Below the pieces are notes generated by a model. The model worked only from the letters and a program-made list of their open reading frames with translations, searched no databases and was not told where the DNA came from. This document shows positions 1 to 64,000 of a DNA stretch of 64,000 nucleotides, in pieces; position 1 is the stretch's first letter; every line of letters begins with the position of its first letter. Both the position numbers and the translations under genes were made by a program. This DNA comes from Actinomycetota bacterium (GTDB lineage: Bacteria > Actinomycetota > Actinomycetes > Actinomycetales > Dermatophilaceae): contig JAIUNK010000006.1 of assembly GCA_020161845.1 (NCBI GenBank), positions 102,146-166,145 of the forward strand, written 5' to 3'.

Positions 1-138
1 CTGCAGGGCAAGGCCAATGCGACCCCGACCACGCTCGTGCTGGACCGGCAGGGCCGGATCGCGGCGCGCGTCACCGGGGCCGTGACCAGTGAGTCCACGC
101 TGGTCGGACTCATCGAGGACGTCCTGGCGGAGTCCTGA
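1..138 (+). CDS. TlpA/ResA-like thioredoxin-fold protein, C-terminal end (partial)
   Basis: Only the last 45 codons are present, open from base 1. The readable end (TPTTLVLDRQGRIAARVTG, then a short helix) is the typical C-terminus of TlpA/ResA thioredoxins, with the cis-proline region TPTT followed by a strand and helix. These extracytoplasmic proteins reduce apocytochrome c cysteines before heme attachment. The stop codon overlaps the ccdA start by one base (TGATG), so the two are probably translated together. The identification rests on this fragment plus the ccdA-resB-ccsB neighbours; the CXXC motif lies outside the window. Confidence 0.75.
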   Translation: MQGKANATPTTLVLDRQGRIAARVTGAVTSESTLVGLIEDVLAES

Positions 139-920
139 TGGGTGGGCTGGCGCCGATGCCGCTGGAGGTTTCCACGACCCTGGTCGACGGGAACCTCCTG
201 CTGGCCGGCCTGATCGCGGCCGCGGCCGGGATCGTCTCGTTCGCCAGCCCGTGCGTGCTGCCGCTGGTGCCGGGGTTCCTCGGATATGTCACGGGGTTGT
301 CCGGGGGCGGGGCGCGGGACGGGTACGCCGTGGCGCCGGGACGCCGGCGGGTGCTGACCGGCGCGGCCCTGTTCGTGCTGGGCTTCTCCGCGGTGTTCCT
401 GTCCGGGATCCTGCTGGCCACGGCGCTGGGGATGGCGTTGCGGGAGCATTACCGCGCGGTCTCGATCGTCGGCGGGGTCGTCGTCATCGCGTTGGCGCTG
501 GTGTTTCTCGGGGTGGGCGCCCAGGGGAGTTGGGCGCCCCGGTGGCGGCCCGCGGTCGGGCTGGCGGGAGCCCCGCTGCTGGGGATCGTGTTCGCGGTGG
601 GTTGGGCGCCGTGCATGGGCCCCACCCTCGGGGTGATCATGACGCTGGCCACGACGACCGGCGGCGGCTCGGTGGGGCGGGGGGCCGCGCTGGGCGCCGC
701 GTACTGCCTGGGCCTGGGCTTGCCGTTTCTGCTGGTTGCGGCCGGGTTCTCGTGGGCGACGCGGGCGTCGGGATGGCTACGGCGACACCATCGCGGGCTG
801 CAGCTCTTCGGCGGGGCGCTGCTGCTGGCCGTCGGGGTGCTGCTGGTGACCGGCCTGTGGGACACCGTGGTGTTCTGGTTGCAGGCGCACCTGATCGGGG
901 GCTACGTCACCCCGTTGTAG
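138..920 (+). CDS. ccdA: Cytochrome c biogenesis protein CcdA
   Basis: A 260-residue polytopic membrane protein of the CcdA/DsbD family, which passes electrons from cytoplasmic thioredoxin to periplasmic-side TlpA/ResA. The first membrane segment carries SFASPCVLPLVPGFLGY near residue 35, and a later segment carries the second conserved cysteine in VGWAPCMGPTLG (about residue 157). These are the paired redox cysteines of the family. About six hydrophobic segments are visible. The start is the ATG that overlaps the upstream stop. The gene sits in the order resA-like, ccdA, resB, ccsB expected for System II cytochrome c maturation, but a VapBC pair interrupts the order just downstream. Confidence 0.93.
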   Translation: MGGLAPMPLEVSTTLVDGNLLLAGLIAAAAGIVSFASPCVLPLVPGFLGYVTGLSGGGARDGYAVAPGRRRVLTGAALFVLGFSAVFLSGILLATALGMALREHYRAVSIVGGVVVIALALVFLGVGAQGSWAPRWRPAVGLAGAPLLGIVFAVGWAPCMGPTLGVIMTLATTTGGGSVGRGAALGAAYCLGLGLPFLLVAAGFSWATRASGWLRRHHRGLQLFGGALLLAVGVLLVTGLWDTVVFWLQAHLIGGYVTPL

Positions 921-1323
921 GCGATTCGGGCTGGTCCACTGCCACGCCTGCGATGCGGGCGAGCCGGTCGAGGTCTTGGTCCGCGTGCAGCAGGGTGGCG
1001 GACGTGCGCCAGGCCACCGCCGCGATGAGGCAGTCGATCAGCCCGCGCGGGGTGACGCCCTGGCGGCGGCACCGGCGATACAACGTGGCCGCCGTGGCGA
1101 AGTCGGCGGCGGGCTCCAGCGGGAGCAGCGCGAACCGGCCAAGCAGGCGGCGCAGGTCCCGCTCGCGGGCGTCGGAGCGGGCTCCCGCCAGGACCTCCAT
1201 GACGACGGGTTCGGTGGTCGCGATGGGGCCGTCCATGCCGATCAGCTCGGTGAGCCGACGGTCGACGGGGCTGCCGGTGGCACGGTCGTATTCCACCCAG
1301 GCCGAGGTGTCGACCAGGATCAT
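907..1323 (-). CDS. vapC: VapC-family PIN-domain toxin
   Basis: A 138-residue single PIN domain, the usual VapC length. The expected acidic metal-binding residues are visible: Asp5 (MILVDTSAWVE), Glu43 (TEPVVMEVLAG), Asp97 (GLIDCLIAAVA) and Asp115/Asp117 (HADQDLDRLA). VapC toxins are Mg-dependent ribonucleases, often cleaving tRNA, and are held inactive by VapB. The gene overlaps its antitoxin by 4 nt (ATGA) and its 3' end overlaps the convergent ccdA end by 14 nt. The RNA target cannot be predicted from the sequence. Confidence 0.92.
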   Translation of the reverse strand: MILVDTSAWVEYDRATGSPVDRRLTELIGMDGPIATTEPVVMEVLAGARSDARERDLRRLLGRFALLPLEPAADFATAATLYRRCRRQGVTPRGLIDCLIAAVAWRTSATLLHADQDLDRLARIAGVAVDQPESPTTG

Positions 1324-1526
1324 GCCGGGGCGTCGAGAGGCACGTCAGCAATGACATCGAAGGCCTGCGCGCCCCGCATGGCCAGCGCCTCCGCACGGCT
1401 CATCGGTTGCCCGGCGAGGGTTCGTAGGGCCAGGTCGACGGCCTCTGTCTTGGTCCGCAGCCCATAGCGAGCCATGATGGCGCGGACGTGCTCGTCATCG
1501 ATCTCGATGTTGGTCCGCGTGCGCAT
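1320..1526 (-). CDS. vapB: VapB-family antitoxin
   Basis: A 68-residue protein beginning MRTRTNIEIDDEHVRAIMAR and continuing with RTKTEAVDLALRTLAG. This matches the VapB (PF09957-type) N-terminal DNA-binding strand-helix region, followed by a toxin-binding tail. The start is the ATG at 1526; the reading frame is open much further upstream but only this start gives family length. It is preceded by a -10 box six bases upstream, implying a leaderless mRNA. It overlaps vapC by 4 nt. It probably autorepresses the operon, as is usual for VapB. Confidence 0.9.
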   Translation of the reverse strand: MRTRTNIEIDDEHVRAIMARYGLRTKTEAVDLALRTLAGQPMSRAEALAMRGAQAFDVIADVPLDAPA

Positions 1527-1532
1527 ACACCA

Positions 1533-1538
1533 ATCGTA
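1533..1538 (-). promoter_or_regulatory. -10 box of vapBC (leaderless)
   Basis: On the minus strand TACGAT is followed by six bases (TGGTGT) and then the vapB ATG. Direct repeats of GTGTA flank the box, a plausible VapB contact site. Confidence 0.55.
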
Positions 1539-1654
1539 CACGCGCCCTGCGCCGAGCCGCGCGGAGCTCCGATCGGGGTCCCCGGCGGGGAGCCCGCGCC
1601 GCCCGGGCGCACTGAAGGAACCGTCCAGGTCCATGTGGCAGGCTGGGCGGCGCC

Positions 1655-3322
1655 ATGACCGAGACCACTGAAGCCATGCGCTCCGACCTGGGCAGCGGCA
1701 TGCCCCGGCTGGGTCCCGTGGGCTGGCTGCGGTGGGCGTGGCGGCAGCTGACGAGCATGCGGACGGCGTTGTTCCTGCTACTCCTGGTCGCCGTCGCGGC
1801 CGTGCCGGGCTCGATCTTCCCGCAGCGCAACCTCGACGCAGGCCGGGTCGAGGACTGGATCGCCGACCATCCCGGTGTCGCGCCGGTGCTCGACCGGATC
1901 GGTATGTTCGACGTGTTCTCCTCGCCGTGGTTCTCGGCGATCTATCTGCTGCTGATGGCCTCCCTGGTCGGCTGCATCGTGCCGCGCACCCGCCAGCACC
2001 TGCGTGAACTGCGGGGTCGGCCACCCCGGGCGCCGCGGCGGTTGGATCGGCTGCCCAGCCACGCCGAGACGGTCGTGACCGGCACCCCGGACGACGTACT
2101 GGCCGCCGCCCGCGCCGCTCTCGGCCGTCGCTACCGGTTCCGCGGCGAGGACGCTGGATCCGACGCGGCCGCACGACCCGCCGACGCGCCCCAGACCGGG
2201 GAACGTGTGCTCTCCGCCGAGACCGGGCAGCTGCGTGAGACCGGCAATCTCGTCTTCCACGTCGCCCTGCTCGCGCTGATCGGGGCGCTGGCCTGGGGGC
2301 ACCTGGTCGGCTGGCGGGCCGACCGGATCGTCCCGGTGGGGCAGTCGTTCGCGAACACCGTGGCGGGCTACGACACGTTCAACCCCGGCCCGTGGGTGGA
2401 CGCCTCGAGCCTGCAGCCGTTCACGGTGCGCTTCGACGCCCTCGACGTACGGTTCGAGTCCGACCCCCGCGCCGCCCAGCAGGTCGGCGCCCCGCGCGAC
2501 TTCCGCGCCCAGACCACCGTGACGCAGCGGCCTGGCGCCGTTCCGGAGCAGCGGGTGCTCGCCGTGAACCAGCCGCTCGGCTTCGGCGGCACCCAGGTCT
2601 ACCTGCTCGGCAACGGCTACGCCCCGACCATCACGGTGCGCGACGCCGCCGGCACGGTGCTCTTCCGGGAGCAGGTGCCGTTCCTGCCGCAGGACAACAT
2701 GTACACCTCGCTGGGTGCCGTGAAGGTGCCCGCCGCGCAGCCGACGCAGCTGGGGTTCGTGGGGTTGTTCCTGCCCACGGCCGGTACGGCGGCCGATGGC
2801 GGGCTGATCTCGACCTTCCCCGACCTGTCCAATCCGGCGCTGGTGCTGGCGGCGTACGAGGGTGACCTGTTCCCCGGCGGCCGACCGCAGAACGTCTACG
2901 CCCTGGACACCGCCCGGATGACCCAGCTCAAGGACGAGGCGGGCCAGCCGGTGCGGCTCACGCTCGCGCCGGGACAGAGCGCGCAGCTGCCGGGGGGGCG
3001 GGGGAGCGTGACATTTGAGCGCACCGACCGTTGGGCGGGCATCTCCACGCGCTACGACCCGGCCCGGCCGCTCGCGCTGGCCGCCGCGTTGACCTCGGCG
3101 CTCGGTCTGGTCGCGTCGCTGCTGATCCGGCGACGGCGGGTGTTCGTGCGGGTCAGCCCAGCCGAGCCGGCCCCGGACGGGGCGCCGCGCAGCCGGGTGG
3201 CGATCGGCGCGCTGGCGCGCAACGAGGACGCGGGCCTGGACGAGGCCGTCCGGCGCCTGGTGCGGCGCCTTGGGGGGGATTCGCCGGCGACCGGCGCCAG
3301 CGATGTCGGCCGGGCGGGATAG
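1655..3322 (+). CDS. resB: ResB-like cytochrome c biogenesis protein
   Basis: A 555-residue protein matching the ResB/Ccs1 family. An N-terminal membrane segment begins at MRTALFLLLLVAVAAVPGSI (about residue 36), with a second after a short loop (WFSAIYLLLMASLVGCIVPR), a third around residue 200 (NLVFHVALLALIGALAWGHL), a large extracytoplasmic domain, and a last segment near residue 475. ResB works with CcsB/ResC to move heme across the membrane and attach it to apocytochrome c (System II). Length and topology fit. It is followed after 33 nt by ccsB. An upstream CAGGCT lies ten bases before the ATG, further than the usual leaderless spacing here. Confidence 0.93.
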   Translation: MTETTEAMRSDLGSGMPRLGPVGWLRWAWRQLTSMRTALFLLLLVAVAAVPGSIFPQRNLDAGRVEDWIADHPGVAPVLDRIGMFDVFSSPWFSAIYLLLMASLVGCIVPRTRQHLRELRGRPPRAPRRLDRLPSHAETVVTGTPDDVLAAARAALGRRYRFRGEDAGSDAAARPADAPQTGERVLSAETGQLRETGNLVFHVALLALIGALAWGHLVGWRADRIVPVGQSFANTVAGYDTFNPGPWVDASSLQPFTVRFDALDVRFESDPRAAQQVGAPRDFRAQTTVTQRPGAVPEQRVLAVNQPLGFGGTQVYLLGNGYAPTITVRDAAGTVLFREQVPFLPQDNMYTSLGAVKVPAAQPTQLGFVGLFLPTAGTAADGGLISTFPDLSNPALVLAAYEGDLFPGGRPQNVYALDTARMTQLKDEAGQPVRLTLAPGQSAQLPGGRGSVTFERTDRWAGISTRYDPARPLALAAALTSALGLVASLLIRRRRVFVRVSPAEPAPDGAPRSRVAIGALARNEDAGLDEAVRRLVRRLGGDSPATGASDVGRAG

Positions 3323-3355
3323 GCTGCCGGAAAGCCGCAGCACCCTCGATGTGTC

Positions 3356-4444
3356 GTGGATGGGGCCATGCCGAACCTTCAGCTCGCGTATTACGCCAAC
3401 CTCGCGCTCTATGGCGCCATGGTGGTGCTCGCCATTGCGATGCTCGCCTTCGCGGTCTACGTCGCGTTCGCCGAGCGGCCCACCCGGCGCGGCGCGGCGG
3501 TCGCAGCGGCTCGCGCCGACGCCCCCGCGCTGGTGGGGGTGGGGGTCGGGGGCGGATCGGGTCGCCCGGATCGTACGCCGGGGCTGGGGCGCCGCCTGGT
3601 GCCGACCGACGACCCCGCCACGTTCAGCGGCGGGGCCGACCCGGGCAAGCCGACGGCGCCGGGGAATCGCTCTGGCGCTCCGACCCGAGGCGCTAAGGCC
3701 GGGCAGCTGGGGATGACCCTGACCTGGCTCGCGGTGATGCTGCTCGTGGTCTCGGTCGTGGCGCGCGGCATCGCGGTGCGGCGGGTGCCGGTGGCCAACA
3801 TGTTCGAGTTCGCCACCTTTGGGGCGATGCTGGCGCTGGGGCTCTATCTGGCCCTGGCGATGCGGCGGCCGCTGCGCTGGCTGGGGCTCTTCGTGGTCAC
3901 CCCGGTGCTGCTCGTGCTGGGCCTGGCGCTGACCGTGTGGTATTCGCCGGCCGCCGAGCTGCTGCCCTCGTTGCAGAGCCTGTGGCTGGCCATTCACGTG
4001 CCGATCGCGACCCTGTCGGTGGCCATGTTCACCGTCGCGTTCAGCGTGCTGCTGCTGCAGCTGGCCCGCGAACGCCACGACGCCCGGGTGGCCGCCGGGG
4101 AGGCGAAGGCCAGCTTCCTGGACACCCTCCCGGGTGCCGCCACGCTGGACCGGATCGCCTACGGCCTGCACATCGTCGCGTTCCCGCTGTGGACCTTCTC
4201 GCTGATCGCCGGCGCGATCTGGGCCCAGCAGGCGTGGGGGTCCTATTGGAACTGGGACCCCAAGGAGACCTGGACCTTCGTCATCTGGGTGATCTACGCG
4301 GCCTACCTGCACGCCCGCGCGACCAGCGGGTGGAGCCGCCGGACCGGCAACATCCTGGCCTGCGTCGGCTATCTCGCCATCGTGGTCAATTTCGCCGTCG
4401 TCAATGTGTATTTCGTTGGCCAACACTCCTATTCGGGACTGTGA
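3356..4444 (+). CDS. ccsB: CcsB/ResC heme-handling cytochrome c synthase subunit
   Basis: A multi-pass membrane protein of 362 residues with the diagnostic tryptophan-rich heme motif WGSYWNWDPKETW near residue 295 and conserved His residues in neighbouring loops (IHVPIATLS, LHIVAFPLW). It forms the System II heme lyase with ResB. A Gly/Pro/Ala-rich cytoplasmic insert of about 80 residues separates the first membrane segment from the rest, a common actinobacterial variant. The start could be GTG 3356 or ATG 3368 (MPNLQLAYYANLA); no clear ribosome site decides. The next gene starts one base after its stop. Confidence 0.93.
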   Translation: MDGAMPNLQLAYYANLALYGAMVVLAIAMLAFAVYVAFAERPTRRGAAVAAARADAPALVGVGVGGGSGRPDRTPGLGRRLVPTDDPATFSGGADPGKPTAPGNRSGAPTRGAKAGQLGMTLTWLAVMLLVVSVVARGIAVRRVPVANMFEFATFGAMLALGLYLALAMRRPLRWLGLFVVTPVLLVLGLALTVWYSPAAELLPSLQSLWLAIHVPIATLSVAMFTVAFSVLLLQLARERHDARVAAGEAKASFLDTLPGAATLDRIAYGLHIVAFPLWTFSLIAGAIWAQQAWGSYWNWDPKETWTFVIWVIYAAYLHARATSGWSRRTGNILACVGYLAIVVNFAVVNVYFVGQHSYSGL

Positions 4445-4445
4445 C

Positions 4446-4790
4446 ATGTTCTCTGGTTTCGTTCGTTACACGATCCTGCGGCTGCTCGCCTTCTTCGTCT
4501 GTCTGTTGTTGCTCTCCCTCATCCCGTGGATGCGGGAGAACGTCCTGGTCCTGGTCCTGATCGCGGCGACGGTGTCCATGGTGATCTCGCTGGTCTTCCT
4601 CAACGGTCCGCGCGAGCAGCTCAGCGAGCAGCTCGCCGAGCGCATCGAGCACCGTCTGGAACACAAGCAGGCCGCCCACGACAAGCGTCATCCCGGCCAG
4701 CACCGGGCCGCTGACGAGCACATCGAGGACGCGGAGGCCGCCCAGTCGGGCCAGTCCGGCCAGGGCGCGGCGAACGAGCAATACCGCTGA
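4446..4790 (+). CDS. DUF4229-type small membrane protein
   Basis: A 114-residue protein with two hydrophobic segments (LLAFFVCLLLLSLIPWM and VLVLVLIAATVSMVISLVFL) followed by REQLSEQLAERIEHRLE and a hydrophilic tail rich in Gln, His and Ala. This fits the actinobacterial DUF4229 family, which has no assigned biochemical function. The ATG follows the ccsB stop by one base, so it is very likely co-transcribed and translationally coupled, but that position alone does not show a role in cytochrome assembly. Confidence 0.75.
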   Translation: MFSGFVRYTILRLLAFFVCLLLLSLIPWMRENVLVLVLIAATVSMVISLVFLNGPREQLSEQLAERIEHRLEHKQAAHDKRHPGQHRAADEHIEDAEAAQSGQSGQGAANEQYR

Positions 4791-4799
4791 GCCGTTGAC

Positions 4800-4837
4800 T
4801 GTGGCAAAGGGCGGTGCCGGCACCGCTCTTCGCCACA
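4800..4837 (+). terminator. Hairpin terminator after ccsB operon
   Basis: Arms TGTGGCAAAGGGCGGTGC and GCACCGCTCTTCGCCACA pair at 16 of 18 positions around a CG centre. There is no T-tract, as is common in high-GC actinobacteria. It lies just after the DUF4229 stop. Confidence 0.75.
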
Positions 4838-4922
4838 GCTAAGGGGCCGAGCCTCGCGGCGGTGTGGGAGCGGTCGCCTGGCGGGGCTCGGCAGTTGTGG
4901 GGCGGCCGGCTCGGGCGGCCTC

Positions 4923-4928
4923 TAGGCT
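4923..4928 (+). promoter_or_regulatory. -10 box of alpha/beta hydrolase gene (leaderless)
   Basis: TAGGCT ends eight bases before the ATG at 4937, and no Shine-Dalgarno sequence is present. Confidence 0.5.
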
Positions 4929-4936
4929 TGGCGCCT

Positions 4937-6046
4937 ATGAGCCTGTCGCCTGTCGCCGCCGAACACCTCCTGGACGGGATCCAAGCCGTCGACATCGCCA
5001 CCACGCGGCTGCGGACGCGCGTGCTGACCAGGGCCGATGATGACCCGTCAGGCCGCCCGCTGGTGCTGGTGCACGGCAACGCCTCCAGCTCACTGTTCTG
5101 GCAGCGGCTGATGCTGGCCCTGCCGGGGAACCTGCGGCCGCTCGCGGTCGATCTGCGCGGCTTCGGCGAGAGCGAAGCGGCCCCGATCGACGCCACTCGC
5201 GGCCTGCGCGACCACGCGGACGACCTGATCGCGCTGCTGGACGCGCTGGGCCTGGACCGGGCCGACCTGGTGGGCTGGTCGATGGGCGGTGGCGTGATCG
5301 CCCGGCTGGCGGCCGACTCGCCCGAGCGGGTCCGCAGCCTGACGCTGCAGGCGCCGATCGCGCCGTACGGGTTCGGCTGCACCATCGACGCGGCCGGCAC
5401 GTTGGGCTATGCCGACGCGGCCGGGACTGGCGGCGGCGGGGCCAACCCGCGGCTCATCGAACTCATCACGGCCGGTTCCGGCGAGGGGACCGGAACCCGC
5501 GCGGAGCCGGAGGCGGCCTCGCCGCGCGCGACGGTCCGGGGCTTCTACGTCGCCCCCCGCGACGAACCCTGGCCCGACGAGGATCTCTGGGTCGCCTCGG
5601 TGCTGACCACCCGCACCGGCCCCGACTTCTACCCCGGCGACGCGACGACCTCGCCGAACTGGCCCGGCTTCGGACCGGGGCCGCGCGGGGTGCTCAACTC
5701 GATGTCGCCGCTGTACTGCCGCTGGGACGACCTCGCCGATCTGCCGGCGTCGGTCACCCGGCCACCCGTGCTGTGGGTCCGCGGCGAGGCCGACGCGATC
5801 GTCGGCGAGCCCTCCGGCCTGGACCTGGCCACCCTCGGCCAGCTCGGTTTCATTCCGGGCTGGCCCGGACTCGACGTACTGCCGCCGCAGCCGATGCTGT
5901 CGCAGACGCGGGCGGTGCTGCAGCGGTACGCCGTAGCGGGCGGGACCTATCGCGAGCTCGCCCTTCCCGGGGTGGGTCATTCGCCGCATCTGGAGGCGCA
6001 GGACCAGGTGCTGGAGGCGCTTCTCGCTCATCTCGCGGCGAGCTGA
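4937..6046 (+). CDS. Alpha/beta-hydrolase fold protein
   Basis: A 369-residue alpha/beta hydrolase. The oxyanion-hole motif LVLVHGNASSS lies near residue 44, the nucleophile elbow GWSMGGG near residue 116, the likely acid in WVRGEADAIVGEP and the catalytic His in LPGVGHSPHLEAQD near the C-terminus. The long region between elbow and acid residue forms an enlarged cap. The substrate cannot be inferred; haloalkane, ester and epoxide substrates all occur in this fold. The start is set at ATG 4937 by the -10 box just upstream; the frame remains open further 5'. Confidence 0.85.
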   Translation: MSLSPVAAEHLLDGIQAVDIATTRLRTRVLTRADDDPSGRPLVLVHGNASSSLFWQRLMLALPGNLRPLAVDLRGFGESEAAPIDATRGLRDHADDLIALLDALGLDRADLVGWSMGGGVIARLAADSPERVRSLTLQAPIAPYGFGCTIDAAGTLGYADAAGTGGGGANPRLIELITAGSGEGTGTRAEPEAASPRATVRGFYVAPRDEPWPDEDLWVASVLTTRTGPDFYPGDATTSPNWPGFGPGPRGVLNSMSPLYCRWDDLADLPASVTRPPVLWVRGEADAIVGEPSGLDLATLGQLGFIPGWPGLDVLPPQPMLSQTRAVLQRYAVAGGTYRELALPGVGHSPHLEAQDQVLEALLAHLAAS

Positions 6047-6086
6047 CCGTTCCGGCGCCAGCTCCCGCACCGCCTCGAGTGCGGCC

Positions 6087-6092
6087 TAGGCT
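6087..6092 (+). promoter_or_regulatory. -10 box of AIM24-family gene (leaderless)
   Basis: TAGGCT followed by seven bases and then the ATG at 6100. Confidence 0.6.
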
Positions 6093-6099
6093 CGGGGAT

Positions 6100-6789
6100 A
6101 TGCAAAGCAATCTCTTCGAGCAGGCCAACATGGAAGTGCAGACGAACCAGCGGTTCGCGCTGCAGAACAGCCAGATGCTGCGGGTGAGCCTCGGCCCCGA
6201 CGTGCTGGCGGTCAAGGGTTCGATGGTCGCCTACCAGGGGCAGATCGAGTTCCAGCACGAGGGCGCCGGGTCGGTCGGCAAGCTGCTGAAGAAGATGATC
6301 GCCCAGGACGACGTACCGCTGATGCGGGTCCGCGGCCAGGGCGAGGTCTTCTTCGCGGCGGCGGGCGGCTACGTCTACCTCATGGACCTCGGCGGCGAGG
6401 GCATCTCGATCAACGGCCGCAACCTGCTGGCCTTCGACGCCGCGCTGGGCTGGGACATCCACCGGGTGCAGGGCGCCGGGATGATGACCGGCGGGATGTT
6501 CAACACGGTGGTGCACGGCCAGGGCACGGTTGCGCTGGCCTCGGTGGGCAGGCCGGTGGTGCTGGACTGCGCGCAGCAACCGACGTACGTCGACATGAAC
6601 TCCTGCGTGGGTTGGTCCGCCAACCTCGTTCCGCAGCTCGTCAACTCGATGAATGTCCGCAGCCTGCTGCGGGGCGGGACCGGGGAGGCCTACCAGTACG
6701 CGTTCCACGGGCCGGGCTTCGTGATCGTGCAGGCTTTCGAGTGGTCGCCGCCCTCGTCATCCGGCGGCGGGGGTGGCTTGTTCGGCTGA
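6100..6789 (+). CDS. AIM24 family protein
   Basis: A 229-residue beta-rich protein with the AIM24/TIGR00266-type pattern: VLAVKGSMVAYQGQIEF early, repeated Gly-centred strands (GQGEVFFAAAGGYVYLMDL, NLLAFDAALGWDI) and a Ser/Gly-rich tail ending in GGGGGLFG. Bacterial members have no firm biochemical role; the yeast namesake is a mitochondrial inner-membrane organisation factor. It appears monocistronic from its own leaderless promoter. The start ATG is fixed by the -10 box seven bases upstream. Confidence 0.85.
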   Translation: MQSNLFEQANMEVQTNQRFALQNSQMLRVSLGPDVLAVKGSMVAYQGQIEFQHEGAGSVGKLLKKMIAQDDVPLMRVRGQGEVFFAAAGGYVYLMDLGGEGISINGRNLLAFDAALGWDIHRVQGAGMMTGGMFNTVVHGQGTVALASVGRPVVLDCAQQPTYVDMNSCVGWSANLVPQLVNSMNVRSLLRGGTGEAYQYAFHGPGFVIVQAFEWSPPSSSGGGGGLFG

Positions 6790-6873
6790 CGGGCGGTTCC
6801 CCCTGCTGCGGGAGGCCACGACGAGATGCCGCGACAACACGGGGCCACCACGACCGCTCACGACCTGCATGTT

Positions 6874-6978
6874 TAGCACCATGGTGCTATCGGGGCAGGT
6901 GACGAACGGTCGGCCTGTGGATATTGCACGGCCAAGCCGACGGCCCGACCCGCTGCGTCGAACCATCCCTGTGGATAA
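6874..6978. promoter_or_regulatory. Intergenic palindrome and two DnaA-box-like sites
   Basis: In the convergent AIM24/glxK gap, TAGCACCATGGTGCTA at 6874-6889 is a perfect 16-base palindrome. TGTGGATAT (6916-6924) and TGTGGATAA (6970-6978) read on the other strand as ATATCCACA and TTATCCACA, the second a perfect match to the E. coli DnaA-box consensus. No origin, dnaA or dnaN is nearby, so function is unproven. Confidence 0.35.
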
Positions 6979-7000
6979 CTCCGGTCGGCCCAGCTCTGGA

Positions 7001-8122
7001 TCAGGCGCCGAAGCGGTCCCGGGCCGCCTGGGCGGCCAGTTCGCGCAGCAGCCGGTCCGCATCGCGCATGCAGACGGCCGGATCCGGCTCGATGTCGACC
7101 AGCTGGTAGATCGCATCGAGCCCGGTCTGCGCGATCTCCTCGGCGGACAGCAGCGCCCGCCCGCACAGCGCAATGACGGGCACCCCCGCGGCCTTCGCCG
7201 CCCGGGCCACGCCCGCCGGCGCCTTCCCCAGCAGGGTCTGCAGATCCAGGGCGCCCTCGCCGGTGACGACCAGGTCCGCGTCGGGCAGCAGCGCGGTGAA
7301 ATCGCCGAGCTCCAGCATGACCTCGATGCCCGGTCGCATCTGCGCACCGAGCACGGCCATCGCCGCATAGCCCACCCCGCCGGCTGCGCCGGCCCCCGGC
7401 CGTTCGGTGTCGTCGCGGCCGGTGGCCCGGGTGACCTTGCTGGCGAAGTTCGTCAGCGCCGCCTCGAGTTCGGCCTGCATGGCGGTGTCGGCGCCCTTCT
7501 GTCGCGCGAAGATCGCCACCGTGCCGCGCTCGCCGAGCAGCGGATTGTTGACATCGCTGGCCAACGTCAGCGTCGTCTGCGCCAGCGCCGGATGCAGCGT
7601 GTGCAACGACAGCGCCGACAACCGGGCCAGCGCCGCACCGCCCGGGGGCAGGTCCTCCCCTTCGTCGTCGAGCAGCCGGGCCCCCAGCGCCTGCAGCATC
7701 CCGGCGCCCCCGTCGGTCGAGGCGCTGCCGCCGATGCCCAGCACGATGTCGCGCACCCCCGCGTCGAGCGCCGCCACCATCACCTCGCCGACGCCGCGGC
7801 TGGAGGCACCCAGGGCGTCGCGACGATCGCCCGCGCGCACGATGCCGCAGGCGTCGGCCATCTCGATGACGGCCTGGTCACCGCGTACGGCGTACGAGGT
7901 CTCCACCGGCTCCCCGAACGGACCCGCCGCGGTCACCGGCACCCGATCGAACCCGCACGACTGCGCCGCGTCCAGCGTCCCATCCCCGCCGTCGGCGATC
8001 AGCGTGGCGCTGACCTGCAGATCCGGCGCCGCGGAGCGCATCCCGGCACTGATCGCTTCCAGCACCTGGGTGCCCGTGAGGGACCCCTTGAACTTGTCGC
8101 AGGCCACCAGGACGCGGGGCAT
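7001..8122 (-). CDS. glxK: Glycerate kinase, GlxK/GarK type
   Basis: A 373-residue protein with the hallmarks of the glycerate kinase type II family (PF02595): N-terminal VLVACDKFKGSLTG, then LIADGGDGTLDA, and the Gly/Ser-rich GIGGSASTDGGAGML near residue 135. It phosphorylates D-glycerate, giving 2- or 3-phosphoglycerate depending on the member, in glyoxylate or glycerate use. A purine-rich ribosome site (AAGGAG) lies four to five bases before the ATG, so this mRNA has a leader. No other glyoxylate genes are adjacent. Confidence 0.93.
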   Translation of the reverse strand: MPRVLVACDKFKGSLTGTQVLEAISAGMRSAAPDLQVSATLIADGGDGTLDAAQSCGFDRVPVTAAGPFGEPVETSYAVRGDQAVIEMADACGIVRAGDRRDALGASSRGVGEVMVAALDAGVRDIVLGIGGSASTDGGAGMLQALGARLLDDEGEDLPPGGAALARLSALSLHTLHPALAQTTLTLASDVNNPLLGERGTVAIFARQKGADTAMQAELEAALTNFASKVTRATGRDDTERPGAGAAGGVGYAAMAVLGAQMRPGIEVMLELGDFTALLPDADLVVTGEGALDLQTLLGKAPAGVARAAKAAGVPVIALCGRALLSAEEIAQTGLDAIYQLVDIEPDPAVCMRDADRLLRELAAQAARDRFGA

Positions 8123-8161
8123 GGCTCTCCTTCGAAGGCGCGGTCGTGGGACGGTACCGAT

Positions 8162-8191
8162 TCTTCCGGCAACCGCGCCGCCGCCGGAAGA
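8162..8191 (-). terminator. Hairpin between menA and glxK
   Basis: TCTTCCGGC and GCCGGAAGA form a perfect 9-bp stem with a 12-base loop, located 19 bases past the menA stop. It probably ends menA transcription. Confidence 0.5.
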
Positions 8192-8210
8192 CTTCGGTCG
8201 AAGTGCCCCC

Positions 8211-9101
8211 TCAGCCGAACAACGGCTGCGGCAAGACCGCCATCCCCAGCCCGGTGAGCAGGCCGTAGACCAGCGTCAAGCGGCCGGTCTGCGCCAGGAC
8301 CGGGATCAGGTCGGAACCCTTGGCCCCCCGGCGGGTCGTCAGGATCGGCGGCACGGCGAGCACGAAGGCCAGCACCCCGGCCAGGGCGCCGCGGTGGAAG
8401 AGCCCGGCGACGACGGTCGCGACCAGGGCGGCACCGACGTAGATGTAGTACGTGCCTCGGGCCGCCTTGTCGCCCAGCCACACCGCGAACGTCTTCTTCC
8501 CCACGGCCCAGTCGCCGGGGATGTCGCGGATGTTGTTGATCATCAGAATTGCGCAGGACAGGAAGCCCACCCCGATCGCGGCGAACCACGCGCCGCCGGT
8601 CAGCCGCAGGGCCTGGGTGAACTGCGTGCCGAGCACGGCGACGAGCCCGAAGAAGACGAACACGAACAGCTCGCCGAGGCCCTGGTAGCCATAGGGCTTC
8701 TTCCCGCCCGTGTAGAACCACGCCGCCGCGATCGCCGCGGCCCCCAGGACGAGGATCCAAAACGTGTTCGCCAGCGCCGCCAGACCCAGCCCGCACATCC
8801 CGGCGAAGGCGAAGCAGACGTACGCCGCAGCCTTCACGTCCGCGGGTTTGGCCAGCCCCTGGCCGACGAGCCGCACCGGACCCACGCGGCGTTCGTCGGT
8901 GCCGCGCACCCCGTCGGAGTAGTCGTTGGCGTAGTTCGCGCCGACCTGCAGGGCCAGGGCCACGAGCAACGCAAGAAGCGCCGCCGCAGCGGAGGCCTGG
9001 CCGGCCGCGAAGGCGGCGCCGGTGCCGATCACCACCGGTGCGACCGCGGCGGGCAGGGTGCGAGGGCGGGCCCCCTCGATCCATTCATTCAGTGTGGCCA
9101 T
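8211..9101 (-). CDS. menA: 1,4-dihydroxy-2-naphthoate polyprenyltransferase MenA
   Basis: A 296-residue UbiA-superfamily membrane enzyme that prenylates 1,4-dihydroxy-2-naphthoate to demethylmenaquinone. The first Asp-rich motif NYANDYSDGVRG lies near residue 57 and the second, INNIRDIPGDWAVGKKT, near residue 185, with about eight to nine hydrophobic segments. The ATG at 9101 shares one base with the upstream stop (TGATG) and is preferred to the TTG one codon earlier. It belongs to the menaquinone set scattered over 8-18 kb. Confidence 0.95.
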   Translation of the reverse strand: MATLNEWIEGARPRTLPAAVAPVVIGTGAAFAAGQASAAAALLALLVALALQVGANYANDYSDGVRGTDERRVGPVRLVGQGLAKPADVKAAAYVCFAFAGMCGLGLAALANTFWILVLGAAAIAAAWFYTGGKKPYGYQGLGELFVFVFFGLVAVLGTQFTQALRLTGGAWFAAIGVGFLSCAILMINNIRDIPGDWAVGKKTFAVWLGDKAARGTYYIYVGAALVATVVAGLFHRGALAGVLAFVLAVPPILTTRRGAKGSDLIPVLAQTGRLTLVYGLLTGLGMAVLPQPLFG

Positions 9102-9418
9102 CAAAGATTCTTCAGGAAGTCGGGATCGTCATCGGGTCCGCGCGGGCCGCGCGGCCGGTCCTGCGGTCCGGGGCGCCCGAACAGGCCGCCCGCGCCACCG
9201 TCGGGGGCGGGACCGATTCGCGGGAATCGGGCCGGACCACCGTGCGGGCGGCCGGCCAGGAACCAGGCGATTCCACCGGCGGGAGTGAAGAGCAGGACGA
9301 TCACCACCCAGGCGAGCTTGGGCAGATTGCGCACGCGGTCGTCCTCGGTCTGGATGCAGTCGACGACCGCATAGACCGTGAAGGCCAACAAGGCCAGCGG
9401 CACGATCACCCGGAGCAC
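9101..9418 (-). CDS. PLDc_N-domain small membrane protein
   Basis: A 105-residue protein: an N-terminal membrane segment, VYAVVDCIQTEDDRVRNLPK, a second membrane segment (LAWVVIVLLFTPAGGIAWFLAGRP) and a Pro/Gly/Asp-rich tail. This is the phospholipase D-nuclease N-terminal (PLDc_N) arrangement seen in small actinobacterial proteins of unknown role. The GTG start at 9418 has a GAGGA ribosome site. It lies between menE and menA, overlapping menE by 13 nt and menA by 1 nt, so the three form a tight operon. Confidence 0.85.
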   Translation of the reverse strand: MLRVIVPLALLAFTVYAVVDCIQTEDDRVRNLPKLAWVVIVLLFTPAGGIAWFLAGRPHGGPARFPRIGPAPDGGAGGLFGRPGPQDRPRGPRGPDDDPDFLKNL

Positions 9419-10761
9419 GGGAAGGTCCTCTTCGCTCGTTCTGGACGGTGGGTCGGACCCATTCTGTCAAGGTCGGGGCCGAATGTCGTTCGCACCGCCG
9501 TACGGTCGGGTTTGCCGATGCCCAGCAGCGGCAGCTGGGGCAGTACGGCGAGGCGGCGGGGGAGGGCGTACGCCGGCAGGAGCGGGCGCATCAGCTCCCG
9601 GATCCCCTCGAGATCCGGCGGGTCGTCGGCCTGTGAGTCGGCGGTCGGGGCGGCCAGGGCGAGCGCGACGACCTGGCCCCAGTCGGGGTCGGACACCCCG
9701 ACGGCGACGGCGTCCCAGTCGGTGAGGACCGCGCGGGCCGCCTCCTCGACCAGCCGCGGCAGCACCTTCAGGCCGCCGGTGACGATGACGTCGTCGACCC
9801 GGCCCAGCACGACGAGGCGGCCGCGATCGAGGCGGCCGAGATCGTCGGTACGGAACACGCGCTGCCCTATACCGACGATGCGCCCGAATGCGGCGGCGGT
9901 GCGCGTCGCATCCCCCAGGTAGCCGGACGCCAGCATCGTGCCGCCCAGCACGATCCGGCCCACTCCGGCCTCGTCGGGATCCTCGATGGCCACGTCAGCG
10001 CAGGCCAGCGGCCGGCCGTCGTAGACGCACCCTCCAGCGGTCTCGCTGGACCCGTAGCTGGTGACCACCCGCACGCCCGCCGCGCGGGCGCGGGCGAGCA
10101 GATCGGCCGGGCAGGCGGCCCCGCCGACCAGGACGGCGCCGAACGCCCTCAGCCGTGCCGTGGCCTCCTCCTCGCGCAGCAGGCGGGCGAGTTGGGTGGG
10201 GACCAGAGAGACGTACGCGGGGCGCGCCGGGGCCGGGGCACCCGTCGAGGGCGTCGAGGTGGTGGTGCCGGCGGTCGGGCCGAGGAGTTCGTCTGCCGCG
10301 GCCGCGAAGACCTCGGGGCGGAACGGGCCGTCCGGAAGCACCGCCACCTCGGTGTCCCATGCGCTCGCCCGCAGCAGCACCTGCAGACCCGCGATGTGGT
10401 GGGCCGGCAGGGCGAGCAGCCAGTCGCCCACCCCGCCGAGGCGCTGCGCGGTGGCGGCGGCGCTGGCCGCGAGGGCGGCTGAGCCGAGCAGCGCAAGTTT
10501 GGGAGCCCCGGTCGACCCCGAGGTGCCGATGGCGACGGCCAGATCGTCGGGAAGGTCGGCGGCCTCGTACGGGGGCAGGTCGGGCGCCCCGCCGCCCGCG
10601 GCGTACGACGCCCCGCCGCCCGCGGCGTACGACGCCCCGCCGGCCGAGGCGTACGGCGCCACCGCCGGACCCGACCCGTCGAGGGCGGCCCGCAGCGCCG
10701 GCAGCACCTGCCGGCAGGCCGGCCCGGGCGGCACGGCGAGGGGGATCAGGCGGCGGGTCAC
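9406..10761 (-). CDS. menE: o-succinylbenzoate--CoA ligase MenE
   Basis: A 451-residue acyl-adenylate-forming enzyme. The P-loop-like AMP motif IGTSGSTGAPKLAL is near residue 82, with VTSYGSSETAGGCVYDGRPL (A5-type) and RTDDLGRLDRGRLVVLGRVDDVIVTGG further on, and the final catalytic Lys motif GIGKPDRTAV. It activates o-succinylbenzoate to its CoA thioester in menaquinone synthesis. The region before the AMP motif is short and carries a repeated GGGASYAA encoded by a 24-bp tandem repeat. The C-terminal tail of about 25 residues overlaps the next gene. Confidence 0.92.
   Translation of the reverse strand: MTRRLIPLAVPPGPACRQVLPALRAALDGSGPAVAPYASAGGASYAAGGGASYAAGGGAPDLPPYEAADLPDDLAVAIGTSGSTGAPKLALLGSAALAASAAATAQRLGGVGDWLLALPAHHIAGLQVLLRASAWDTEVAVLPDGPFRPEVFAAAADELLGPTAGTTTSTPSTGAPAPARPAYVSLVPTQLARLLREEEATARLRAFGAVLVGGAACPADLLARARAAGVRVVTSYGSSETAGGCVYDGRPLACADVAIEDPDEAGVGRIVLGGTMLASGYLGDATRTAAAFGRIVGIGQRVFRTDDLGRLDRGRLVVLGRVDDVIVTGGLKVLPRLVEEAARAVLTDWDAVAVGVSDPDWGQVVALALAAPTADSQADDPPDLEGIRELMRPLLPAYALPRRLAVLPQLPLLGIGKPDRTAVRTTFGPDLDRMGPTHRPERAKRTFPCSG
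10586..10657 (-). repeat. 24-bp tandem repeat inside menE
   Basis: Two identical 24-bp copies (10586-10609 and 10610-10633) and an imperfect third (10634-10657) encode repeats of the octapeptide GGGASYAA in the N-terminal linker of MenE. The unit keeps frame, so copy number could vary without destroying the enzyme. Confidence 0.85.
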
Positions 10762-10767
10762 GCGTTC

Positions 10768-10773
10768 ACCCTA
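10768..10773 (-). promoter_or_regulatory. -10 box of menE operon (leaderless)
   Basis: On the minus strand TAGGGT is followed by GAACGC and the GTG start at 10761. Confidence 0.6.
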
Positions 10774-10821
10774 GAGCGCCCCGGCGCACCCCCCATCGCA
10801 CGTGACCTCGGTCCCGGCCGC

Positions 10822-10827
10822 AAGAAT
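10822..10827 (+). promoter_or_regulatory. -10 box of SDR gene (leaderless)
   Basis: AAGAAT, six bases (GGCCGC), then ATG at 10834. The first base departs from TANNNT, but the spacing matches the other leaderless genes. Confidence 0.4.
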
Positions 10828-10833
10828 GGCCGC

Positions 10834-11589
10834 ATGACCAGTCGAGGCAGAGCAGTGGTGACCGGCGCGAGCAGCGGGATCGGGCGGGCGACCGCGCGGC
10901 GGTTGGCGCGGGACGGTTTCGAGGTCCTCGCCGCGGCGCGGCGGGTGGACCGGCTGGAGGAGCTGGCGGCCGAGACCGGCTGTCGGACCGTCCAGTGCGA
11001 TGTCACCGACCCGGCCGACGTGGCGCGGTTGGCACAGGCAGCGGGGGATTCGGTGACCTTGCTGGTCAACAACGCCGGCGGGGCGTTGGGCACCGACCGG
11101 ATCGAGGCCGCCGACCTGGACCGCTTCCGGACGATGTTCGAGACCAACGTGCTCGGCACGGTGGCCGTCACCAAGGCGCTGCTGCCGGCGCTGATCGCCT
11201 CCGGTGCCGGCACGATCATCACGATCACGAGCATCGCGGGGCAGATCGCCTACGAGGGCGGGGGCGGCTACAACGCGGCGAAGTTCGCCGAGGTGGCGAT
11301 CAACGACGCGCTGCGGTTGGAGCTGAACGGCAAGCCGGTGCGGGTCTGCGACATCGCTCCTGGGCTGGTGGAGTCGGACGAGTTCGCGCTGGTGCGCTTC
11401 GATGGCGATGCGGAGCGGGCCAAGAAGGTCTACGAGGGCGTGGATCGCCCGCTGACCCAGGACGACATCGCCGAGTGCGTCGCCTGGGTGGCCGAGCTGC
11501 CGCACCACGTCAACATCGACAAGCTGACGGTGAAGCCGGTCGCCCAGGCGGCGCCGTACAAGATGCACCGCGGTCCGATCTACGGCTGA
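10834..11589 (+). CDS. Short-chain dehydrogenase/reductase, YdfG-like
   Basis: A 251-residue classical SDR. The cofactor motif VTGASSGIGRATARRL begins near residue 9, the NNAG motif is in LLVNNAGGALG, the catalytic Ser in TITSIAGQIAYEG and the YNAAK Tyr/Lys pair near residue 148. The arginines after the second strand (AARRVDR) favour NADP. Overall it resembles the NADP-dependent 3-hydroxy acid dehydrogenase YdfG group, including a C-terminal HVNIDKLTVKPVAQ segment, but the substrate is uncertain. It is divergent from menE. Confidence 0.88.
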   Translation: MTSRGRAVVTGASSGIGRATARRLARDGFEVLAAARRVDRLEELAAETGCRTVQCDVTDPADVARLAQAAGDSVTLLVNNAGGALGTDRIEAADLDRFRTMFETNVLGTVAVTKALLPALIASGAGTIITITSIAGQIAYEGGGGYNAAKFAEVAINDALRLELNGKPVRVCDIAPGLVESDEFALVRFDGDAERAKKVYEGVDRPLTQDDIAECVAWVAELPHHVNIDKLTVKPVAQAAPYKMHRGPIYG

Positions 11590-11775
11590 CGACGTCCCCG
11601 TCGAGGATCCACACCCCCGGTGACGGGCGGTGTCGGGCTTCGACGTGCGGGCGCGACCGACGGCGGGGACGCATGCGGGGGTGACCGTCGGCGGGGACGC
11701 GCCGCGCCTGCGTCGGCGTCTGCGGACCGGAAATGCGATGGACCTCGCCGCGGGGGTCGTGGTGGGCTGGACGGC

Positions 11776-12243
11776 ATGACCCCGACCCCGACCTCGACTC
11801 CTGGACTGCGGGCCGCGCTGCGCGCCGAGTTGACCGCCGCGATGAAGCGCCGCGACCGCCCGGCCATGGCGGCTTGCCGCAGCGCGCTCGGGGCGATCGA
11901 CAACGCCGAGGCCGTCGGCATCGCCGCGCCCCGCGCCGGGGCCATCGAGAGTTCCGCAGTCGGGGTGGGCGCGGCCGAGGCCCAGCGCCGGGAGCTCAGC
12001 GAGCACGACGTACGGGCGATCGTCGACGCCGAGGTGGCCGAGCGCCGCGCCGCTGCGGCCGAACTGCCGCCTTCGGTCGCGGCCCGTGCCGCTGACCTGC
12101 GCGCGGAGGCCGACGTGTTGGCGACCCTGCTCGTGGGCTCGCCAACCGAGGAGACCGCCGGCGACGAGATGGCGGGGGAAGGCTCCAGACGGCCCCCCTG
12201 GCGCGTGGGCCACCGTCAGTCGCCGCCAGCAGCGATGCGCTGA
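11776..12243 (+). CDS. GatB/YqeY-domain protein
   Basis: A 155-residue protein whose N-terminal part (LRAELTAAMKRRDRPAMAAC, then RSALGAIDNAEAV) and later ELSEHDVRAIVDAEVAERR match the YqeY/GatB-tail helical domain found free-standing in bacteria. The domain is thought to bind tRNA in GatB, but free YqeY proteins have no settled role. The C-terminus overlaps the convergent AbiEii-like gene by 28 nt. The gene-free stretch before it (11590-11775) holds only a short imperfect direct repeat built on GGCGGGGACGC. Confidence 0.72.
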   Translation: MTPTPTSTPGLRAALRAELTAAMKRRDRPAMAACRSALGAIDNAEAVGIAAPRAGAIESSAVGVGAAEAQRRELSEHDVRAIVDAEVAERRAAAAELPPSVAARAADLRAEADVLATLLVGSPTEETAGDEMAGEGSRRPPWRVGHRQSPPAAMR

Positions 12244-13046
12244 ACGAACTCATTTACCCAAGCGACAGCATCGTCGACGTCGGGGAGCACGTCGATGTCT
12301 TCAACTGCCGCCTCGTAGAGCGTGGCCCAGCCATCGCCCCTGACGATGGTCGCCGGCCATGACTGCTGCCGCCGGTACTCGAAAAGTCGGACGCACGTGG
12401 CTTTGACCTGCGCGAGGTCAAGCTCTTCGACCTTGTCGAGCAACTGGAGGTCGACGAGATCACGCGCCCCTTCGCTCCCTGGCTCAGATACCGCATGCAG
12501 CTTCTGGGCGACCTGATGATCGGCGCGCATCACCCGCACCGGCTTGGGCGCCTCGAGGCCGACGTCGGTGAAGAGCCGCACAAGGCCGTCGGCGAGGTGG
12601 TACTCCGGCTCATCCGCGTCGCCGATTTCGTTGTGTCCGACCTCGAACCTCACCGTGCACCACGACCGGCCGCGGTAGTCGAGCTTCACGTCGAAGGGCT
12701 GCATGACGTACGCCGTGGGGACGCCGCTCGGGCGAGGTGCTGCCTTCTCGATCAGCCTGCCCGTGAATCCGGCCCAACCAGCGGCTAGCGAGTCCTCGAA
12801 GTCGATGCGGAACGTGGCCAGCGGCTGGACCCGCGCGGCATCGAGGTCCCGGGTGAAGCGGGTGCCTTGTCCGTATCGCAGCGCCGTTGCGCTTCCTCCC
12901 TTGATCGCACCCTCGGGCAGCATCTGCCCCACCACGACGAGGGCCATCCCGATGCGGCGCCGAAGGGCGAGTCCGTCGCTGGCCTCTAGGTTTCGGATGC
13001 GCTGCTCCAGCGATCGAACGTTCGGCGGAGTGTCCGAGTAGCTCAC
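12216..13046 (-). CDS. abiEii: AbiEii-type nucleotidyltransferase toxin
   Basis: A 276-residue protein of the AbiEii/AbiGii nucleotidyltransferase toxin family. GGSATALRYGQGTRFTRDLD near residue 50 is the GS-X-D-type nucleotidyltransferase core (the first motif commonly seen as GGTaL...R.S.DlD), and KLDYRGRSWC and QKLHAVSEPGSEGARDLVDL, with KLHA followed by RDLVDL, are the conserved C-terminal blocks. Family members act as type IV or type II toxins and as phage abortive-infection effectors. The GTG start overlaps the antitoxin stop (GTGA); the frame is open further upstream but that would run inside the antitoxin gene. Confidence 0.88.
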   Translation of the reverse strand: MSYSDTPPNVRSLEQRIRNLEASDGLALRRRIGMALVVVGQMLPEGAIKGGSATALRYGQGTRFTRDLDAARVQPLATFRIDFEDSLAAGWAGFTGRLIEKAAPRPSGVPTAYVMQPFDVKLDYRGRSWCTVRFEVGHNEIGDADEPEYHLADGLVRLFTDVGLEAPKPVRVMRADHQVAQKLHAVSEPGSEGARDLVDLQLLDKVEELDLAQVKATCVRLFEYRRQQSWPATIVRGDGWATLYEAAVEDIDVLPDVDDAVAWVNEFVQRIAAGGD

Positions 13047-13585
13047 GACCGAAGCCCTTTCCTCACCCGCTGCCACTCGGACGTCGTCAGCAGTCCGTCG
13101 CCTCGAGCCTGCTTGGCCGCGTCCAGCAGGCGCTCGGTCTCGATGCGACCGCGACACTCAAGGATGGCGTCGGCAACGGGCTGCGCTTCGAGGCCCTCGT
13201 AAACCGTCGTGCGGGCGTCGTGCTTGACCTGGGTCAACTCGATGAAGGGCGGCAGCTTGGGACGAGCCCGTCGATTGACCGCCACCTTGATCTTCCGGGG
13301 ATTGACATCGGCAAGCCCGAACAAGGCAAGCACCGACTCACCGTGGAGGTACGCCCCGTCGCCTGCGCGCAGGAGCGCTTCGGCGAACTGGTCGTACGCC
13401 GTCGGCGGGATGTCAGTGACCCGGTAGAGCCCGTACGCGATGCTCTCCAGGCCACCCCGTGCTGCGAGCTTGGGCAGTTCGACTGCTGGCACGCCGGCCT
13501 CGGCAGCCTCCCTCGTCGTGACGTACCCGTAGTGATCGAGAGCGATCTCGCGCACGATCTCCCGGTACTTCACCGCAGTGACCAT
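13043..13585 (-). CDS. abiEi: AbiEi-type antitoxin / transcriptional regulator
   Basis: A 180-residue partner of the toxin. The N-terminal winged-helix region (YREIVREIALDHYGYVTTREA, then AVELPKLAARGGLESIAYGLYR) and the following AYLHGESVLALFGLADVNP block are typical of the AbiEi antitoxin family. AbiEi proteins neutralise AbiEii and repress their own promoter through inverted repeats. The ATG at 13585 is chosen because TATAGT sits six bases upstream and an inverted repeat begins at the ATG. An earlier in-frame ATG would read through the operator. Confidence 0.88.
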   Translation of the reverse strand: MVTAVKYREIVREIALDHYGYVTTREAAEAGVPAVELPKLAARGGLESIAYGLYRVTDIPPTAYDQFAEALLRAGDGAYLHGESVLALFGLADVNPRKIKVAVNRRARPKLPPFIELTQVKHDARTTVYEGLEAQPVADAILECRGRIETERLLDAAKQARGDGLLTTSEWQRVRKGLRS

Positions 13586-13620
13586 GTCACAACTATACCG
13601 AAAACAGTAGTGTTGTGACA
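13585..13620 (-). promoter_or_regulatory. abiE promoter nested in an inverted-repeat operator
   Basis: TGTCACAAC (13585-13593) and GTTGTGACA (13612-13620) are perfect 9-base inverted arms separated by 18 bases. The minus-strand -10 box TATAGT (13592-13597) and the abiEi ATG fall within or beside the left arm. A bound repressor would cover both promoter and start codon, which suits autorepression by AbiEi. Confidence 0.7.
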
Positions 13621-13791
13621 GGTCCACTGTCCTCGCAGACAGCGTCCCGGCTCACCTGCGATTCAGTGGCTGCCCGCCCGTCTCTTCTGGCGGTTGGGGT
13701 CGGCGGTTGCCGAACCGGTCGGGGTGAGCGGCGTGTGCGGCGTCCGGGGGTGGCCTGCCGCCGGGCCTCCGACCTGCGCAAACGCGTTTGA

Positions 13792-14796
13792 TCAGAAATA
13801 CCAGGGGAAAGGGCTCCAGTCGGGGTCACGCTTCTGGAGGAACTGGTCGCGGCCCTCGACCGCCTCGTCGGTCATGTACGCCAGCCGGGTGGCCTCCCCG
13901 GCGAAGACCTGCTGCCCGACCAGCCCGTCGTCGACCAGGTTGAACGCGAACTTCAGCATCCGTTGGGCCTGCGGGGACTTGCCCATGATCTCGCGGGCGA
14001 CCTCGATCGCCTCGGCCTCCAGGGCGTCGTGGGCGCACACCAGGTTCACCGCGCCCATCCGGTGCATGTCGTCCGCCGAATAGGTGCGGCCGAGGAAGAA
14101 GATCTCGCGAGCGAACTTCTGCCCGACCATCCGGGCCAGGTAGGCGGACCCGTAGCCGGCATCGAACGAGCCGACGTCGGCGTCGGTCTGCTTGAACCGC
14201 GCCTGTTCGCGCGAGGCCATGGTCAGATCGCAGACCACGTGCAGCGAATGCCCACCCCCCGCGGCCCAGCCGTTGACCAGCGCGATCACGATCTTCGGCA
14301 TGGTCCGGATCAGGCGCTGGACCTCCAGGATGTGCAGCCGGCCACCGTGGGCCTTGACCCGAGCCTGGTCGACCCCGGCCGCGCCGTCGTCCCGGCCGTC
14401 GACGCCCGCGGCGCCGGCGCCCATCGCGGCATCCGTGGCGTACTGATAGCCGCTGCGCCCCCGAATCCGCTGGTCGCCGCCGGTGCAGAAGGCCCACTTG
14501 CCGGCCGAGCCGGTGCCCTGCGGCCCGGGGCCGTTGCCGGTCAACAACACCACCCCGACGTCGGGGCTCATCCGCGCGTGGTCCAAGGCGCGATAGAGCT
14601 CGTCGACCGTGTGCGGCCGGAACGCGTTGAGCACCTCGGGCCGGTCGAACGCGATCCGCACCGCCCCCAGCGGACGACCCGGCACCGGGCCGGGCAGGAC
14701 ACACCGGTGGTAGGTGATGTCGGTGAAGTCGAAGCCGGCCACGGGGGCCCAGGCGTCCGGGTCGAAGCTGGCGGAGATGGTCGCGTCGCTGGTCAC
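13792..14796 (-). CDS. menB: 1,4-dihydroxy-2-naphthoyl-CoA synthase MenB
   Basis: A 334-residue crotonase-fold enzyme that cyclises o-succinylbenzoyl-CoA. Diagnostic blocks are FDRPEVLNAFRPHTVDEL, KWAFCTGGDQRIRGRSGYQY, NGWAAGGGHSLHVVCDLT (oxyanion hole) and DVGSFDAGYGSAYLARMVG, the Ser/Asp motif specific for MenB, plus a C-terminus ending PFPWYF. A loop of about 30 residues after SGYQY is Gly/Ala/Asp-rich and poorly conserved. The GTG start is set by the -10 box seven bases upstream. The 205-bp gap to the abiE operator holds a small palindrome CAAACGCGTTTG at 13779-13790. Confidence 0.96.
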   Translation of the reverse strand: MTSDATISASFDPDAWAPVAGFDFTDITYHRCVLPGPVPGRPLGAVRIAFDRPEVLNAFRPHTVDELYRALDHARMSPDVGVVLLTGNGPGPQGTGSAGKWAFCTGGDQRIRGRSGYQYATDAAMGAGAAGVDGRDDGAAGVDQARVKAHGGRLHILEVQRLIRTMPKIVIALVNGWAAGGGHSLHVVCDLTMASREQARFKQTDADVGSFDAGYGSAYLARMVGQKFAREIFFLGRTYSADDMHRMGAVNLVCAHDALEAEAIEVAREIMGKSPQAQRMLKFAFNLVDDGLVGQQVFAGEATRLAYMTDEAVEGRDQFLQKRDPDWSPFPWYF

Positions 14797-14803
14797 GGGA
14801 GTG

Positions 14804-14809
14804 ATCCTA
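14804..14809 (-). promoter_or_regulatory. -10 box of menB (leaderless)
   Basis: On the minus strand TAGGAT, seven bases, then GTG at 14796. Confidence 0.6.
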
Positions 14810-14948
14810 GGGGCGGATTCAAGGGGTCGACCCGGGCGCCGCCCGAAAGACTCCGAAGCGTCCGGGCCCGGCCGATAGGGCCGGAAGAAGGACCAGTCTG
14901 TCCCGGGCCGTCCGTCGGCCCGTCGCGAGCAACCAAGGGAGCCCCCTC

Positions 14949-16970
14949 ATGGCCCGTCGCATCCTCGTCGTCCCGGTCAATCACGGCGCCGGTGTCACCG
15001 TCGCCTGTCTCGGCCTGGTGCACGCCCTCGGATCGCGGCATGTGGCGGTGGCCTTCTGCAAGCCGTTCGCGCAGGACCGCGGGTTCGCGCAGGACCAGTC
15101 GACCGAGCTGATCCGGATGGCGACGTCGCTGCGTCCGCCGCAGCCGATCTCCGTCGAGGAGCTGGACCGGCGGCTGGCCGGGGGTCGCCTGATGGGGGCC
15201 ATGTCGCGGATCGTCGAGCGCACCGCGGAGATCGACGCCGAGAACCGCATCCTGGTCCTGGAGGGCCTCGCGGCGACCCCGGAGCAGCCCTACGCCGACC
15301 GCCTCAACATCGAAACCGCTCAGTCCCTGGATGCCGAGGTGCTGCTCGTCGGGGCCGTCGGCTCGCTGGAGCCCGAGCGGTTCGCCGACCTGGTCGCCAC
15401 CGCAGAACAGATGTACCGGTCCCGGGGGCAGTCCCGGGTGCTCGGGGTGGTCGCCAACCGGGTGCCGGAAGGCGCGGATTCTCAGGCGTACGTCGACGCG
15501 GTGGCCCGCCATCACCTCAGGTGTGTCGGTGTCGTCGGGGACCACCCCGACTTCGTCCAGCCGCGGGTCTCCGATGTGGTGCGCAACCTCGGCATCCAGG
15601 TGCTCTCCGGCCACGACCTGGGCCGTCGGGTGGCCCGCACGGTCATCGCCGCCCAGGCCGTGCCGGGGTTCATCCCGTCGTTGGCCGAGGGTGCGCTCAT
15701 CGTGGCCCCCGGCGACCGGCACGACGTACTGCTCTCGGTGGCTCTCGCCGAGGCCGGCGGGACGCGACTGGCCGGGCTGCTGCTGACCGCGGGCATCGCC
15801 CCGCATCCGGACGTGCTCCGCCTGGTCGAGCCCGCACTGGCCAGCGGCCTGCCGCTGCTGCTCACCGACGAGAAGACCTTCCCCACCGCGCAGCAGATCG
15901 TGGGGATCGACCAGGACATCCCCGCCGACGACGAGGCGCGGGCGCGCCGGGTCATGGAGGTCGTTGCGGACGGGTACGACGAGGGCTTCCTCGCCGAACT
16001 GCCCACCGTGGAGACCTCGGCGCGGATCACCCCGGCGAAGTTCGAGTACCACCTGCGTGCCGAGATGAGCAAGGGGCGGGTGCGGCTCGCCCTGACCGAC
16101 GGCGACGACACCCGTGTCCTGCACGCGGTCTCTCACCTGCACCGTTTCGGTGCCCTGCAGTTCACGCTGCTCGGTGATCCCGCCGCGATCGAGGCCCAGC
16201 TCGCGCGGCTGCACCTGCAGCTCCCGCTCGGCAGTCAGATCGTCAATCCGGCCAAGGACACCCCCGAAACGGCCGCGATCCGGGAGGCCCTGGCTGCCGC
16301 GGGCACCTTCTTCGAGCCCGGGGATCCGCTGATCCGCGCCCTCGCGCTGCTGCACACGAACCACGTCGACGGTCTGGTCGGCGGGATCGGGGAGGACCGG
16401 GACCGGTTCCTCGCCGCGGTCCGGTCCGCGGTGCCGCTCGGCTCCGACGTACGCACGCTGTCCAGCTCCTCGGCGACCATGCTGCCCGACGAGGTCGTCT
16501 TCTTCGCGGACGCGCTGATCAACGCCCACCCGAACGCGGAGCAGCTGGCCTGCATCGCGGCCCAGACCGCGGCGACGGCCCGGCTCGCGGGGCTGGTGCC
16601 GCACGTCGCGTTCGTGGCGCCGAGCTCCTGGTCGCCGACGGCACACCACGACCGGCAGACGATCGCGGCGGCCCGGCAGATGCTCGCGGAGCGCCGTCCG
16701 GATCTGCGCACCGAGGGCCCCGAGGCCTTCCAGGCCGCGGCTCGCCGGCACCGCACCCCCGAGGGCGACGCGACGGTGTTCGTCTTCCCCGACATCGCCT
16801 CGGCCGCCGCGACGGCGAAGGCGATCGGTCAGTCCGGCGGGGCTCAGGTGCACCCACCGGTGCTGCAGGGTCTGGCGAAGCCCGTGAACATGCTGCCGAT
16901 GGACGCCACCGTCGAGGGCGTCATGGACCTCATCGTCGCCACCGCGGTCAAGGCCGCCGAGCTGGGCTGA
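14949..16970 (+). CDS. Phosphate acetyltransferase-like protein with altered active-site motifs
   Basis: A 673-residue protein with the architecture of long Pta enzymes: an N-terminal BioD/AAA_26-like domain (RRILVVPVNHGAGVTVACLG), a DRTGG-like middle domain and a C-terminal PTA domain (about residues 365-670, ending PPVLQGLAKPVNMLP). Key PTA motifs are changed: the usual VDGLVSGAVHTTA reads VDGLVGGIGEDRDRF, and the SYSTG-type catalytic loop reads FVAPSSWSPTAHHD. The fold is clear but acetyl-CoA/phosphate activity is doubtful. No ackA is adjacent. The ribosome site AAGGGAG precedes the ATG. Confidence 0.8.
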   Translation: MARRILVVPVNHGAGVTVACLGLVHALGSRHVAVAFCKPFAQDRGFAQDQSTELIRMATSLRPPQPISVEELDRRLAGGRLMGAMSRIVERTAEIDAENRILVLEGLAATPEQPYADRLNIETAQSLDAEVLLVGAVGSLEPERFADLVATAEQMYRSRGQSRVLGVVANRVPEGADSQAYVDAVARHHLRCVGVVGDHPDFVQPRVSDVVRNLGIQVLSGHDLGRRVARTVIAAQAVPGFIPSLAEGALIVAPGDRHDVLLSVALAEAGGTRLAGLLLTAGIAPHPDVLRLVEPALASGLPLLLTDEKTFPTAQQIVGIDQDIPADDEARARRVMEVVADGYDEGFLAELPTVETSARITPAKFEYHLRAEMSKGRVRLALTDGDDTRVLHAVSHLHRFGALQFTLLGDPAAIEAQLARLHLQLPLGSQIVNPAKDTPETAAIREALAAAGTFFEPGDPLIRALALLHTNHVDGLVGGIGEDRDRFLAAVRSAVPLGSDVRTLSSSSATMLPDEVVFFADALINAHPNAEQLACIAAQTAATARLAGLVPHVAFVAPSSWSPTAHHDRQTIAAARQMLAERRPDLRTEGPEAFQAAARRHRTPEGDATVFVFPDIASAAATAKAIGQSGGAQVHPPVLQGLAKPVNMLPMDATVEGVMDLIVATAVKAAELG

Positions 16971-16977
16971 GCCGGTC

Positions 16978-16983
16978 TACCGT
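16978..16983 (+). promoter_or_regulatory. -10 box of menC (leaderless)
   Basis: TACCGT, six bases, then GTG at 16990. Confidence 0.55.
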
Positions 16984-16989
16984 GGGCGG

Positions 16990-17988
16990 GTGTCCGACGT
17001 CCCGCCCCTGAGCGAGCTGCTGGCCGGCGCGCGGGTGGTCAGCATCCCGCTGCGGGTCCGGTTCCGCGGGGTCGCCCATCGCGAGGCGCTGCTGGTGTCC
17101 GGCCCGGCGGGCTGGGGGGAGTTCGCGCCGTTCGTGGAGTACGGCGACGCCGAGGCCGCCCGCTGGCTGGCCGCCGCGATCGAGGCGGCGTGGTCGGGAT
17201 TCCCGCCGGCGCGGCGCACGTCCGTGCCCGTCAACGCCACCGTCCCCGCCGTGGCCGCTGCCGAGGTGGCGGGGGTGTTGGCCCGCTATGACGGCTGCTC
17301 CACCGTGAAGGTCAAGGTCGCCGAGGCCGGCCAGTCGCTCGCCGCGGACGTCGCCCGGGTGGCCCGGGTGCGGGAACTGCTGGGCCCGCGGGCCCGCGTG
17401 CGGGTGGACGCCAACGGGGCCTGGTCGCTGACTCAGGCCCGGACCGCGGTGCGCGCCCTCGCGGCGTACGACCTGGACTACGTCGAACAACCCTGCCGCA
17501 CCGTCGAGGAGCTGGCTCAGCTGCGGGAGGCCCTGGCCCGGGACGGACTGCCCGTGCCGATCGCGGCCGACGAGTCGATCCGCAAGGCGGCCGATCCGCT
17601 GCGGGTGCGGGAGCTGGGCGCCGCGGACGTGATCGTGATCAAGGTCGCCCCCCTCGGTGGGGTGCGGGCGGCGCTGCGCATCGTCGCGGACTGTGGGCTG
17701 CCCGCGGTGGTCTCCAGCGCGTTGGACACCTCGGTCGGGATCGCCGCCGGGGTGGCCATGGCCGCGGCCCTGCCCGACCTGGAGCACGCCTGCGGGCTCG
17801 GCACGGTGGAACTGCTCGGCGGTGACGTCGTCGCCGAGCCGATGGTGCCGGTCGCGGGACAGATCGCGGTACGTCGTGCGCCGCCGCAGGCCGAGCTCCT
17901 GGAGCGCTGGGCGGCCGAGCCGGAGCGGGAGTCCTGGTGGCGGGCCCGACTGACCCGCTGCCACGCCCTCCTGACCCGGACCGGCTAA
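16990..17988 (+). CDS. menC: o-succinylbenzoate synthase MenC
   Basis: A 332-residue enolase-superfamily enzyme that dehydrates SHCHC to o-succinylbenzoate. The KxK catalytic lysine motif is in CSTVKVKVAEAG (about residue 106), the metal ligands in VRVDANGAW, VEQP and ADESI, and the second Lys in DVIVIKVAPLGGVRAAL. This matches the actinobacterial MenC branch. It converges with cobS, overlapping by 4 nt. Confidence 0.94.
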   Translation: MSDVPPLSELLAGARVVSIPLRVRFRGVAHREALLVSGPAGWGEFAPFVEYGDAEAARWLAAAIEAAWSGFPPARRTSVPVNATVPAVAAAEVAGVLARYDGCSTVKVKVAEAGQSLAADVARVARVRELLGPRARVRVDANGAWSLTQARTAVRALAAYDLDYVEQPCRTVEELAQLREALARDGLPVPIAADESIRKAADPLRVRELGAADVIVIKVAPLGGVRAALRIVADCGLPAVVSSALDTSVGIAAGVAMAAALPDLEHACGLGTVELLGGDVVAEPMVPVAGQIAVRRAPPQAELLERWAAEPERESWWRARLTRCHALLTRTG

Positions 17989-18794
17989 AACGTGGCGACT
18001 AGGAGCAGCACGCAGGCCGCCGTCTCCACGAGCGCGCCGAGCACGTCCCCGGTGATGCCGCCGAGCCGCGGCACGACGTACGCCAGCGCCCCCTCCACCG
18101 CCGCCGCCGCGGCCACCACCCCGACCACCGCCACCCCGACCGGTTGGCCGGTCACCGCGGCCGCCCCCGCGACCGCGGCCAGCGTGAGGGCCCAGCATCC
18201 TGCCCAGCGCAGCCAGGACACCGAGCCCGCGACCGCCTCGCCGAGCCCCTCGGGGCGAGCGGCGGGCACCCCGGCCCGCGTGCCGGTGGCCAGAGCGGCC
18301 CGGGACGCGGCGAGCAGCACCATCGCGTAGGCCCAGCCGCCGGGACGGGTCAACACCGTGGCCAGGCAGGCGGCCTGCAGCCCGAGGACCACCACGAGCG
18401 CGGCGGCCCCCATCGGCCCGACGTCGCCGCGCCGCATCACCTCCAGCGCCCGGTCCCGGTCCCACGAGGCGCCCAGCCCGTCCACCGTGTCGGCGAGCCC
18501 GTCGGCGTGGATCGCCCGGGTGCCCGCCAGCATCAGCCCGACGGCCACCAGGCCCGCGGCCGGCGCCGGCGCCCCGGCGTGCGCGAGCAGCGCCGCCAGC
18601 CCGGCGGCCGCCAGCGTCACCGGCAACAGGACCACCGGCCCGAGCACCATGGCCAGCCCGGCCACGCGCCGGTTGACGGCCGTGGGTACCGGGGTCGGCA
18701 GGATCGTCAGCGTGCCCGCGGCCAGCGCGAACGCGTCGCGGGGCAGGATCCCCGCCCCGCTGCCCGGGCGGCTCTTGGCGGGCTTGGCGGGCAT
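17985..18794 (-). CDS. cobS: Adenosylcobinamide-GDP ribazoletransferase CobS
   Basis: A 269-residue polytopic membrane protein that joins adenosylcobinamide-GDP and alpha-ribazole in the last stage of cobalamin nucleotide-loop assembly. Conserved features are LTILPTPVP at the N-terminus, the Asp-rich loop HADGLADTVDGLGASWDRDR and MRRGDVGPMGAAALV, and a late LGGITGDVLGA block. The start is the ATG at 18794, two bases after the cobT stop, within one operon. CobU is not in the window. Confidence 0.94.
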   Translation of the reverse strand: MPAKPAKSRPGSGAGILPRDAFALAAGTLTILPTPVPTAVNRRVAGLAMVLGPVVLLPVTLAAAGLAALLAHAGAPAPAAGLVAVGLMLAGTRAIHADGLADTVDGLGASWDRDRALEVMRRGDVGPMGAAALVVVLGLQAACLATVLTRPGGWAYAMVLLAASRAALATGTRAGVPAARPEGLGEAVAGSVSWLRWAGCWALTLAAVAGAAAVTGQPVGVAVVGVVAAAAAVEGALAYVVPRLGGITGDVLGALVETAACVLLLVATF

Positions 18795-18796
18795 GA

Positions 18797-19870
18797 CTAG
18801 GCGCGCGCCGGCTGGGGCTGGGCCACCAGGTCGGCCAACGCCGCCAGGTCCCGTTGCACCGCGACCGCGGTCCGCACGATCGGCACCGCCGTCACCGCCC
18901 CGGTGCCCTCCCCGAGCCGCATCCCCAGGGCCAGGATCGGCTCCAGGCCGAGCCGCTCCAGCGCGATCGCGCAGGCCGGTTCCGGCGACAGATGCCCGGC
19001 CCGCAGCCACGCAGCCGTGCCGGGCTGCAGCGCCTCCGCCAGCGTCGCCTCGGCGGCGGCGATGACGCCGTCGACGATGAGCGGTACGCCGCGCCGGGCG
19101 GCACCCATCACGAATCCGACCGCCGCGGCCAGGTCCGCGGAGCCCAGAGCCGCCAACCGGGTCATCGGGTCGGCGGCGCGGTCCCCGACCCGGGTCAGCG
19201 CCGTCGCGATCAGCTCGGTCTTGGCGGCCAACCCGGCGTCGTCCAGGCCGGTGCCGCGGCCGGTCACGGTCGCCGCGGGCAGCCCGTAGCTCGCCGCGAT
19301 CAGCGCCGCCGCCGGCGTCGTGTTGCCGATGCCGACGTCGCCGACGATCAGCAGCTGGGCGCCGTCGGCGATCTCCTGCGCCGCGACCGCGTCGCCGAGG
19401 GCCACCGCCGCCTGGGCCTCGGCAAGGGTGATCGCATCGCGCAGGTGCAGCGGCTCGCTGGAGCGCCGGATCTTGTGGGCCCCGATCGGGGCGCCGGAGG
19501 CGTCGCTGCCGGGGATGTCGTCGCGACAGGCCACATCGACCGCCCGGACCCGCACCCCGTGGGCGCCCGCGATGGCATTGATCCCGGCCCGGCCCGCGGC
19601 GACGGCGGCGACGATCGCGGTGGTGACCGCGGCCGGGTACGCCGACACGCCGTGCTCGCTCACCCCGTGGTCGCCCGCGAAGACCACCACCCGGACGTCG
19701 TCGAGCGGTTCCGGCGGACACACGCCCTGGCACGCGGCGATCCAGCAGCCGAGCTCCTCCAGGCGACCGAGCGCGCCCAGCGGCTTGGCCTGGGCGTCGC
19801 TGCGGCTGCGGGCCTCGGCATAGACGAGGGCGTCGGGTGGCGTGATCGGGGCGGGGGGTGCGGTGCTCAC
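18797..19870 (-). CDS. cobT: Nicotinate-nucleotide--dimethylbenzimidazole phosphoribosyltransferase CobT
   Basis: A 357-residue enzyme that makes alpha-ribazole phosphate from nicotinate mononucleotide and dimethylbenzimidazole. Signature blocks are FAGDHGVSEHGVSAYP, VGDVGIGNTTPAAALIAA, VTGRGTGLDD and the C-terminal GMRLGEGTGAVTAVP, which carries the catalytic Glu. The GTG start overlaps the upstream stop (GTGA); a longer open frame upstream would run into the next gene and is not needed for family length. Confidence 0.95.
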   Translation of the reverse strand: MSTAPPAPITPPDALVYAEARSRSDAQAKPLGALGRLEELGCWIAACQGVCPPEPLDDVRVVVFAGDHGVSEHGVSAYPAAVTTAIVAAVAAGRAGINAIAGAHGVRVRAVDVACRDDIPGSDASGAPIGAHKIRRSSEPLHLRDAITLAEAQAAVALGDAVAAQEIADGAQLLIVGDVGIGNTTPAAALIAASYGLPAATVTGRGTGLDDAGLAAKTELIATALTRVGDRAADPMTRLAALGSADLAAAVGFVMGAARRGVPLIVDGVIAAAEATLAEALQPGTAAWLRAGHLSPEPACAIALERLGLEPILALGMRLGEGTGAVTAVPIVRTAVAVQRDLAALADLVAQPQPARA

Positions 19871-21189
19871 GGGGCCTCCAGGTCGTCGGTAGCGGGGCTG
19901 GCGGGACTGCAGCTGGGGCTCTCCGGTACGTCGGCGTCGGGTTCCACGGCGATGAACGCCGGGCGCTCGCCGACCCTGGTCAGCACACAGATCAGTTCGG
20001 CGCCGGCACCGGAGAGGCGAAGGTCGCGGCGCAGCTGGTCGGGGTCGATGCGGACGCCGCGCTTCTTGATCACCAGGCGCCCCACCCCGCGGGCGCGCAG
20101 CCAGGCCCGCACCGGCTTGACCTGCAGCGGCATGGCCGCCAGCACGCGATAGCGGCGGGCGTAGGGCAGGGTCGGGGCGCGGCCGGCCACGACGTACCCC
20201 ACGCCGTGCCCCAGTTCCGCACCGTCCGTCGCGGCGGTCAGGGCACCGACCAGGCCGGCGGCGAGCAACGCTCGGTCGGGGTCGAAGAGCGCCTCGCCGG
20301 GCTGGGGCAGACGGCTCGCGACGGGGCCCAGGCCGCCGGCCGCAGGGTCGGTGTCCGCCTCGGTGACCAGGTGCGCCGCGGCGCCGCGGTCGGCCGTGGC
20401 GGGCCGCAGGATCAGGGCGCTGCGGCCGGGCCGGGCCACCAGCGGTCCCCACCAGAGCGCGCATTCGAGCACCTCACCGGCGTACGACGTCCACTGCGCC
20501 TCGCAGCCGGCCGGGATGGCGGCGTGCGGCAGCGCGGGGGACAGCTTGGCGCCGGTCGCGGGCACCCGGGCGGCGGCGGCGAGGACGACGTCGAAGCTGG
20601 GGCTGAGGTCGGCGAGGCGGAAGGTCCGCCGGGTGCGGCCGCGGTCGTCGGTGACGCCGGGGCGCCGGCGGGCCGGATCGAACCAGATCCCGTCGTCGGT
20701 GGGGATGTCGGCGAGCACGTCCGCCGCCGCGGCGGTCAGGGCTCGGGCGGTGTCGAAGTGCCGCAGGTTGATGGCGGCCATGGCCGCGGTGACGGGGTCC
20801 CGCTCGACGGCGGTGACGCCCAGCCCGAGGGCCGCGGCCGCCATGGCGTCGGCGCCCAGGCCGCAGCCGAGGTCCCAGACGTGGGTGATGCCGGCGCTGC
20901 GGTAGCGCTCGGCGTGCCGGGCCGCGACCTCCAGCCGGGTGGCCTGCTCGAGGCCGTCGGCGGTGAACAACATGCCGTCGGCGAAGTCGCCCAGCTTGGC
21001 GCGGGCGCGGGCGCGCAGCCGCGACTGGGTGAGGGCGGCGGCGACGAGGTCGGGCTCGTAGCCGGCCTCCCGCAGGGACGCGCCGAGGGCGAGCGAGTGC
21101 TCCTGGGAGTACGTCGGGAGCGAGTTCAGCAGGGCCCACCCGCGGGGTGAGGTCAGCTGCTCCACCACCCCGATGTCCACGGGCCCCAT
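19867..21189 (-). CDS. Class I SAM methyltransferase with THUMP-like C-terminal domain
   Basis: A 440-residue protein. A SAM-binding motif THVWDLGCGLGADAMAAAALG lies near residue 105, followed by VTAVERDP and the DPAR block GIWFDPARRRP near residue 170, which resembles N-methyltransferase motif IV. The C-terminal part (RRYRVLAAMPLQVKPVRAWLR, then GRLVIKKRGVRIDPDQLRR) matches the THUMP-like domain of actinobacterial proteins. An RNA base-methyltransferase role is likely but the substrate is unknown. It starts from ATG 21189 or GTG 21180, beside the groES regulatory region and divergent from it. Confidence 0.82.
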   Translation of the reverse strand: MGPVDIGVVEQLTSPRGWALLNSLPTYSQEHSLALGASLREAGYEPDLVAAALTQSRLRARARAKLGDFADGMLFTADGLEQATRLEVAARHAERYRSAGITHVWDLGCGLGADAMAAAALGLGVTAVERDPVTAAMAAINLRHFDTARALTAAAADVLADIPTDDGIWFDPARRRPGVTDDRGRTRRTFRLADLSPSFDVVLAAAARVPATGAKLSPALPHAAIPAGCEAQWTSYAGEVLECALWWGPLVARPGRSALILRPATADRGAAAHLVTEADTDPAAGGLGPVASRLPQPGEALFDPDRALLAAGLVGALTAATDGAELGHGVGYVVAGRAPTLPYARRYRVLAAMPLQVKPVRAWLRARGVGRLVIKKRGVRIDPDQLRRDLRLSGAGAELICVLTRVGERPAFIAVEPDADVPESPSCSPASPATDDLEAP

Positions 21190-21207
21190 CCTGCCGCACA
21201 CGGCAGG

Positions 21208-21234
21208 TTGGCACTCAAGTTGACCGAGTGCTAA
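21208..21234 (+). promoter_or_regulatory. CIRCE element 1 (HrcA operator)
   Basis: TTGGCACTC, nine bases, GAGTGCTAA: one mismatch to the CIRCE consensus TTAGCACTC-N9-GAGTGCTAA. It overlaps the -35 box of the groES promoter. Confidence 0.92.
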
Positions 21235-21248
21235 TGGCCGACTTAGAT
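21220..21248 (+). promoter_or_regulatory. Housekeeping promoter of groES-groEL
   Basis: TTGACC (21220-21225), a 17-base spacer, then TTAGAT (21243-21248): a near-consensus vegetative promoter. It is sandwiched between two CIRCE operators, so HrcA binding should block it. Confidence 0.8.
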
Positions 21249-21253
21249 TCGAC

Positions 21254-21280
21254 TTAGCACTCCCGGCAAGCAAGTGCTAA
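21254..21280 (+). promoter_or_regulatory. CIRCE element 2 (HrcA operator)
   Basis: TTAGCACTC, nine bases, AAGTGCTAA: one mismatch in the right arm. It lies just downstream of the -10 box, in the 5' leader. Confidence 0.92.
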
Positions 21281-21419
21281 TGCGCGAGCCGGTGGGTGGC
21301 CAGACCGCTCCCGACGTACGCACGGTGACCCCCGCGACGGCGCCGTACGCACGGTGGGCGCGACTCCCAGTCCGTCTGCGCCCTGTCCAGGGCGCGAATT
21401 CAAGCGAAAGGTTCCGACC

Positions 21420-21716
21420 GTGTCGGTTTCCATTAAGCCGCTCGAGGACCGCATCGTCGTCAAGTCCAGCGAGGCCGAGCAGACCACCGCGTCCGGCCTC
21501 GTCATCCCGGACACCGCCAAGGAGAAGCCGCAGGAGGGCGAGGTCCTCGCTGTCGGCCCGGGTCGCATCGACGACAACGGCAACCGCGTTCCGCTCGACG
21601 TCAAGGTCGGCGACAAGGTGATCTACAGCAAGTACGGCGGGACCGAGGTGAAGTACTCCGGCGAGGAATACCTCATCCTGAGCGCCCGCGACGTGCTCGC
21701 TGTGATCGAGCGCTGA
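21420..21716 (+). CDS. groES: Co-chaperonin GroES
   Basis: A 98-residue Hsp10. [20 protein letters not shown] opens the protein, and the GroEL-binding mobile loop ([16 protein letters not shown]), the [20 protein letters not shown] block and a C-terminal [13 protein letters not shown] follow. It caps the GroEL ring during folding. The start is GTG 21420, with a GAAAGG ribosome site nine bases upstream; the open frame extends further 5' through the operators but that stretch is not conserved. It is transcribed with groEL from the CIRCE-flanked promoter. Confidence 0.97.
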
Positions 21717-21756
21717 GAAGTTCGCAGTGACCCCGCTCGCGCTGACTGCGTGAGCC

Positions 21757-21803
21757 ACGACGCGCCCCGGCCGCGCCCGCAACGGTGCGCCCGGGGCGTC
21801 GTC
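21757..21803 (+). other. Imperfect GC hairpin between groES and groEL
   Basis: ACGACGCGCCCCGG pairs with CCCGGGGCGTCGT apart from a small bulge. It may act as a processing site or partial attenuator that changes the groES:groEL ratio; it lacks a T-tract. Confidence 0.4.
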
Positions 21804-21822
21804 CGTACCGACCCGAATCTGA

Positions 21823-23460
<1,638 letters not shown>

Positions 23461-23470
23461 TCGAACGCCG

Positions 23471-23516
23471 AGGGCGAAGGGCCCGGTTCCGTCCACGGAA
23501 CCGGGCCCTTCGCCCT
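23471..23516 (+). terminator. Strong terminator after groEL
   Basis: A perfect 21-bp stem (AGGGCGAAGGGCCCGGTTCCG and its complement) around the four-base loop TCCA, starting ten bases after the groEL stop. It may also stop whiB transcription coming from the other side. Confidence 0.92.
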
Positions 23517-23562
23517 GGGTCTAGAGCCCGCCGGCACCTGGGTCTAGAGCCCGCCGGCACCT
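23517..23562. repeat. 23-bp tandem repeat, two copies
   Basis: GGGTCTAGAGCCCGCCGGCACCT-type unit (first 20 bases: GGGTCTAGAGCCCGCCGGCA) occurs at 23517-23539 and 23540-23562, followed by a partial third (GGGTC). It lies between the groEL terminator and the whiB stop. Confidence 0.85.
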
Positions 23563-23565
23563 GGG

Positions 23566-23862
23566 TCAGGAGGCTGCCGGCACTCGACGCTGGCCGAGGT
23601 AGATGGCCTCGCGCTCGTCCTCGGTGAGGGCGCCCCACACGCCGTACGGTTCGCGCACGGTCAGTGCATGCTCGCGGCACCGCACCAGGACCGGGCAGGC
23701 CCGACAGATGGCCTTGGCGGATTCGTCGCGACGGCGACGGGCGGCGCCGCGTTCGCCCTCGGGGTGGAAGAACACGTCAGGACTCGACGTGCGGCAGGTT
23801 CCTTCGAACTGCCACTCCCACTGGTCGGCTCGGGGGCCGGGGAGCCTGGAGATCTCGGCCAC
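23566..23862 (-). CDS. whiB3: WhiB-family iron-sulfur regulator, WhiB3/WhiD type
   Basis: A 98-residue WhiB protein. The four cluster cysteines are in EGTCRTSS and ICRACPVLVRC, followed by HALTVREPYGVWGALTEDER, where GVWGA stands for the usual GVWGG turn. LPGPRADQWEWQ and VFFHPEGERGAARRRR are specific to the WhiB3/WhiD branch, as is the position beside groEL and sigD. WhiB proteins bind [4Fe-4S] and the principal sigma factor. The start is GTG 23862, chosen because a perfect AAGGAGG ribosome site lies seven bases upstream. Confidence 0.92.
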   Translation of the reverse strand: MAEISRLPGPRADQWEWQFEGTCRTSSPDVFFHPEGERGAARRRRDESAKAICRACPVLVRCREHALTVREPYGVWGALTEDEREAIYLGQRRVPAAS

Positions 23863-23877
23863 GAAAACGCCTCCTTC

Positions 23878-24168
23878 GGCGGATCCCCGACTGGTTGCCA
23901 CTTAGGTCGGGGTCCGGCATGGTCGATCAGGGAATGACGAGCGTGTCCCGATGTTTGGAACCGAATCTCGGACGAGCGCCCGAGTGGGGCACTCTGGTTG
24001 AGCGGATACCCGCCACCGCGCCGGGTCAAACGTGACTCGGGCAACAGGATGGCCGGGGGTGCGGGAAGGGGTGCGGGCCATGACTGCCGTCGGTGCGCCC
24101 CCTCAGCTGCGGTGCACGCGGTCGGCCGGGGGGCGACGACCTGGCCCGCGTCGGGGGTGTAGCTCGTC
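23878..24168. other. whiB3-sigD divergent intergenic region
   Basis: About 290 bases separate the divergent whiB3 and sigD starts. No additional open frame, clear -35/-10 pair or operator was recognised. TGTAGCT sits just before the sigD start, with tighter spacing (four bases) than the leaderless genes. Confidence 0.4.
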
Positions 24169-24831
24169 GTGAGCGACGACCACCCCGGGATCGACAGTGA
24201 TCTGCGCCACACTCAGTCAGCGGTAACGTCCAAGCCGACCGTCGCGATGGAGTCGACATCGGCACGGTCGGAGTTGACTGTGCTGGCCTTGCTGGCGCAG
24301 GAGGGCGACGCCGCGGCCCGGGAGCAGCTGCTCACCGTGGTCCACGACCGAGCCTACCGCTACTCGCGGGCGAGGCTGCAACGTTTTCCGCTCGCGGCCA
24401 ACGCCGCCGAGGATGCAGCTCAGGAGGTGTGTGTCGCCGTGCTGGTCGCGCTGCCCAAGTACGACGACCGCGGCCTCCCGTTCGAGGCCTTCGTCTATTC
24501 GATCTGCGCCCGCAAGGTCGCCGACGTCCAGCGGGTGGTGCTGCGCTCGGCGGTGCCCACCGACGAGCTGCCCGAACCGACGAATCACGTCCCGAGCCCC
24601 GAGGAGCAGGTGGTCGGCGCCGATGAGGCCGCTCGGGCCTGGCAGCTGCTCGGCCGGCTGCCCGAGCATCAGCGGGAACTGCTCACCCTGCGGATCGCGG
24701 TGGGCCTGTCCGCCGAGGAGACCGGCCGGTCGCTGGGCATGACGGCCGGTTCGGTGCGGGTCGCCCAGCATCGCGCCCTCGCCAAATTGCGCCAGCTCCT
24801 GGCCGCGCAGGGGGTGCGTGGTCGTGACTAA
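24169..24831 (+). CDS. sigD: ECF sigma factor, SigD type
   Basis: A 220-residue ECF sigma factor. Region 2 is visible as [20 protein letters not shown], then [25 protein letters not shown], and region 4 as [21 protein letters not shown] with [18 protein letters not shown]. The wording of region 2 and the gene order whiB3-sigD-anti-sigma-guaB match mycobacterial SigD. The start may be GTG 24169 or ATG 24247; family length allows either. It overlaps the anti-sigma gene by 14 nt, so the pair is made together. Confidence 0.9.
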
Positions 24832-25747
24832 CCCGGCGTACGACCTCGACGACCAGTTCATCGACGCGCTCGCCCGCGGACAGGCCCCGAGCAGCGTCGG
24901 TGCGGACCCGGTCGGCCAGCTGCTGTCGTCGTGGGCGGCCCCGATCCACGCCGACGCGGCCCAGGCCGCGGCCGGGCTCAGCGTCGCCGCCGTCGAGGCG
25001 AAGGTCGCGGCGGCCCTGGCCGGAGCCGGGGCGGCGGTGGGATCGAGCGCGGCGGCCTCCTCGGCCGGTTCGTCGGGGGTGGCCGGCGGTACGACGGGTG
25101 CGGCGGCCGGCCCCTCGGCCCTGACCGGTGGGACGGCGATGGCCGCGACCGGCACGGCGGGCGGAGTCTCCGGCACCTTGATCGCCGGTGGCGTGGTCGT
25201 CGCCGGGCTGGCCCTGTCGGTGGGCCTGTCGCTCAGTGGGGCGGACACGCCGATGGTCCGGATGACCCCGCCGGTCGACACGAGCCGCCCGAGCGTCACG
25301 AGCACCGGGACGACCTCGCCGCGAAGCTCCGCAGCGCCGTCCCCGACCGACATCCCGAGTGCACCGGTGCCGCTGCCGAGCGCCGCGTCGTCGAGCGGTC
25401 CGACCACCGATCCGCAGAGCCTCCCACCCGCCCCGCCGCCACAGCGGCCCAACCCGCCGGAGCCCAGCCGTCCGCAGCCGCCGGTGCCGAAACCACCGCT
25501 GCCGACCGTGCCGAACCCGCCGGCGCCCACGGTGCCCAGGCCGCCGGTCACGACCGTGCCGAACCCGCCGGTGCCCACGGTGCCCAGGCCGCCGGTCACG
25601 ACGCCGCCGAGCCCACCGGTCACGACGTCCCCGCGACCGCCCGTGTCCACCAGCCCGACGCTGTGCTGGCCACCGGGACACTGCATGCGGCCCACCGGCC
25701 CGGGCAACTCGACCTGGACGGCGACGCCGCCCGGCCGGCCGTCCTGA
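24818..25747 (+). CDS. rsdA: Anti-sigma-D factor-like membrane protein with Pro-rich exterior
   Basis: A 309-residue protein in the place of RsdA. The short N-terminal cytoplasmic part ([17 protein letters not shown]) is the likely SigD-binding region; an Ala/Gly-rich linker leads to one membrane segment ([19 protein letters not shown], about residues 122-140), then an extracytoplasmic Ser/Thr/Pro-rich stretch with many PxPP units, and a C-terminal pair of cysteines (LCWPPGHC). Function is inferred from position and topology; the sequence itself is low complexity. The start is GTG 24818 or GTG 24824. Confidence 0.75.
25505..25600 (+). repeat. 48-bp tandem repeat in rsdA
   Basis: Two 48-bp units (25505-25552 and 25553-25600), nearly identical, encode [16 protein letters not shown] twice, extending the proline-rich exterior of the anti-sigma factor. 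Degenerate further units follow. Confidence 0.85.
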
Positions 25748-25764
25748 CAGGCCGGCCGCGGTCC

Positions 25765-27297
<1,533 letters not shown>

Positions 27298-27298
27298 G

Positions 27299-27859
27299 GT
27301 GACCGGCCGCCGCCCCGCGGGCGGTCGCCGACCACCCCGGCGGCGTCGCATCGCCCGCATCGCGGGCGCCGTCGTCGCGGTGTTCGTGGTGTTGACCGGG
27401 GTGTTCACCACGCTGACGTTGCTGCCCCAGGCGGACGAGCCCGCGTCCAGCGACGCGGTGCTGGTGCTGGGGCCGCCGACACCCGCCCGGATGAGCCTCG
27501 GCGAGCGGCTGGTGCGCGAGGGTCGGGCGCGCACTCTCGTGGTCTCGCAGGCCAACCCCACCTTCCCCCTCGTCGACCAGTGCGCGCGACCGCAGACCTA
27601 TCCCGTCATCTGCTTCGTGCCCGACCCCAGCACGACTCGCGGGGAGGCGCAGGAGCTTCGGCGCCTCGTCGAGCGGCACGGCTGGTCCTCGGTGCAGGTG
27701 ATCACGATGGGGGTGCACGTCAACCGGGCTCGGTACGTCGTGGGTCGGTGCTTCGCCGGCGACCTACGCCTGCTCGCTGTCGAGGACCCGCAGGGATGGG
27801 ACGAGATCAGCTGGCACATCCGGGGGTGGTATGCCTCAGCGGTCGAGATCGGCTGCTGA
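27299..27859 (+). CDS. YdcF/SanA-like (DUF218) membrane-anchored protein
   Basis: A 186-residue protein with an Arg-rich start, one membrane segment (AGAVVAVFVVLTGVFTTLTLL, about residues 20-40) and an exterior DUF218 domain: SDAVLVLGPPTPARMSLGERL, LVVSQAN, then the diagnostic DPSTTRGEAQELRRLVERHGW and VHVNRARYVVGRCF. SanA/ElyC relatives influence envelope integrity, but the catalytic role is unknown. GTG follows the guaB stop directly, suggesting translation coupling. Confidence 0.8.
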   Translation: MTGRRPAGGRRPPRRRRIARIAGAVVAVFVVLTGVFTTLTLLPQADEPASSDAVLVLGPPTPARMSLGERLVREGRARTLVVSQANPTFPLVDQCARPQTYPVICFVPDPSTTRGEAQELRRLVERHGWSSVQVITMGVHVNRARYVVGRCFAGDLRLLAVEDPQGWDEISWHIRGWYASAVEIGC

Positions 27860-27868
27860 GGTCGGCCG

Positions 27869-27903
27869 GGCGCGCGCAGCCCCCGGCAGGGCTATCGCGC
27901 GCC
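27869..27903 (+). terminator. Two-tier hairpin before patatin-like gene
   Basis: GGCGCGCG (27869-27876) pairs with CGCGCGCC (27896-27903), with an inner AGCCC/GGGCT stem. There is no T-tract. It ends three bases before the next gene's -10 box. Confidence 0.45.
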
Positions 27904-27905
27904 GA

Positions 27906-27911
27906 TAGGGT
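27906..27911 (+). promoter_or_regulatory. -10 box of patatin-like gene (leaderless)
   Basis: TAGGGT, six bases, GTG at 27918. Confidence 0.65.
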
Positions 27912-27917
27912 TGCCCG

Positions 27918-29003
27918 GTGAGCGACCACGACACCACTTCGCCCCGGATCGCGTTGGCCCTGGGGGGCCTCTCGGGCAGCAACGCTTTCGGGGCCGGCGT
28001 CCTGGAGGCCGCCTTCGATCTCGGCGTCCGACCGGCCATGATCTCCGCCACCTCAGGGCAGATCGGCTGGGTGCACGCCTACCTGGCCCGGGCCGCCGGG
28101 GGCCGGTCGCTGCGCGCGGTGCTGCACGAGGTGATCGCCCAGGTGGAACGGACCGGGTTGCGGGACGTCGACGCGACCGTGCTCGCCCTGGCCGGGCTGC
28201 GCGGCGCCTTCCGGCCCGCCTGGTTCGAGCTGCCGGTCGACCTGCTGGAGAACATGGCGACCATCTGGCAACGACTGTCGTCGACGAGCCGGCCGCACCC
28301 GTCGGTGATCGAGGCGTTGGCCCGGTTGGCGCCGGCCCGGCTGCTGGTGCCCGAGTTCCCGGCGGAGTTCTTCGCCGGCCTGGCCCAGGCGTTCGTCGCC
28401 GCCGACGTACCGATCCTGTTCAACAGCTTCAGCCCGGGCACCGGCACCCAGCACGTGCACCTCAACCCCGCGGCGCGCGCCCTGCTGGAGCAGTCCCGGG
28501 GGCGCGCGGGGGCGTACGCGCCCGGCACCGCCAGCGGGCACCGCGACGGGACGGTCTATCAGGACGTCACCGCGGAGGCGGTGCGGGCGGGGCTGTGGCT
28601 GTACGAGTACGGCTTCGAGGACGGGGACGAGTACGTCGACGGCGCGTACTACCGGCAGATGATGCTGACCGAGCTCTGGCCGGCGACGGACATCGTCGCG
28701 GTGCGGCCGCTGGCGAATGCCTGGGCGGGGGAGATGCCGCGCAGCTTCGTCGGGGTGCAGGACCTGAAGACGCAGGTCTATTTCGACGGCGCCTATGCCG
28801 CCGAGCGCGCTCAGATCCAGCTGGTCAACACCCTGGTCGAGGCGGGCGAACTGCCGGCGGACCGCTATCACCACATCGACTTCCACGAGATCCAGCTGGC
28901 GCAGCGGCGCGGCGTTCTCGACTACGTCTTCGAGGACGAGGAGGTCTTCGACCTCGGCTACGCCCGAGCCCGGGACGTGCTGTCGAGGTTGCTCGCCATC
29001 TGA
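27918..29003 (+). CDS. Patatin-like phospholipase family protein
   Basis: A 361-residue protein with patatin-type elements: a Gly-rich oxyanion stretch ALALGGLSGSNAFGAGVLEA near residue 14, the nucleophile Ser in MISATSGQIGW (about residue 45; the elbow is TSG with a preceding Ala instead of strict GxSxG), and the dyad Asp in VYFDGAYAAER near residue 280. Patatins hydrolyse acyl esters of lipids. The N-terminal sequence has no signal peptide, so action is cytoplasmic or at the inner membrane face. Substrate unknown. Confidence 0.75.
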   Translation: MSDHDTTSPRIALALGGLSGSNAFGAGVLEAAFDLGVRPAMISATSGQIGWVHAYLARAAGGRSLRAVLHEVIAQVERTGLRDVDATVLALAGLRGAFRPAWFELPVDLLENMATIWQRLSSTSRPHPSVIEALARLAPARLLVPEFPAEFFAGLAQAFVAADVPILFNSFSPGTGTQHVHLNPAARALLEQSRGRAGAYAPGTASGHRDGTVYQDVTAEAVRAGLWLYEYGFEDGDEYVDGAYYRQMMLTELWPATDIVAVRPLANAWAGEMPRSFVGVQDLKTQVYFDGAYAAERAQIQLVNTLVEAGELPADRYHHIDFHEIQLAQRRGVLDYVFEDEEVFDLGYARARDVLSRLLAI

Positions 29004-29049
29004 TTCCGGCTCATCCGCATCTCACGCCGACTCGTTCGCGCTTGGATAA

Positions 29050-29065
29050 ATACCCCCGGGGGTAT
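29050..29065 (+). promoter_or_regulatory. CsoR-like ATACCCCCGGGGGTAT palindrome
   Basis: A perfect 16-base palindrome with runs of five C and five G, the pattern of CsoR/CstR-family operators (ATACCCC...GGGGTAT). It is 58 bases before the Cys-rich miniprotein start. No CsoR-type gene is in the window. Confidence 0.6.
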
Positions 29066-29122
29066 ATCGTTGTCAGTGACAGCACGCCCAACTGGCGAAC
29101 CCGACGGCGAAAGAGAGCGACC

Positions 29123-29275
29123 ATGTGCAGCCCCGCGACGTGCCCCACCTGCCGGAAGACGACCTGGGCCGGGTGCGGCATGCACGTGGACCAGGTGATG
29201 CGTCACGTGCGCCCCGAGGACCAGTGCACCTGCCGGGCGAGCGCCCCGTCGGCCGGCGGCTCCTTCTTCCGGTGA
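29123..29275 (+). CDS. Cys-rich 50-residue miniprotein
   Basis: A 50-residue protein beginning MCSPATCPTCRKTTWAGCG and containing six cysteines (2, 7, 10, 18, 35, 37) plus His21 and His28 (HVDQVMRHV). The pattern suggests a metal-binding or persulfide/metal-stress miniprotein; short proteins of this type recur in actinobacteria, without known function as far as I know. An AAGAGAG stretch precedes the ATG. It is downstream of a CsoR-like palindrome, which supports metal or sulfide control. Confidence 0.75.
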   Translation: MCSPATCPTCRKTTWAGCGMHVDQVMRHVRPEDQCTCRASAPSAGGSFFR

Positions 29276-29739
29276 GCCGCGACCTCCTGTCCGGGACGGC
29301 GACCGCCCCGGCGTCGCCGCGCCAGGGGGCGGGCGCCTGCGCCGTACCCATCGCCCCCTGGCGCTCCGGTTGGGGGCGCCGACACTATGCGGCGACCGGT
29401 GCTGCGCTGCCCCTCGCGTGGTGGGCGTACGCGCAGGCGGCCGCGCCCGTGACCGGGCCGTGGTGGGTGGCCTCGATCGCGCTCCTCGCGACGGCGGCGG
29501 CGATCGTCGTCGCGACCTACCTGCCGCGATCCGACGGGCTCCCGAAACCGCCCGCGGCGCCGTGTGCGGCGAGCCCGCTGGCCCAACTCGTCCTCGCGGG
29601 GGTGTTCCTGAGCCTCGGGGGTGTCCTCGGCCACGTGGTGGCGCTCCTCGCGGTAGGGGCCGCGGTCTTGCAGCGCACGACCGGCGCCTCGACGTGCTCG
29701 GTCGGACCCGGCCTCGGCGAGGTCCGCACGGATCGATAG
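29272..29739 (+). CDS. Small membrane protein, unknown function
   Basis: A 155-residue protein translated from a GTG that overlaps the miniprotein stop (GTGA). Hydrophobic segments at about residues 40-58 (ATGAALPLAWWAYAQAA), 62-82 (WVASIALLATAAAIVVATYL) and 103-126 (QLVLAGVFLSLGGVLGHVVALL) suggest three membrane spans; cysteines occur at the N-side, in PCAAS and near the C-terminus. I do not recognise the family. Coupling to the Cys-rich protein suggests a shared role in metal or thiol stress, which is inference. Confidence 0.6.
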   Translation: MSRDLLSGTATAPASPRQGAGACAVPIAPWRSGWGRRHYAATGAALPLAWWAYAQAAAPVTGPWWVASIALLATAAAIVVATYLPRSDGLPKPPAAPCAASPLAQLVLAGVFLSLGGVLGHVVALLAVGAAVLQRTTGASTCSVGPGLGEVRTDR

Positions 29740-29783
29740 GGGCCGGGCCGCTTCGGTGCGATTCGGGAAGCAGCCATCGCGGG

Positions 29784-29789
29784 TAGATT
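29784..29789 (+). promoter_or_regulatory. -10 box of guaB3 (leaderless)
   Basis: TAGATT, six bases, GTG at 29796; the spacing favours this GTG over the one at 29790. Confidence 0.6.
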
Positions 29790-29795
29790 GTGGCG

Positions 29796-30917
29796 GTGAC
29801 CGAGATCGAGATCGGCCGTGGCAAGCGCGGTCGCAGGGCCTACAGCTTCGACGACATCGCGATCGTCCCGTCGCGGCGGACCCGCGCCCCCCAAGACGTG
29901 TCGCTGAGCTGGCAGATCGACGCCTATCAGTTCGAGCTCCCGTTCGTCGCGGCGCCGATGGACTCGGTCATGTCGCCGGACACGGCCATCGCGTTCGGCC
30001 GGATGGGCGGACTCGGGGTCGTCGACCTTGAGGGGCTGTGGACCCGATACGAGGACCCGGCGCCCCTGCTGGCCGAGATCGCCACGATCGACGCGACCGC
30101 AGCGACCGCTCGGATGCAGGAGATCTACGCCGAGCCGATCAGGCCCGAGCTCATCACCGCCCGCCTGAAGCAGGTGCGCGAGGCCGGGGTGGTCGTGGCG
30201 GGGGCCCTGTCGCCGCAGCTCACCCAGCAGCATTGGAAGACCGTGGTCGACGCGGGCGTCGACCTGTTCGTGATCCGCGGTACGACGGTGTCGGCCGAAC
30301 ATGTCAGCTCCGAGGCCGAGCCGCTGAACCTCAAGCGGTTCATCTATGAACTCGACGTACCGGTCGTCGTCGGCGGGGCCGCCACCTACACCGCGGCGCT
30401 GCATCTGATGCGGACCGGCGCTGCCGGGGTGCTCGTCGGGTTCGGCGGCGGCGCGGCGGCGACGACCCGGGAGAGCCTGGGCATCCACGCGCCGATGGCG
30501 TCGGCGATCGCCGACGTGGCGGCCGCCCGGCGGGACTATCTCGATGAGTCCGGTGGCCGCTATGTGCACGTCATCGCCGACGGCGGCATGGGCAAGTCGG
30601 GCGACGTCGTCAAGGCCGTCGCGTGCGGCGCCGACGCGGTGATGCTCGGCGCGGCCCTGGCCCGGGCCCAGGAGGCGCCCGGCCGGGGCTGCCACTGGGG
30701 CCCGGAGGCGCACCACGAGGAGCTGCCGCGCGGCGGCCGGGTCGATGTCGGGGTGGCGGGCACGCTGCAGGAGATCATCCACGGGCCCAGCCGGTGCGCG
30801 GACGGGACGACGAACTTCGCCGGCGCGCTGCGTCGCTCCATGGCCACGACCGGCTACAGCGACCTCAAGGAATTCCAGCGGGTCGAGGTCATCGTGTCGC
30901 CCTACGCCGCGGGCTGA
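29796..30917 (+). CDS. guaB3: GuaB3 family IMPDH-related protein
   Basis: A 373-residue IMPDH/GMPR-barrel protein without CBS domains. It opens with MTEIEIGRGKRGRRAYSFDD and IAIVPSRRTRAPQDVSL, characteristic of the actinobacterial GuaB3 group, and keeps the phosphate-binding IADGGMGKSGDVVKAVACGAD block. The canonical catalytic Cys loop GPGSICTT is not present (FVIRGTTVSAEHV lies in that area), so IMP dehydrogenase activity is doubtful; reported activities of the GuaB3 group are few. The choice of start agrees with mycobacterial homologues and the -10 spacing. Confidence 0.92.
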   Translation: MTEIEIGRGKRGRRAYSFDDIAIVPSRRTRAPQDVSLSWQIDAYQFELPFVAAPMDSVMSPDTAIAFGRMGGLGVVDLEGLWTRYEDPAPLLAEIATIDATAATARMQEIYAEPIRPELITARLKQVREAGVVVAGALSPQLTQQHWKTVVDAGVDLFVIRGTTVSAEHVSSEAEPLNLKRFIYELDVPVVVGGAATYTAALHLMRTGAAGVLVGFGGGAAATTRESLGIHAPMASAIADVAAARRDYLDESGGRYVHVIADGGMGKSGDVVKAVACGADAVMLGAALARAQEAPGRGCHWGPEAHHEELPRGGRVDVGVAGTLQEIIHGPSRCADGTTNFAGALRRSMATTGYSDLKEFQRVEVIVSPYAAG

Positions 30918-30999
30918 CGGACCGCCCCGCTCCGGGCGCGCCGGGCGGCGACCCGCCTCAAGTTACCGATAAGTAGATGCGGCGCCACCGGCCCCGACG

Positions 31000-31005
31000 T
31001 ACCGT
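31000..31005 (+). promoter_or_regulatory. -10 box of gabD2 (leaderless)
   Basis: TACCGT, six bases, ATG at 31012. Confidence 0.6.
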
Positions 31006-31011
31006 GGAGCC

Positions 31012-32622
31012 ATGACCACGACGACCGGTATCCCCGGCGCGGCGCCAGACCTTGGCGGCGAGGAACGCCCCGACTCGCACCGGATCGATCCGCAGCGGGT
31101 GCGCCGGCTGACCGCGCACGCCGTGACCTCGCCACGGGCGGACACGATGACCACGGTGACGCCGATGACGGGCCGGCCGCTCGCGCAGATCCCGCTGTCC
31201 ACCCCCGCGGACGTTCAGCTCGCGGTCGCCGGCGCCCGGGCCGCCCAGCCGGACTGGGCCGCTCTGCCGGTGACCGCCCGCGCCGACCTGATGCTGCGCT
31301 TCCACGATCTCGTGCTGGCCCACCAGGTGGAACTGCTGGACCTGATCCAGCTGGAGAGCGGCAAGGCGCGGCTGCACGCCTTCGAGGAGATCGTCGACAC
31401 CTGCCAGGTGGCCCGCTATTACGCGCACACGGCGCGGCGGCACCTGCGCCCGCGCCGCCACGTCGGGCTCCTGCCCGGTCTCACCCAGGTCAGCGAGCTG
31501 CGCCACCCCAAGGGCGTCGTCGGGATCGTCGCGCCGTGGAACTACCCGCTGTCGATGGGCATCACCGACGTGCTGCCCGCGCTGATGGCCGGCAACGCCG
31601 TGGTCGTCCGCCCGGACACCCAGACCTCGCTGACCCTGCTGTACTGCGCCGAACTGCTGGCCCGCGCGGGCCTGCCGCAGCGGGTGCTGCAGGTCGTCCT
31701 GGGCCCCGGCGGTGTCGTCGGCACGGTGCTGTTCGACCAGGTCGACTATGTCGGCTTCACCGGGTCCACGCAGACCGGGCGCCGCGTCGCGGTCCAGGCC
31801 GCGGAGCGGCTCGTGTCCTGTTCGCTGGAACTGGGCGGGAAGAACCCGCTGTACGTCGCGGCCGACGCCGACCTCGACCGGGCCGCCGAGGGCGCCGTCC
31901 GGGCCTGTTTCGCCTCCGCAGGTCAGCTGTGCGTGAGCATCGAGCGGCTCATCCTGCACGAGTCGATCGCGGCCGACTTCCTCGCCCGGTTCCTCCCGCG
32001 GGTGCAAGCGCTGCGGCTCGGCGCCGACCTGACCTACGACGCGGACCTGGGCAGCCTGGTCTCCGCCGACCAGCTGGCCACCGTGCACCGACACGTCGAG
32101 GACGCCCGGGCCAAGGGCGCGACGGTGCTGGTCGGCGGCCGGCACCGCCCCGACCTCGGGCCGTGGTTCTATGAGCCGACCGTCCTCGACGGCGTGACGT
32201 CGGAGATGGCCGTGTGCCGCGAGGAGACCTTCGGCCCGCTCGTGTCGATCTATCGGGTCCGTTCCGACGATGAGGCGGTCCGGGTGGCCAACGACACGGC
32301 GTACGGTCTGAACGCCTCCATCTGGACCCGCGACCTGGCCCGCGGGCGGGCGCTCGCGGCCCGCATCGCGGCGGGCACGGTCAACGTCAACGAGGGCTAC
32401 GCGGCGGCGTACGCCTCCACGGCCGCCCCGATGGGTGGGATGAAGGACTCCGGCCTGGGGCGGCGGCACGGCGCGGAGGGGATCCGCAAATACACCGAGT
32501 CGCAGACCGTCGCGGTCCAGCGCGGCCTGGGGCTCGGCGTGCCCGAGCCGCTGACCGCGGCACGGTTCACCGCCGTGATGACGGGCTTCCTGCGAGGGAT
32601 GAAGGGCCTGGGCCGCCCGTAG
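31012..32622 (+). CDS. gabD2: Succinate-semialdehyde dehydrogenase, GabD2 type
   Basis: A 536-residue aldehyde dehydrogenase. The substrate/cofactor motifs are IVAPWNYPLS, VGFTGSTQTGRRVA, the general base Glu in CSLELGGKNPLYV and the catalytic Cys in SAGQLCVSIERL, with EETFGPLVSIYR later. Sequence style matches the NADP-preferring GabD2 of mycobacteria, oxidising succinate semialdehyde to succinate (GABA or 2-oxoglutarate bypass). N-terminal residues 1-30 are poorly conserved. The stop codon is shared with the next gene's -10 box. Confidence 0.88.
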   Translation: MTTTTGIPGAAPDLGGEERPDSHRIDPQRVRRLTAHAVTSPRADTMTTVTPMTGRPLAQIPLSTPADVQLAVAGARAAQPDWAALPVTARADLMLRFHDLVLAHQVELLDLIQLESGKARLHAFEEIVDTCQVARYYAHTARRHLRPRRHVGLLPGLTQVSELRHPKGVVGIVAPWNYPLSMGITDVLPALMAGNAVVVRPDTQTSLTLLYCAELLARAGLPQRVLQVVLGPGGVVGTVLFDQVDYVGFTGSTQTGRRVAVQAAERLVSCSLELGGKNPLYVAADADLDRAAEGAVRACFASAGQLCVSIERLILHESIAADFLARFLPRVQALRLGADLTYDADLGSLVSADQLATVHRHVEDARAKGATVLVGGRHRPDLGPWFYEPTVLDGVTSEMAVCREETFGPLVSIYRVRSDDEAVRVANDTAYGLNASIWTRDLARGRALAARIAAGTVNVNEGYAAAYASTAAPMGGMKDSGLGRRHGAEGIRKYTESQTVAVQRGLGLGVPEPLTAARFTAVMTGFLRGMKGLGRP

Positions 32623-32625
32623 AGT
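32620..32625 (+). promoter_or_regulatory. -10 box of NYN gene overlapping gabD2 stop
   Basis: TAGAGT begins with the gabD2 TAG stop; six bases then lead to ATG at 32632. Confidence 0.6.
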
Positions 32626-32631
32626 CGTGCC

Positions 32632-33213
32632 ATGAGTCAGGGGAACAGCGCCGATCTCGATCGGCCCGAGGCGGGCCTCACCTATCTGCTCGTCGACGGC
32701 GAGAACATCGACGCCACGCTCGGGCAGGGCATCCTGGGACGCCGCCCGCGCCCCGACGAGCGGCCCCGCTGGGACCGCGTCAAGCGGTTCGCGGAGGAGC
32801 GCTGGAACCGGCCGGTGACGGCGCTGTTCTTCCTCGCCTGCCACAACGACCTGCCGATGTCGTTCGTGCAGGCGCTGATGGCGGTCGGCTACAAGCCGGT
32901 GCCGCTGTCCGGCCCCTACGACGTCAAGGTCGTCGACGTCGCGATCCAGCGCACGCTGCAGGCGATCCGGGAGCGGGCCGCCGACGTGATGCTGGTCAGC
33001 CACGACGGGGACTTCCTGGCGGACATGGCCGCCCTGGCCGACGGTCGGCGGCTCGCGGCGCTGGGCTTCACGGAGTTCCGCAACGCGGGCTTCGCCGAGC
33101 TGGGCGGTGTGGAGCTGCTCGACCTGGAATACGACGTGCACGCCTTCACCGAACCCCTCAACCGACTGCGGATCATCCCGATCGAGGAGTTCGACCCGGC
33201 TGCGTTCCTGTGA
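32632..33213 (+). CDS. NYN-domain (PIN-like) putative ribonuclease
   Basis: A 193-residue protein. LTYLLVDGENIDATLGQGIL gives the first acidic site, KVVDVAIQRTLQ and ADVMLVSHDGDFLADMAALA the others; this is the NYN/LabA PIN-like fold with acidic metal ligands at Asp/Glu positions. Such proteins are presumed nucleases acting on RNA. It has its own leaderless promoter and is followed by SURF1, from which it is functionally distinct as far as can be seen. Confidence 0.88.
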   Translation: MSQGNSADLDRPEAGLTYLLVDGENIDATLGQGILGRRPRPDERPRWDRVKRFAEERWNRPVTALFFLACHNDLPMSFVQALMAVGYKPVPLSGPYDVKVVDVAIQRTLQAIRERAADVMLVSHDGDFLADMAALADGRRLAALGFTEFRNAGFAELGGVELLDLEYDVHAFTEPLNRLRIIPIEEFDPAAFL

Positions 33214-33225
33214 GCGCGGGTGAAC

Positions 33226-33231
33226 TAGCCT
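33226..33231 (+). promoter_or_regulatory. -10 box of SURF1 gene (leaderless)
   Basis: TAGCCT, seven bases, GTG at 33239. Confidence 0.55.
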
Positions 33232-33238
33232 GACGAGT

Positions 33239-34063
33239 GTGTTGCGGACCGCGCTGTCCCCGAAGTGGCTGGGGCTTCTTGCCCTGGTCGTCGCGGTGAT
33301 GGTCGGGTTCGGTCTGCTGGGCCGCTGGCAGTTCGACGTCGCGCAGGAGAAGGGCCTCGCCGAGGCGACCGGGGAGGCCGCCGCCAAGCCGATGGCCCCG
33401 CTGACCGAGGTCATTCGGCCGGGCGCCGCGTTCCCCTCGGACGGGCTCGATCGGAAGGTGCGCGCGGAGGGGGAGTACGTCGCGAGCCAGCAGGTCCTGA
33501 TCACCGGCCGCAAGCTCGGCGACCAGGTCGGCTATTGGGTGGTCACCCCGCTGCGGGTCGCCGGGTCGCACGGCCCCGGCGAGGAGCCCGCCGCCATCGC
33601 GATCCTGCGCGGGTTCGTCACCGCCCCGGAGGCGGCGCCCGCCCCGCCCGCCGGCCGGGTGGTGGTGACCGGCACGCTCGCGCAGAGCGAGCCCTCGCCC
33701 GACCAGTTCCGGCCGATGCCGCCCGGGCAGGTGCAGACCCTCAACGTGCCGGTGCTGCTGAACCGGTGGGGCGGGGAGCTCTACAACGGGTTCGTCTTCC
33801 TCGGTGGCCAGGAGCCGGCGCCCGAGGCGGCCGGTCCGCCCGACGGCCTGGCGCTGGTCCCGCCGCCGGAGTCCGGGGTCGGCCAGCTCAACTGGCGCAA
33901 CCTCGGCTATGCCCTGCAGTGGTTCTTCTTCGCCGCGTTCGCCCTCTACATGTGGTGGCGGATGGTCCGCGAGGACGCCCACGCGCGGGCGCTCGCCGCC
34001 GTACCCGATCCCGCCGTACCCGATCCCGTCGCGCCCCAATCCGAAGGAGAACCCTCCCGATGA
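33239..34063 (+). CDS. SURF1 family cytochrome oxidase assembly protein
   Basis: A 274-residue protein with the SURF1 layout: an N-terminal membrane span (LGLLALVVAVMVGFGLLGRWQF), the exterior core (VRAEGEYVASQQVLITGRK, GYWVVTPLRV, VTGTLAQSEPSPDQF) and a C-terminal span (NLGYALQWFFFAAFALYMWW). SURF1 helps insert heme a into aa3-type oxidase. A short cytoplasmic tail contains a VPDPAVPDPV repeat. It overlaps the next gene by 4 nt. Confidence 0.9.
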   Translation: MLRTALSPKWLGLLALVVAVMVGFGLLGRWQFDVAQEKGLAEATGEAAAKPMAPLTEVIRPGAAFPSDGLDRKVRAEGEYVASQQVLITGRKLGDQVGYWVVTPLRVAGSHGPGEEPAAIAILRGFVTAPEAAPAPPAGRVVVTGTLAQSEPSPDQFRPMPPGQVQTLNVPVLLNRWGGELYNGFVFLGGQEPAPEAAGPPDGLALVPPPESGVGQLNWRNLGYALQWFFFAAFALYMWWRMVREDAHARALAAVPDPAVPDPVAPQSEGEPSR

Positions 34064-34467
34064 CCACCCCGCCGCGTCAGCTCCTGGCCAGCCCGCACGA
34101 GATCCGCAAGGCCCTGACCTTCTTCAAGATCATGGCGTTCGTGGTCGGCATCGGGCTGTTGCTGCTGGTCGTGGAGATGGTGCTGAGCTACGGCTTCGAC
34201 CTGAAGAACCGGGACAACCCGCTGTGGTGGTGGCCGCAGCCGCACGGCTTCCTCTACATGATCTACGCGGTCGCGACGTTCTACCTCTCGCTCAAGGTCC
34301 GCTGGCCGCTGGGCCGGCTGATCCTGATCCTGCTGGCCGGGTGCGTGCCGTTCCTGTCCTTCGTCGCCGAGCGCAAGGTCGAGCAGGAGGTGCGCGGCCT
34401 GCTTGCCGATATCGAGCCGGCGCCCGGCGCGGTGGGGGAGCCCGGACGGCAGGGCAGTCGCGGCTAG
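34060..34467 (+). CDS. DUF3817-domain membrane protein
   Basis: A 135-residue protein with three hydrophobic stretches: [40 protein letters not shown] and [20 protein letters not shown] followed by a short acidic tail. This is the DUF3817 pattern (invariant HG near the second span and F.SF..ER at the end), often found beside SURF1 and guaA in actinobacteria. No function is assigned. AAGGAG precedes the ATG, which overlaps the SURF1 stop. Confidence 0.85.
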
Positions 34468-34470
34468 GCT
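34465..34470 (+). promoter_or_regulatory. -10 box of guaA, overlapping upstream stop
   Basis: TAGGCT begins with the DUF3817 stop codon; seven bases then lead to GTG at 34478. Confidence 0.6.
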
Positions 34471-34477
34471 TTCGCGG

Positions 34478-36118
<1,641 letters not shown>

Positions 36119-36120
36119 GG

Positions 36121-36630
36121 ATGGGCACCGGGCGCCGCGGCGAACTGTTCGCCTATTCGGCGATCATCGCGGTCAACCTGCTGGTCCTGCCGAACTGGTT
36201 CTCGCCGGGGCGGTTCGCGTTCGGGATGCGGTTGGCCTTCATCGCCGCCAGCGCCGCGGTGATCGCGTTCTGCGCCTGGCGGATCTCCGGGATCCTGGGG
36301 GTCAACCCGTTCAGCAAGGTCAAGCATCCGCGCTTTGCGCCGTACGAACCCGACCCCGAGGACGACGAGGACGACCGGCCGGACCGGGAGTCCTTCGGGG
36401 ATGACCAGAGCCCGTTCGGACGCGCCCGCCGGCGCCGCCAGGAGCAGGCTCGGTCCTGGGGGCGCAGCGAGGACTTCCGGGAGTACGACCCCTACGACGA
36501 GGCCCCCGAACCGCCCGACACGAGCCGCGATGCCGCCGACCCGCGGCTGGCACGGCCGGAGCGGCCGGCCGGGCCGGACCCCGACGCGCCGCAGGGCACC
36601 TCGGCACCGCCGGACCCGCCGCGTGGGTGA
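36121..36630 (+). CDS. Two-span membrane protein with acidic Pro-rich tail
   Basis: A 169-residue protein starting two bases after guaA. Two membrane segments (FAYSAIIAVNLLVLPNWF and LAFIAASAAVIAFCAWRISGIL) are followed by VNPFSKVKHPRFAPYEPD and a long tail rich in Asp, Glu, Arg and Pro. I do not recognise a named family. The tail is probably disordered and cytoplasmic. Co-transcription with guaA is likely from the spacing. Confidence 0.6.
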   Translation: MGTGRRGELFAYSAIIAVNLLVLPNWFSPGRFAFGMRLAFIAASAAVIAFCAWRISGILGVNPFSKVKHPRFAPYEPDPEDDEDDRPDRESFGDDQSPFGRARRRRQEQARSWGRSEDFREYDPYDEAPEPPDTSRDAADPRLARPERPAGPDPDAPQGTSAPPDPPRG

Positions 36631-36660
36631 GTGGCCCTGGTGGGGGCGCGCGCGGCGCCG

Positions 36661-36666
36661 TACGGT
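36661..36666 (+). promoter_or_regulatory. -10 box of SnoaL-like gene (leaderless)
   Basis: TACGGT, six bases, ATG at 36673. Confidence 0.55.
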
Positions 36667-36672
36667 AGCCCC

Positions 36673-37041
36673 ATGAACAGCCGCACCGACGACCAGCGCC
36701 ACGCCGTCCAGCGCTACTACGACGCCCTCGACCGGGACGACCTGGAGGCGGTGCTCGACTGTTTCTCCGGCGACGTCCTCTACCGGCGCCCCGGCTATGA
36801 GGTGATCTCCGGGATGGAGAAGCTGCGCACCTATTACTCCGGCGATCGCCAGCTGGCTCCCGGCCGGCACCTGGTCCGCGACATGCTGGTCGAGGGCAAC
36901 CGGGTGGCCGCGCACGGCATGTACGAGGGACAGCTCAAGCAGGGCGAACGCACCGCGGTCGGCTTTGCGGCCTTCTTCAGCTTCGACATGAACGGGCGCA
37001 TCGCGGAGCACACGACGTACTTCTTCACCCCGGCCGTCTGA
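36673..37041 (+). CDS. SnoaL/NTF2-like fold protein
   Basis: A 122-residue single-domain protein: AVQRYYDALDRDDLEAVLDCF, then SGDVLYRRPGYEVISGMEKLRTYY and a closing HTTYFFTPAV. This is the cone-shaped SnoaL/NTF2 fold used by small isomerases, cyclases and ketosteroid-isomerase relatives. No catalytic set is obvious. It could have a role in the adjacent pterin-like locus, but that rests only on position. Confidence 0.75.
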   Translation: MNSRTDDQRHAVQRYYDALDRDDLEAVLDCFSGDVLYRRPGYEVISGMEKLRTYYSGDRQLAPGRHLVRDMLVEGNRVAAHGMYEGQLKQGERTAVGFAAFFSFDMNGRIAEHTTYFFTPAV

Positions 37042-37091
37042 CGCCGCCCCGCGAGCTTAGACCCGCCGCGCGCGCGGCGCCGCCGTCGCCT

Positions 37092-37097
37092 TAAGGT
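37092..37097 (+). promoter_or_regulatory. -10 box of ribA-ribD fusion (leaderless)
   Basis: TAAGGT, seven bases, ATG at 37105. Confidence 0.6.
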
Positions 37098-37104
37098 GCA
37101 CCCT

Positions 37105-38505
37105 ATGCGGCAGGAGGGATCATCGGGGGGCGAGCCGTCGGTCACGCGCGTGGTCGAGACGCGCCTGCCGACACGGCACGGAACGTTCCGGATCCTGGGG
37201 TATCGGGACCGGGACGGCGCCCCCGGCGGGGTCGAACACGTCGCCCTGACGATGGGCCTGGAGGACGGGCAACCCCACTCCGGTGCGCCGCTGGTGCGGG
37301 TCCACTCGGAGTGCCTCACCGGCGACGTCCTGGGGTCACGGCGATGTGACTGCGGCGAACAGCTGGACGCCGCCCTGGCGCGCGTCGCGACGGCCCGGGA
37401 GGGGGTCGTGATCTACGTGCGCGGGCACGAGGGCCGCGGCATCGGGCTGGTCGAGAAGCTGCGGGCCTACCGGCTGCAGGACGAGGGCCTCGACACCCTC
37501 GACGCGAACCTGCAGCTGGGGCACGCCGCGGACGCGCGCAACTACCGGCAGTCCGCGGCGATCCTGCGCGACCTGGGCCTGCGCCGGATCCGGCTGATGT
37601 CCTCCAACCCGGGCAAGGAGAAGGCCCTGGCCGGGCTCGGCATCGAGGTCGTCGAGCGGACCGGCATGTTCGTGCCCGCGCGGCCGGAGAACGCGGCCTA
37701 CATGGACACCAAGCGCGCCCGGATGGGGCACGATCGACCCGGGCGGGACGCCTGGGCCGCGCTGCTCGCCGGGCACGTGCCGCCGCACCCCGCGCAGGGC
37801 GCGGAGCAGGAGCTGGTGGAGCGGTACGGCGACCTGGCCGCGTGCGGTCCGCGGGTGACCATCGGCCAGCTGGGCCAGAGCCTCGACGGGTTCATCGCCA
37901 GCCGGACCGGCGATGCGGACTTCGTCACCGGCGAGATCGACCGGACCCACCTGCACCGGCTGCGGGCGCTGGTCGATGCGGTGCTGGTCGGCGCCGGGAC
38001 GGTGGTGGCCGACGACTGCCGGCTCACGGTTCGGGCCGTCTCGGGCGAACACCCGGTCCGGGTGGTGCTCGACCCCCGCGGCCGGGTGCCGCTGACCTCG
38101 CAGGTCTTCGTCGATGGCGTGGCGCCCACGCTGTGGCTGGTCGGGGCGGAGGCGCGGGCGTCCGGTCGGGTGCCGGCGCCGGCGGTGCTGGGCGAGCGGG
38201 TCGACGTGGCGACGGTGCCGGTCGGCCCGGACGGGCAGGTCGACCCGGCCGAGGTGCTGCGGATCCTGCGGGCCCGAGGCCTCGGGCGAGTGCTGGTGGA
38301 GGGCGGTGGGCGGACGGTGTCGGCGTTCTTCGAGGCCGACGTGCTGGACCGGCTCTATCTGACGACCGCGCCGGTGTTGATCGGCGACGGCGTACCGGGC
38401 CTGCGCTTCGACGGCGAGGACCGCCTCTCCGACGCGCTGCGGGCCCCGGCCCGCCGGTTTCTGCTCGGCGAGGACACCTGCACCGAGCTGGTGTTGCACC
38501 GCTGA
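37105..38505 (+). CDS. GTP cyclohydrolase II fused to RibD-type reductase domain
   Basis: A 466-residue fusion. Residues about 12-210 are GTP cyclohydrolase II: zinc ligands in HSECLTGDVLGSRRCDCGEQL, then GHEGRGIGL, KLRAYRLQDEG (keeping the Tyr that matches E. coli Tyr105) and LGHAADARNY (Asp and Arg of the active site). Residues about 250-465 are a RibD C-terminal (DHFR-like) reductase: GQSLDGFIASRTGDADFV and LVEGGGRTVSAFFEADVLDR. No RibD deaminase or RibB domain is present. Expected chemistry is GTP ring opening and reduction of a ribosylamino side chain. It converges on the methyltransferase gene seven bases away, suggesting a dedicated rather than housekeeping riboflavin role. Confidence 0.88.
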   Translation: MRQEGSSGGEPSVTRVVETRLPTRHGTFRILGYRDRDGAPGGVEHVALTMGLEDGQPHSGAPLVRVHSECLTGDVLGSRRCDCGEQLDAALARVATAREGVVIYVRGHEGRGIGLVEKLRAYRLQDEGLDTLDANLQLGHAADARNYRQSAAILRDLGLRRIRLMSSNPGKEKALAGLGIEVVERTGMFVPARPENAAYMDTKRARMGHDRPGRDAWAALLAGHVPPHPAQGAEQELVERYGDLAACGPRVTIGQLGQSLDGFIASRTGDADFVTGEIDRTHLHRLRALVDAVLVGAGTVVADDCRLTVRAVSGEHPVRVVLDPRGRVPLTSQVFVDGVAPTLWLVGAEARASGRVPAPAVLGERVDVATVPVGPDGQVDPAEVLRILRARGLGRVLVEGGGRTVSAFFEADVLDRLYLTTAPVLIGDGVPGLRFDGEDRLSDALRAPARRFLLGEDTCTELVLHR

Positions 38506-38512
38506 CGGTCGG

Positions 38513-39517
38513 TCAGCGCGGCGGGAGCAGCAGCAGGTCGACGTGGTCGACGCGCAGGCTTAAGCGACCGGCCGCGACCGCGGCGAGACGCCGGTCCAGC
38601 CAGCCGGCCACGCGGGCCGTGGGGGTCTCCACGGCCGGAGTGGCGTCGTTGGCCGCCCCTGGGATGGCCTCGTCTGATGTGGCCTCGTCTGATGTGCCCC
38701 CGCCGGCCCGGTCCAGATGCTCGGCCGCCGCGGCGGCGCGGTCGCTGAGATAGCGGTGCAGGAACGCCCGCGTCGTCGGGTCGCTTTCGCTCGTCGGGGC
38801 GCCGGCGGTGGTCGGGTCGCCGGCGCTCGTCGGGTCGGCGCCGACCCGCCACGGGGTACTCACCTGCCGCACCACCAGCCCGGCCGCGTTTGCCGCCCTG
38901 GCCGCGTACGCCGCCGCGCCGGGACCGCATCGCTCCGAGCGGGCCTGATGGGCATCGAAAGCCGTCCGCACCAGCTCGTCGTCGGGATCGGCGGGGTCGA
39001 TCGCGACGACGCCGGTGACCGTGAGCGCGCAGAGCGCCGGGACCCGCGCCGCAGCCACCGCCTCGACGAACTGGTCGAGCTGGGCCGCGGTGAGCAGGTC
39101 GAGCAGCGCCGAGCAGGTGACCCACCGAGGCTGGGCCGGGGCGTCGGCGGCGAGCCCGGCCAGCACCTGCGCCAGCTGCTCCACGCCGCCGAGGACCCGC
39201 CGGGTGCCGTCGTTGTCGGGCGCGGCCAGCAGCGCGGGGTCGTGGTCGAGCAGGGTCCACTCGGTCGGGAACGGCAGCCGCGGCTCGAGATAGGCGCGGT
39301 TGGCCCCGGTCCCGGCGCCGACGTCGACGACCCGAACCGGCGCTGGGGCGAGGGTCCCACCGGACGCGTCGAGGCCGCCGGGCGGGCCGGTCAGCGCCTC
39401 GGCGACCTGGGTCAGCAGCCCGTCGGCCGCCGCCCGGGCCCTCTCGTCGAGGGCTCGGCGCAGCGCCAGCCAGTCCGCGGCGATGGGCCGGTCCGGCCCG
39501 TCGGCGGCGGAGCTCAC
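38513..39517 (-). CDS. SAM-dependent methyltransferase of the pterin-like locus
   Basis: A 334-residue protein with a class I SAM motif VRVVDVGAGTGANRAYLEPRL (about residue 60), then TEWTLLDHDPALLA and WVTCSALLDLLTAAQLDQFV. The last third is variable and Ser/Thr/Glu-rich with short repeats (GDPTTAGAPTSESDPTT). The GTG at 39517 overlaps the glycosyltransferase stop (GTGA). It is the last gene of the four-gene operon; the methyl acceptor is unknown. Confidence 0.85.
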   Translation of the reverse strand: MSSAADGPDRPIAADWLALRRALDERARAAADGLLTQVAEALTGPPGGLDASGGTLAPAPVRVVDVGAGTGANRAYLEPRLPFPTEWTLLDHDPALLAAPDNDGTRRVLGGVEQLAQVLAGLAADAPAQPRWVTCSALLDLLTAAQLDQFVEAVAAARVPALCALTVTGVVAIDPADPDDELVRTAFDAHQARSERCGPGAAAYAARAANAAGLVVRQVSTPWRVGADPTSAGDPTTAGAPTSESDPTTRAFLHRYLSDRAAAAAEHLDRAGGGTSDEATSDEAIPGAANDATPAVETPTARVAGWLDRRLAAVAAGRLSLRVDHVDLLLLPPR

Positions 39518-40638
39518 CGGCGATCGCCGGACGGCTCGCCCATGATCAGCGCCCACAGTTCCTCGGCCGGCTCCGACCAGGGCCGCAGCGCGTCACGACG
39601 GGCCAGGGCGCGGTCGCGCCACGCCGTACGGACCGCCGCGTCGTCCAGCCACGCCCCCAGCACCGCAGCCATCTCCGGCGTGCTGCGCGGGTCCACCACC
39701 GCACCGGGCGGATCGACCGGGTCGCCGCCGGCGCACGGCGTACCGGTGAGGGCCTCCACCGCGCCCGTCCCGCGGGAGACCACCGCGGGGATGCCGTGCG
39801 CGAGGGCCTCCGTCACGACCAGCCCGAAGGTCTCGTGCAGCGAGGGCAGCACCATCAGGTCGATACCGGCCCACCGGCCCTCGAGGCACTCGGCGTCGAG
39901 GACGCCCGGCAGCGAAATCCGGTCGCCCAGCCCGAGGTCGGCGATGCGGCGCCGGACGGCGTCGGCGTACGCCGCGTCGGGCTGCGGCCCCACGAATTCG
40001 GCGGTCCAGTCCCGGTGGGCCAGGAGCGCCAGGGCCTCCACGAGACCGGACTGGTTCTTGCGCGGGGTGACCGAGGCGAGCACGCCGATCCGCGGCACCC
40101 CAGTCTCGGCCAGCGAACCGGGGGCGATCGGGCCGGCCTGCGCGCCCGGTGGGACGGCGGCCACGTGGGGCAGATCGTGGCGCCGCTGGAGGTCGGCCGC
40201 GGCGGTCTTGCTGGTGGCCAGCACGGCGCTCGCCGAGTGCGCCGCCCACCGTTCCAGCCCCTCCAGGTCGCGAGCCTGGTTCGGACGCAGCCCGGTCTCA
40301 TCGGCCAGCGGCAGGTGCACCAGGAGGACGACGCGGTGACCGGCGGTGACGGCGTCCTGGATCTGCTGCGGGCAGCACGCGCCGATGAGCCCGTCGACCA
40401 GAGTCACGGGGTGCGCGTGCAGCGCCTCCGCCAGGGCCGCCCGCGCCGCCTCGTCGGGATGCGGCCAGCTGCCCGCCACCGTCACGACCCGGCTCGGGTG
40501 GCCCGCGGCCTCCCAGCCCCGCAGGATGCGGTCGTTGTAGGTATGCCCGCCGCTCGGGGTGCCGGCCGGATCGGGGACGATGAACGCGACGGCGTCGCTC
40601 ACCCGATGGGCGTCGCTCACCTGCTCGGAGTCACTCAT
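39514..40638 (-). CDS. GT4-type glycosyltransferase of the pterin-like locus
   Basis: A 374-residue GT-B glycosyltransferase. The N-domain begins AFIVPDPAGTPSGGHTYNDR; the C-domain has GVLASVTPRKNQSGLVEAL, LGDRISLPGVL and the donor-binding ETFGLVVTEALAHGIPAVV with the E-x7-E motif of GT4 enzymes. It probably transfers a sugar from a nucleotide donor to a small acceptor made by the neighbours. It overlaps both flanking genes by 4 nt, so all are co-translated. Confidence 0.88.
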   Translation of the reverse strand: MSDSEQVSDAHRVSDAVAFIVPDPAGTPSGGHTYNDRILRGWEAAGHPSRVVTVAGSWPHPDEAARAALAEALHAHPVTLVDGLIGACCPQQIQDAVTAGHRVVLLVHLPLADETGLRPNQARDLEGLERWAAHSASAVLATSKTAAADLQRRHDLPHVAAVPPGAQAGPIAPGSLAETGVPRIGVLASVTPRKNQSGLVEALALLAHRDWTAEFVGPQPDAAYADAVRRRIADLGLGDRISLPGVLDAECLEGRWAGIDLMVLPSLHETFGLVVTEALAHGIPAVVSRGTGAVEALTGTPCAGGDPVDPPGAVVDPRSTPEMAAVLGAWLDDAAVRTAWRDRALARRDALRPWSEPAEELWALIMGEPSGDRR

Positions 40639-41039
40639 GACGTGGTCCCCAGCGGGCGGCGGTAGCTCGCCCAGGCATCCGGGTGCTCGCGCAGCAGGAC
40701 CTCCAGGTCGACGAAATCAGCAATCGGCAGTCCGGCCGCGGGCATGCCGTCGGCGACGGCGTCGGCGACGTGGGCGGCGATGGCCTCGGTCGTGGAGAGC
40801 CGACCGGCGAACGCGGGATGGTCATCGAGATTGCGGTAGTCCAGGTCGGCCAGGACCTGGCGCAGCAGGGTCGTGGCGGCCCCGATGTCGAGGACGACGC
40901 CGTGCTCGTCGAGGCGCTCCCGGCGCCAGGTCACCTCGGCCACCAGGGTCGCGCCGTGCAGCGCCTGCGCCGGCCCGAAGAACGGATCGGCCAGGCTGTG
41001 CGCGATCATCACGTGGTCGCGGACCGTGAGCGCGTACAT
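40635..41039 (-). CDS. 6-pyruvoyltetrahydropterin synthase-like protein lacking zinc motif
   Basis: A 134-residue T-fold protein of the PTPS/QueD family. His14 (MIAHSLADPF) and His28 (LHGATLV) align with two zinc histidines, but the third, in the usual HGH motif, is Ala30, and no catalytic Cys precedes it. TTEAIAAHVADAV and the late VDLEVLLREH keep the family's remaining blocks. It should bind a pterin-like ring but may not perform the classical PTPS reaction. The start is ATG 41039 (MYALTVRDHV). Confidence 0.82.
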   Translation of the reverse strand: MYALTVRDHVMIAHSLADPFFGPAQALHGATLVAEVTWRRERLDEHGVVLDIGAATTLLRQVLADLDYRNLDDHPAFAGRLSTTEAIAAHVADAVADGMPAAGLPIADFVDLEVLLREHPDAWASYRRPLGTTS

Positions 41040-41071
41040 GCGGAAGGCTCCTGTCGCAGGTCTGTGCCCCG

Positions 41072-42061
41072 TCAATACGTCACGACATGCGCGAGGCCGG
41101 GGCATCGGCCGGTCGCGATGTCGTCCATCCTGTCAGGCAGCTCCTCGAAAGGGCAGCTGCCGGTGAGGAGGACGTCGTACGCCGGGTCGGTCAGCTCCGC
41201 GAGGGCGAGGGTGAGCCGGTCGTTGGTCGTACGTCGGGTGCGGCGGGCCGCCGCGACCCGACCGACCTGCGAGGCCCGGATCGTCAACCGCCGGGCATGG
41301 AAGGCCGCGCCCAGGTCGACGCGGGGGGCGCGGTCGCCGTACCAGCTCAGTTCCAGCACCTGCGCCTCATCCCCGGCGAGCCGCAGAGCGGTCGCCAGCC
41401 CGGCCTCCGTGGCCGAGGCGTGCAGCACCACGTCGCAGTCGCCGGCGGCAGCGTCGGGCTGCTGCAGGCGCACCCCGAACGCCTCCGCGACGGCGGCGCG
41501 GGCCGGGTCGGGGTCGATCAGTTCGAGCCGGCCCAGCGGGAACTGGCGCAGCAGCGCCGCAATGCAGGCGCCGATCGTGCCGCCCCCGACGACCGCGACC
41601 CGGTCGCCGTAGCGGGGGGCCGCGTCCCAGACCGCGTTGAGCGCGGTCTCGACGGCGCCGGCGAGGACGGCGCGGTCGTCCGGTACGTCGTCCGGGATGG
41701 GCATTAGGGCCTGGACCGGGACGATGTAGGCGTCCTGATGCGGATGCAGGCAGAACACTCGGCGCCCGAGCAGATCCGCGCCGCGCGATACGTCCCCGCC
41801 AGAGCCCAGCTGCTCGACCACGCCGACGGAGAGGTAGCCGTACTTGACCGGGCCGGGCAGGTCGCCTTCTTGAAAGGGGGCCCGCATGAGGTCACGGACG
41901 CTCGCTGGCACCTCGCCGCGGTGGACCAGGCTTTCGGTGCCGCGGCTGATCCCCGAGCGGGTGGTGCGGACCAGGGCCTCGCCCGGACCCGGCGTACCGA
42001 TCTCCTCCGTGCGGATCTCGCCGCGGCCGGGCTCGACGGTCCAATACGCGCGGGCTTCCAT
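41072..42061 (-). CDS. Zinc-alcohol-dehydrogenase-like oxidoreductase of the pterin-like locus
   Basis: A 329-residue MDR-superfamily protein. The N-terminal GroES-like part carries ISRGTESLVHRGEVP and a GYLSVGVVEQLG turn; the Rossmann part has VAVVGGGTIGACIAALL (about residue 155) and ELIDPDPARAAVAEAFG. Structural-zinc cysteines are absent, and the catalytic-zinc ligands are not obvious, as in BchC-like members. Cofactor is probably NAD(P). First gene of the operon, with a leaderless promoter. Confidence 0.8.
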   Translation of the reverse strand: MEARAYWTVEPGRGEIRTEEIGTPGPGEALVRTTRSGISRGTESLVHRGEVPASVRDLMRAPFQEGDLPGPVKYGYLSVGVVEQLGSGGDVSRGADLLGRRVFCLHPHQDAYIVPVQALMPIPDDVPDDRAVLAGAVETALNAVWDAAPRYGDRVAVVGGGTIGACIAALLRQFPLGRLELIDPDPARAAVAEAFGVRLQQPDAAAGDCDVVLHASATEAGLATALRLAGDEAQVLELSWYGDRAPRVDLGAAFHARRLTIRASQVGRVAAARRTRRTTNDRLTLALAELTDPAYDVLLTGSCPFEELPDRMDDIATGRCPGLAHVVTY

Positions 42062-42068
42062 GCCCTCG

Positions 42069-42074
42069 ACACTA
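42069..42074 (-). promoter_or_regulatory. -10 box of the pterin-like operon (leaderless)
   Basis: On the minus strand TAGTGT, seven bases (CGAGGGC), then ATG at 42061. Confidence 0.6.
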
Positions 42075-42191
42075 TCGGCGCACGGACCACCGGTTCGGAA
42101 CGGAGACGTCAGGGGCTCCCGGACGTGAAGTCATCGGTCGGAGGGTTTCGGAAGGCCGGAGGGTGGTGCCTCACCCTCAGCCTGACTGACG

Positions 42192-42560
42192 CTACTCGGT
42201 CTGCTTGGGATGGCCGGGGTCGCAGCGCGTCAGGTAGACGATGCCCGCGACCTTGGCGCCGGTAGTCGTCGCTGAGACGCAGAACCAGATCCGGCCACCG
42301 TCGGTGACCTTGTACTGCCACTGCGTCAGGCGCTCTGATCCCACCGCGACGTCGGCGAAGTCCGCCCGCAAGGGATAGCACCTGGCCGAGCGCTCGAGGG
42401 GGTGGGTCGTCAGGTGTTGCCATGCTTCGACTGCGGCATTGCGGGCGGTCGCGAGCAGGTCCCGCCAGCCCTTCTGCGCGTCGCGGTTGGCGAACCTGAT
42501 CTCGAACTCCGCGCGCTTGAGCGGGCGCGCGACGGCTGCGTTCTCGCGTTGTGGCGTCAC
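42192..42560 (-). CDS. RelE/ParE-like toxin
   Basis: A 122-residue basic protein with RELE-type strand-rich core: AEFEIRFANRDAQKGWRDLL, SARCYPLRADF and TQWQYKVTDGGRIWFCVS, ending in a TRCDPGHPKQTE tail. Ribosome-dependent mRNA cleavage is the known activity of RelE relatives; here it is inferred. The GTG start overlaps the upstream antitoxin stop by 4 nt. The gene-free stretch to the operon upstream (42075-42191) shows nothing clear. Confidence 0.75.
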   Translation of the reverse strand: MTPQRENAAVARPLKRAEFEIRFANRDAQKGWRDLLATARNAAVEAWQHLTTHPLERSARCYPLRADFADVAVGSERLTQWQYKVTDGGRIWFCVSATTTGAKVAGIVYLTRCDPGHPKQTE

Positions 42561-43015
42561 GGGGCTGGCGCGACGGCCGCTGTCGAGTGGGCGTATTCCA
42601 GGTCGACGGTCGGTGGCGTGACTCCGTGGGCGTAAGCCTCTGCGGTCGCTTCCCAGGAATCGAGGAACGGGCGCAGTTGCGCAAACCCGCCCGTGGCGGC
42701 GCTGGCCCGCAACAGTCGAAAGTAATCGCCCACAAAGGTGCGGCGGGCCGGATCCGGCAGGAGGACGACCCAGGGGTGCTGGTCGGTGAGCGAGTCAGCC
42801 ATGCGGTCGCAGGTCGCATCGTCCAGGCTGCTCGCGATCAGGCGCGACAGCTGGTCGAGCACGCGCTGGCCACCCCGGGCGGCACCGGCCTTGGCGAGGA
42901 CCAGCGCCTCGCCATCACGTCGGGTGATCGTGATCGCCCCGGCGTCCAGGCGCGCAATCACCTCGTTGGGGTGGCGCAGGAGGTCGGAGAGCGTTGCGGT
43001 CTGTAGCTCGGCCAT
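42557..43015 (-). CDS. Phd/YefM-like antitoxin with C-terminal extension
   Basis: A 152-residue protein starting MAELQTATLSDLLRHPNEVI and continuing ARLDAGAITITRRDGEALVLAKA, the short strand-helix DNA-binding unit of prevent-host-death antitoxins. The following 100 residues (RVLDQLSRLIASSLDDATCD, then WVVLLPDPARRTFVGDYFRLL) are longer than in simple Phd proteins and may bind the toxin. The start ATG is selected because a TTGACT -35-like element and direct repeats lie just upstream. Confidence 0.72.
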   Translation of the reverse strand: MAELQTATLSDLLRHPNEVIARLDAGAITITRRDGEALVLAKAGAARGGQRVLDQLSRLIASSLDDATCDRMADSLTDQHPWVVLLPDPARRTFVGDYFRLLRASAATGGFAQLRPFLDSWEATAEAYAHGVTPPTVDLEYAHSTAAVAPAP

Positions 43016-43026
43016 GCAGCCATTGT

Positions 43027-43043
43027 TCTGAACTAGATCTGAA
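43027..43043 (-). promoter_or_regulatory. Direct repeats upstream of the RelE-like TA operon
   Basis: TCTGAA occurs at 43027-43032 and 43038-43043, 11 bases apart, in an unusually AT-rich patch that also carries TTGACT on the minus strand. This is a plausible antitoxin operator and promoter. Confidence 0.45.
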
Positions 43044-43153
43044 TAGTCAATCAGGCTCGGCGGCTGACGCAGGTGCTCGCGGCGAATCGGTCGTGGGGAT
43101 CCCCATGGACGAATCGGACGCTCGCGGTCACCGCGGTGGCAGACTCCGCTAGC

Positions 43154-43555
43154 ATGAGCTTGCCCGCAGATCTCGCCGCCTTGGCCGATGAGGAATTCGT
43201 CCTGCTCCGCACGTTCCGCAAGAGCGGCGTCGGCGTGGACACGCCGGTGTGGGTCGCCCGCCACGACGACCACCTGGTCGTCAGCACCCCCGACGGCACG
43301 GGGAAGCTGAAGCGGCTGCGCAACAATCCGCGGGTCGAGCTGCAGCCCTGCGGGCGCCGTGGTGCTCCCCGTCCTGGCACCCGGATGGTCGCGGGAACCG
43401 CCGAGGTCAGCCGCGATCCGGCGGTGCGGGCCGCCGCGGAGAAGGCGCTGGCCGACAAGTACCGCTGGCAATGGTCGGTGGCCATGCTGGTGGAGACGGT
43501 CGTTCGCAGGGGACGCAGCCAACCACGCCCGGTGCTGCTGATCGGGGCCCCCTAA
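43154..43555 (+). CDS. PPOX-class F420-dependent enzyme
   Basis: A 133-residue split-barrel flavin/F420-binding protein. ADEEFVLLRTFRKSGVGVDTP and VWVARHDDHLVVSTPDGTGKL, then KRLRNNPRVELQPCGRRG, follow the pattern of small PPOX-class probable F420-dependent oxidoreductases. Its substrate is unknown. The start ATG gives normal family length; CAGACT eight bases upstream could be a weak leaderless -10 box. Confidence 0.85.
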   Translation: MSLPADLAALADEEFVLLRTFRKSGVGVDTPVWVARHDDHLVVSTPDGTGKLKRLRNNPRVELQPCGRRGAPRPGTRMVAGTAEVSRDPAVRAAAEKALADKYRWQWSVAMLVETVVRRGRSQPRPVLLIGAP

Positions 43556-43575
43556 CTCGTCAGGCGCCTTGATGA

Positions 43576-43815
43576 TCACGACAGGTCGGCGCCGCGCGTG
43601 ACATCGGTGCGCGGCGGCAGCTCGAGGTCGATGCCACTTCCCGAGGCCACCACTGCGTCGTGCAGGGCGAGCAGGGCGTTGCCTCGGGGCCGATGTGTGA
43701 CGTGCTGCAGGATGGCGTGCACCTCGGCCTCGACCGAACGCCCGTGAGCCGCCGCGCGTTGCCGAAGCGCGGCGTACGTCGCGTCGTCGAGCTGCCTGAT
43801 GATCAGGGTGACCAT
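43576..43815 (-). CDS. Orphan FitA/VapB-like ribbon-helix-helix antitoxin
   Basis: A 79-residue protein starting MVTLIIRQLDDATYAALRQR and continuing AAAHGRSVEAEVHAILQHV, a textbook FitA/Arc-type RHH domain with the GRSVEAEVR helix. The tail (LALHDAVVASGSGIDLELPPR) resembles the toxin-wrapping end of antitoxins. No PIN toxin follows; only 20 bases separate it from the convergent F420 gene. Its start is shared with the stop of the radical SAM gene upstream (TGATG). Confidence 0.8.
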   Translation of the reverse strand: MVTLIIRQLDDATYAALRQRAAAHGRSVEAEVHAILQHVTHRPRGNALLALHDAVVASGSGIDLELPPRTDVTRGADLS

Positions 43816-45050
43816 CAGGCGCGGGCGTGGGTGGGGCGTTCGTGGACTTGCATCGCCGCGGGGACATAGACGCAGGTCGGGTCGGAGCCGAGGATGTCGC
43901 CGGTCACGGCGTACGTGTGCGATCGCGAGCCGCCGCACACCTCGTTGTACTCACACACCCCGCACTTGCCGTGGTAGTTCTCGGGGTGCCGCAGCGCCAC
44001 CAGCAGCGGGTTCGTCCGGTAGATCTCCCGGAACGGCGTCTCCTTGACGTTGCCGCAGTGTTCCGGGAAGAAGCCGCTCGGGTAGACGCCGCCAACGTGG
44101 GAGACGAACGCGAAACCCCGGCCGGAGTTGACGTCGATGGGTGGGCGCGGCGTACGCCGTACGAGGTCAGGGTCGTCGAGCAGGTCGGCCACCGCGGCGC
44201 GGAGCCGGTGGTACAGCGCACCATGCTCCACCGGCGGCAGCTCGGCGCCGTCGGCGACGGCCGCGGCGCGCCGGGCCCGTTGGATCGCCACGCGTCGGTA
44301 GTGCGGCGCCTCCGTGGTCTTGGTGGCCACCAGGTCGGAGACGTCGTGCAGCCAGTGCAGGACGTCCTCGACCTCGGCGGCGGACAGCGCCTGCAACGCG
44401 CTGCCGCGACCCGTAGGCACCAGGAAGAAGACGCTCCACAGGGACGCGCCCAAGGACATCACCAGGCGCAGCAGGTCGGGCAGCTCGTCGACCGTGTCCT
44501 GGGTCACCGTGGAGTTGATCTGGAGCCGGTAGCCCAACTCCCGACACCACCCGGCCGCCCGGACCGTCGAGGCAAAGACCCCGTCGACGCCCCGGAACCC
44601 GTCGTGCACGGGCGCGCTGGCCGCGTCGAGGGACAGGGAGATGGCGTGCACGCCGCAGTCCCGGAACACCGCCAGCGACTCCCGGGTCATCTTCGGGGTG
44701 ACCGACGGGGACAGCGCCATGTGCAGGCCCAGGCCGGCGCCGTAGCGCACCAGATCGGGCAGGTCCGGCCGTTCGAAGGGGTCTCCGCCGGTCAGGACGA
44801 TGATGGGGTAGGGTCGCCCGAACCCCGCGATCTCGTCCAGCAGCTGCTTGCCCTGTTCGGTGCTCAGCTGCTCGGGGTGCGCCACCTTCTGGGCGTCCGC
44901 CCGGCAGTGCTTGCAGACCAGCTGGCAGGCCCGGGTGGTCTCCCAGATCACGATCATGGGCCGGTCGCCGGCGTCGTGGTGCAGGTGGCGTACGGCCCGG
45001 TCCTCGTTGGGGTGCGCTGCGCTCGGATGCCCCGGGAGCTGGGAGGTCAT
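43815..45050 (-). CDS. Radical SAM/SPASM protein, TIGR04053-like
   Basis: A 411-residue radical SAM enzyme. The [4Fe-4S]/SAM motif is ACQLVCKHCRADAQ (CxxxCxxC, about residue 43), LTGGDPFERPDLPDLV follows, and the SPASM-type C-terminal cysteines are in YHGKCGVCEYNEVCGGSRSH and GSDPTCVYV. This matches the TIGR04053 group, related to AhbD-type heme-forming enzymes. It overlaps the HemG/HemY-type oxidase by 4 nt, so a role in tetrapyrrole chemistry is likely but not proven. Confidence 0.87.
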   Translation of the reverse strand: MTSQLPGHPSAAHPNEDRAVRHLHHDAGDRPMIVIWETTRACQLVCKHCRADAQKVAHPEQLSTEQGKQLLDEIAGFGRPYPIIVLTGGDPFERPDLPDLVRYGAGLGLHMALSPSVTPKMTRESLAVFRDCGVHAISLSLDAASAPVHDGFRGVDGVFASTVRAAGWCRELGYRLQINSTVTQDTVDELPDLLRLVMSLGASLWSVFFLVPTGRGSALQALSAAEVEDVLHWLHDVSDLVATKTTEAPHYRRVAIQRARRAAAVADGAELPPVEHGALYHRLRAAVADLLDDPDLVRRTPRPPIDVNSGRGFAFVSHVGGVYPSGFFPEHCGNVKETPFREIYRTNPLLVALRHPENYHGKCGVCEYNEVCGGSRSHTYAVTGDILGSDPTCVYVPAAMQVHERPTHARA

Positions 45051-46504
45051 GCGGTCATCTCCTTGGTGATCTGGCGTACGGCGTCTTCGGCGGAGGCGAT
45101 GCAGGCGCCCAGGCCGATGCCGTCGTACGCGGCGCCCGCGAGCGCGACGCCGGGAAGTGCTTGCTGGAGTTCGCGGCGCACGTACGCCGTACGGTCCACG
45201 TGTCCGACCGTGAGCTGGGGGAGCCCCTGTGGCCAGCGACGGACCTCTACAAGCGCGGGCGCCACGTCGAGGCCGGTGAATCGCCGCAGGTCGCGGCGCA
45301 GATGATCCACGAGCGCCTCGTCCGACATCCCGGCGACCGTGTCCTGCCCGTCACGGCCGGCGGACAGGCGCATCAGGAAGAGCTCCCCGTCCCGGTAGTG
45401 CGGCCACTTCGCCGTCAGGTTGGTCACGGCCTTGAGCAGGGTGCCGGTCGTCGAGGGGACGAGCAGGCCGTTGCCGGCCAGCGCGGGGATGCCGGCGACA
45501 GCCGCGCGGGGGAAACCGAGCAGGACGCTGACCGTGGAGGCGGTGCGGGTCGCCGCCAGCGTGTCCGCCGCCCGGGGCGCATGGGGCCGCAGCAGCGCGG
45601 CCGCCGCCCAGGCAGGCACCGCAAGAACGACGACGTCCCCGGTGATGTCACCGGCCGCGGTGCGCACGCGGTAACCCCCGCCCGGCGCGGCCGCCAGCCC
45701 GGTCGCGGCCGTGCCGGTCCGTACGTCGAGGGCGCCGGGCGGCAGGTCGGCCAGCAGCGCGGTGAGGAAGGTGGCCAGGCCGCCGGGCCAGGACAGGAAG
45801 TCCATCGTGGGCCGGGCCGCGGCACGGCGTACCCGACCGCGCGCCCGCGCCGGCACGTCGCGCAGCCGCAACGGCATCAGCGAGCGGCCCTGCGCGGCGG
45901 CCGCCACCAGGGTCGGGGTGGTGGCGCGCAGGCTCAGCCGCCGCACGTCCCCCGAGTGCAGCCCACCCAGGAGCGGGTCCACGAACCGGTCCACGACTTG
46001 CCGCCCGAACCGGCCGGCCACGAAGTCGCCGACCGCGATGTCGTGACCCGGCCCCAGCGGCACCGGCCGCCGGACCCGCGCCGCCGCCGGCTCCAGGCCC
46101 GCCCGCAGCAACCCCGGCAGGCTCATCACGCCGCTGGCCAACACCGGCCGCAGCCGCGTCGGCCCCGCCGGTCCGACGCCCGCGGGCAGTCGCCGTCGGC
46201 CGCGGGGGGTCCACAGGTAGCTCTCGCCTGTACGGGCAGTCACCATCGAGTCGCGCAGGCCCAGTTCGTCGATCAACGCGAGTGCCCGCGGCGCCATCGT
46301 GTGCATGGCCTCGGCGCCGAGATCCACGGCGTACGTCGTGCCGCCCGCGCCGCCGCACACCTCGACCGTGTGGATCTGCCCGCCGAGGCGGTCGTCGGCC
46401 TCCAGCAGGGTGATCGCATAACCCGCCTGAGCCAATCGGCGCGCCGCCACCAGCCCGGAGATCCCGCCGCCGATCACGACGGCCCGCCGTCCGGCGCCTG
46501 TCAT
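45047..46504 (-). CDS. hemG: Protoporphyrinogen/coproporphyrinogen oxidase (HemG/HemY type)
   Basis: A 485-residue FAD enzyme. The dinucleotide-binding motif is VVIGGGISGLVAARRLAQAG, followed by LLEADDRLGGQIHTVE; the later YRDGELFLMRLSAGRDGQD, and the C-terminal GVALAGAAYDGIGLGACIAS that closes the FAD domain, are typical of HemY/CgoX. In actinobacteria this enzyme oxidises coproporphyrinogen III to coproporphyrin III in the heme pathway. Co-translated with the radical SAM gene. Sequence alone does not separate copro- from protoporphyrinogen use. Confidence 0.9.
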   Translation of the reverse strand: MTGAGRRAVVIGGGISGLVAARRLAQAGYAITLLEADDRLGGQIHTVEVCGGAGGTTYAVDLGAEAMHTMAPRALALIDELGLRDSMVTARTGESYLWTPRGRRRLPAGVGPAGPTRLRPVLASGVMSLPGLLRAGLEPAAARVRRPVPLGPGHDIAVGDFVAGRFGRQVVDRFVDPLLGGLHSGDVRRLSLRATTPTLVAAAAQGRSLMPLRLRDVPARARGRVRRAAARPTMDFLSWPGGLATFLTALLADLPPGALDVRTGTAATGLAAAPGGGYRVRTAAGDITGDVVVLAVPAWAAAALLRPHAPRAADTLAATRTASTVSVLLGFPRAAVAGIPALAGNGLLVPSTTGTLLKAVTNLTAKWPHYRDGELFLMRLSAGRDGQDTVAGMSDEALVDHLRRDLRRFTGLDVAPALVEVRRWPQGLPQLTVGHVDRTAYVRRELQQALPGVALAGAAYDGIGLGACIASAEDAVRQITKEMTA

Positions 46505-46754
46505 GGATCCCGCCTCCTCGTACCCACCGCGACCCTGCTCGGCCGTGAGCCGCCGGGCGGTCGCGCCCCACTCTACCGACCCGTCAACAACCTGCCGTCC
46601 GGACCGCGCAGGTCACCGGCCCGCCGACGGGCTCGGTCAGCGCTGCTGTCGGCTCGTTGCGCGCGGTGCGCCCGGTCGGATGAGCCGAGCCGCGACCTCG
46701 CCCGAGACCGCCCCCGTCCAGCGAACATGCAGGCAACTCCCGGATCATGGTGGG

Positions 46755-47699
46755 ATGACCGACGTCGTACCCTCCGCCGCGCCGCTCGCCGACAGCGGCG
46801 ACCCACGCCGCGGCCCTGTGCTGCGGGTTGGCCTGACCCTGACGCTGCTGGCGGCGGCGACGATCGTGGCGCTGGTGGTGCTGCTGGTGGACACGGCCCG
46901 AGGCCAGCGCCTCGACGAGATCGTGCTGCAGGCCATGTACACCAACCCGCGCACCGACCGCGTCCTGCTCCGCGGACTCGACCTGGTCAGCGAGGGTGCG
47001 GTCGCGCTCGCCATCGTCGCGGTGCTGGTCATCGGCGCGATGCGGCGTCGCCTTGATCTCGGGGCCGCTGCGGCGTTCGTCATCGTCGTCGCCACGGTGG
47101 GCACGCAGGTGTTGAAGTACGCCGTGATCGAGCGCCCGGACCTCGGCGGCGCGACGGAGAACACCCTGCCCAGCGGTCACGTCACCGTCATCACCTCGAT
47201 CCTGGTCGGGCTGGTGATCGCGTTACCCGCCCGATGGCGCCCGCTGCTGGTGCCGGCCGTGGCGTTCCTGGCGACCTGCGGCGGCGTGGGGACGATCGTG
47301 CTGAACTGGCATCGCCCGAGCGACGTGATCGCGGCGTACGCCGTGGTCCTGGCCGCGACCGGCCTCGCCGTGGCCGGACTCGCGGCGGCGGGTCGGCTGC
47401 GCCCGCGGCCGGCGGGCGGGACGGGCCGGCTGATGGGGTACGCCGTGGGCAGCGCTCTCGCCGTCTCGGTCGTGGGGGTACTGATCCTGCTGGCGGGGGT
47501 GGCGCCGACCTACAGCCGGCGCGACATGCTCATCGCGGCCTGCGCGTTGGTCGCGGTCGCGCTGGCGTGTGCGGTCGCGATCGCTGCGGCGTCGTACGCG
47601 ATCGATCTTCTCGGCGACAGCGACCCTGACCGCGGCACGGGCGCAGGCCCCGACGGCAAGAGTGACCGCTCACCGCACCTTCCCCATACCGTGGTATGA
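46755..47699 (+). CDS. PAP2-family membrane phosphatase
   Basis: A 314-residue polytopic protein with the three PAP2 motifs: KYAVIERPDLGG (KxxxxxxRP), LPSGHVTVI (PSGH) and NWHRPSDVIAAY (the SRxxxxxH..D-like block with the His and Asp kept). At least seven membrane segments are visible. Lipid phosphatases of this type act on undecaprenyl-pyrophosphate or phosphatidate. The start ATG is inferred from the beginning of conserved hydrophobic sequence. The 250-bp gap to hemG is without clear signals. Confidence 0.87.
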   Translation: MTDVVPSAAPLADSGDPRRGPVLRVGLTLTLLAAATIVALVVLLVDTARGQRLDEIVLQAMYTNPRTDRVLLRGLDLVSEGAVALAIVAVLVIGAMRRRLDLGAAAAFVIVVATVGTQVLKYAVIERPDLGGATENTLPSGHVTVITSILVGLVIALPARWRPLLVPAVAFLATCGGVGTIVLNWHRPSDVIAAYAVVLAATGLAVAGLAAAGRLRPRPAGGTGRLMGYAVGSALAVSVVGVLILLAGVAPTYSRRDMLIAACALVAVALACAVAIAAASYAIDLLGDSDPDRGTGAGPDGKSDRSPHLPHTVV

Positions 47700-47706
47700 G
47701 GGAACC

Positions 47707-47726
47707 CGCGGTGAACGGTCACCGCG
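47707..47726 (+). terminator. Short hairpin after PAP2 gene
   Basis: CGCGGTGA pairs with TCACCGCG across the loop ACGG, eight bases after the stop. Likely terminator or processing site. Confidence 0.45.
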
Positions 47727-47758
47727 TGGGTGAGCGCGGCGGGTGACCGGCCCGTGGA

Positions 47759-47764
47759 TAGGGT
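47759..47764 (+). promoter_or_regulatory. -10 box of murT-gatD (leaderless)
   Basis: TAGGGT, six bases, GTG at 47771. Confidence 0.65.
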
Positions 47765-47770
47765 GAGCCT

Positions 47771-49120
47771 GTGCTGAGGACCCTCACGGCCGTCGCAGCC
47801 GGCAAGGCTGCCAGGGTCGCCGCCCGGTGGCGCGGCGGTGGCTCTGCGTTCCCCGGGTTGGTGGCCGAGAAGATCGACCCGGCGTTCCTGGCGACGGCGC
47901 TGTCGGACATCCCCGGCGGGATCGTCGTCGTGAGCGGCACCAACGGCAAGACCACCACCACGAAGATGCTCGCCGAGGTGTTGCGGGCCCACGGGCGGCG
48001 GGTGTTCAGCAATCCCACCGGCAGCAATTTCACGCGCGGGGTGATCTCCGCCCTGCTCGGTGAGGTCGGTCCGACCGGCCGGGTCCGCGCCGACGTCGCC
48101 GTCCTGGAACTCGACGAAGCCCATTCGATCCCGTTCGCCCGCGCGGTGCCGCCCACTCACGTGCTGCTTCTCAATGTGGCCCGCGACCAGCTGGACCGGT
48201 TCGCCGAGATCGACCACACCGCGGCGCTGCTGGGCCGCCTCGCCGGCACCGCCACGCAGGGTCTCGTCCTGAACCGGGACGACGCGTTCATCGCGAGGAT
48301 CGGCCCGGCCGTGGCCCCGGACGCTCGCGACATGGGCGGGGCCACGACCCGCGCCGGCCTAGCCGCCCCGGAGATTCGGCACTTCGGCGTCCACCCCAGC
48401 ATCGCCGACCGCCTCCCCGAGCTGCTCGAGACCGACCTGCGCGGCGACGCGACGATCCCGACACCGCAGCTGGGGGCCACCGACGGGCTGCTGCGGCCCA
48501 TCGACGACCGCGTGTTCGAGGTGGTCTTCGCCGACGGCCGCACGGTGGGCCCCCTCGAGCTGCGGCAGCGGGGGCTCGCCGCGATGATCAATGCGACCGC
48601 GGCGGTCACGACCGCTCGGCTGCTGCTCGGCCCCGACTTCGACGCGGCGAGCACGGAACGCGCACTGCGCGCCGTCGCCCCGCCGTTCGGGCGCGGTGAG
48701 GTCATCGACGTGGACGGCCAGCCGCTGGAGCTGGTCCTGGTCAAGAACCCGGCCGGTTTCACGGTGGCCCTCGGCACGTACGACGCGTCCCCGGTCGCCA
48801 CGATGATCGCCATCAACGACGACTACGCCGATGGCCGGGACGTGTCCTGGCTGTACGACGTGTCGTTCGCCTCCTTGTCGACCCGCGGGGTGGCGCTGAC
48901 CAGTGGGGTCCGGGCCTACGACATGGCCCTGCGGTTGCACTACGACGACATCGCGACCGAGCTGGTCGAACCCGACCTGGAGCGGGCGCTCGGCGCCTTC
49001 CTCGCGGCGACCCCGGCCGAACCGAAGCGAATCTTCTGCACCTATACGGCGATGCTCGCGCTGCGCAAGCTGCTGGCGGCGCGGTACGACCTCGCCGCGA
49101 TGGGGGAGGAGGCGTCGTGA
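47771..49120 (+). CDS. murT: Lipid II isoglutaminyl synthase, ATP-binding subunit MurT
   Basis: A 449-residue Mur-ligase-like protein. The ATP site is VVVSGTNGKTTTTKMLAEVL, then NPTGSNFTRGVISAL, LELDEAHS and the C-terminal MIAINDDYADGRDVSWLYDVSF, the MurT-specific block with its catalytic Asp. With GatD it amidates D-Glu of lipid II to D-isoglutamine. The Cys4 zinc-ribbon insertion described for staphylococcal and streptococcal MurT is missing: only one Cys (IFCTYTA) is present. Co-translated with gatD by a 4-nt overlap. Confidence 0.93.
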   Translation: MLRTLTAVAAGKAARVAARWRGGGSAFPGLVAEKIDPAFLATALSDIPGGIVVVSGTNGKTTTTKMLAEVLRAHGRRVFSNPTGSNFTRGVISALLGEVGPTGRVRADVAVLELDEAHSIPFARAVPPTHVLLLNVARDQLDRFAEIDHTAALLGRLAGTATQGLVLNRDDAFIARIGPAVAPDARDMGGATTRAGLAAPEIRHFGVHPSIADRLPELLETDLRGDATIPTPQLGATDGLLRPIDDRVFEVVFADGRTVGPLELRQRGLAAMINATAAVTTARLLLGPDFDAASTERALRAVAPPFGRGEVIDVDGQPLELVLVKNPAGFTVALGTYDASPVATMIAINDDYADGRDVSWLYDVSFASLSTRGVALTSGVRAYDMALRLHYDDIATELVEPDLERALGAFLAATPAEPKRIFCTYTAMLALRKLLAARYDLAAMGEEAS

Positions 49121-49890
49121 CCACGAAGGGCACCATCGTTCTCGTGCACATCTACCCGCGCGAGATGAGCATCTACGGCGACCTCGGCAACACCCGGGTG
49201 ATGCAACAGCGGCTGACCTGGCACGGTTATACCTGCGACCTGCGCCGCCACCACCCCGGCGAGGAGTTCCCCCGCGACGCCCACCTGGTGCTCGGCGGCG
49301 GCGGGCAGGACTCGGGTCAGGCCCACGTCGAGGCCGACCTGGACCGCAACGCCGACACCCTGCGCGGGCTTGCGGCCGATGGCTGCCCGATGGTGATGGT
49401 CTGCGGGATGTACCAGCTGTTCGGCAACGCATTCATCACGGTCGACGGCCGCCGCCTGCCCGGGCTCGGCATCCTCGATGTCACCACGACGGGCGGGGCG
49501 GACCGGATGATCGGCCCGGTCGTGCTCGACACGGCGTACGGGTCTGTCGTCGGATATGAAAACCATTCGGGCCGTACGACGCTCGGTGCCGGCCAGGCAC
49601 CCTTCGGGCGAGTCCTGCACGGGCACGGCAACAACCCCGACGACCGTCTGGAAGGCGCGGTGACGAACCGGGTCGTCGGCACCTATCTACACGGTCCGAT
49701 CCTGCCGGCCAATCCGGCCTTCGCCGATGGGCTGATCAAGGACGCCGTCGAACGCGCGCTCGGTCGAGTGTTCGAACCGGAACCGATGGACGATTCGCTG
49801 GCTGACCAGGCCCGCAACCGCCAGATCGCCCGGCTACTCGCGGGCCGGGAGCGCCGCGATCGCGCCAGCGGGCAGGCCCGCGGCACCTGA
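49117..49890 (+). CDS. gatD: Lipid II isoglutaminyl synthase, glutaminase subunit GatD
   Basis: A 257-residue class I glutamine amidotransferase-like protein, the ammonia-supplying partner of MurT. Key blocks are IYPREMSIYGDLGN, VLGGGGQDSGQ, the nucleophile Cys in VMVCGMYQLFG (about residue 94) and the catalytic His in VGTYLHGPILPANP, with GYENHSGRT between them. It begins at a GTG overlapping the murT stop. The tail of about 20 residues is hydrophilic and variable. Confidence 0.95.
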   Translation: MTTKGTIVLVHIYPREMSIYGDLGNTRVMQQRLTWHGYTCDLRRHHPGEEFPRDAHLVLGGGGQDSGQAHVEADLDRNADTLRGLAADGCPMVMVCGMYQLFGNAFITVDGRRLPGLGILDVTTTGGADRMIGPVVLDTAYGSVVGYENHSGRTTLGAGQAPFGRVLHGHGNNPDDRLEGAVTNRVVGTYLHGPILPANPAFADGLIKDAVERALGRVFEPEPMDDSLADQARNRQIARLLAGRERRDRASGQARGT

Positions 49891-50091
49891 GCGCCAGGCT
49901 CGTCCGGCGCCTCGCCGTCCACAGGCGCCGCACCCCGCCGGAGGGCCACCGCCAGCGGCCTTGCGCAAGAGGTCCTTGGCCAATTCACTTTCAACTCGGC
50001 GTGTTACGTCGATGGGGGGGTGAAAAGCAGGCTGCGCGAGGCTCAGTCCCGGGCCACATCCAGCGGCCGCGTCACAGGAAAGGGTCGAATC

Positions 50092-51720
50092 GTGGCTCTC
50101 ACGGCATCCCGGCAGAACTCCGCGCGAGCGCTTGGCCTGCGCGCCAAGATACTCATGGTCGGAGGGATCGGGCTCGCCGGTGCGCTGGCGCTGGGCGGGG
50201 TCAACATGTGGTCCCAGACGCAGTTGAGCGCCGCCAGCGCCGAGATCGAGGCCGCGGCCGGCGCCGAGCAGGCCGCGCTCATGGTGGGCAGCACGATGAA
50301 CATCTACAACGGTGCCCAGACCGAATACGTGCTGGCCGTCAACGTGGACGGCCAGAAGGCGATCGACCCCAGCAATGCGCACCGCAAGTCCTTCCTGGAC
50401 GCGGGCGCGGCGCTGAAGAAGCAGCTGGCCGACTTCCCCACCCTCAAGACCGACGCCGGCAAGGCTGCGCTGGCCAAGGTGAAGACGGAGTTGGACGCCT
50501 TCAACGCCCTGGACGAGAAGATCGTGGCGATGCTGGCCTCGAATGATGCCGCCCAGCGGGCCCAGGCGCAGAACATCACCGTCGGCGAAGCGGTTGCCGT
50601 CTCGAATCGAGTCGGAGATGCGATCACCGCCCTGGTCAAGACGACCGAGGCCCGGATCAACGCGGCCGCGGATAGCCAGGACGCGACGGCGCGCAACGCC
50701 AACGTCATCGTCATCGTCACGCTGCTCGCGGTGATCGCCGCGGTCGCAGCGGTCAGCCTGCTGATCAGCAAGGCTATCCTGCGCGCCGTCACCGACGTGC
50801 GGACGAGCATGGAGGCCATGGGCCGCGGCGACCTCACCGTCGGCTCGAATGTGACGACCAACGACGAGGTCGGCCAGATGGCCAAGGCCGCCGAGGCCAC
50901 CCGGCAGTCGATGCAGGACGTGCTCAGCCAGGTCGGCCAGGCCAGCTCCACCGTCGCCGCGGCCGCCGAGGAGCTGACCGCGGTGGCCACCCAGGTGGGC
51001 GCCACGTCCGCGAGCTCCACCGACCAGCTGAACGTGGTCAGCGGGTCGGCCGAAGAGGTCTCCCGCAACATCCAGACCGTTGCCGCCGGCACCGAGGAGA
51101 TGACCGCGAGCATCCGCGAGATCGCCAAGAATGCGACCGACGCGGCCGGCGTCGCCGCCCAGGCCGTGTCCGTGGCCACCGCGACCAACACCACCGTCGC
51201 CAAGCTGGGTGACTCCTCGGCCGAGATCGGCAACGTCATCAAGGTCATCACCAGCATCGCCGAGCAGACCAACCTGCTGGCCCTCAACGCCACGATCGAG
51301 GCGGCCCGGGCGGGCGAGGCCGGCAAGGGCTTCGCGGTGGTCGCCAACGAGGTCAAGGACCTCGCCCAGGAGACCTCTCGGGCCACCGAGGACATCGCGC
51401 GCCGGGTCGAGGCCATCCAGGTGGACACCGAGGCCGCGGTGGCCGCGATCAGCCAGATCAGCGGCATCATCGCGCAGATCAACGACACCCAGTCGACCAT
51501 CGCCTCCGCCGTCGAGGAACAGACCGCGACGACGAACGAGATGGGCCGCAATGTCACCGAGGCGGCGGGTGGGTCCCAGTCGATCGCTGCCAACGTGACC
51601 GAGGCCGCCCGCGGCGCCGCGGAGTCCACCGAGGCCGCCCGCAGCGCCGCCCAGGCGGCCGGTGAGCTGGCCCAGCGCGCCGCCGACCTGCAGACCCTCG
51701 TGGGGCGCTTTACCTACTGA
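50092..51720 (+). CDS. Methyl-accepting chemotaxis protein
   Basis: A 542-residue chemoreceptor. The first membrane span ([20 protein letters not shown]) starts near residue 22, a helical ligand-binding domain of about 150 residues follows, then the second span ([20 protein letters not shown]), a HAMP domain ([15 protein letters not shown]) and the signalling hairpin with [19 protein letters not shown]. The start is GTG 50092, with AGGAAAGGG upstream; a GTG at 50020 would add an unusual basic leader. No che or flagellar gene is in the window, so it is an orphan receptor here. Confidence 0.93.
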
Positions 51721-51742
51721 GCGAGGCCACCCTCGAACCGTT

Positions 51743-51787
51743 CACGCCGACGGCCCCGCCCCCGCAGGGGGTGGGGCCGTCGGCGTG
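51743..51787. terminator. Bidirectional terminator between MCP and flippase genes
   Basis: A 21-bp stem with one G-T pair (51743-51763 and 51767-51787) around the loop GCA, rich in C and G, midway between convergent stops. It should serve both genes. Confidence 0.9.
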
Positions 51788-51800
51788 CGCGGGGAACCCG

Positions 51801-52961
51801 TCAGTGGAAGACCGGCAGGCCCTTCTCCGGCGCGTCGTCGGGACCGTCCGCCTGTCCGACGAAGAACCGCTGCCGCGTCGACCGCCACGCGACGAACGCG
51901 AGCATGCCGAGCGGGATCTCCAGGATGTGGCTGTAGATCGCGAACAACACCACCGCCGCCGCGGCCTGATTGCCGCCGGCCCCGAACGCCACCATCAGGC
52001 CCGCCGCCAGCTCCGTGACCCCGATCCCGCCCGGCGTCAACGGCACCATGGTCAGCATCCGGGACAGGGCGTAGCAGGCGAACGCCTGGGCCCACGGCAG
52101 GTCGATCCCGAACGCGAGCATGCACTCGCGGAACAGGAAGAAGTAGATCCCGAGGAAGCCCACGATCCCGAACGTCAGCGCCAGCCAGCCCGGCCGGACG
52201 ACGCCGATGACCCGAGCCCGCATGTCGAGCGCGATCGCCTCCACATCGACCTGGTCGTTCTTCTTCAGCAGTCGCAGCACCGGTCGCACAATCCGGTTGA
52301 GGACCTTGCCGATCGCGTGGGCGCTGCGGTCGGAGGCGAGGATGGCGACGGCCAGCCCCACCATGACGGCCGCTACCAGGACGGCGCCGCCGACGCCGAG
52401 GACGATCAGGTGCGGCAGGTCGGTGGTCCCGCTGGCGAACAACCAGAGCACCGCCACGATGGGCAGGATGGCGCGGACCAGCAGGTTCCAGATCGAGGTG
52501 ATGATCAGGGACGTCCCGATGTTGCGGTGGCTGAAGCCCCAGGACCGGAAGATCGCATATTGGGCCGCCACGCCGACCGCGCCGCCGCCGGGCATCGAGT
52601 TGGACACGCCGGAGCCGCACAGGTTCACGATGAGGGCGGGGGCGTGCTTGAGCCCCGGCAGGGAGGCCGACAGCGTGAACGTGTACGTGTAGAGCCCGGC
52701 CATCATGAACCCGAACAGCAGCAGCGCCTTGCCCCAGCCCAGCCGCCGCAGCTCCCAGCCGATCTGATGCCAGGAGGTGTGCGTGAGCCACGGCAGCACC
52801 CAACCGAGCAACACGACGGCAATGCCCAACCCGAGCACCACCTGCACGATCTTGGTGAGGAGGTCGCGGGCACTCCGCGGCGTGACGACCTCGGCGCCGG
52901 CGGTGGCCAGCTGGTCGGCGAGCGCGTCCGCGTCGGGCTGACTGGTCTTGTCGGTGGCCAC
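51801..52961 (-). CDS. Lysylphosphatidylglycerol-synthase-TM-like flippase family protein
   Basis: A 386-residue UPF0104/AglD-like membrane protein with about eight spans. Conserved pieces are NLCGSGVSNSMPGGGAVGVA and the C-terminal MVPLTPGGIGVTELAAGL, typical of LPG synthase TM (flippase) domains. The catalytic aminoacyl-transfer domain is absent, so it may flip or hold a lipid rather than modify it. The GTG start has GAGGGG five bases upstream. It lies 30 bases from the PIG-L deacetylase gene and is probably in the same operon. Confidence 0.87.
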   Translation of the reverse strand: MATDKTSQPDADALADQLATAGAEVVTPRSARDLLTKIVQVVLGLGIAVVLLGWVLPWLTHTSWHQIGWELRRLGWGKALLLFGFMMAGLYTYTFTLSASLPGLKHAPALIVNLCGSGVSNSMPGGGAVGVAAQYAIFRSWGFSHRNIGTSLIITSIWNLLVRAILPIVAVLWLFASGTTDLPHLIVLGVGGAVLVAAVMVGLAVAILASDRSAHAIGKVLNRIVRPVLRLLKKNDQVDVEAIALDMRARVIGVVRPGWLALTFGIVGFLGIYFFLFRECMLAFGIDLPWAQAFACYALSRMLTMVPLTPGGIGVTELAAGLMVAFGAGGNQAAAAVVLFAIYSHILEIPLGMLAFVAWRSTRQRFFVGQADGPDDAPEKGLPVFH

Positions 52962-52991
52962 GGGTCCCCTCGGTGTCGTGGTGCGCGCCGG

Positions 52992-53861
52992 TCAGCGGCC
53001 CGCGAAGACGTCTGTGATGAGGGTAGCCGCCTTTCGCGGCCCCACCGCAGCGCCCGGCGGGAGGCCGGTCGCGTCGACGTACCACTCCCGACCGAAGATC
53101 AGCCCGAACAACGGCGGCGGGATCCGCAGGAACGCCGCCAGGGTGCGGTCCGCGCCATCGTCGGCCGCGGCCTGCGAGGCGTGCGCCGCCATCGCCGCGC
53201 GCTTGGCCCCGGCGTACCGGCGGACGTCGATGCGGTGGGTGATCTCGCGCGCGGGGGAGAAGGCCCGCTGGAACAGGGTCGGATCGAAGTCCGGCGGGAA
53301 GCGGTAGACCTTGGCCAGCGCCGCGACCGCGCGCGCCAGCAGGTCCCGCGGGATCGTCGACTCCAACAGCACGGGGGTCTGCGCGAGCAGCGCGGCCTGC
53401 CGCACCACCTCGTGGACCCGCACGTGGTCGCGGTGCCCGTAGCCGCCGTTCGCGTCGTAACCGAGCACCACATCCGCCCGCTCGGCCCGCAGCAGGTCGG
53501 CGACCCGAGCGGCCGCCTCCGCGGGGTCGGCGCGTAGGAAACGCACCCGATCCGGTGGGTCGGGCGGCACGTCCCCGACCATGCCCGAGTCCGCGTAGCC
53601 GAGATGGACGACCCGCGCCGCGCCCAACGCCGCGGCGCTCGCCTCGAGCTCGGCCAACCGTCGCGCGCCCAGCGGCGGTACGCCGTCCGGGGTGGGCCCG
53701 GCGCCGCCGCGGTACGCCGTGGAGGTGAGCCCCTGATCGCCATCGGTCGCCACCGCCAACACCACGCGGTGCCCGGCCGCCGCGGCTTTGGCGAGCGTGC
53801 CGGCCTGCAGCAGGGCCTCGTCGTCGGGATGGGCGTTCACGGCGACGATCGTTGCGCTCAT
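52992..53861 (-). CDS. PIG-L family N-acetylglucosaminyl deacetylase-like protein
   Basis: A 289-residue PIG-L/LmbE-type zinc deacetylase. IVAVNAHPDDEALLQAGTLA gives the AHPDDE metal motif and YDANGGYGHRDHVRVHEVV the third ligand (HxxH-like). MshB of mycothiol synthesis and GPI-pathway enzymes belong to this family; the exact substrate is uncertain. The ATG at 53861 is chosen because CATGAT lies six bases upstream. It is divergent from a GT4 glycosyltransferase. Confidence 0.88.
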   Translation of the reverse strand: MSATIVAVNAHPDDEALLQAGTLAKAAAAGHRVVLAVATDGDQGLTSTAYRGGAGPTPDGVPPLGARRLAELEASAAALGAARVVHLGYADSGMVGDVPPDPPDRVRFLRADPAEAAARVADLLRAERADVVLGYDANGGYGHRDHVRVHEVVRQAALLAQTPVLLESTIPRDLLARAVAALAKVYRFPPDFDPTLFQRAFSPAREITHRIDVRRYAGAKRAAMAAHASQAAADDGADRTLAAFLRIPPPLFGLIFGREWYVDATGLPPGAAVGPRKAATLITDVFAGR

Positions 53862-53867
53862 GTCTCG

Positions 53868-53873
53868 ATCATG
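53868..53873 (-). promoter_or_regulatory. -10-like box of the PIG-L operon
   Basis: On the minus strand CATGAT, six bases, then ATG at 53861. The first base deviates from TANNNT. Confidence 0.4.
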
Positions 53874-53971
53874 ACCGAGAGCGCGCCGAGGCGGGTCATC
53901 ACCTGGACGTTCGATGTGGATCTCGCCGGGTGCCCCGCGCACGGGGGCCGACTGTGTGATCCTTGGGCATT

Positions 53972-55132
53972 GTGAAGATCGCGCTGTTGTCGGACTGCTA
54001 CCTGCCCCGCCTCGGCGGGATCGAGGTGCAGGTGCGCGATCTCGCCTACCGGCTGCTGGCCGCGGGTCACCAGGTGGAAGTGTTCACCGCCACCCGCGAC
54101 GAGCGCGACGAGCGCGCCGGCGTCGTGGAGATCGTCGACGGTCTGCCGATTCACCGGATGGGCGCCCAGCTGCCGGGGCGGCTGCCGATCAACCCCATGG
54201 CCAAGTCCGACGTCAAGCGCCGCCTGGCGGCCGGCGGCTTCGATGTCGCCCACGTGCACATGGGCATCACCAGCCCGTTCACCGTCGACTGCACGCGGGT
54301 GGCGCTGCAATTGGGGCTGCCCGTGGCGATGACCTGGCATTGCATGCTCGGCCCGGCGGAACCGCTGTTCCACCTCAGCCAGATCGCGCGACTGTGGGCG
54401 CGGTCCGGGGTCGCCATGAGCGCGGTCTCGCGGGTGGCGGCGGAGCCGGTGGCGCGGGCGCTGGCTGGCCGCGGTGTCGTCAACGTCGTCCCCAACGGCA
54501 TCGACGCCGACCATTGGTGGCACGAGGCGGCCACCACGCCGCTCGATCCGCCGGCGCGGTCCGGGGAGCTCCAGGTCGTCTCCGCGATGCGGCTGGCCAC
54601 CCGGAAACGGCCGGTGCCGTTCCTGGCCGTGATGCGCCAGGTGCGCCGGCTGGCCCCCGACGTACCCTTCCGCGTCACGATCCTGGGCGAGGGCCGCCTC
54701 GCCCCGCTGGTACGGCGCTATGTCGAGCATCACCGGATGTCCGACTGGGTCGACCTGCCGGGCCGGGTCAGCCGGACCGAGCTGCTCGATCTCTACCGGC
54801 GCAGCCACGTCTACGTGTCCCCGGCCAAGCTGGAGTCGTTCGGGATCGCTGCGCTGGAGGCCCGCTGCGTCGGGCTGCCCGTCGTGGGGCTCGCGACCAG
54901 CGGCTGTGTGGAGTTCATCGACGACGGCGTCAACGGTCTGCTCGGCGCGGACGATGGCGACATGGCGCGCGCCGTGGCTCGGTTGCTGCAGGACCACGAG
55001 TTGCGCGAGGGGATGTGGCGGTACAACGTCACGCACGCCCCCTCTCAGGACTGGTCGAGCGTCGTCGACATCACGTTGGCCGAATACCGGCGGGCCGCCG
55101 CGCTGCGCGGCCTGACGCTCGCGAGCCGGTGA
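53972..55132 (+). CDS. GT4-type glycosyltransferase
   Basis: A 386-residue GT-B enzyme: MKIALLSDCYLPRLGGIEVQ at the N-terminus, VAHVHMGITSPF, NVVPNGIDADHWW, MRLATRKRPVPFLAVM and the donor site KLESFGIAALEARCVGLPVV (E-x7-E). Similar proteins act in phosphatidylinositol mannoside or other envelope glycolipid assembly. GTG 53972 is preferred; a TTG at 53963 is in frame. Co-translated with the Nudix gene (GTGA overlap). Confidence 0.88.
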   Translation: MKIALLSDCYLPRLGGIEVQVRDLAYRLLAAGHQVEVFTATRDERDERAGVVEIVDGLPIHRMGAQLPGRLPINPMAKSDVKRRLAAGGFDVAHVHMGITSPFTVDCTRVALQLGLPVAMTWHCMLGPAEPLFHLSQIARLWARSGVAMSAVSRVAAEPVARALAGRGVVNVVPNGIDADHWWHEAATTPLDPPARSGELQVVSAMRLATRKRPVPFLAVMRQVRRLAPDVPFRVTILGEGRLAPLVRRYVEHHRMSDWVDLPGRVSRTELLDLYRRSHVYVSPAKLESFGIAALEARCVGLPVVGLATSGCVEFIDDGVNGLLGADDGDMARAVARLLQDHELREGMWRYNVTHAPSQDWSSVVDITLAEYRRAAALRGLTLASR

Positions 55133-55950
55133 CCGGGCCGGTGCCGCCGGCCGCTGGGGCGCGGCAGCACGTCCCGACGTACGGCGTCCTGCTGCGCGCC
55201 CGCAGCGGCGCCGAGCTGGTCGTCGACGTCCCGCTGGGCCACGGTCAGGATCCCGAGGTGCTCCTCACTCGGGCGGGCTGGCGCGTCGAACGTCCGGTGG
55301 CGGCGTGCAGGGAAGGGGCCGGTGTTGGTCGGGTGGTGATCGAGTACGCCGTGCGCGCGGCCTCGCCGTGTGCGCCGCCGCAGCGGCTGCTCGGCCCGGA
55401 GCCGGTGACGATGCGCCGCCCTGTCGGCGAGACGGTCGACGTGCCGGACCCGGGGGTTGCGGCGATCACCCGCCAGCGCGTCTCTGCCGCGGCGCTGGTG
55501 CTGGCCGACGTTCCGCCGGGGGTGCGGGACTCCCTCGGCCGCCGGGGGCCCGGCGGCCCGGCGGTGCTGGCGACCCGCTATTCGGGTGCCGCCCTGCGGT
55601 GGGACGGGGCCTGGGGCCTGCCCGGTGGGGGTCTGGACGAGGGCGAGGAACCGGTCGAGGCGGCCCGGCGGGAGAGCTACGAGGAGACCGGCCAGGACGT
55701 CACGATCGGCGAGCTGGCGTTCGTGCAGTCCGCCCACTGGGTGGGCCGATCGCCCGCCGGGGTGCTGGAGGACTTTCACGCGGTCCGACTGGTCTACCGC
55801 GGCCACTGCGCCGAGCCCGGGGATGTCGCGGTGCTCGACGCGGGCGGTACGACGGCGCAGGCCGCCTGGGTGCCGTTGGGCCGGGCCGCCCAGGTGGAGT
55901 GGGCGCCCGGCCCGGCCGAACAGTTGCAGGCCTTGGGTGTGCTGCCTTGA
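55129..55950 (+). CDS. Nudix hydrolase with long N-terminal domain
   Basis: A 273-residue protein. The Nudix box GLPGGGLDEGEEPVEAARRE followed by SYEETGQ lies near residue 165. The first 120 residues form a separate unrecognised domain (VPTYGVLLRARSGAELVVDVP) with a Cys-rich patch. Hydrolysis of a nucleoside diphosphate-linked substrate is expected; with the upstream glycosyltransferase a sugar nucleotide is plausible but unproven. Confidence 0.85.
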   Translation: MTGPVPPAAGARQHVPTYGVLLRARSGAELVVDVPLGHGQDPEVLLTRAGWRVERPVAACREGAGVGRVVIEYAVRAASPCAPPQRLLGPEPVTMRRPVGETVDVPDPGVAAITRQRVSAAALVLADVPPGVRDSLGRRGPGGPAVLATRYSGAALRWDGAWGLPGGGLDEGEEPVEAARRESYEETGQDVTIGELAFVQSAHWVGRSPAGVLEDFHAVRLVYRGHCAEPGDVAVLDAGGTTAQAAWVPLGRAAQVEWAPGPAEQLQALGVLP

Positions 55951-55986
55951 GCAAGCACGCTCCGACGCTGGACGGCTTCGCAGCTG

Positions 55987-56220
55987 TCAGGTCCGGCGGC
56001 GCCGGACGACGCCGATCGTGCCGGCCAGCACCAGGAGCACGCCGAAGCCGGTGAACAGGGCCGGACCCAGCCGGTTCCAGTCGACCGTGAGACCGATGCT
56101 CACGTGGGCGATGGTCAGCGCGCCGACGACGACGCCGAGCAGTCCGATGGCGATGGCGGGCAGGTTGGGGCCGGTGATAGTGGGGGTCAGTGGGGTTGGC
56201 GCGTCCGGTGTGGTGGTCAT
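55987..56220 (-). CDS. Small two-span membrane protein
   Basis: A 77-residue protein with a Thr/Pro-rich N-terminus, two hydrophobic segments (LPAIAIGLLGVVVGALTIAHV and LFTGFGVLLVLAGTIGVVRR) and a final RRRR. No named family recognised. It overlaps the PspC gene stop by 4 nt and is probably an accessory of that membrane module. Confidence 0.65.
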   Translation of the reverse strand: MTTTPDAPTPLTPTITGPNLPAIAIGLLGVVVGALTIAHVSIGLTVDWNRLGPALFTGFGVLLVLAGTIGVVRRRRT

Positions 56221-57578
56221 CGCTGGATCCTTTCGACGCGGGCCTCGCCCAGCCCGACCTCGACGTCGAGGGTCAGTGTCGGGCCGGTGCCCAGGGTGTC
56301 GGTGCCGCGGCGGCCGGCGCCGTCGTGCACGGTCTCGGTGCCGTCGAGATCGCGGACCCGAACCTCGCCCAGCCCCAGGTCATGGCGGACCTGGACGCGG
56401 ACGTCAGCGGGGACCCGGATGGTGAGGTCGCCGAGGCCGATCTTGGTGCGGACGGTCTTGCCGTCGAGGTCGGCGGCGCTGAGCCGGGTGAGGTCGAGGC
56501 TGGCCTCGCCGACCCCGATCTCGTAGCGGTCCTGCAGGTCGACTGCGGCGGCCGGCTGCCAGCGCATCTCGCCGTTCGGCGCGCTCGGGTCGACATGCGT
56601 GCTTGCCCAGGGCCCGGCCATGGTCAGCAGGGCCAGGACGAGGGCGACCGGGGCGAGCCCCGCAGTCCGGTAACCGCGCAGCCCCAGCACGAGCACGAGC
56701 AGGCCGATGACCGTGCAGGTCGCGCCGGCCGCGAGGGTGCCGGCGGCGAGGTCCGGCAGCCCCTGGGCCCGGGCGATGGTGCCGGTCAGGGTCGCGGTCG
56801 TCAGGGCGAGGCCGAGCGCCAGGGCCCAGGTGCGCCAGCCCAGACTGCGCCGGCGCGGCCGGGCCGGTCGGGGGACGCTGGGCGTGGCCACCAGCACCCG
56901 GGGCGGCGCCGCGGCGCCCGCCGTCGCGGGGTGGATCTGGGTGCCGGCGCCGTACGCCGGGAGCCGTTCCCCGTCGCGGCCACCCCACGGGGTGATCACC
57001 GGCATCGTGGTGCCGGCCGCCGTGCTGCCCGCCACCGGCGTGCCGGCCGCTGGAGTGCCTGCCACAGGAGTGCCGGCCGTGTCGCCGTCGGGGTCCGGCG
57101 ACGGCCCGGGGTCGGCTCCCTGGCTCGTCCGCGCGGCGTCGGGTGAGCCATCGGCACCCGTCGTGGGCCGTCGACCGGCGTGGCGCCACAGCAGGTAACC
57201 CACGCCGAGCAGGGCGACGATCCCGAGCGCCCGGCCGCCGCGGTTGTCGCCCACCCCGACCGTGAAGCCCAGCACGGCTAGGACGGCGACCACGACCAGG
57301 GCGATCGACGCGGCGGCGCGCTCCCGGACCGCGTGCAGCAGCGGCACGTGCCCACGGTCGTCGGGCAGCAGCACCCAGGCGAGCAGGTAGGCGGCGATGC
57401 CGATGCTGCCGAGGAAAGCGGTGATGACGAAACCGACCCGGACGACGACCGGATCGATGTCGTAGCGCGCCGCGATGCCACGGGCCACGCCCGCGACCAT
57501 GCGATGGTCGTGCCATCGCACGACCCGGGTGGCCGCCGATCGTTCGGCGATCTGGTCGAGCAGGCTGGTGTCGGTCAT
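56217..57578 (-). CDS. PspC-domain protein with LiaF-like C-terminal domain
   Basis: A 453-residue membrane protein. The PspC domain (MVAGVARGIAARYDIDPVVV, then RVGFVITAFLGSIGIAAYLLA) is at residues 27-75. Several spans follow, then a Pro/Ala/Gly-rich linker with repeated VAGTP units (about residue 170), more spans, and a C-terminal beta-repeat domain (DRYEIGVGEASLDLTRL, KIGLGDLTIRVPADV, DLGLGEVRVRDLDGTE) like the LiaF exterior or cytoplasmic domain. It sits divergently to a PspC-histidine kinase and LuxR regulator, suggesting an envelope-stress sensing module. Confidence 0.85.
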   Translation of the reverse strand: MTDTSLLDQIAERSAATRVVRWHDHRMVAGVARGIAARYDIDPVVVRVGFVITAFLGSIGIAAYLLAWVLLPDDRGHVPLLHAVRERAAASIALVVVAVLAVLGFTVGVGDNRGGRALGIVALLGVGYLLWRHAGRRPTTGADGSPDAARTSQGADPGPSPDPDGDTAGTPVAGTPAAGTPVAGSTAAGTTMPVITPWGGRDGERLPAYGAGTQIHPATAGAAAPPRVLVATPSVPRPARPRRRSLGWRTWALALGLALTTATLTGTIARAQGLPDLAAGTLAAGATCTVIGLLVLVLGLRGYRTAGLAPVALVLALLTMAGPWASTHVDPSAPNGEMRWQPAAAVDLQDRYEIGVGEASLDLTRLSAADLDGKTVRTKIGLGDLTIRVPADVRVQVRHDLGLGEVRVRDLDGTETVHDGAGRRGTDTLGTGPTLTLDVEVGLGEARVERIQR

Positions 57579-57691
57579 GGCTCCATCGTCGTCCCGGGAC
57601 GGGGCCCGGCCCATGCGGGCCGACCCTGAGCCGACCCTGAGCGATCCCCCATTGTGCTCGGGGAGGCTTCTGGCAAGGTGCGGTGCTGGGT

Positions 57692-57697
57692 CAGGAT
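57692..57697 (+). promoter_or_regulatory. -10-like box of the histidine kinase gene
   Basis: CAGGAT, six bases, GTG at 57704. Confidence 0.45.
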
Positions 57698-57703
57698 AGG
57701 GAC

Positions 57704-59104
57704 GTGAGCACTGCAGCGACGATCATGACACCGCCCGAGGTGCGCCGGATGTACCGGCCGCAGTCGGGCCGGGTGCTCGTCGGTGTGTGCGCGGGCCTCG
57801 CCGTTCACCTGAACGTGCCGCTGGCGTGGGTTCGGGGCGGCTTCGTGTTGGCCACCCTGTTCGGCGGCTTCGGCGTACCCGCCTATCTCATGCTGTGGAT
57901 CTTCACTCCGGCCGGCTATCTCGTGGACCCGCGCACCGGGGTGGTGCAGGAGGCGGACGCGGGGGAGTCGCTCGGGGAGCGAATCGGCCGGATCGACCCG
58001 GCCTGGCGGGTGCTGCTCGCGGGAGCCGCGATGCTGGCCCTCGGCGGTCCGCTGCTGGTCGGCGTGTTCGGTGCCGATCTGCCGGTGACCACCGTTCTTG
58101 CCGTCCTGGCTGTCGTCGCCGGCGCCGTGATCGCCTGGTCGCATCTCGACGCGGAGGAGCGCCGGCATTGGCTGGGGGTCCGTTCGGGGCGGGACCGCAG
58201 CAGCCTCGTCCGGATCGTCGCCGGGGCCGCGCTCGCCGTCTCCGGCTCGATCGTGCTGGCCACCCGCGGGTCGGGCCCGACCATCCTGTGGGACGTCCTC
58301 ATCGCCACCGTGGCGGTGTTGTGCGGGTTGGGGCTCGTGTTGGCGCCGTGGGGGATCCGGTTCTGGAAGCGGCTGCAGGAGGAGCAGGCCAGCCGCATCC
58401 GCGAGACCGAGCGCGCCGACATCGCCGCCCACCTGCACGACTCGGTGCTGCAGACGCTGGCGCTGATCCAACGCACCGACGATCCCACCCGCATCGCGCA
58501 GCTGGCCCGGGCTCAGGAGCGCGAGCTGCGGACCTGGCTGTACGGCGGGGGCAAGGCCGCGACCGACTCCCTGGCCACGGCGGCCACCGACGCTGCGGCC
58601 GAGGTCGAGGAGCTGCACGGCGTCCCGATCGACCTCGTCGTCACGGGCGACCGGCCCCTCGACGAGGGTGCCGAGGCGCTGGTGCGCGCGCTGCGGGAGG
58701 CGTTGCTCAACGCGGTGCGGCACGGGTCGCCGCCGGTCACGGCGTACGTCGAGGCGGGCCGAGATCGCGTGGAGGCCTTCGTCCGGGACCACGGCGCGGG
58801 CTTCGACCTCTCCGACATCCCCGAGGACCGCCTGGGCGTGCGCGAGTCCATCCTCGGGCGCATGGAACGGCACGGGGGCACGGCCAAGATCCGCCGTCTC
58901 GAGGGCGGCACCGAGGTGGAGCTGTGCCTGCCGGTGCCTGCCCCCGACTCCGAACCGCGCCCAGCCAGCAACGGCGCCGCGGCCCCGCAACCCCCGGAAC
59001 CGTCATCCCCGCCGCCGGGGTCATCCCCGCCGCCGGGGTCATCCCCGGCATCGTCATCCCCGGCGGAGCAACCCGCCAGCCAGGTCGAGGAGGCCACCGC
59101 ATGA
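57704..59104 (+). CDS. PspC-domain sensor histidine kinase
   Basis: A 466-residue kinase. A PspC-like segment (RVLVGVCAGLAVHLNVPLAW) at residues 20-70, further spans, the phospho-acceptor helix ADIAAHLHDSVLQTLALIQR with His245 (HisKA_3 style) and a HATPase_c domain (LREALLNAVRHG, FVRDHGAGFDLSDI). The tail is Pro/Ser-rich, built on PPPGSS tandem repeats. It is co-translated with the LuxR-type regulator (4-nt overlap) and is the LiaS-like half of a two-component system. Confidence 0.9.
   Translation: MSTAATIMTPPEVRRMYRPQSGRVLVGVCAGLAVHLNVPLAWVRGGFVLATLFGGFGVPAYLMLWIFTPAGYLVDPRTGVVQEADAGESLGERIGRIDPAWRVLLAGAAMLALGGPLLVGVFGADLPVTTVLAVLAVVAGAVIAWSHLDAEERRHWLGVRSGRDRSSLVRIVAGAALAVSGSIVLATRGSGPTILWDVLIATVAVLCGLGLVLAPWGIRFWKRLQEEQASRIRETERADIAAHLHDSVLQTLALIQRTDDPTRIAQLARAQERELRTWLYGGGKAATDSLATAATDAAAEVEELHGVPIDLVVTGDRPLDEGAEALVRALREALLNAVRHGSPPVTAYVEAGRDRVEAFVRDHGAGFDLSDIPEDRLGVRESILGRMERHGGTAKIRRLEGGTEVELCLPVPAPDSEPRPASNGAAAPQPPEPSSPPPGSSPPPGSSPASSSPAEQPASQVEEATA
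59002..59055 (+). repeat. 18-bp tandem repeats in the kinase tail
   Basis: GTCATCCCCGCCGCCGGG occurs at 59002-59019 and 59020-59037 and is followed by a degenerate third unit. It encodes PSSPPPG-type repeats. Confidence 0.8.
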
Positions 59105-59802
59105 ACAGCGCACCGATTCGCCTGGTTCTCGTGGACGACCACCGGATGTTCCGTACCGGCGTCAAATCCGAACTGGCCGAGGTCGGCAGTGGCCCTTCCG
59201 GCGCGGGGGCCCGACTGGAGGTCGTCGGGGAGGGTGCCGATGTCGAGCAGGCCGCTGCGGTCATCACCGAGCAGCGGCCCGATGTCGTCCTGCTCGACGT
59301 GCACCTGCCCGGCGGCAACGGCCACGGCGGCGCCGACGTGATCGCCGCCTGTCGCGAGGTGACCACGCCCACCGGCGGGCCCGTGCGCTTCCTGGCGTTG
59401 TCGGTCTCGGATGCCGCCGAGGATGTGATCTCGGTGATCCGGGCGGGCGCGCGGGGGTATGTCACCAAGACCATCTCGCCCACCGACCTGGTCACGGCCG
59501 TGCGGCGGGTGGCCGACGGGGACGCCGTGTTCTCGCCGCGGCTGGCCGGTTTCGTGCTCGACGCGTTCGGCGCCGCGGCCGGCGAGGTCGCCGAGGTCGA
59601 CGAGGAACTCGACCGGCTCTCCGCCCGAGAGCGCGAGGTGATGCGGCTGATTGCGCGGGGCTACCAATACAAGGAGGTGGCCAAGGAGCTGTTCATCTCC
59701 GTCAAGACGGTGGAGACGCACGTGTCCAGCGTGCTGCGCAAGCTTCAGCTGTCGAGCCGGCACGAGCTGACGGCCTGGGCGATGCACCGCCACCTGCTGT
59801 GA
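59101..59802 (+). CDS. LuxR-family response regulator
   Basis: A 233-residue NarL/FixJ-type regulator. The receiver has Asp12/Asp13 (VLVDDHRMFRTG), the phospho-acceptor Asp66 (VVLLDVHLPGG), a Ser/Thr in LALSVSDAAEDV and Lys in GYVTKTIS; the HTH is LSAREREVMRLIARGYQYKE, then VAKELFISVKTVETHVSSVL. Partner of the upstream histidine kinase; likely targets are envelope-stress genes including the divergent PspC/LiaF-like gene. Confidence 0.95.
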   Translation: MNSAPIRLVLVDDHRMFRTGVKSELAEVGSGPSGAGARLEVVGEGADVEQAAAVITEQRPDVVLLDVHLPGGNGHGGADVIAACREVTTPTGGPVRFLALSVSDAAEDVISVIRAGARGYVTKTISPTDLVTAVRRVADGDAVFSPRLAGFVLDAFGAAAGEVAEVDEELDRLSAREREVMRLIARGYQYKEVAKELFISVKTVETHVSSVLRKLQLSSRHELTAWAMHRHLL

Positions 59803-59854
59803 TCGGCGATCCGGCGGGCGCCGGCGGATTCTCCGGGAGGCCGACCGCCTGATC

Positions 59855-59872
59855 GCCCGCCGAGAGGCGGGC
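59855..59872 (+). terminator. GAGA-tetraloop hairpin after the two-component operon
   Basis: GCCCGCC and GGCGGGC close a GNRA-type GAGA loop, about 50 bases past the regulator stop. Confidence 0.55.
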
Positions 59873-59884
59873 CAGCGTCCCGAT

Positions 59885-59890
59885 TAGGGT
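59885..59890 (+). promoter_or_regulatory. -10 box of a small membrane protein gene
   Basis: TAGGGT, seven bases, ATG at 59898. Confidence 0.6.
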
Positions 59891-59897
59891 GGGCTGC

Positions 59898-60251
59898 ATG
59901 GTCCAGGCATTCCAGATCCTCGGCATCGTCCACATCGGCGTCGCGGCCCTCATCGTCGCCGGCTATGTGCTCACGCTCTCGTCGAGTCGGATGCACCCGC
60001 TGATGACGTGGTCCGCGCGGGCTCAACTGCTGCTTGGTCTGGCCCTGGTCGGGCTGGCCGAGGGCGGCGACGTGATGACCCTCAACCACACCTGGGTGGC
60101 GCTGAAGCTGATCGTCGCGGTTGCTGTGGTGGCGTGTTGCGAGATCGCGAACGCCCGCGCCCGCAAGGGCACCCCGGCGCCGATGTTCGCGCACGTCGCC
60201 CTGACGCTCACGCTGGTCAACATCCTGCTCGCCTACTCGCCGCTGCACTGA
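59898..60251 (+). CDS. Four-span membrane protein, unknown function
   Basis: A 117-residue protein with four hydrophobic segments: ILGIVHIGVAALIVAGYVL, WSARAQLLLGLALVGLAE, ALKLIVAVAVVACCEIANA and HVALTLTLVNILLAYSPLH. His and Met residues near the membrane (HPLMTW, MTLNHTW) are noteworthy but I cannot assign a family. The ATG is fixed by the leaderless -10 box. The 3' end overlaps the convergent GNAT gene by 19 nt. Confidence 0.65.
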   Translation: MVQAFQILGIVHIGVAALIVAGYVLTLSSSRMHPLMTWSARAQLLLGLALVGLAEGGDVMTLNHTWVALKLIVAVAVVACCEIANARARKGTPAPMFAHVALTLTLVNILLAYSPLH

Positions 60252-60868
60252 GCCTCGCGGCCGGCGCGGCCCGCCTCATCGGGCCGCCAGCCACCTGCGG
60301 CGTACCTCAGCCCAGCTCGGACCCAGTAGCGACGCTTGCCGTCGACGACGTTCTCCAGCCGGCCGCTGTTGCGTTCGATCGTGGCCGCCGACGCGGCGTT
60401 GTCGTCGTCGCAGGTCACCAGCGCGCGGTCGATCCCCAGGTCGCGGGCCCGCGTCAAACCCTGGCGCAGCGCCTCCGTCGGCACGCCGCGGCGGCGTGCC
60501 GAGGGCCGCACGGAGTAGCCGATGTGGCCGCCCTCGCGAAGCAGCCAGTCGTTGAGTTCGTGGCGCAGGGACAGCGACCCGAGGAAGTCGTCGCCGCGGA
60601 CGATCCACAGCTTGCTGTCGGGCACGAACCCCAGGGGCGTGACGATGTCCCGGTCGGTGCGGGCCCGCATGGCCGCGCAGAACGCGGCGAACCGCTGCGG
60701 GTCGATCAGTTGGGCGGGCCGGAAGATCTCGCCGCGTACCTGGTCGTCGGGCATGTCGTCGGGGGCCAGGCCGGAGCCGTGCTGGTAGTCGCCCGCCGCA
60801 GCGAACTCGGCCGCCGCTTCCAGCCACGAGGAGTGATAGCCCACATCGGGGTCGACGAGCTCGATCAC
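60233..60868 (-). CDS. GNAT family N-acetyltransferase
   Basis: A 211-residue GNAT. GHIGYSVRPSARRRGVPTEA and LRQGLTRARDLGIDRALVTCD hold the acetyl-CoA-binding motif A (RRxGxxxE-like), followed by DDNAASAATIERNSGRLENVV, the usual end of the fold. The start is GTG 60868 because AGGAGG lies five bases upstream; a GTG at 60907 is also in frame. The acceptor is unknown. Confidence 0.85.
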   Translation of the reverse strand: MIELVDPDVGYHSSWLEAAAEFAAAGDYQHGSGLAPDDMPDDQVRGEIFRPAQLIDPQRFAAFCAAMRARTDRDIVTPLGFVPDSKLWIVRGDDFLGSLSLRHELNDWLLREGGHIGYSVRPSARRRGVPTEALRQGLTRARDLGIDRALVTCDDDNAASAATIERNSGRLENVVDGKRRYWVRAGLRYAAGGWRPDEAGRAGREAQCSGE

Positions 60869-61193
60869 GGGGCCCTCCTGTTCGCTCCGACGACCATCGA
60901 CGGTCACCAGAGCATCTCACCTGCTCATTTCCCCAGGTCGGGGATCGACGCCCGGCATCGATGGTCGTTGCTGGTCACGGACGCGGGCAGGGAACGGCCC
61001 GTGGGCTCCCGCCGGCGACGACGATCCGAAGGGGTACGTCGCGTGGCGGGACGCGCGCTGGACGAGGCGCGCCCCCACGGGCCGCGGTGGTCGCGGTGGA
61101 TTGCCCACGGCCACCCGTCCGGTGCTGGTGCACGAACGAATGGCGCCTAAGCGGCGACCACCTCACGCGTCCGATAGTCAGTCACTATGCGGA
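60869..61193. other. Gene-free stretch with a possible 12-codon ORF
   Basis: About 325 bases without a recognised gene. On the minus strand, GTG at 61185 reads a 12-residue peptide MTDYRTREVVAA to a stop at 61147, preceded by a perfect AAGGAGG (61197-61203) that overlaps the stop of the upstream GNAT gene. An in-frame GTG at 61197 would give 16 residues. ATAGT and ACTAT form a small inverted repeat at the start. Nothing else was seen. Confidence 0.35.
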
Positions 61194-61694
61194 TCACCTC
61201 CTTTCCCGTGTCCGCAGACCGTACGTCGGAGGTGCGTCGCCTGGCAACGGTTTTAGGAGGAGCTTCATCCCTTCGGAGGCCGGCAGGCTGGGCTCGAACC
61301 CGAAGGAACGGTAGAGGTGGCGGCCCGGCTCGTCGGCCATGAGGCACACGTAGGCCCCGGGCGGGGCGTTGTCGCGGATCCGGGTCAGGAGCGCGTCGAG
61401 GACCGCCGCGCCCAGCCCGCGGCGCTGGTGGGCCGGGTCGACCGCCATGTCGATGATGTGGAAGTACCAACCGCCGTCGCCCAAGACTCGGCCCATCGCG
61501 ACGGGGATGCCTGCGTCGTCGACGATGTGCAGCGCCCACCACGCCCCGTGCAGCCCGGCGGACGCCTGCTCTGGCGTTCGCGCGCCCAAGCCGGCGAGGG
61601 CGCGGAGCCGGTTGTAGTGCTCAGCCTCTGGTGGCCCGTCGATCAACCGGTATCCCTCGGGGAGCGAGCTGGCCACCCTGGGAGCGTACGTCAC
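61194..61694 (-). CDS. GNAT family N-acetyltransferase
   Basis: A 166-residue GNAT. AWWALHIVDDAGIPVAMGRVL, HIIDMAVDPAHQRRGLGAAV (motif A, QRRGLG) and YVCLMADEPGRHLYRSFGFE give the fold. The GTG at 61694 overlaps the stop of the arginine-deiminase-like gene (GTGA), which argues for this start over GTG 61676 and suggests co-transcription with that gene. The acceptor is unknown. Confidence 0.87.
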   Translation of the reverse strand: MTYAPRVASSLPEGYRLIDGPPEAEHYNRLRALAGLGARTPEQASAGLHGAWWALHIVDDAGIPVAMGRVLGDGGWYFHIIDMAVDPAHQRRGLGAAVLDALLTRIRDNAPPGAYVCLMADEPGRHLYRSFGFEPSLPASEGMKLLLKPLPGDAPPTYGLRTRERR

Positions 61695-63486
61695 CCCGCC
61701 CGGGGGGTTGGCGTCGTCCCGGCGTTGGTCGGGACCTCGCGCAGCGCGTTGGTGCCGCAATGCACGTCGCCGCCCAACTGGTGCAGCGTGAACCAGGTGT
61801 CGATCGAGTGCACCTTGAGGCCGGCACCGGAGAGGACCTTGTTCACCTCCGCCGCGAAGGCGTCCTTGCCGTCGATCACCGGACCGAACGTCGTGGGCGC
61901 CAGGTAGTCGGTGCCATGCAACACCCCGTTGATGGCGTTCGGCAGCAGGAACGCTGTCTTGAAGACGGCCTCGGCAGGCGCCGCCGGGACAGCCGGGAGG
62001 CCGGCTGCGTTGCCGGGCGCAGCGCTACCGCCCCGGCTGAGGAAGGGCATGTCGGCGCCGTCGCCCTCGATCGGCCCGGCCCCCTCCATGGTGGGGTTCT
62101 TGTGGACCAGCACGGGCACCTTGACGATCTCGTCCTGCGCCAACCCGCCCACGCGCTGGGAGAGCGCCGCCACCGCGGCATCGATGGCGCTCTGCGCGAC
62201 CTTGGTCCGGGTCTGCACCTCCGGGTCGGCCAGGACTGCGTCGATGCTGCGCGGAGTGGGGGCGGCGAACGGACCGACGCGCTCGCGACTGAACACGTTG
62301 ACGCCGCCCTTGCCCTGCTCCTTGAGGCGCTGCAGCACGGCCAGGCCGTCGGTGGGCGAGGCGACCAGGAGCTTCCAGCCCCGCTTGCTGCTGGCCGGTG
62401 CCAGGCCGAGGATCTCATCGACGTGGCTCACGGCACTCCACGACGTGTCCACATACAGCGGATCGATGCCTTGGGCCTTGAGCAGCCCCGTGTAGCGGGC
62501 GGACAGCAACTCGGGCTTGGCGGGGTCGCGTCCGATGACCACGACGTTCTTGCCGTCCGGTCCCGGGAAGGACTCGATGTTGCCGGTGCCGTTGTACGTC
62601 GAGGCGTCCTCGGTCTGGAAGGGCCGCAGCACCGCCACACCCGGTCCCATCTGCCGGAACCACTGCTCCATCCCCGCGGCGTTGCGGTCGGCCAGCAGGA
62701 GCACACTCACGGAGTGGACGGCCTCACCACGGCGTACGGCGGCGTACATCGGCTCGAAGTGATCCTGGGCCCAACTATCCGCCACGGTGGGTGCGGTCAG
62801 GTTGGTGTAAGGGACATTCACGCTGGCGGCTGCCGCGGTCAGATCGCGGACCGCGTCCTGGTGGAGCTGGCCAGATCCATTGACCAGAGTTTGCGGACCT
62901 TGTCGAGCTGAGAGTGCGTCAGCAGCGGGGCCACCTGCATCGCGTGGCTGGCGGTCAAGGCCGCCTGTCCGGGCGGTGTGGCCGTGGCGGTGAGGTCCAG
63001 CTTCCCGTCCCAGGTGGCGCTGCGGATGGTGCGGGCCTCCACGGCCAGCTCGACGCCGGTCTTGAGCTGGGCGCCGGTCACGGGCAGCGCACCGGTGACG
63101 GCGCGCCAGGTCGATCCCTCTTTCACGAACAGCCGGGCCGTCCCGGTGGGCGCCTTGAGCTGCACGCTGCCGGTGGCCTCGTCGGCCAGGCCCGGGTGTT
63201 GCACGCGCACCTTGGCCAGATCCGCCTCGTCGTCGGCCCCGTTGACGGTTTCATCGGCGGCGTCGGCCCACGCGGCGTACGCCTTCTCGGCCACGGTCGG
63301 CACCGAGACCGGGCAGCTGCGATCGTCGTCGTCGAGGTTGGGCAAGACCACGGATTCCCCGGTCAGCGTCAGGGTCGGAGCGGTGGTGGTGGTGCTTGTC
63401 GGATTCGCGGGGGTTTGTCCCGCGCAGCCGCTCACCGCTGCGAGGGTGAATGCCGAAGCCAGGGCCACAGAGACTCGCGTGTGCAT
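61691..63486 (-). pseudogene. Protein-arginine deiminase family lipoprotein, frameshifted
   Basis: Two frames together encode one protein of about 598 residues. The N-terminal part (63486 down to 62839) begins with a lipoprotein signal (lipobox VSGCAG) and reaches VAPLLTHSQLDKVRKL. The C-terminal part (open in the -1 frame from beyond 62900, GTG at 62821, to 61691) has PAD catalytic motifs: ADSWAQDHFEP (Asp), VSHVDEILGL (His, Asp) and GGDVHCGTNALREVP (Cys). Frames join with homology around 62880-62905, consistent with a single-base deletion. Extracytoplasmic citrullination of arginine would be the ancestral function. It could also be a sequencing error. Confidence 0.8.
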
Positions 63487-63492
63487 GGCCTC

Positions 63493-63498
63493 ATTGTG
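63493..63498 (-). promoter_or_regulatory. -10-like box of the PAD-like gene
   Basis: On the minus strand CACAAT, six bases, ATG at 63486. Confidence 0.4.
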
Positions 63499-63557
63499 AG
63501 CGATGCCGGCACACGCGAGAAATACACGCCCTGCCTGATGGGGCTGCACGCCCACGG

Positions 63558-63876
63558 AGGCTCATCCCCGCGTGTGCGGGGAATGCGCTGGGCGGGCGAC
63601 CCGGGCTCTCTGCGCCAGGGGATCATCCCCGCGTGTGCGGGGAATGCCTGGCCGGCGAGGATGTGCCGATCACGGTCGAGGGATCATCCCCGCGTGTGCG
63701 GGGAATGCAACCGCGGCGACTACGGCATCATCGATGAACTCGGATCATCCCCGCGTGTGCGGGGAATGCCTGCTGTCCAAGGCTCCGAACTTGAAGCTCG
63801 AGGGATCATCCCCGCGTGTGCGGGGAATGCGCGCATCAGGCCACGTCCGCTCGAGAGTGGTCGGGATCATCCCCAG
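63558..63876 (-). CRISPR. Short type I-E CRISPR array, truncated at the right
   Basis: Five 29-bp repeats start at 63558, 63619, 63680, 63741 and 63802, with 32-bp spacers; a sixth begins at 63863 but stops matching after about 12 bases. The unit starts GGGATCATCCCCGCGTGTGC and ends GGGGAATGC, with the stem CCCCGCGTGTGCGGGG. Read on the minus strand it matches the type I-E crRNA repeat style (GCATTCCCCGC...GCGGGGATGAT). The first repeat on the left (AGGCTCATCC) is degenerate, as expected of the leader-distal end. No cas genes are in the window. Confidence 0.93.
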
Positions 63877-64000
63877 GGGCAGTTCATTCTGGGGTTGTCG
63901 GCGTGGCGGCGTGACGACACGCCGGTGTGGGTGTAAGGGCAGGCATGACGGTCGCGGGATCGTAGTGAGTGTCAACGTCACCCGAGCCCATGGAGGTCGT
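63877..64000. other. Right-edge region beyond the broken CRISPR repeat
   Basis: After the match to the repeat ends, the sequence runs AGGGGCAGTTCATTCTGGGG and then GGCGTGGCGGCGTGACGACACGCC-like inverted bases (GGCGTG ... CACGCC). It does not resemble an AT-rich CRISPR leader; it may be the end of an inserted element continuing outside the window. No gene recognised. Confidence 0.4.

Follow-up and report, generated by a model that had tools for sequence, protein, structure and literature searches.

The window, the whole 64,000-nucleotide stretch of actinobacterial DNA analyzed here, contains five genes that we read as a dedicated biosynthetic cassette, the "PTPS-IV cassette", in its short form. 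The cassette appears to encode a pathway in which the GTP ring is opened and sugar and methyl groups are attached; fuller versions would probably attach lipid groups as well. We infer the chemical steps, their order, and the product, and we give this explanation as a whole, from cassette to chemistry, about an even chance of being correct. In the proposed route, the GTP cyclohydrolase II (GCHII) domain of a fusion protein would open GTP to give 2,5-diamino-6-ribosylamino-4(3H)-pyrimidinone 5'-phosphate (APy), whose ribosyl group the RibD_C domain would reduce to a ribityl chain. Since the cassette has no deaminase, the 2-amino group would stay in place, leaving a ring that is guanine/pterin-like, not uracil/flavin-like. 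A PTPS-IV protein would bind the opened ring, a medium-chain dehydrogenase would probably act on the polyol side chain, and a glycosyltransferase and a methyltransferase would then attach the sugar and the methyl group.

Genes of the window and the role of the fusion protein

The five-gene set reported in the earlier note is real, and every member was found in the window. The forward strand carries the GCHII-RibD_C (reductase) fusion at 37096..38505 (469 aa from GTG, alternative ATG at 37105), with PF00925 at residues 18-189 (209 bits) and PF01872 at residues 258-441 (135 bits). After a 7 bp gap come four genes on the reverse strand: a class I SAM methyltransferase whose family has no name (MT; 38513..39556, likely start GTG 39517), assigned from the family alignment and a model with pLDDT 84; a GT4 glycosyltransferase (39514..40638; PF00534 65 bits, PF13692 65 bits); the PTPS-IV (FGPAQ) T-fold protein (40635..41105; PF01242 79 bits); and the medium-chain dehydrogenase/reductase (ADH; 41072..42061), assigned from its family profile against the PDB and from a model searched with Foldseek. 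MT and GT4 overlap by 43 nt when the longest ORF is taken, or by 4 nt from GTG 39517, and GT4 and PTPS overlap by 4 nt. PTPS and ADH overlap by 34 nt as longest ORFs; with ATG 41039 as the PTPS start, 32 nt would separate them. This is also the point at which the ORFs of many relatives start.

The window ADH falls below every Pfam cut-off, and neither it nor the family member at locus L118 matches ADH_N; the L118 protein reaches 33.7 bits on ADH_zinc_N (cut-off 31.8). The model folds as a medium-chain dehydrogenase, and dehydrogenases of iditol, sorbitol, xylitol, and galactitol-1-phosphate are among the nearest solved relatives. On the catalytic and structural zinc Cys ligands that a zinc-dependent alcohol dehydrogenase would have, the observation is an S-x-GTE motif in the N-terminal region, with a Cys at most 8 residues from it in 13 loci, a figure that is a pattern count only. 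The window MT has no Pfam or NCBIfam match of its own; its L118 relative passes Methyltransf_25 (PF13649), and the model has a class I methyltransferase fold, with matches to methyltransferase folds. The MT and ADH model comparisons indicated no substrate. Glycosylation and methylation by GT4 and MT are predicted from the gene families.

The fusion protein retains zinc Cys 73, 84, and 86 and a loop Tyr at 125 (codon 37468..37470, forward strand), which together with the PF00925 domain are the sequence features expected of a GTP cyclohydrolase II; the zinc Cys residues are kept in all 81 cassette GCHIIs (76 by pattern, 5 by eye). Pfam finds no deaminase domain in the fusion, which carries RibD_C alone, unlike bifunctional RibD. 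In the same genome, on a different contig (locus L064), ribD-ribE-ribBA-ribH lie behind an FMN riboswitch, and the RibD of this operon has both a deaminase and RibD_C (RibD and RibBA were assigned by Pfam, RibE and RibH by reading). The earlier note had allowed that the fusion might simply be the housekeeping riboflavin enzyme if the strain lacked another ribA/ribD; because this separate operon with its riboswitch exists, that role is ruled out for the window genome. Against the proposed route, the rib-operon-type GCHII is the only one in 3 of 6 genomes of the Arthrobacter-type group g14. An unlinked GCHII sits beside RibD_C in all 5 genomes of group f15. The unconstrained GCHII tree needs four label changes, but a test with 25 cassette GCHIIs and 19 others leaves a single origin of the cassette ones acceptable (p-AU 0.303), so we do not claim independent recruitment of several GCHIIs.

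Conservation of the cassette and its PTPS-IV protein

A survey set of 152 loci, found via the PTPS-like gene and representing 149 distinct PTPS proteins, bears out the suggestion of a wider actinobacterial system. ADH adjoins PTPS on the same strand in 150 of the 152 loci, and GT4 is present in 143; GCHII is found in 81 and RibD_C in 73, while 52 have neither GCHII/RibD_C nor the CDP-alcohol phosphotransferase and flippase-like genes nearby, which counts against the proposed route. The ADH-PTPS-GT4 order is kept across several orders of Actinomycetota and recurs in single MAG contigs labeled Bacteroidota, Myxococcota, and Pseudomonadota. Around four other PTPS/QueD-type genes used as controls, no locus had an ADH or GT4 match. 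In one of these control loci (L231), however, RibD and GCHII are matched at a distance of about 6 kb. The ADH-PTPS adjacency exceeds chance. The gene set is thus kept well beyond the window genome, and lack of conservation, which would have counted against the original proposal, was not what we saw. A scan of viral contigs gave no relative, and a viral origin was set aside. An MSMEG_0565-type cluster was also rejected, as the GT4 scores 51 bits on TIGR04047 against a cut-off of 260.

The best PDB match of the window PTPS is 3d7j (117 bits), which is SCO6650. The FGPAQ signature, present in 150 of 152 cassette PTPS proteins, occupies the region of the catalytic Cys before HGH, which is absent; the other two proteins have FGPAR and FGSAQ, also without Cys. 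The third zinc His (HGH) is replaced by Ala in 149 and by Val in 3, and the LDH catalytic His by Tyr in 149 and Met in 1, with His kept in 2. The Glu of TTE is kept in 152/152 and a Glu at residue 140 in 151/152; we take these two residues to be the pterin-ring binders. Judged from these alignments, PTPS-IV has lost its catalytic residues and kept the presumed ring-binding ones, and with the zinc triad gone in the main family, normal PTPS chemistry would not be possible. FGPAQ and the PF00925/PF01872 neighbors place the window protein in PTPS-IV, a subfamily of COG0720. A 2017 study includes a PTPS-IV neighborhood network that already lists PF00925 and PF01872 nearby (PMC5445326). The label "undescribed system" given earlier is therefore too broad for the link to GCHII and RibD_C, which was in print; for the whole cassette, a search of open-licence PubMed Central literature returned no description.

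The GCHII loop residue and the Streptomyces link

Tyr125 of the window fusion stands at the "switch" position, which is Met120 in SCO6655. That GCHII paralogue reportedly produces FAPy, and the meaning of the switch (Tyr vs Met) was reported by Spoonamore (2006). By its sequence, the window Tyr125 predicts full GCHII chemistry, from GTP to APy. A creatininase-family gene lies beside the GCHII in 32 of 32 loci where the loop Tyr is missing and in 0 of 49 where it is present. The Fisher p of 3e-23 for this pattern ignores relatedness and is unfit as a measure of evidence strength; the 32 non-Tyr GCHIIs form one clade, so the association is perhaps a single event. On the backbone tree, the Met-type loci do not form one group (3 changes, weak forks), though their GCHIIs do, and gene replacement among them is possible. 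RibD_C is missing from 21 of the 32 non-Tyr loci, and no close copy was found elsewhere in 10 of 10 such genomes searched. This counts against the proposed route as a general one, since not every cassette can pass through a ribityl intermediate. The creatininase pattern matches what a GTP-FAPy-APy route predicts, in which Tyr and non-Tyr routes would both end at deformylated APy.

The link drawn in the earlier note to Streptomyces coelicolor, with a GCHII paralogue near a PTPS homologue, fits both the SCO6650 match and 19 loci with the order PTPS-GT4-MT-membrane protein-creatininase-GCHII, in which GCHII lies five genes after PTPS, a spacing that would suit the tags SCO6650 and SCO6655. If so, SCO6650, solved without a function, and the reportedly FAPy-forming SCO6655 would join one pathway in model Streptomyces relatives and many soil actinobacteria. 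One study of S. coelicolor lists SCO6655 among genes, described as mostly stationary-phase, whose expression runs counter to the predicted flux (r -0.61 for SCO6655; PMC2853524), in keeping with the proposed pathway.

The product and comparison with known systems

The fuller cassettes suggest a membrane-linked product, since 81 of 152 loci carry both a CDP-alcohol phosphotransferase, whose full active-site motif is present in 83 of 84 cassette proteins, and a flippase-like protein, LPG_synthase_TM. Neither gene is in the window, and relocation within that genome was rejected: the best score for a CDP-alcohol gene of the cassette type was 23.5 bits, which is no match, and no flippase-like gene was found elsewhere in it; for the flippase-like gene, 3/3 positive controls were detected and 14/14 short-form genomes were silent. 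Unlinked cassette-type CDP-alcohol genes occur in 4/6 g14 and 4/4 f15 genomes, and the six inspected have no other cassette genes within ~6.5 kb, so this family extends beyond the cassette. A PlsC-type acyltransferase replaces both modules in the deep sister family f34 and in a Myxococcales MAG. By analogy, the cassette might make a new class of membrane glycolipid with a GTP-derived pyrimidine or pterin polyol as head group. The CDP-alcohol transferase (or the PlsC-type acyltransferase in f34 and the Myxococcales MAG) would join the ribityl-phosphate to lipid, much as inositol phosphate is joined by phosphatidylinositol phosphate synthase. GT4 and MT would decorate the product, and LPG_synthase_TM would flip it so that it faces outward in the outer leaflet; a soluble or differently anchored version would come from short forms such as that of the window. 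We regard this extension as speculative and on balance doubtful, although it would mean a membrane lipid whose head group derives from a nucleotide, of which we know no description. Of the earlier proposal of a glycosylated pterin- or pyrimidine-type metabolite made from GTP, the conserved gene set with a role other than housekeeping stands; the ribityl side chain does not extend to all loci, and the lipid and flippase modules fall outside that reading.

The product could instead be a true pterin, with the ring reclosed or a folate-pathway pterin used, RibD_C (a DHFR-like fold) acting as a pterin reductase, and a soluble methylated pterin glycoside as the outcome. The PTPS fold with its retained Glu residues is consistent with this, cyanobacteria contain glycosylated pterins, and the f34 loci (RibD_C-ADH-PTPS-GT4-MT) have an intact HGH and FolB next door in 4/4 cases with no linked GCHII. 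Their HGH and FolB point to a pterin-type ring, which also suits the guanine/pterin-like ring of our main reading, whereas their lack of a linked GCHII counts against that reading. Against a true pterin, the cassette recruits GCHII and not GCHI, the main-family zinc triad is lost in every survey protein, and the creatininase pattern points to a deformylated pyrimidine; we consider a true pterin unlikely, though it deserves serious attention.

A second flavin supply seems improbable to us; here the fusion would provide additional pyrimidine for riboflavin, or for a flavin/F420-type deazaflavin, with neighbors that are incidental or tuning. In its favor, both GCHII and RibD_C belong to riboflavin synthesis, 4 of 16 genomes carrying a cassette GCHII have no other GCHII that was found, so that it may serve riboflavin too in those, and a review states a PTPS-IV role in archaeal F420 synthesis as unpublished work (PMC5041015). 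Yet the window operon has no deaminase, ribB, ribE, or ribH, with the rib operon and its riboswitch separate; the cassette is patchy (32/198 genomes of the order, 30/81 in genus g74), unlike an essential cofactor route; and the neighbor genes are its most conserved part. That housekeeping or unrelated genes have merely been held together by descent, with no common pathway, we find very hard to credit. Many loci do come from close genera (27 of 80 named are Arthrobacter), but the gene order recurs across several taxonomic orders, in other phyla if the MAG labels are followed, and in the diverged f34 with different flanks, and 0 of 4 control loci have ADH or GT4.

Our preferred reading, a dedicated GTP-derived pathway, resembles several known systems in part. 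In the passages of the PTPS-IV study that were compared, PF00925 is named GTP cyclohydrolase I/FolE2, whereas the Pfam name is GTP cyclohydrolase II, and the dehydrogenase, GT4, MT, CDP-alcohol, and flippase-like genes and the creatininase pattern are not named (PMC5445326). The early riboflavin pathway in its archaeal/fungal order, with reduction before deamination, shares the GCHII and RibD_C domains, and the archaeal diaminopyrimidine reductase model TIGR01508 is the best for the stand-alone RibD_C of L118 (128.9 bits vs a cut-off of 186); the cassette differs in having no deaminase, lumazine or riboflavin synthase, or FMN riboswitch (RF00050 was not found in the window). Glycolipid assembly of the phosphatidylinositol-mannoside type, which uses a CDP-alcohol transferase, GT4, an acyltransferase, and flipping, would have counterparts in the CDP-alcohol transferase, GT4, and LPG_synthase_TM of the fuller cassettes and in the PlsC-type acyltransferase of f34 and the Myxococcales MAG, as far as function can be read from families, but no inositol gene was seen and the window lacks these lipid modules. 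The creatininase of other loci recalls the BrbF/ArfB formamidases in its fold (PF02633, 210 bits) and its place beside SCO6655-type GCHIIs. It is below the model cut-offs for ArfB (37.6 and 32.8 bits vs 180) and MftE (133 vs 172 bits), and no BrbF match appeared among the models scored for it. The window, with its Tyr-type GCHII, does not carry the gene, and formamidase activity of its product is a prediction. BrbF is a creatininase-family FAPy (AFRPP) formamidase proven in Sinorhizobium, and its authors state that BrbF bacteria must have a still unfound enzyme that supplies the substrate (PMC9478397). The comparison yields a concrete enzyme prediction, the pairing of FAPy-forming GCHIIs with a creatininase-family formamidase, and makes GCHIIs altered at the loop residue a candidate type for the enzyme that supplies BrbF.

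The cassette in the window and the separate riboflavin operon

The five-gene arrangement described in the earlier note was confirmed in the window. A fusion of GTP cyclohydrolase II (GCHII) with the RibD reductase domain (RibD_C; 37096-38505, + strand, Pfam) converges, with 7 bp between, on a minus-strand operon transcribed in the order ADH-like dehydrogenase (41072-42061), PTPS-like protein (40635-41105), GT4 glycosyltransferase (39514-40638), and methyltransferase (MT, 38513-39556). The fusion, in which Pfam found no deaminase domain, retains all three zinc cysteines (73, 84, and 86) and the tyrosine of the loop (Tyr 125). It does not serve as this strain's riboflavin enzyme, because a separate rib operon with an FMN riboswitch is present in the same genome, which removes the doubt in the earlier note that the strain might have no other ribA/ribD. 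Contig C32 carries a second GCHII, and the locus around it (L064) contains, by Pfam, a RibBA and a RibD that has both the deaminase and the reductase domain, RibE and RibH (identified by reading translations), and the riboswitch (13109-13241 of L064) ahead of the rib genes; no FMN riboswitch was found within the window. Some other genomes differ: no second GCHII was found in 4 of 16 searched genomes with a cassette GCHII.

Several neighboring features were also recorded. At 43815-46504 (- strand), a radical SAM/SPASM gene of family TIGR04053 (502 bits, cut-off 395) overlaps one for protoporphyrinogen oxidase (TIGR00562, 207 bits), and in 5/5 loci of family f15 an oxidase gene of the latter kind is likewise no more than about 8 kb from the cassette. 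A FitA-like ribbon-helix-helix antitoxin gene (43576-43815, - strand; PF22513, 60 bits) has no evident toxin gene recognized alongside. Two small overlapping genes (42192-43015, - strand) have no Pfam match, the upstream one having a Phd-like N-terminus by eye, and are possibly a toxin-antitoxin pair. The window also encodes a PPOX-class F420-dependent oxidoreductase (43073-43555, + strand; TIGR03666, 122 bits, cut-off 85) and a match to the actinobacterial sRNA Ms_IGR-5 (61030-61211, - strand; RF02471, 73 bits).

Conservation and distribution

We compared 152 loci (31 from the order, 80 from named genomes, 40 from genus g74 or the class, and the window), of which three pairs are the same contig in two collections, leaving 149 distinct PTPS proteins. 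Genes were called by local HMMs at fixed score thresholds, so that some may have been missed (L139, a Saprospiraceae locus, scored without GT4, yet Pfam detects one there), and some loci are truncated by contig ends. On this basis, ADH is the same-strand neighbor of PTPS in 150 loci, and GT4 is present in 143, adjoining PTPS in 142. The gene set is therefore conserved beyond the window genome. MT is found in 87 loci, GCHII in 81, RibD_C in 73, and a creatininase-family gene in 33. A CDP-alcohol phosphotransferase (84 loci) and an LPG_synthase_TM protein (88 loci) travel together: both are present in 81 loci, neither in 61, and a single one in 10.

The PTPS-like protein matched in 32/198 genomes of the order, window genome counted, 29/197 of the class, and 30/81 of g74, a genus that is probably Streptomyces given, among other signs, a protein match of 95% to S. 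natalensis. In a phylum-wide sample of 296 genomes, 8 had a match above 180 bits; the remaining matches, which bring the total to as many as 82 genomes, do not exceed 110 bits and include QueD-type proteins. A pattern scan of named genomes gave at least 561 confirmed relatives, and the best 80 of these, which were used here and are skewed to close kin (27 are Arthrobacter), comprise 77 Actinomycetota plus three MAG contigs, labeled Myxococcota, Bacteroidota, and Pseudomonadota, respectively, labels that may be wrong, most of all on short contigs. The Myxococcales contig (L132) reads RibD_C-ADH-PTPS-GT4; L139 has a CDP-alcohol transferase, two methyltransferases, GCHII, ADH, PTPS, and GT4; and the alphaproteobacterial locus L142, on a contig of 1.8 Mb, carries GCHII, CDP-alcohol transferase, RibD_C, ADH, PTPS, GT4, and MT. 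In the distant family f34, all four loci examined have the order RibD_C-ADH-PTPS-GT4-MT and, next to it, genes for FolB and a PlsC-type acyltransferase, and no linked GCHII was found at any of them; the f34 PTPS protein still keeps HGH.

Active-site residues and the GCHII loop

The top PDB match of the PTPS-like protein is SCO6650 (3d7j, 117 bits; next match, 20 bits). None of the 152 loci keeps the third zinc His (Ala in 149, Val in 3), and the catalytic His position is Tyr in 149. Every locus retains the TTE Glu, and 151 retain the Glu found at residue 140 of the window protein, residues that we take to bind the pterin ring. Judged by its residues, the protein is therefore not a PTPS enzyme, but its ring-binding side looks intact. 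At the place of the PTPS-I Cys, 150 loci have FGPAQ, the signature of PTPS-IV (PMC5445326).

We read the residue at the loop Tyr position in the 81 loci with GCHII. This position is reportedly a switch, with Met making SCO6655 stop at FAPy, the formylated ring-opened product. Within the stretches compared, a creatininase-family gene occurs in none of the 49 Tyr loci and in all 32 non-Tyr loci (Met 30, His 1, Leu 1); among the 71 further loci, which have no GCHII, it occurs in one (L125). The creatininase-family formamidase BrbF of Sinorhizobium has been proven to deformylate the FAPy intermediate (PMC9478397); the cassette proteins score under the ArfB and MftE cut-offs. As the 32 non-Tyr GCHIIs form one clade, spanning at least Streptomyces, Amycolatopsis, Actinophytocola, and genus g293, the pairing may be a single inherited event. 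In three Arthrobacter-type genomes of g14 (L212-L214), an additional GCHII, unlinked and of the 'GLYSKLDAY' type, is encoded in a frame that stays open for >600 aa.

RibD_C is linked in 48/49 Tyr loci versus only 11/32 non-Tyr loci, and no close copy was found elsewhere in any of 10 searched genomes of non-Tyr loci without it (positive-control genomes, 3/3 matched), a pattern that counts against a ribityl step in the non-Tyr branch. The earlier note's interpretation is partly supported: the cassette is conserved and is distinct from the housekeeping riboflavin operon of this genome, but a ribityl intermediate is not universal.

Proposed product and relation to published systems

We infer all of the cassette's chemistry. 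GCHII, with or without the formamidase, would yield a ring-opened GTP derivative, which RibD_C would help supply in many loci, with the 2-amino group retained. The T-fold PTPS-like protein would bind the ring, and MT would decorate the product. Dehydrogenase, T-fold, and GT4 recur in every form, and the nearest solved relatives of the dehydrogenase include polyol dehydrogenases. That GTP is opened, reduced, acted on by the dehydrogenase, glycosylated, and methylated is, in our estimate, an even call. The 81 loci with both the CDP-alcohol transferase (full active-site motif in 83 of 84) and the flippase-like protein suggest a product joined to lipid and moved across the membrane, and the f34 and L132 acyltransferases, 38% identical to each other, point the same way. 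Neither lipid module was found in the window genome, so its product may be soluble. We consider it rather improbable that the cassette makes an outward-flipped membrane glycolipid with a GTP-derived head group.

SCO6655 and SCO6650 were reportedly studied by Spoonamore in 2006 and 2008. SCO6655 is among genes with expression anticorrelated to predicted flux (PMC2853524), and PTPS-IV is said, as unpublished work, to take part in archaeal F420 synthesis (PMC5041015). No description of the whole cassette was found in the open-licence PubMed Central literature, which omits most subscription papers. A 2017 report places RibD_C in the neighborhood of PTPS-IV together with PF00925, which it terms GTP cyclohydrolase I/FolE2 (PMC5445326); the Pfam name for PF00925 is GTP cyclohydrolase II, which changes the meaning given to that neighborhood. 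The cassette is real, widespread, and still unnamed, with its core partly published.
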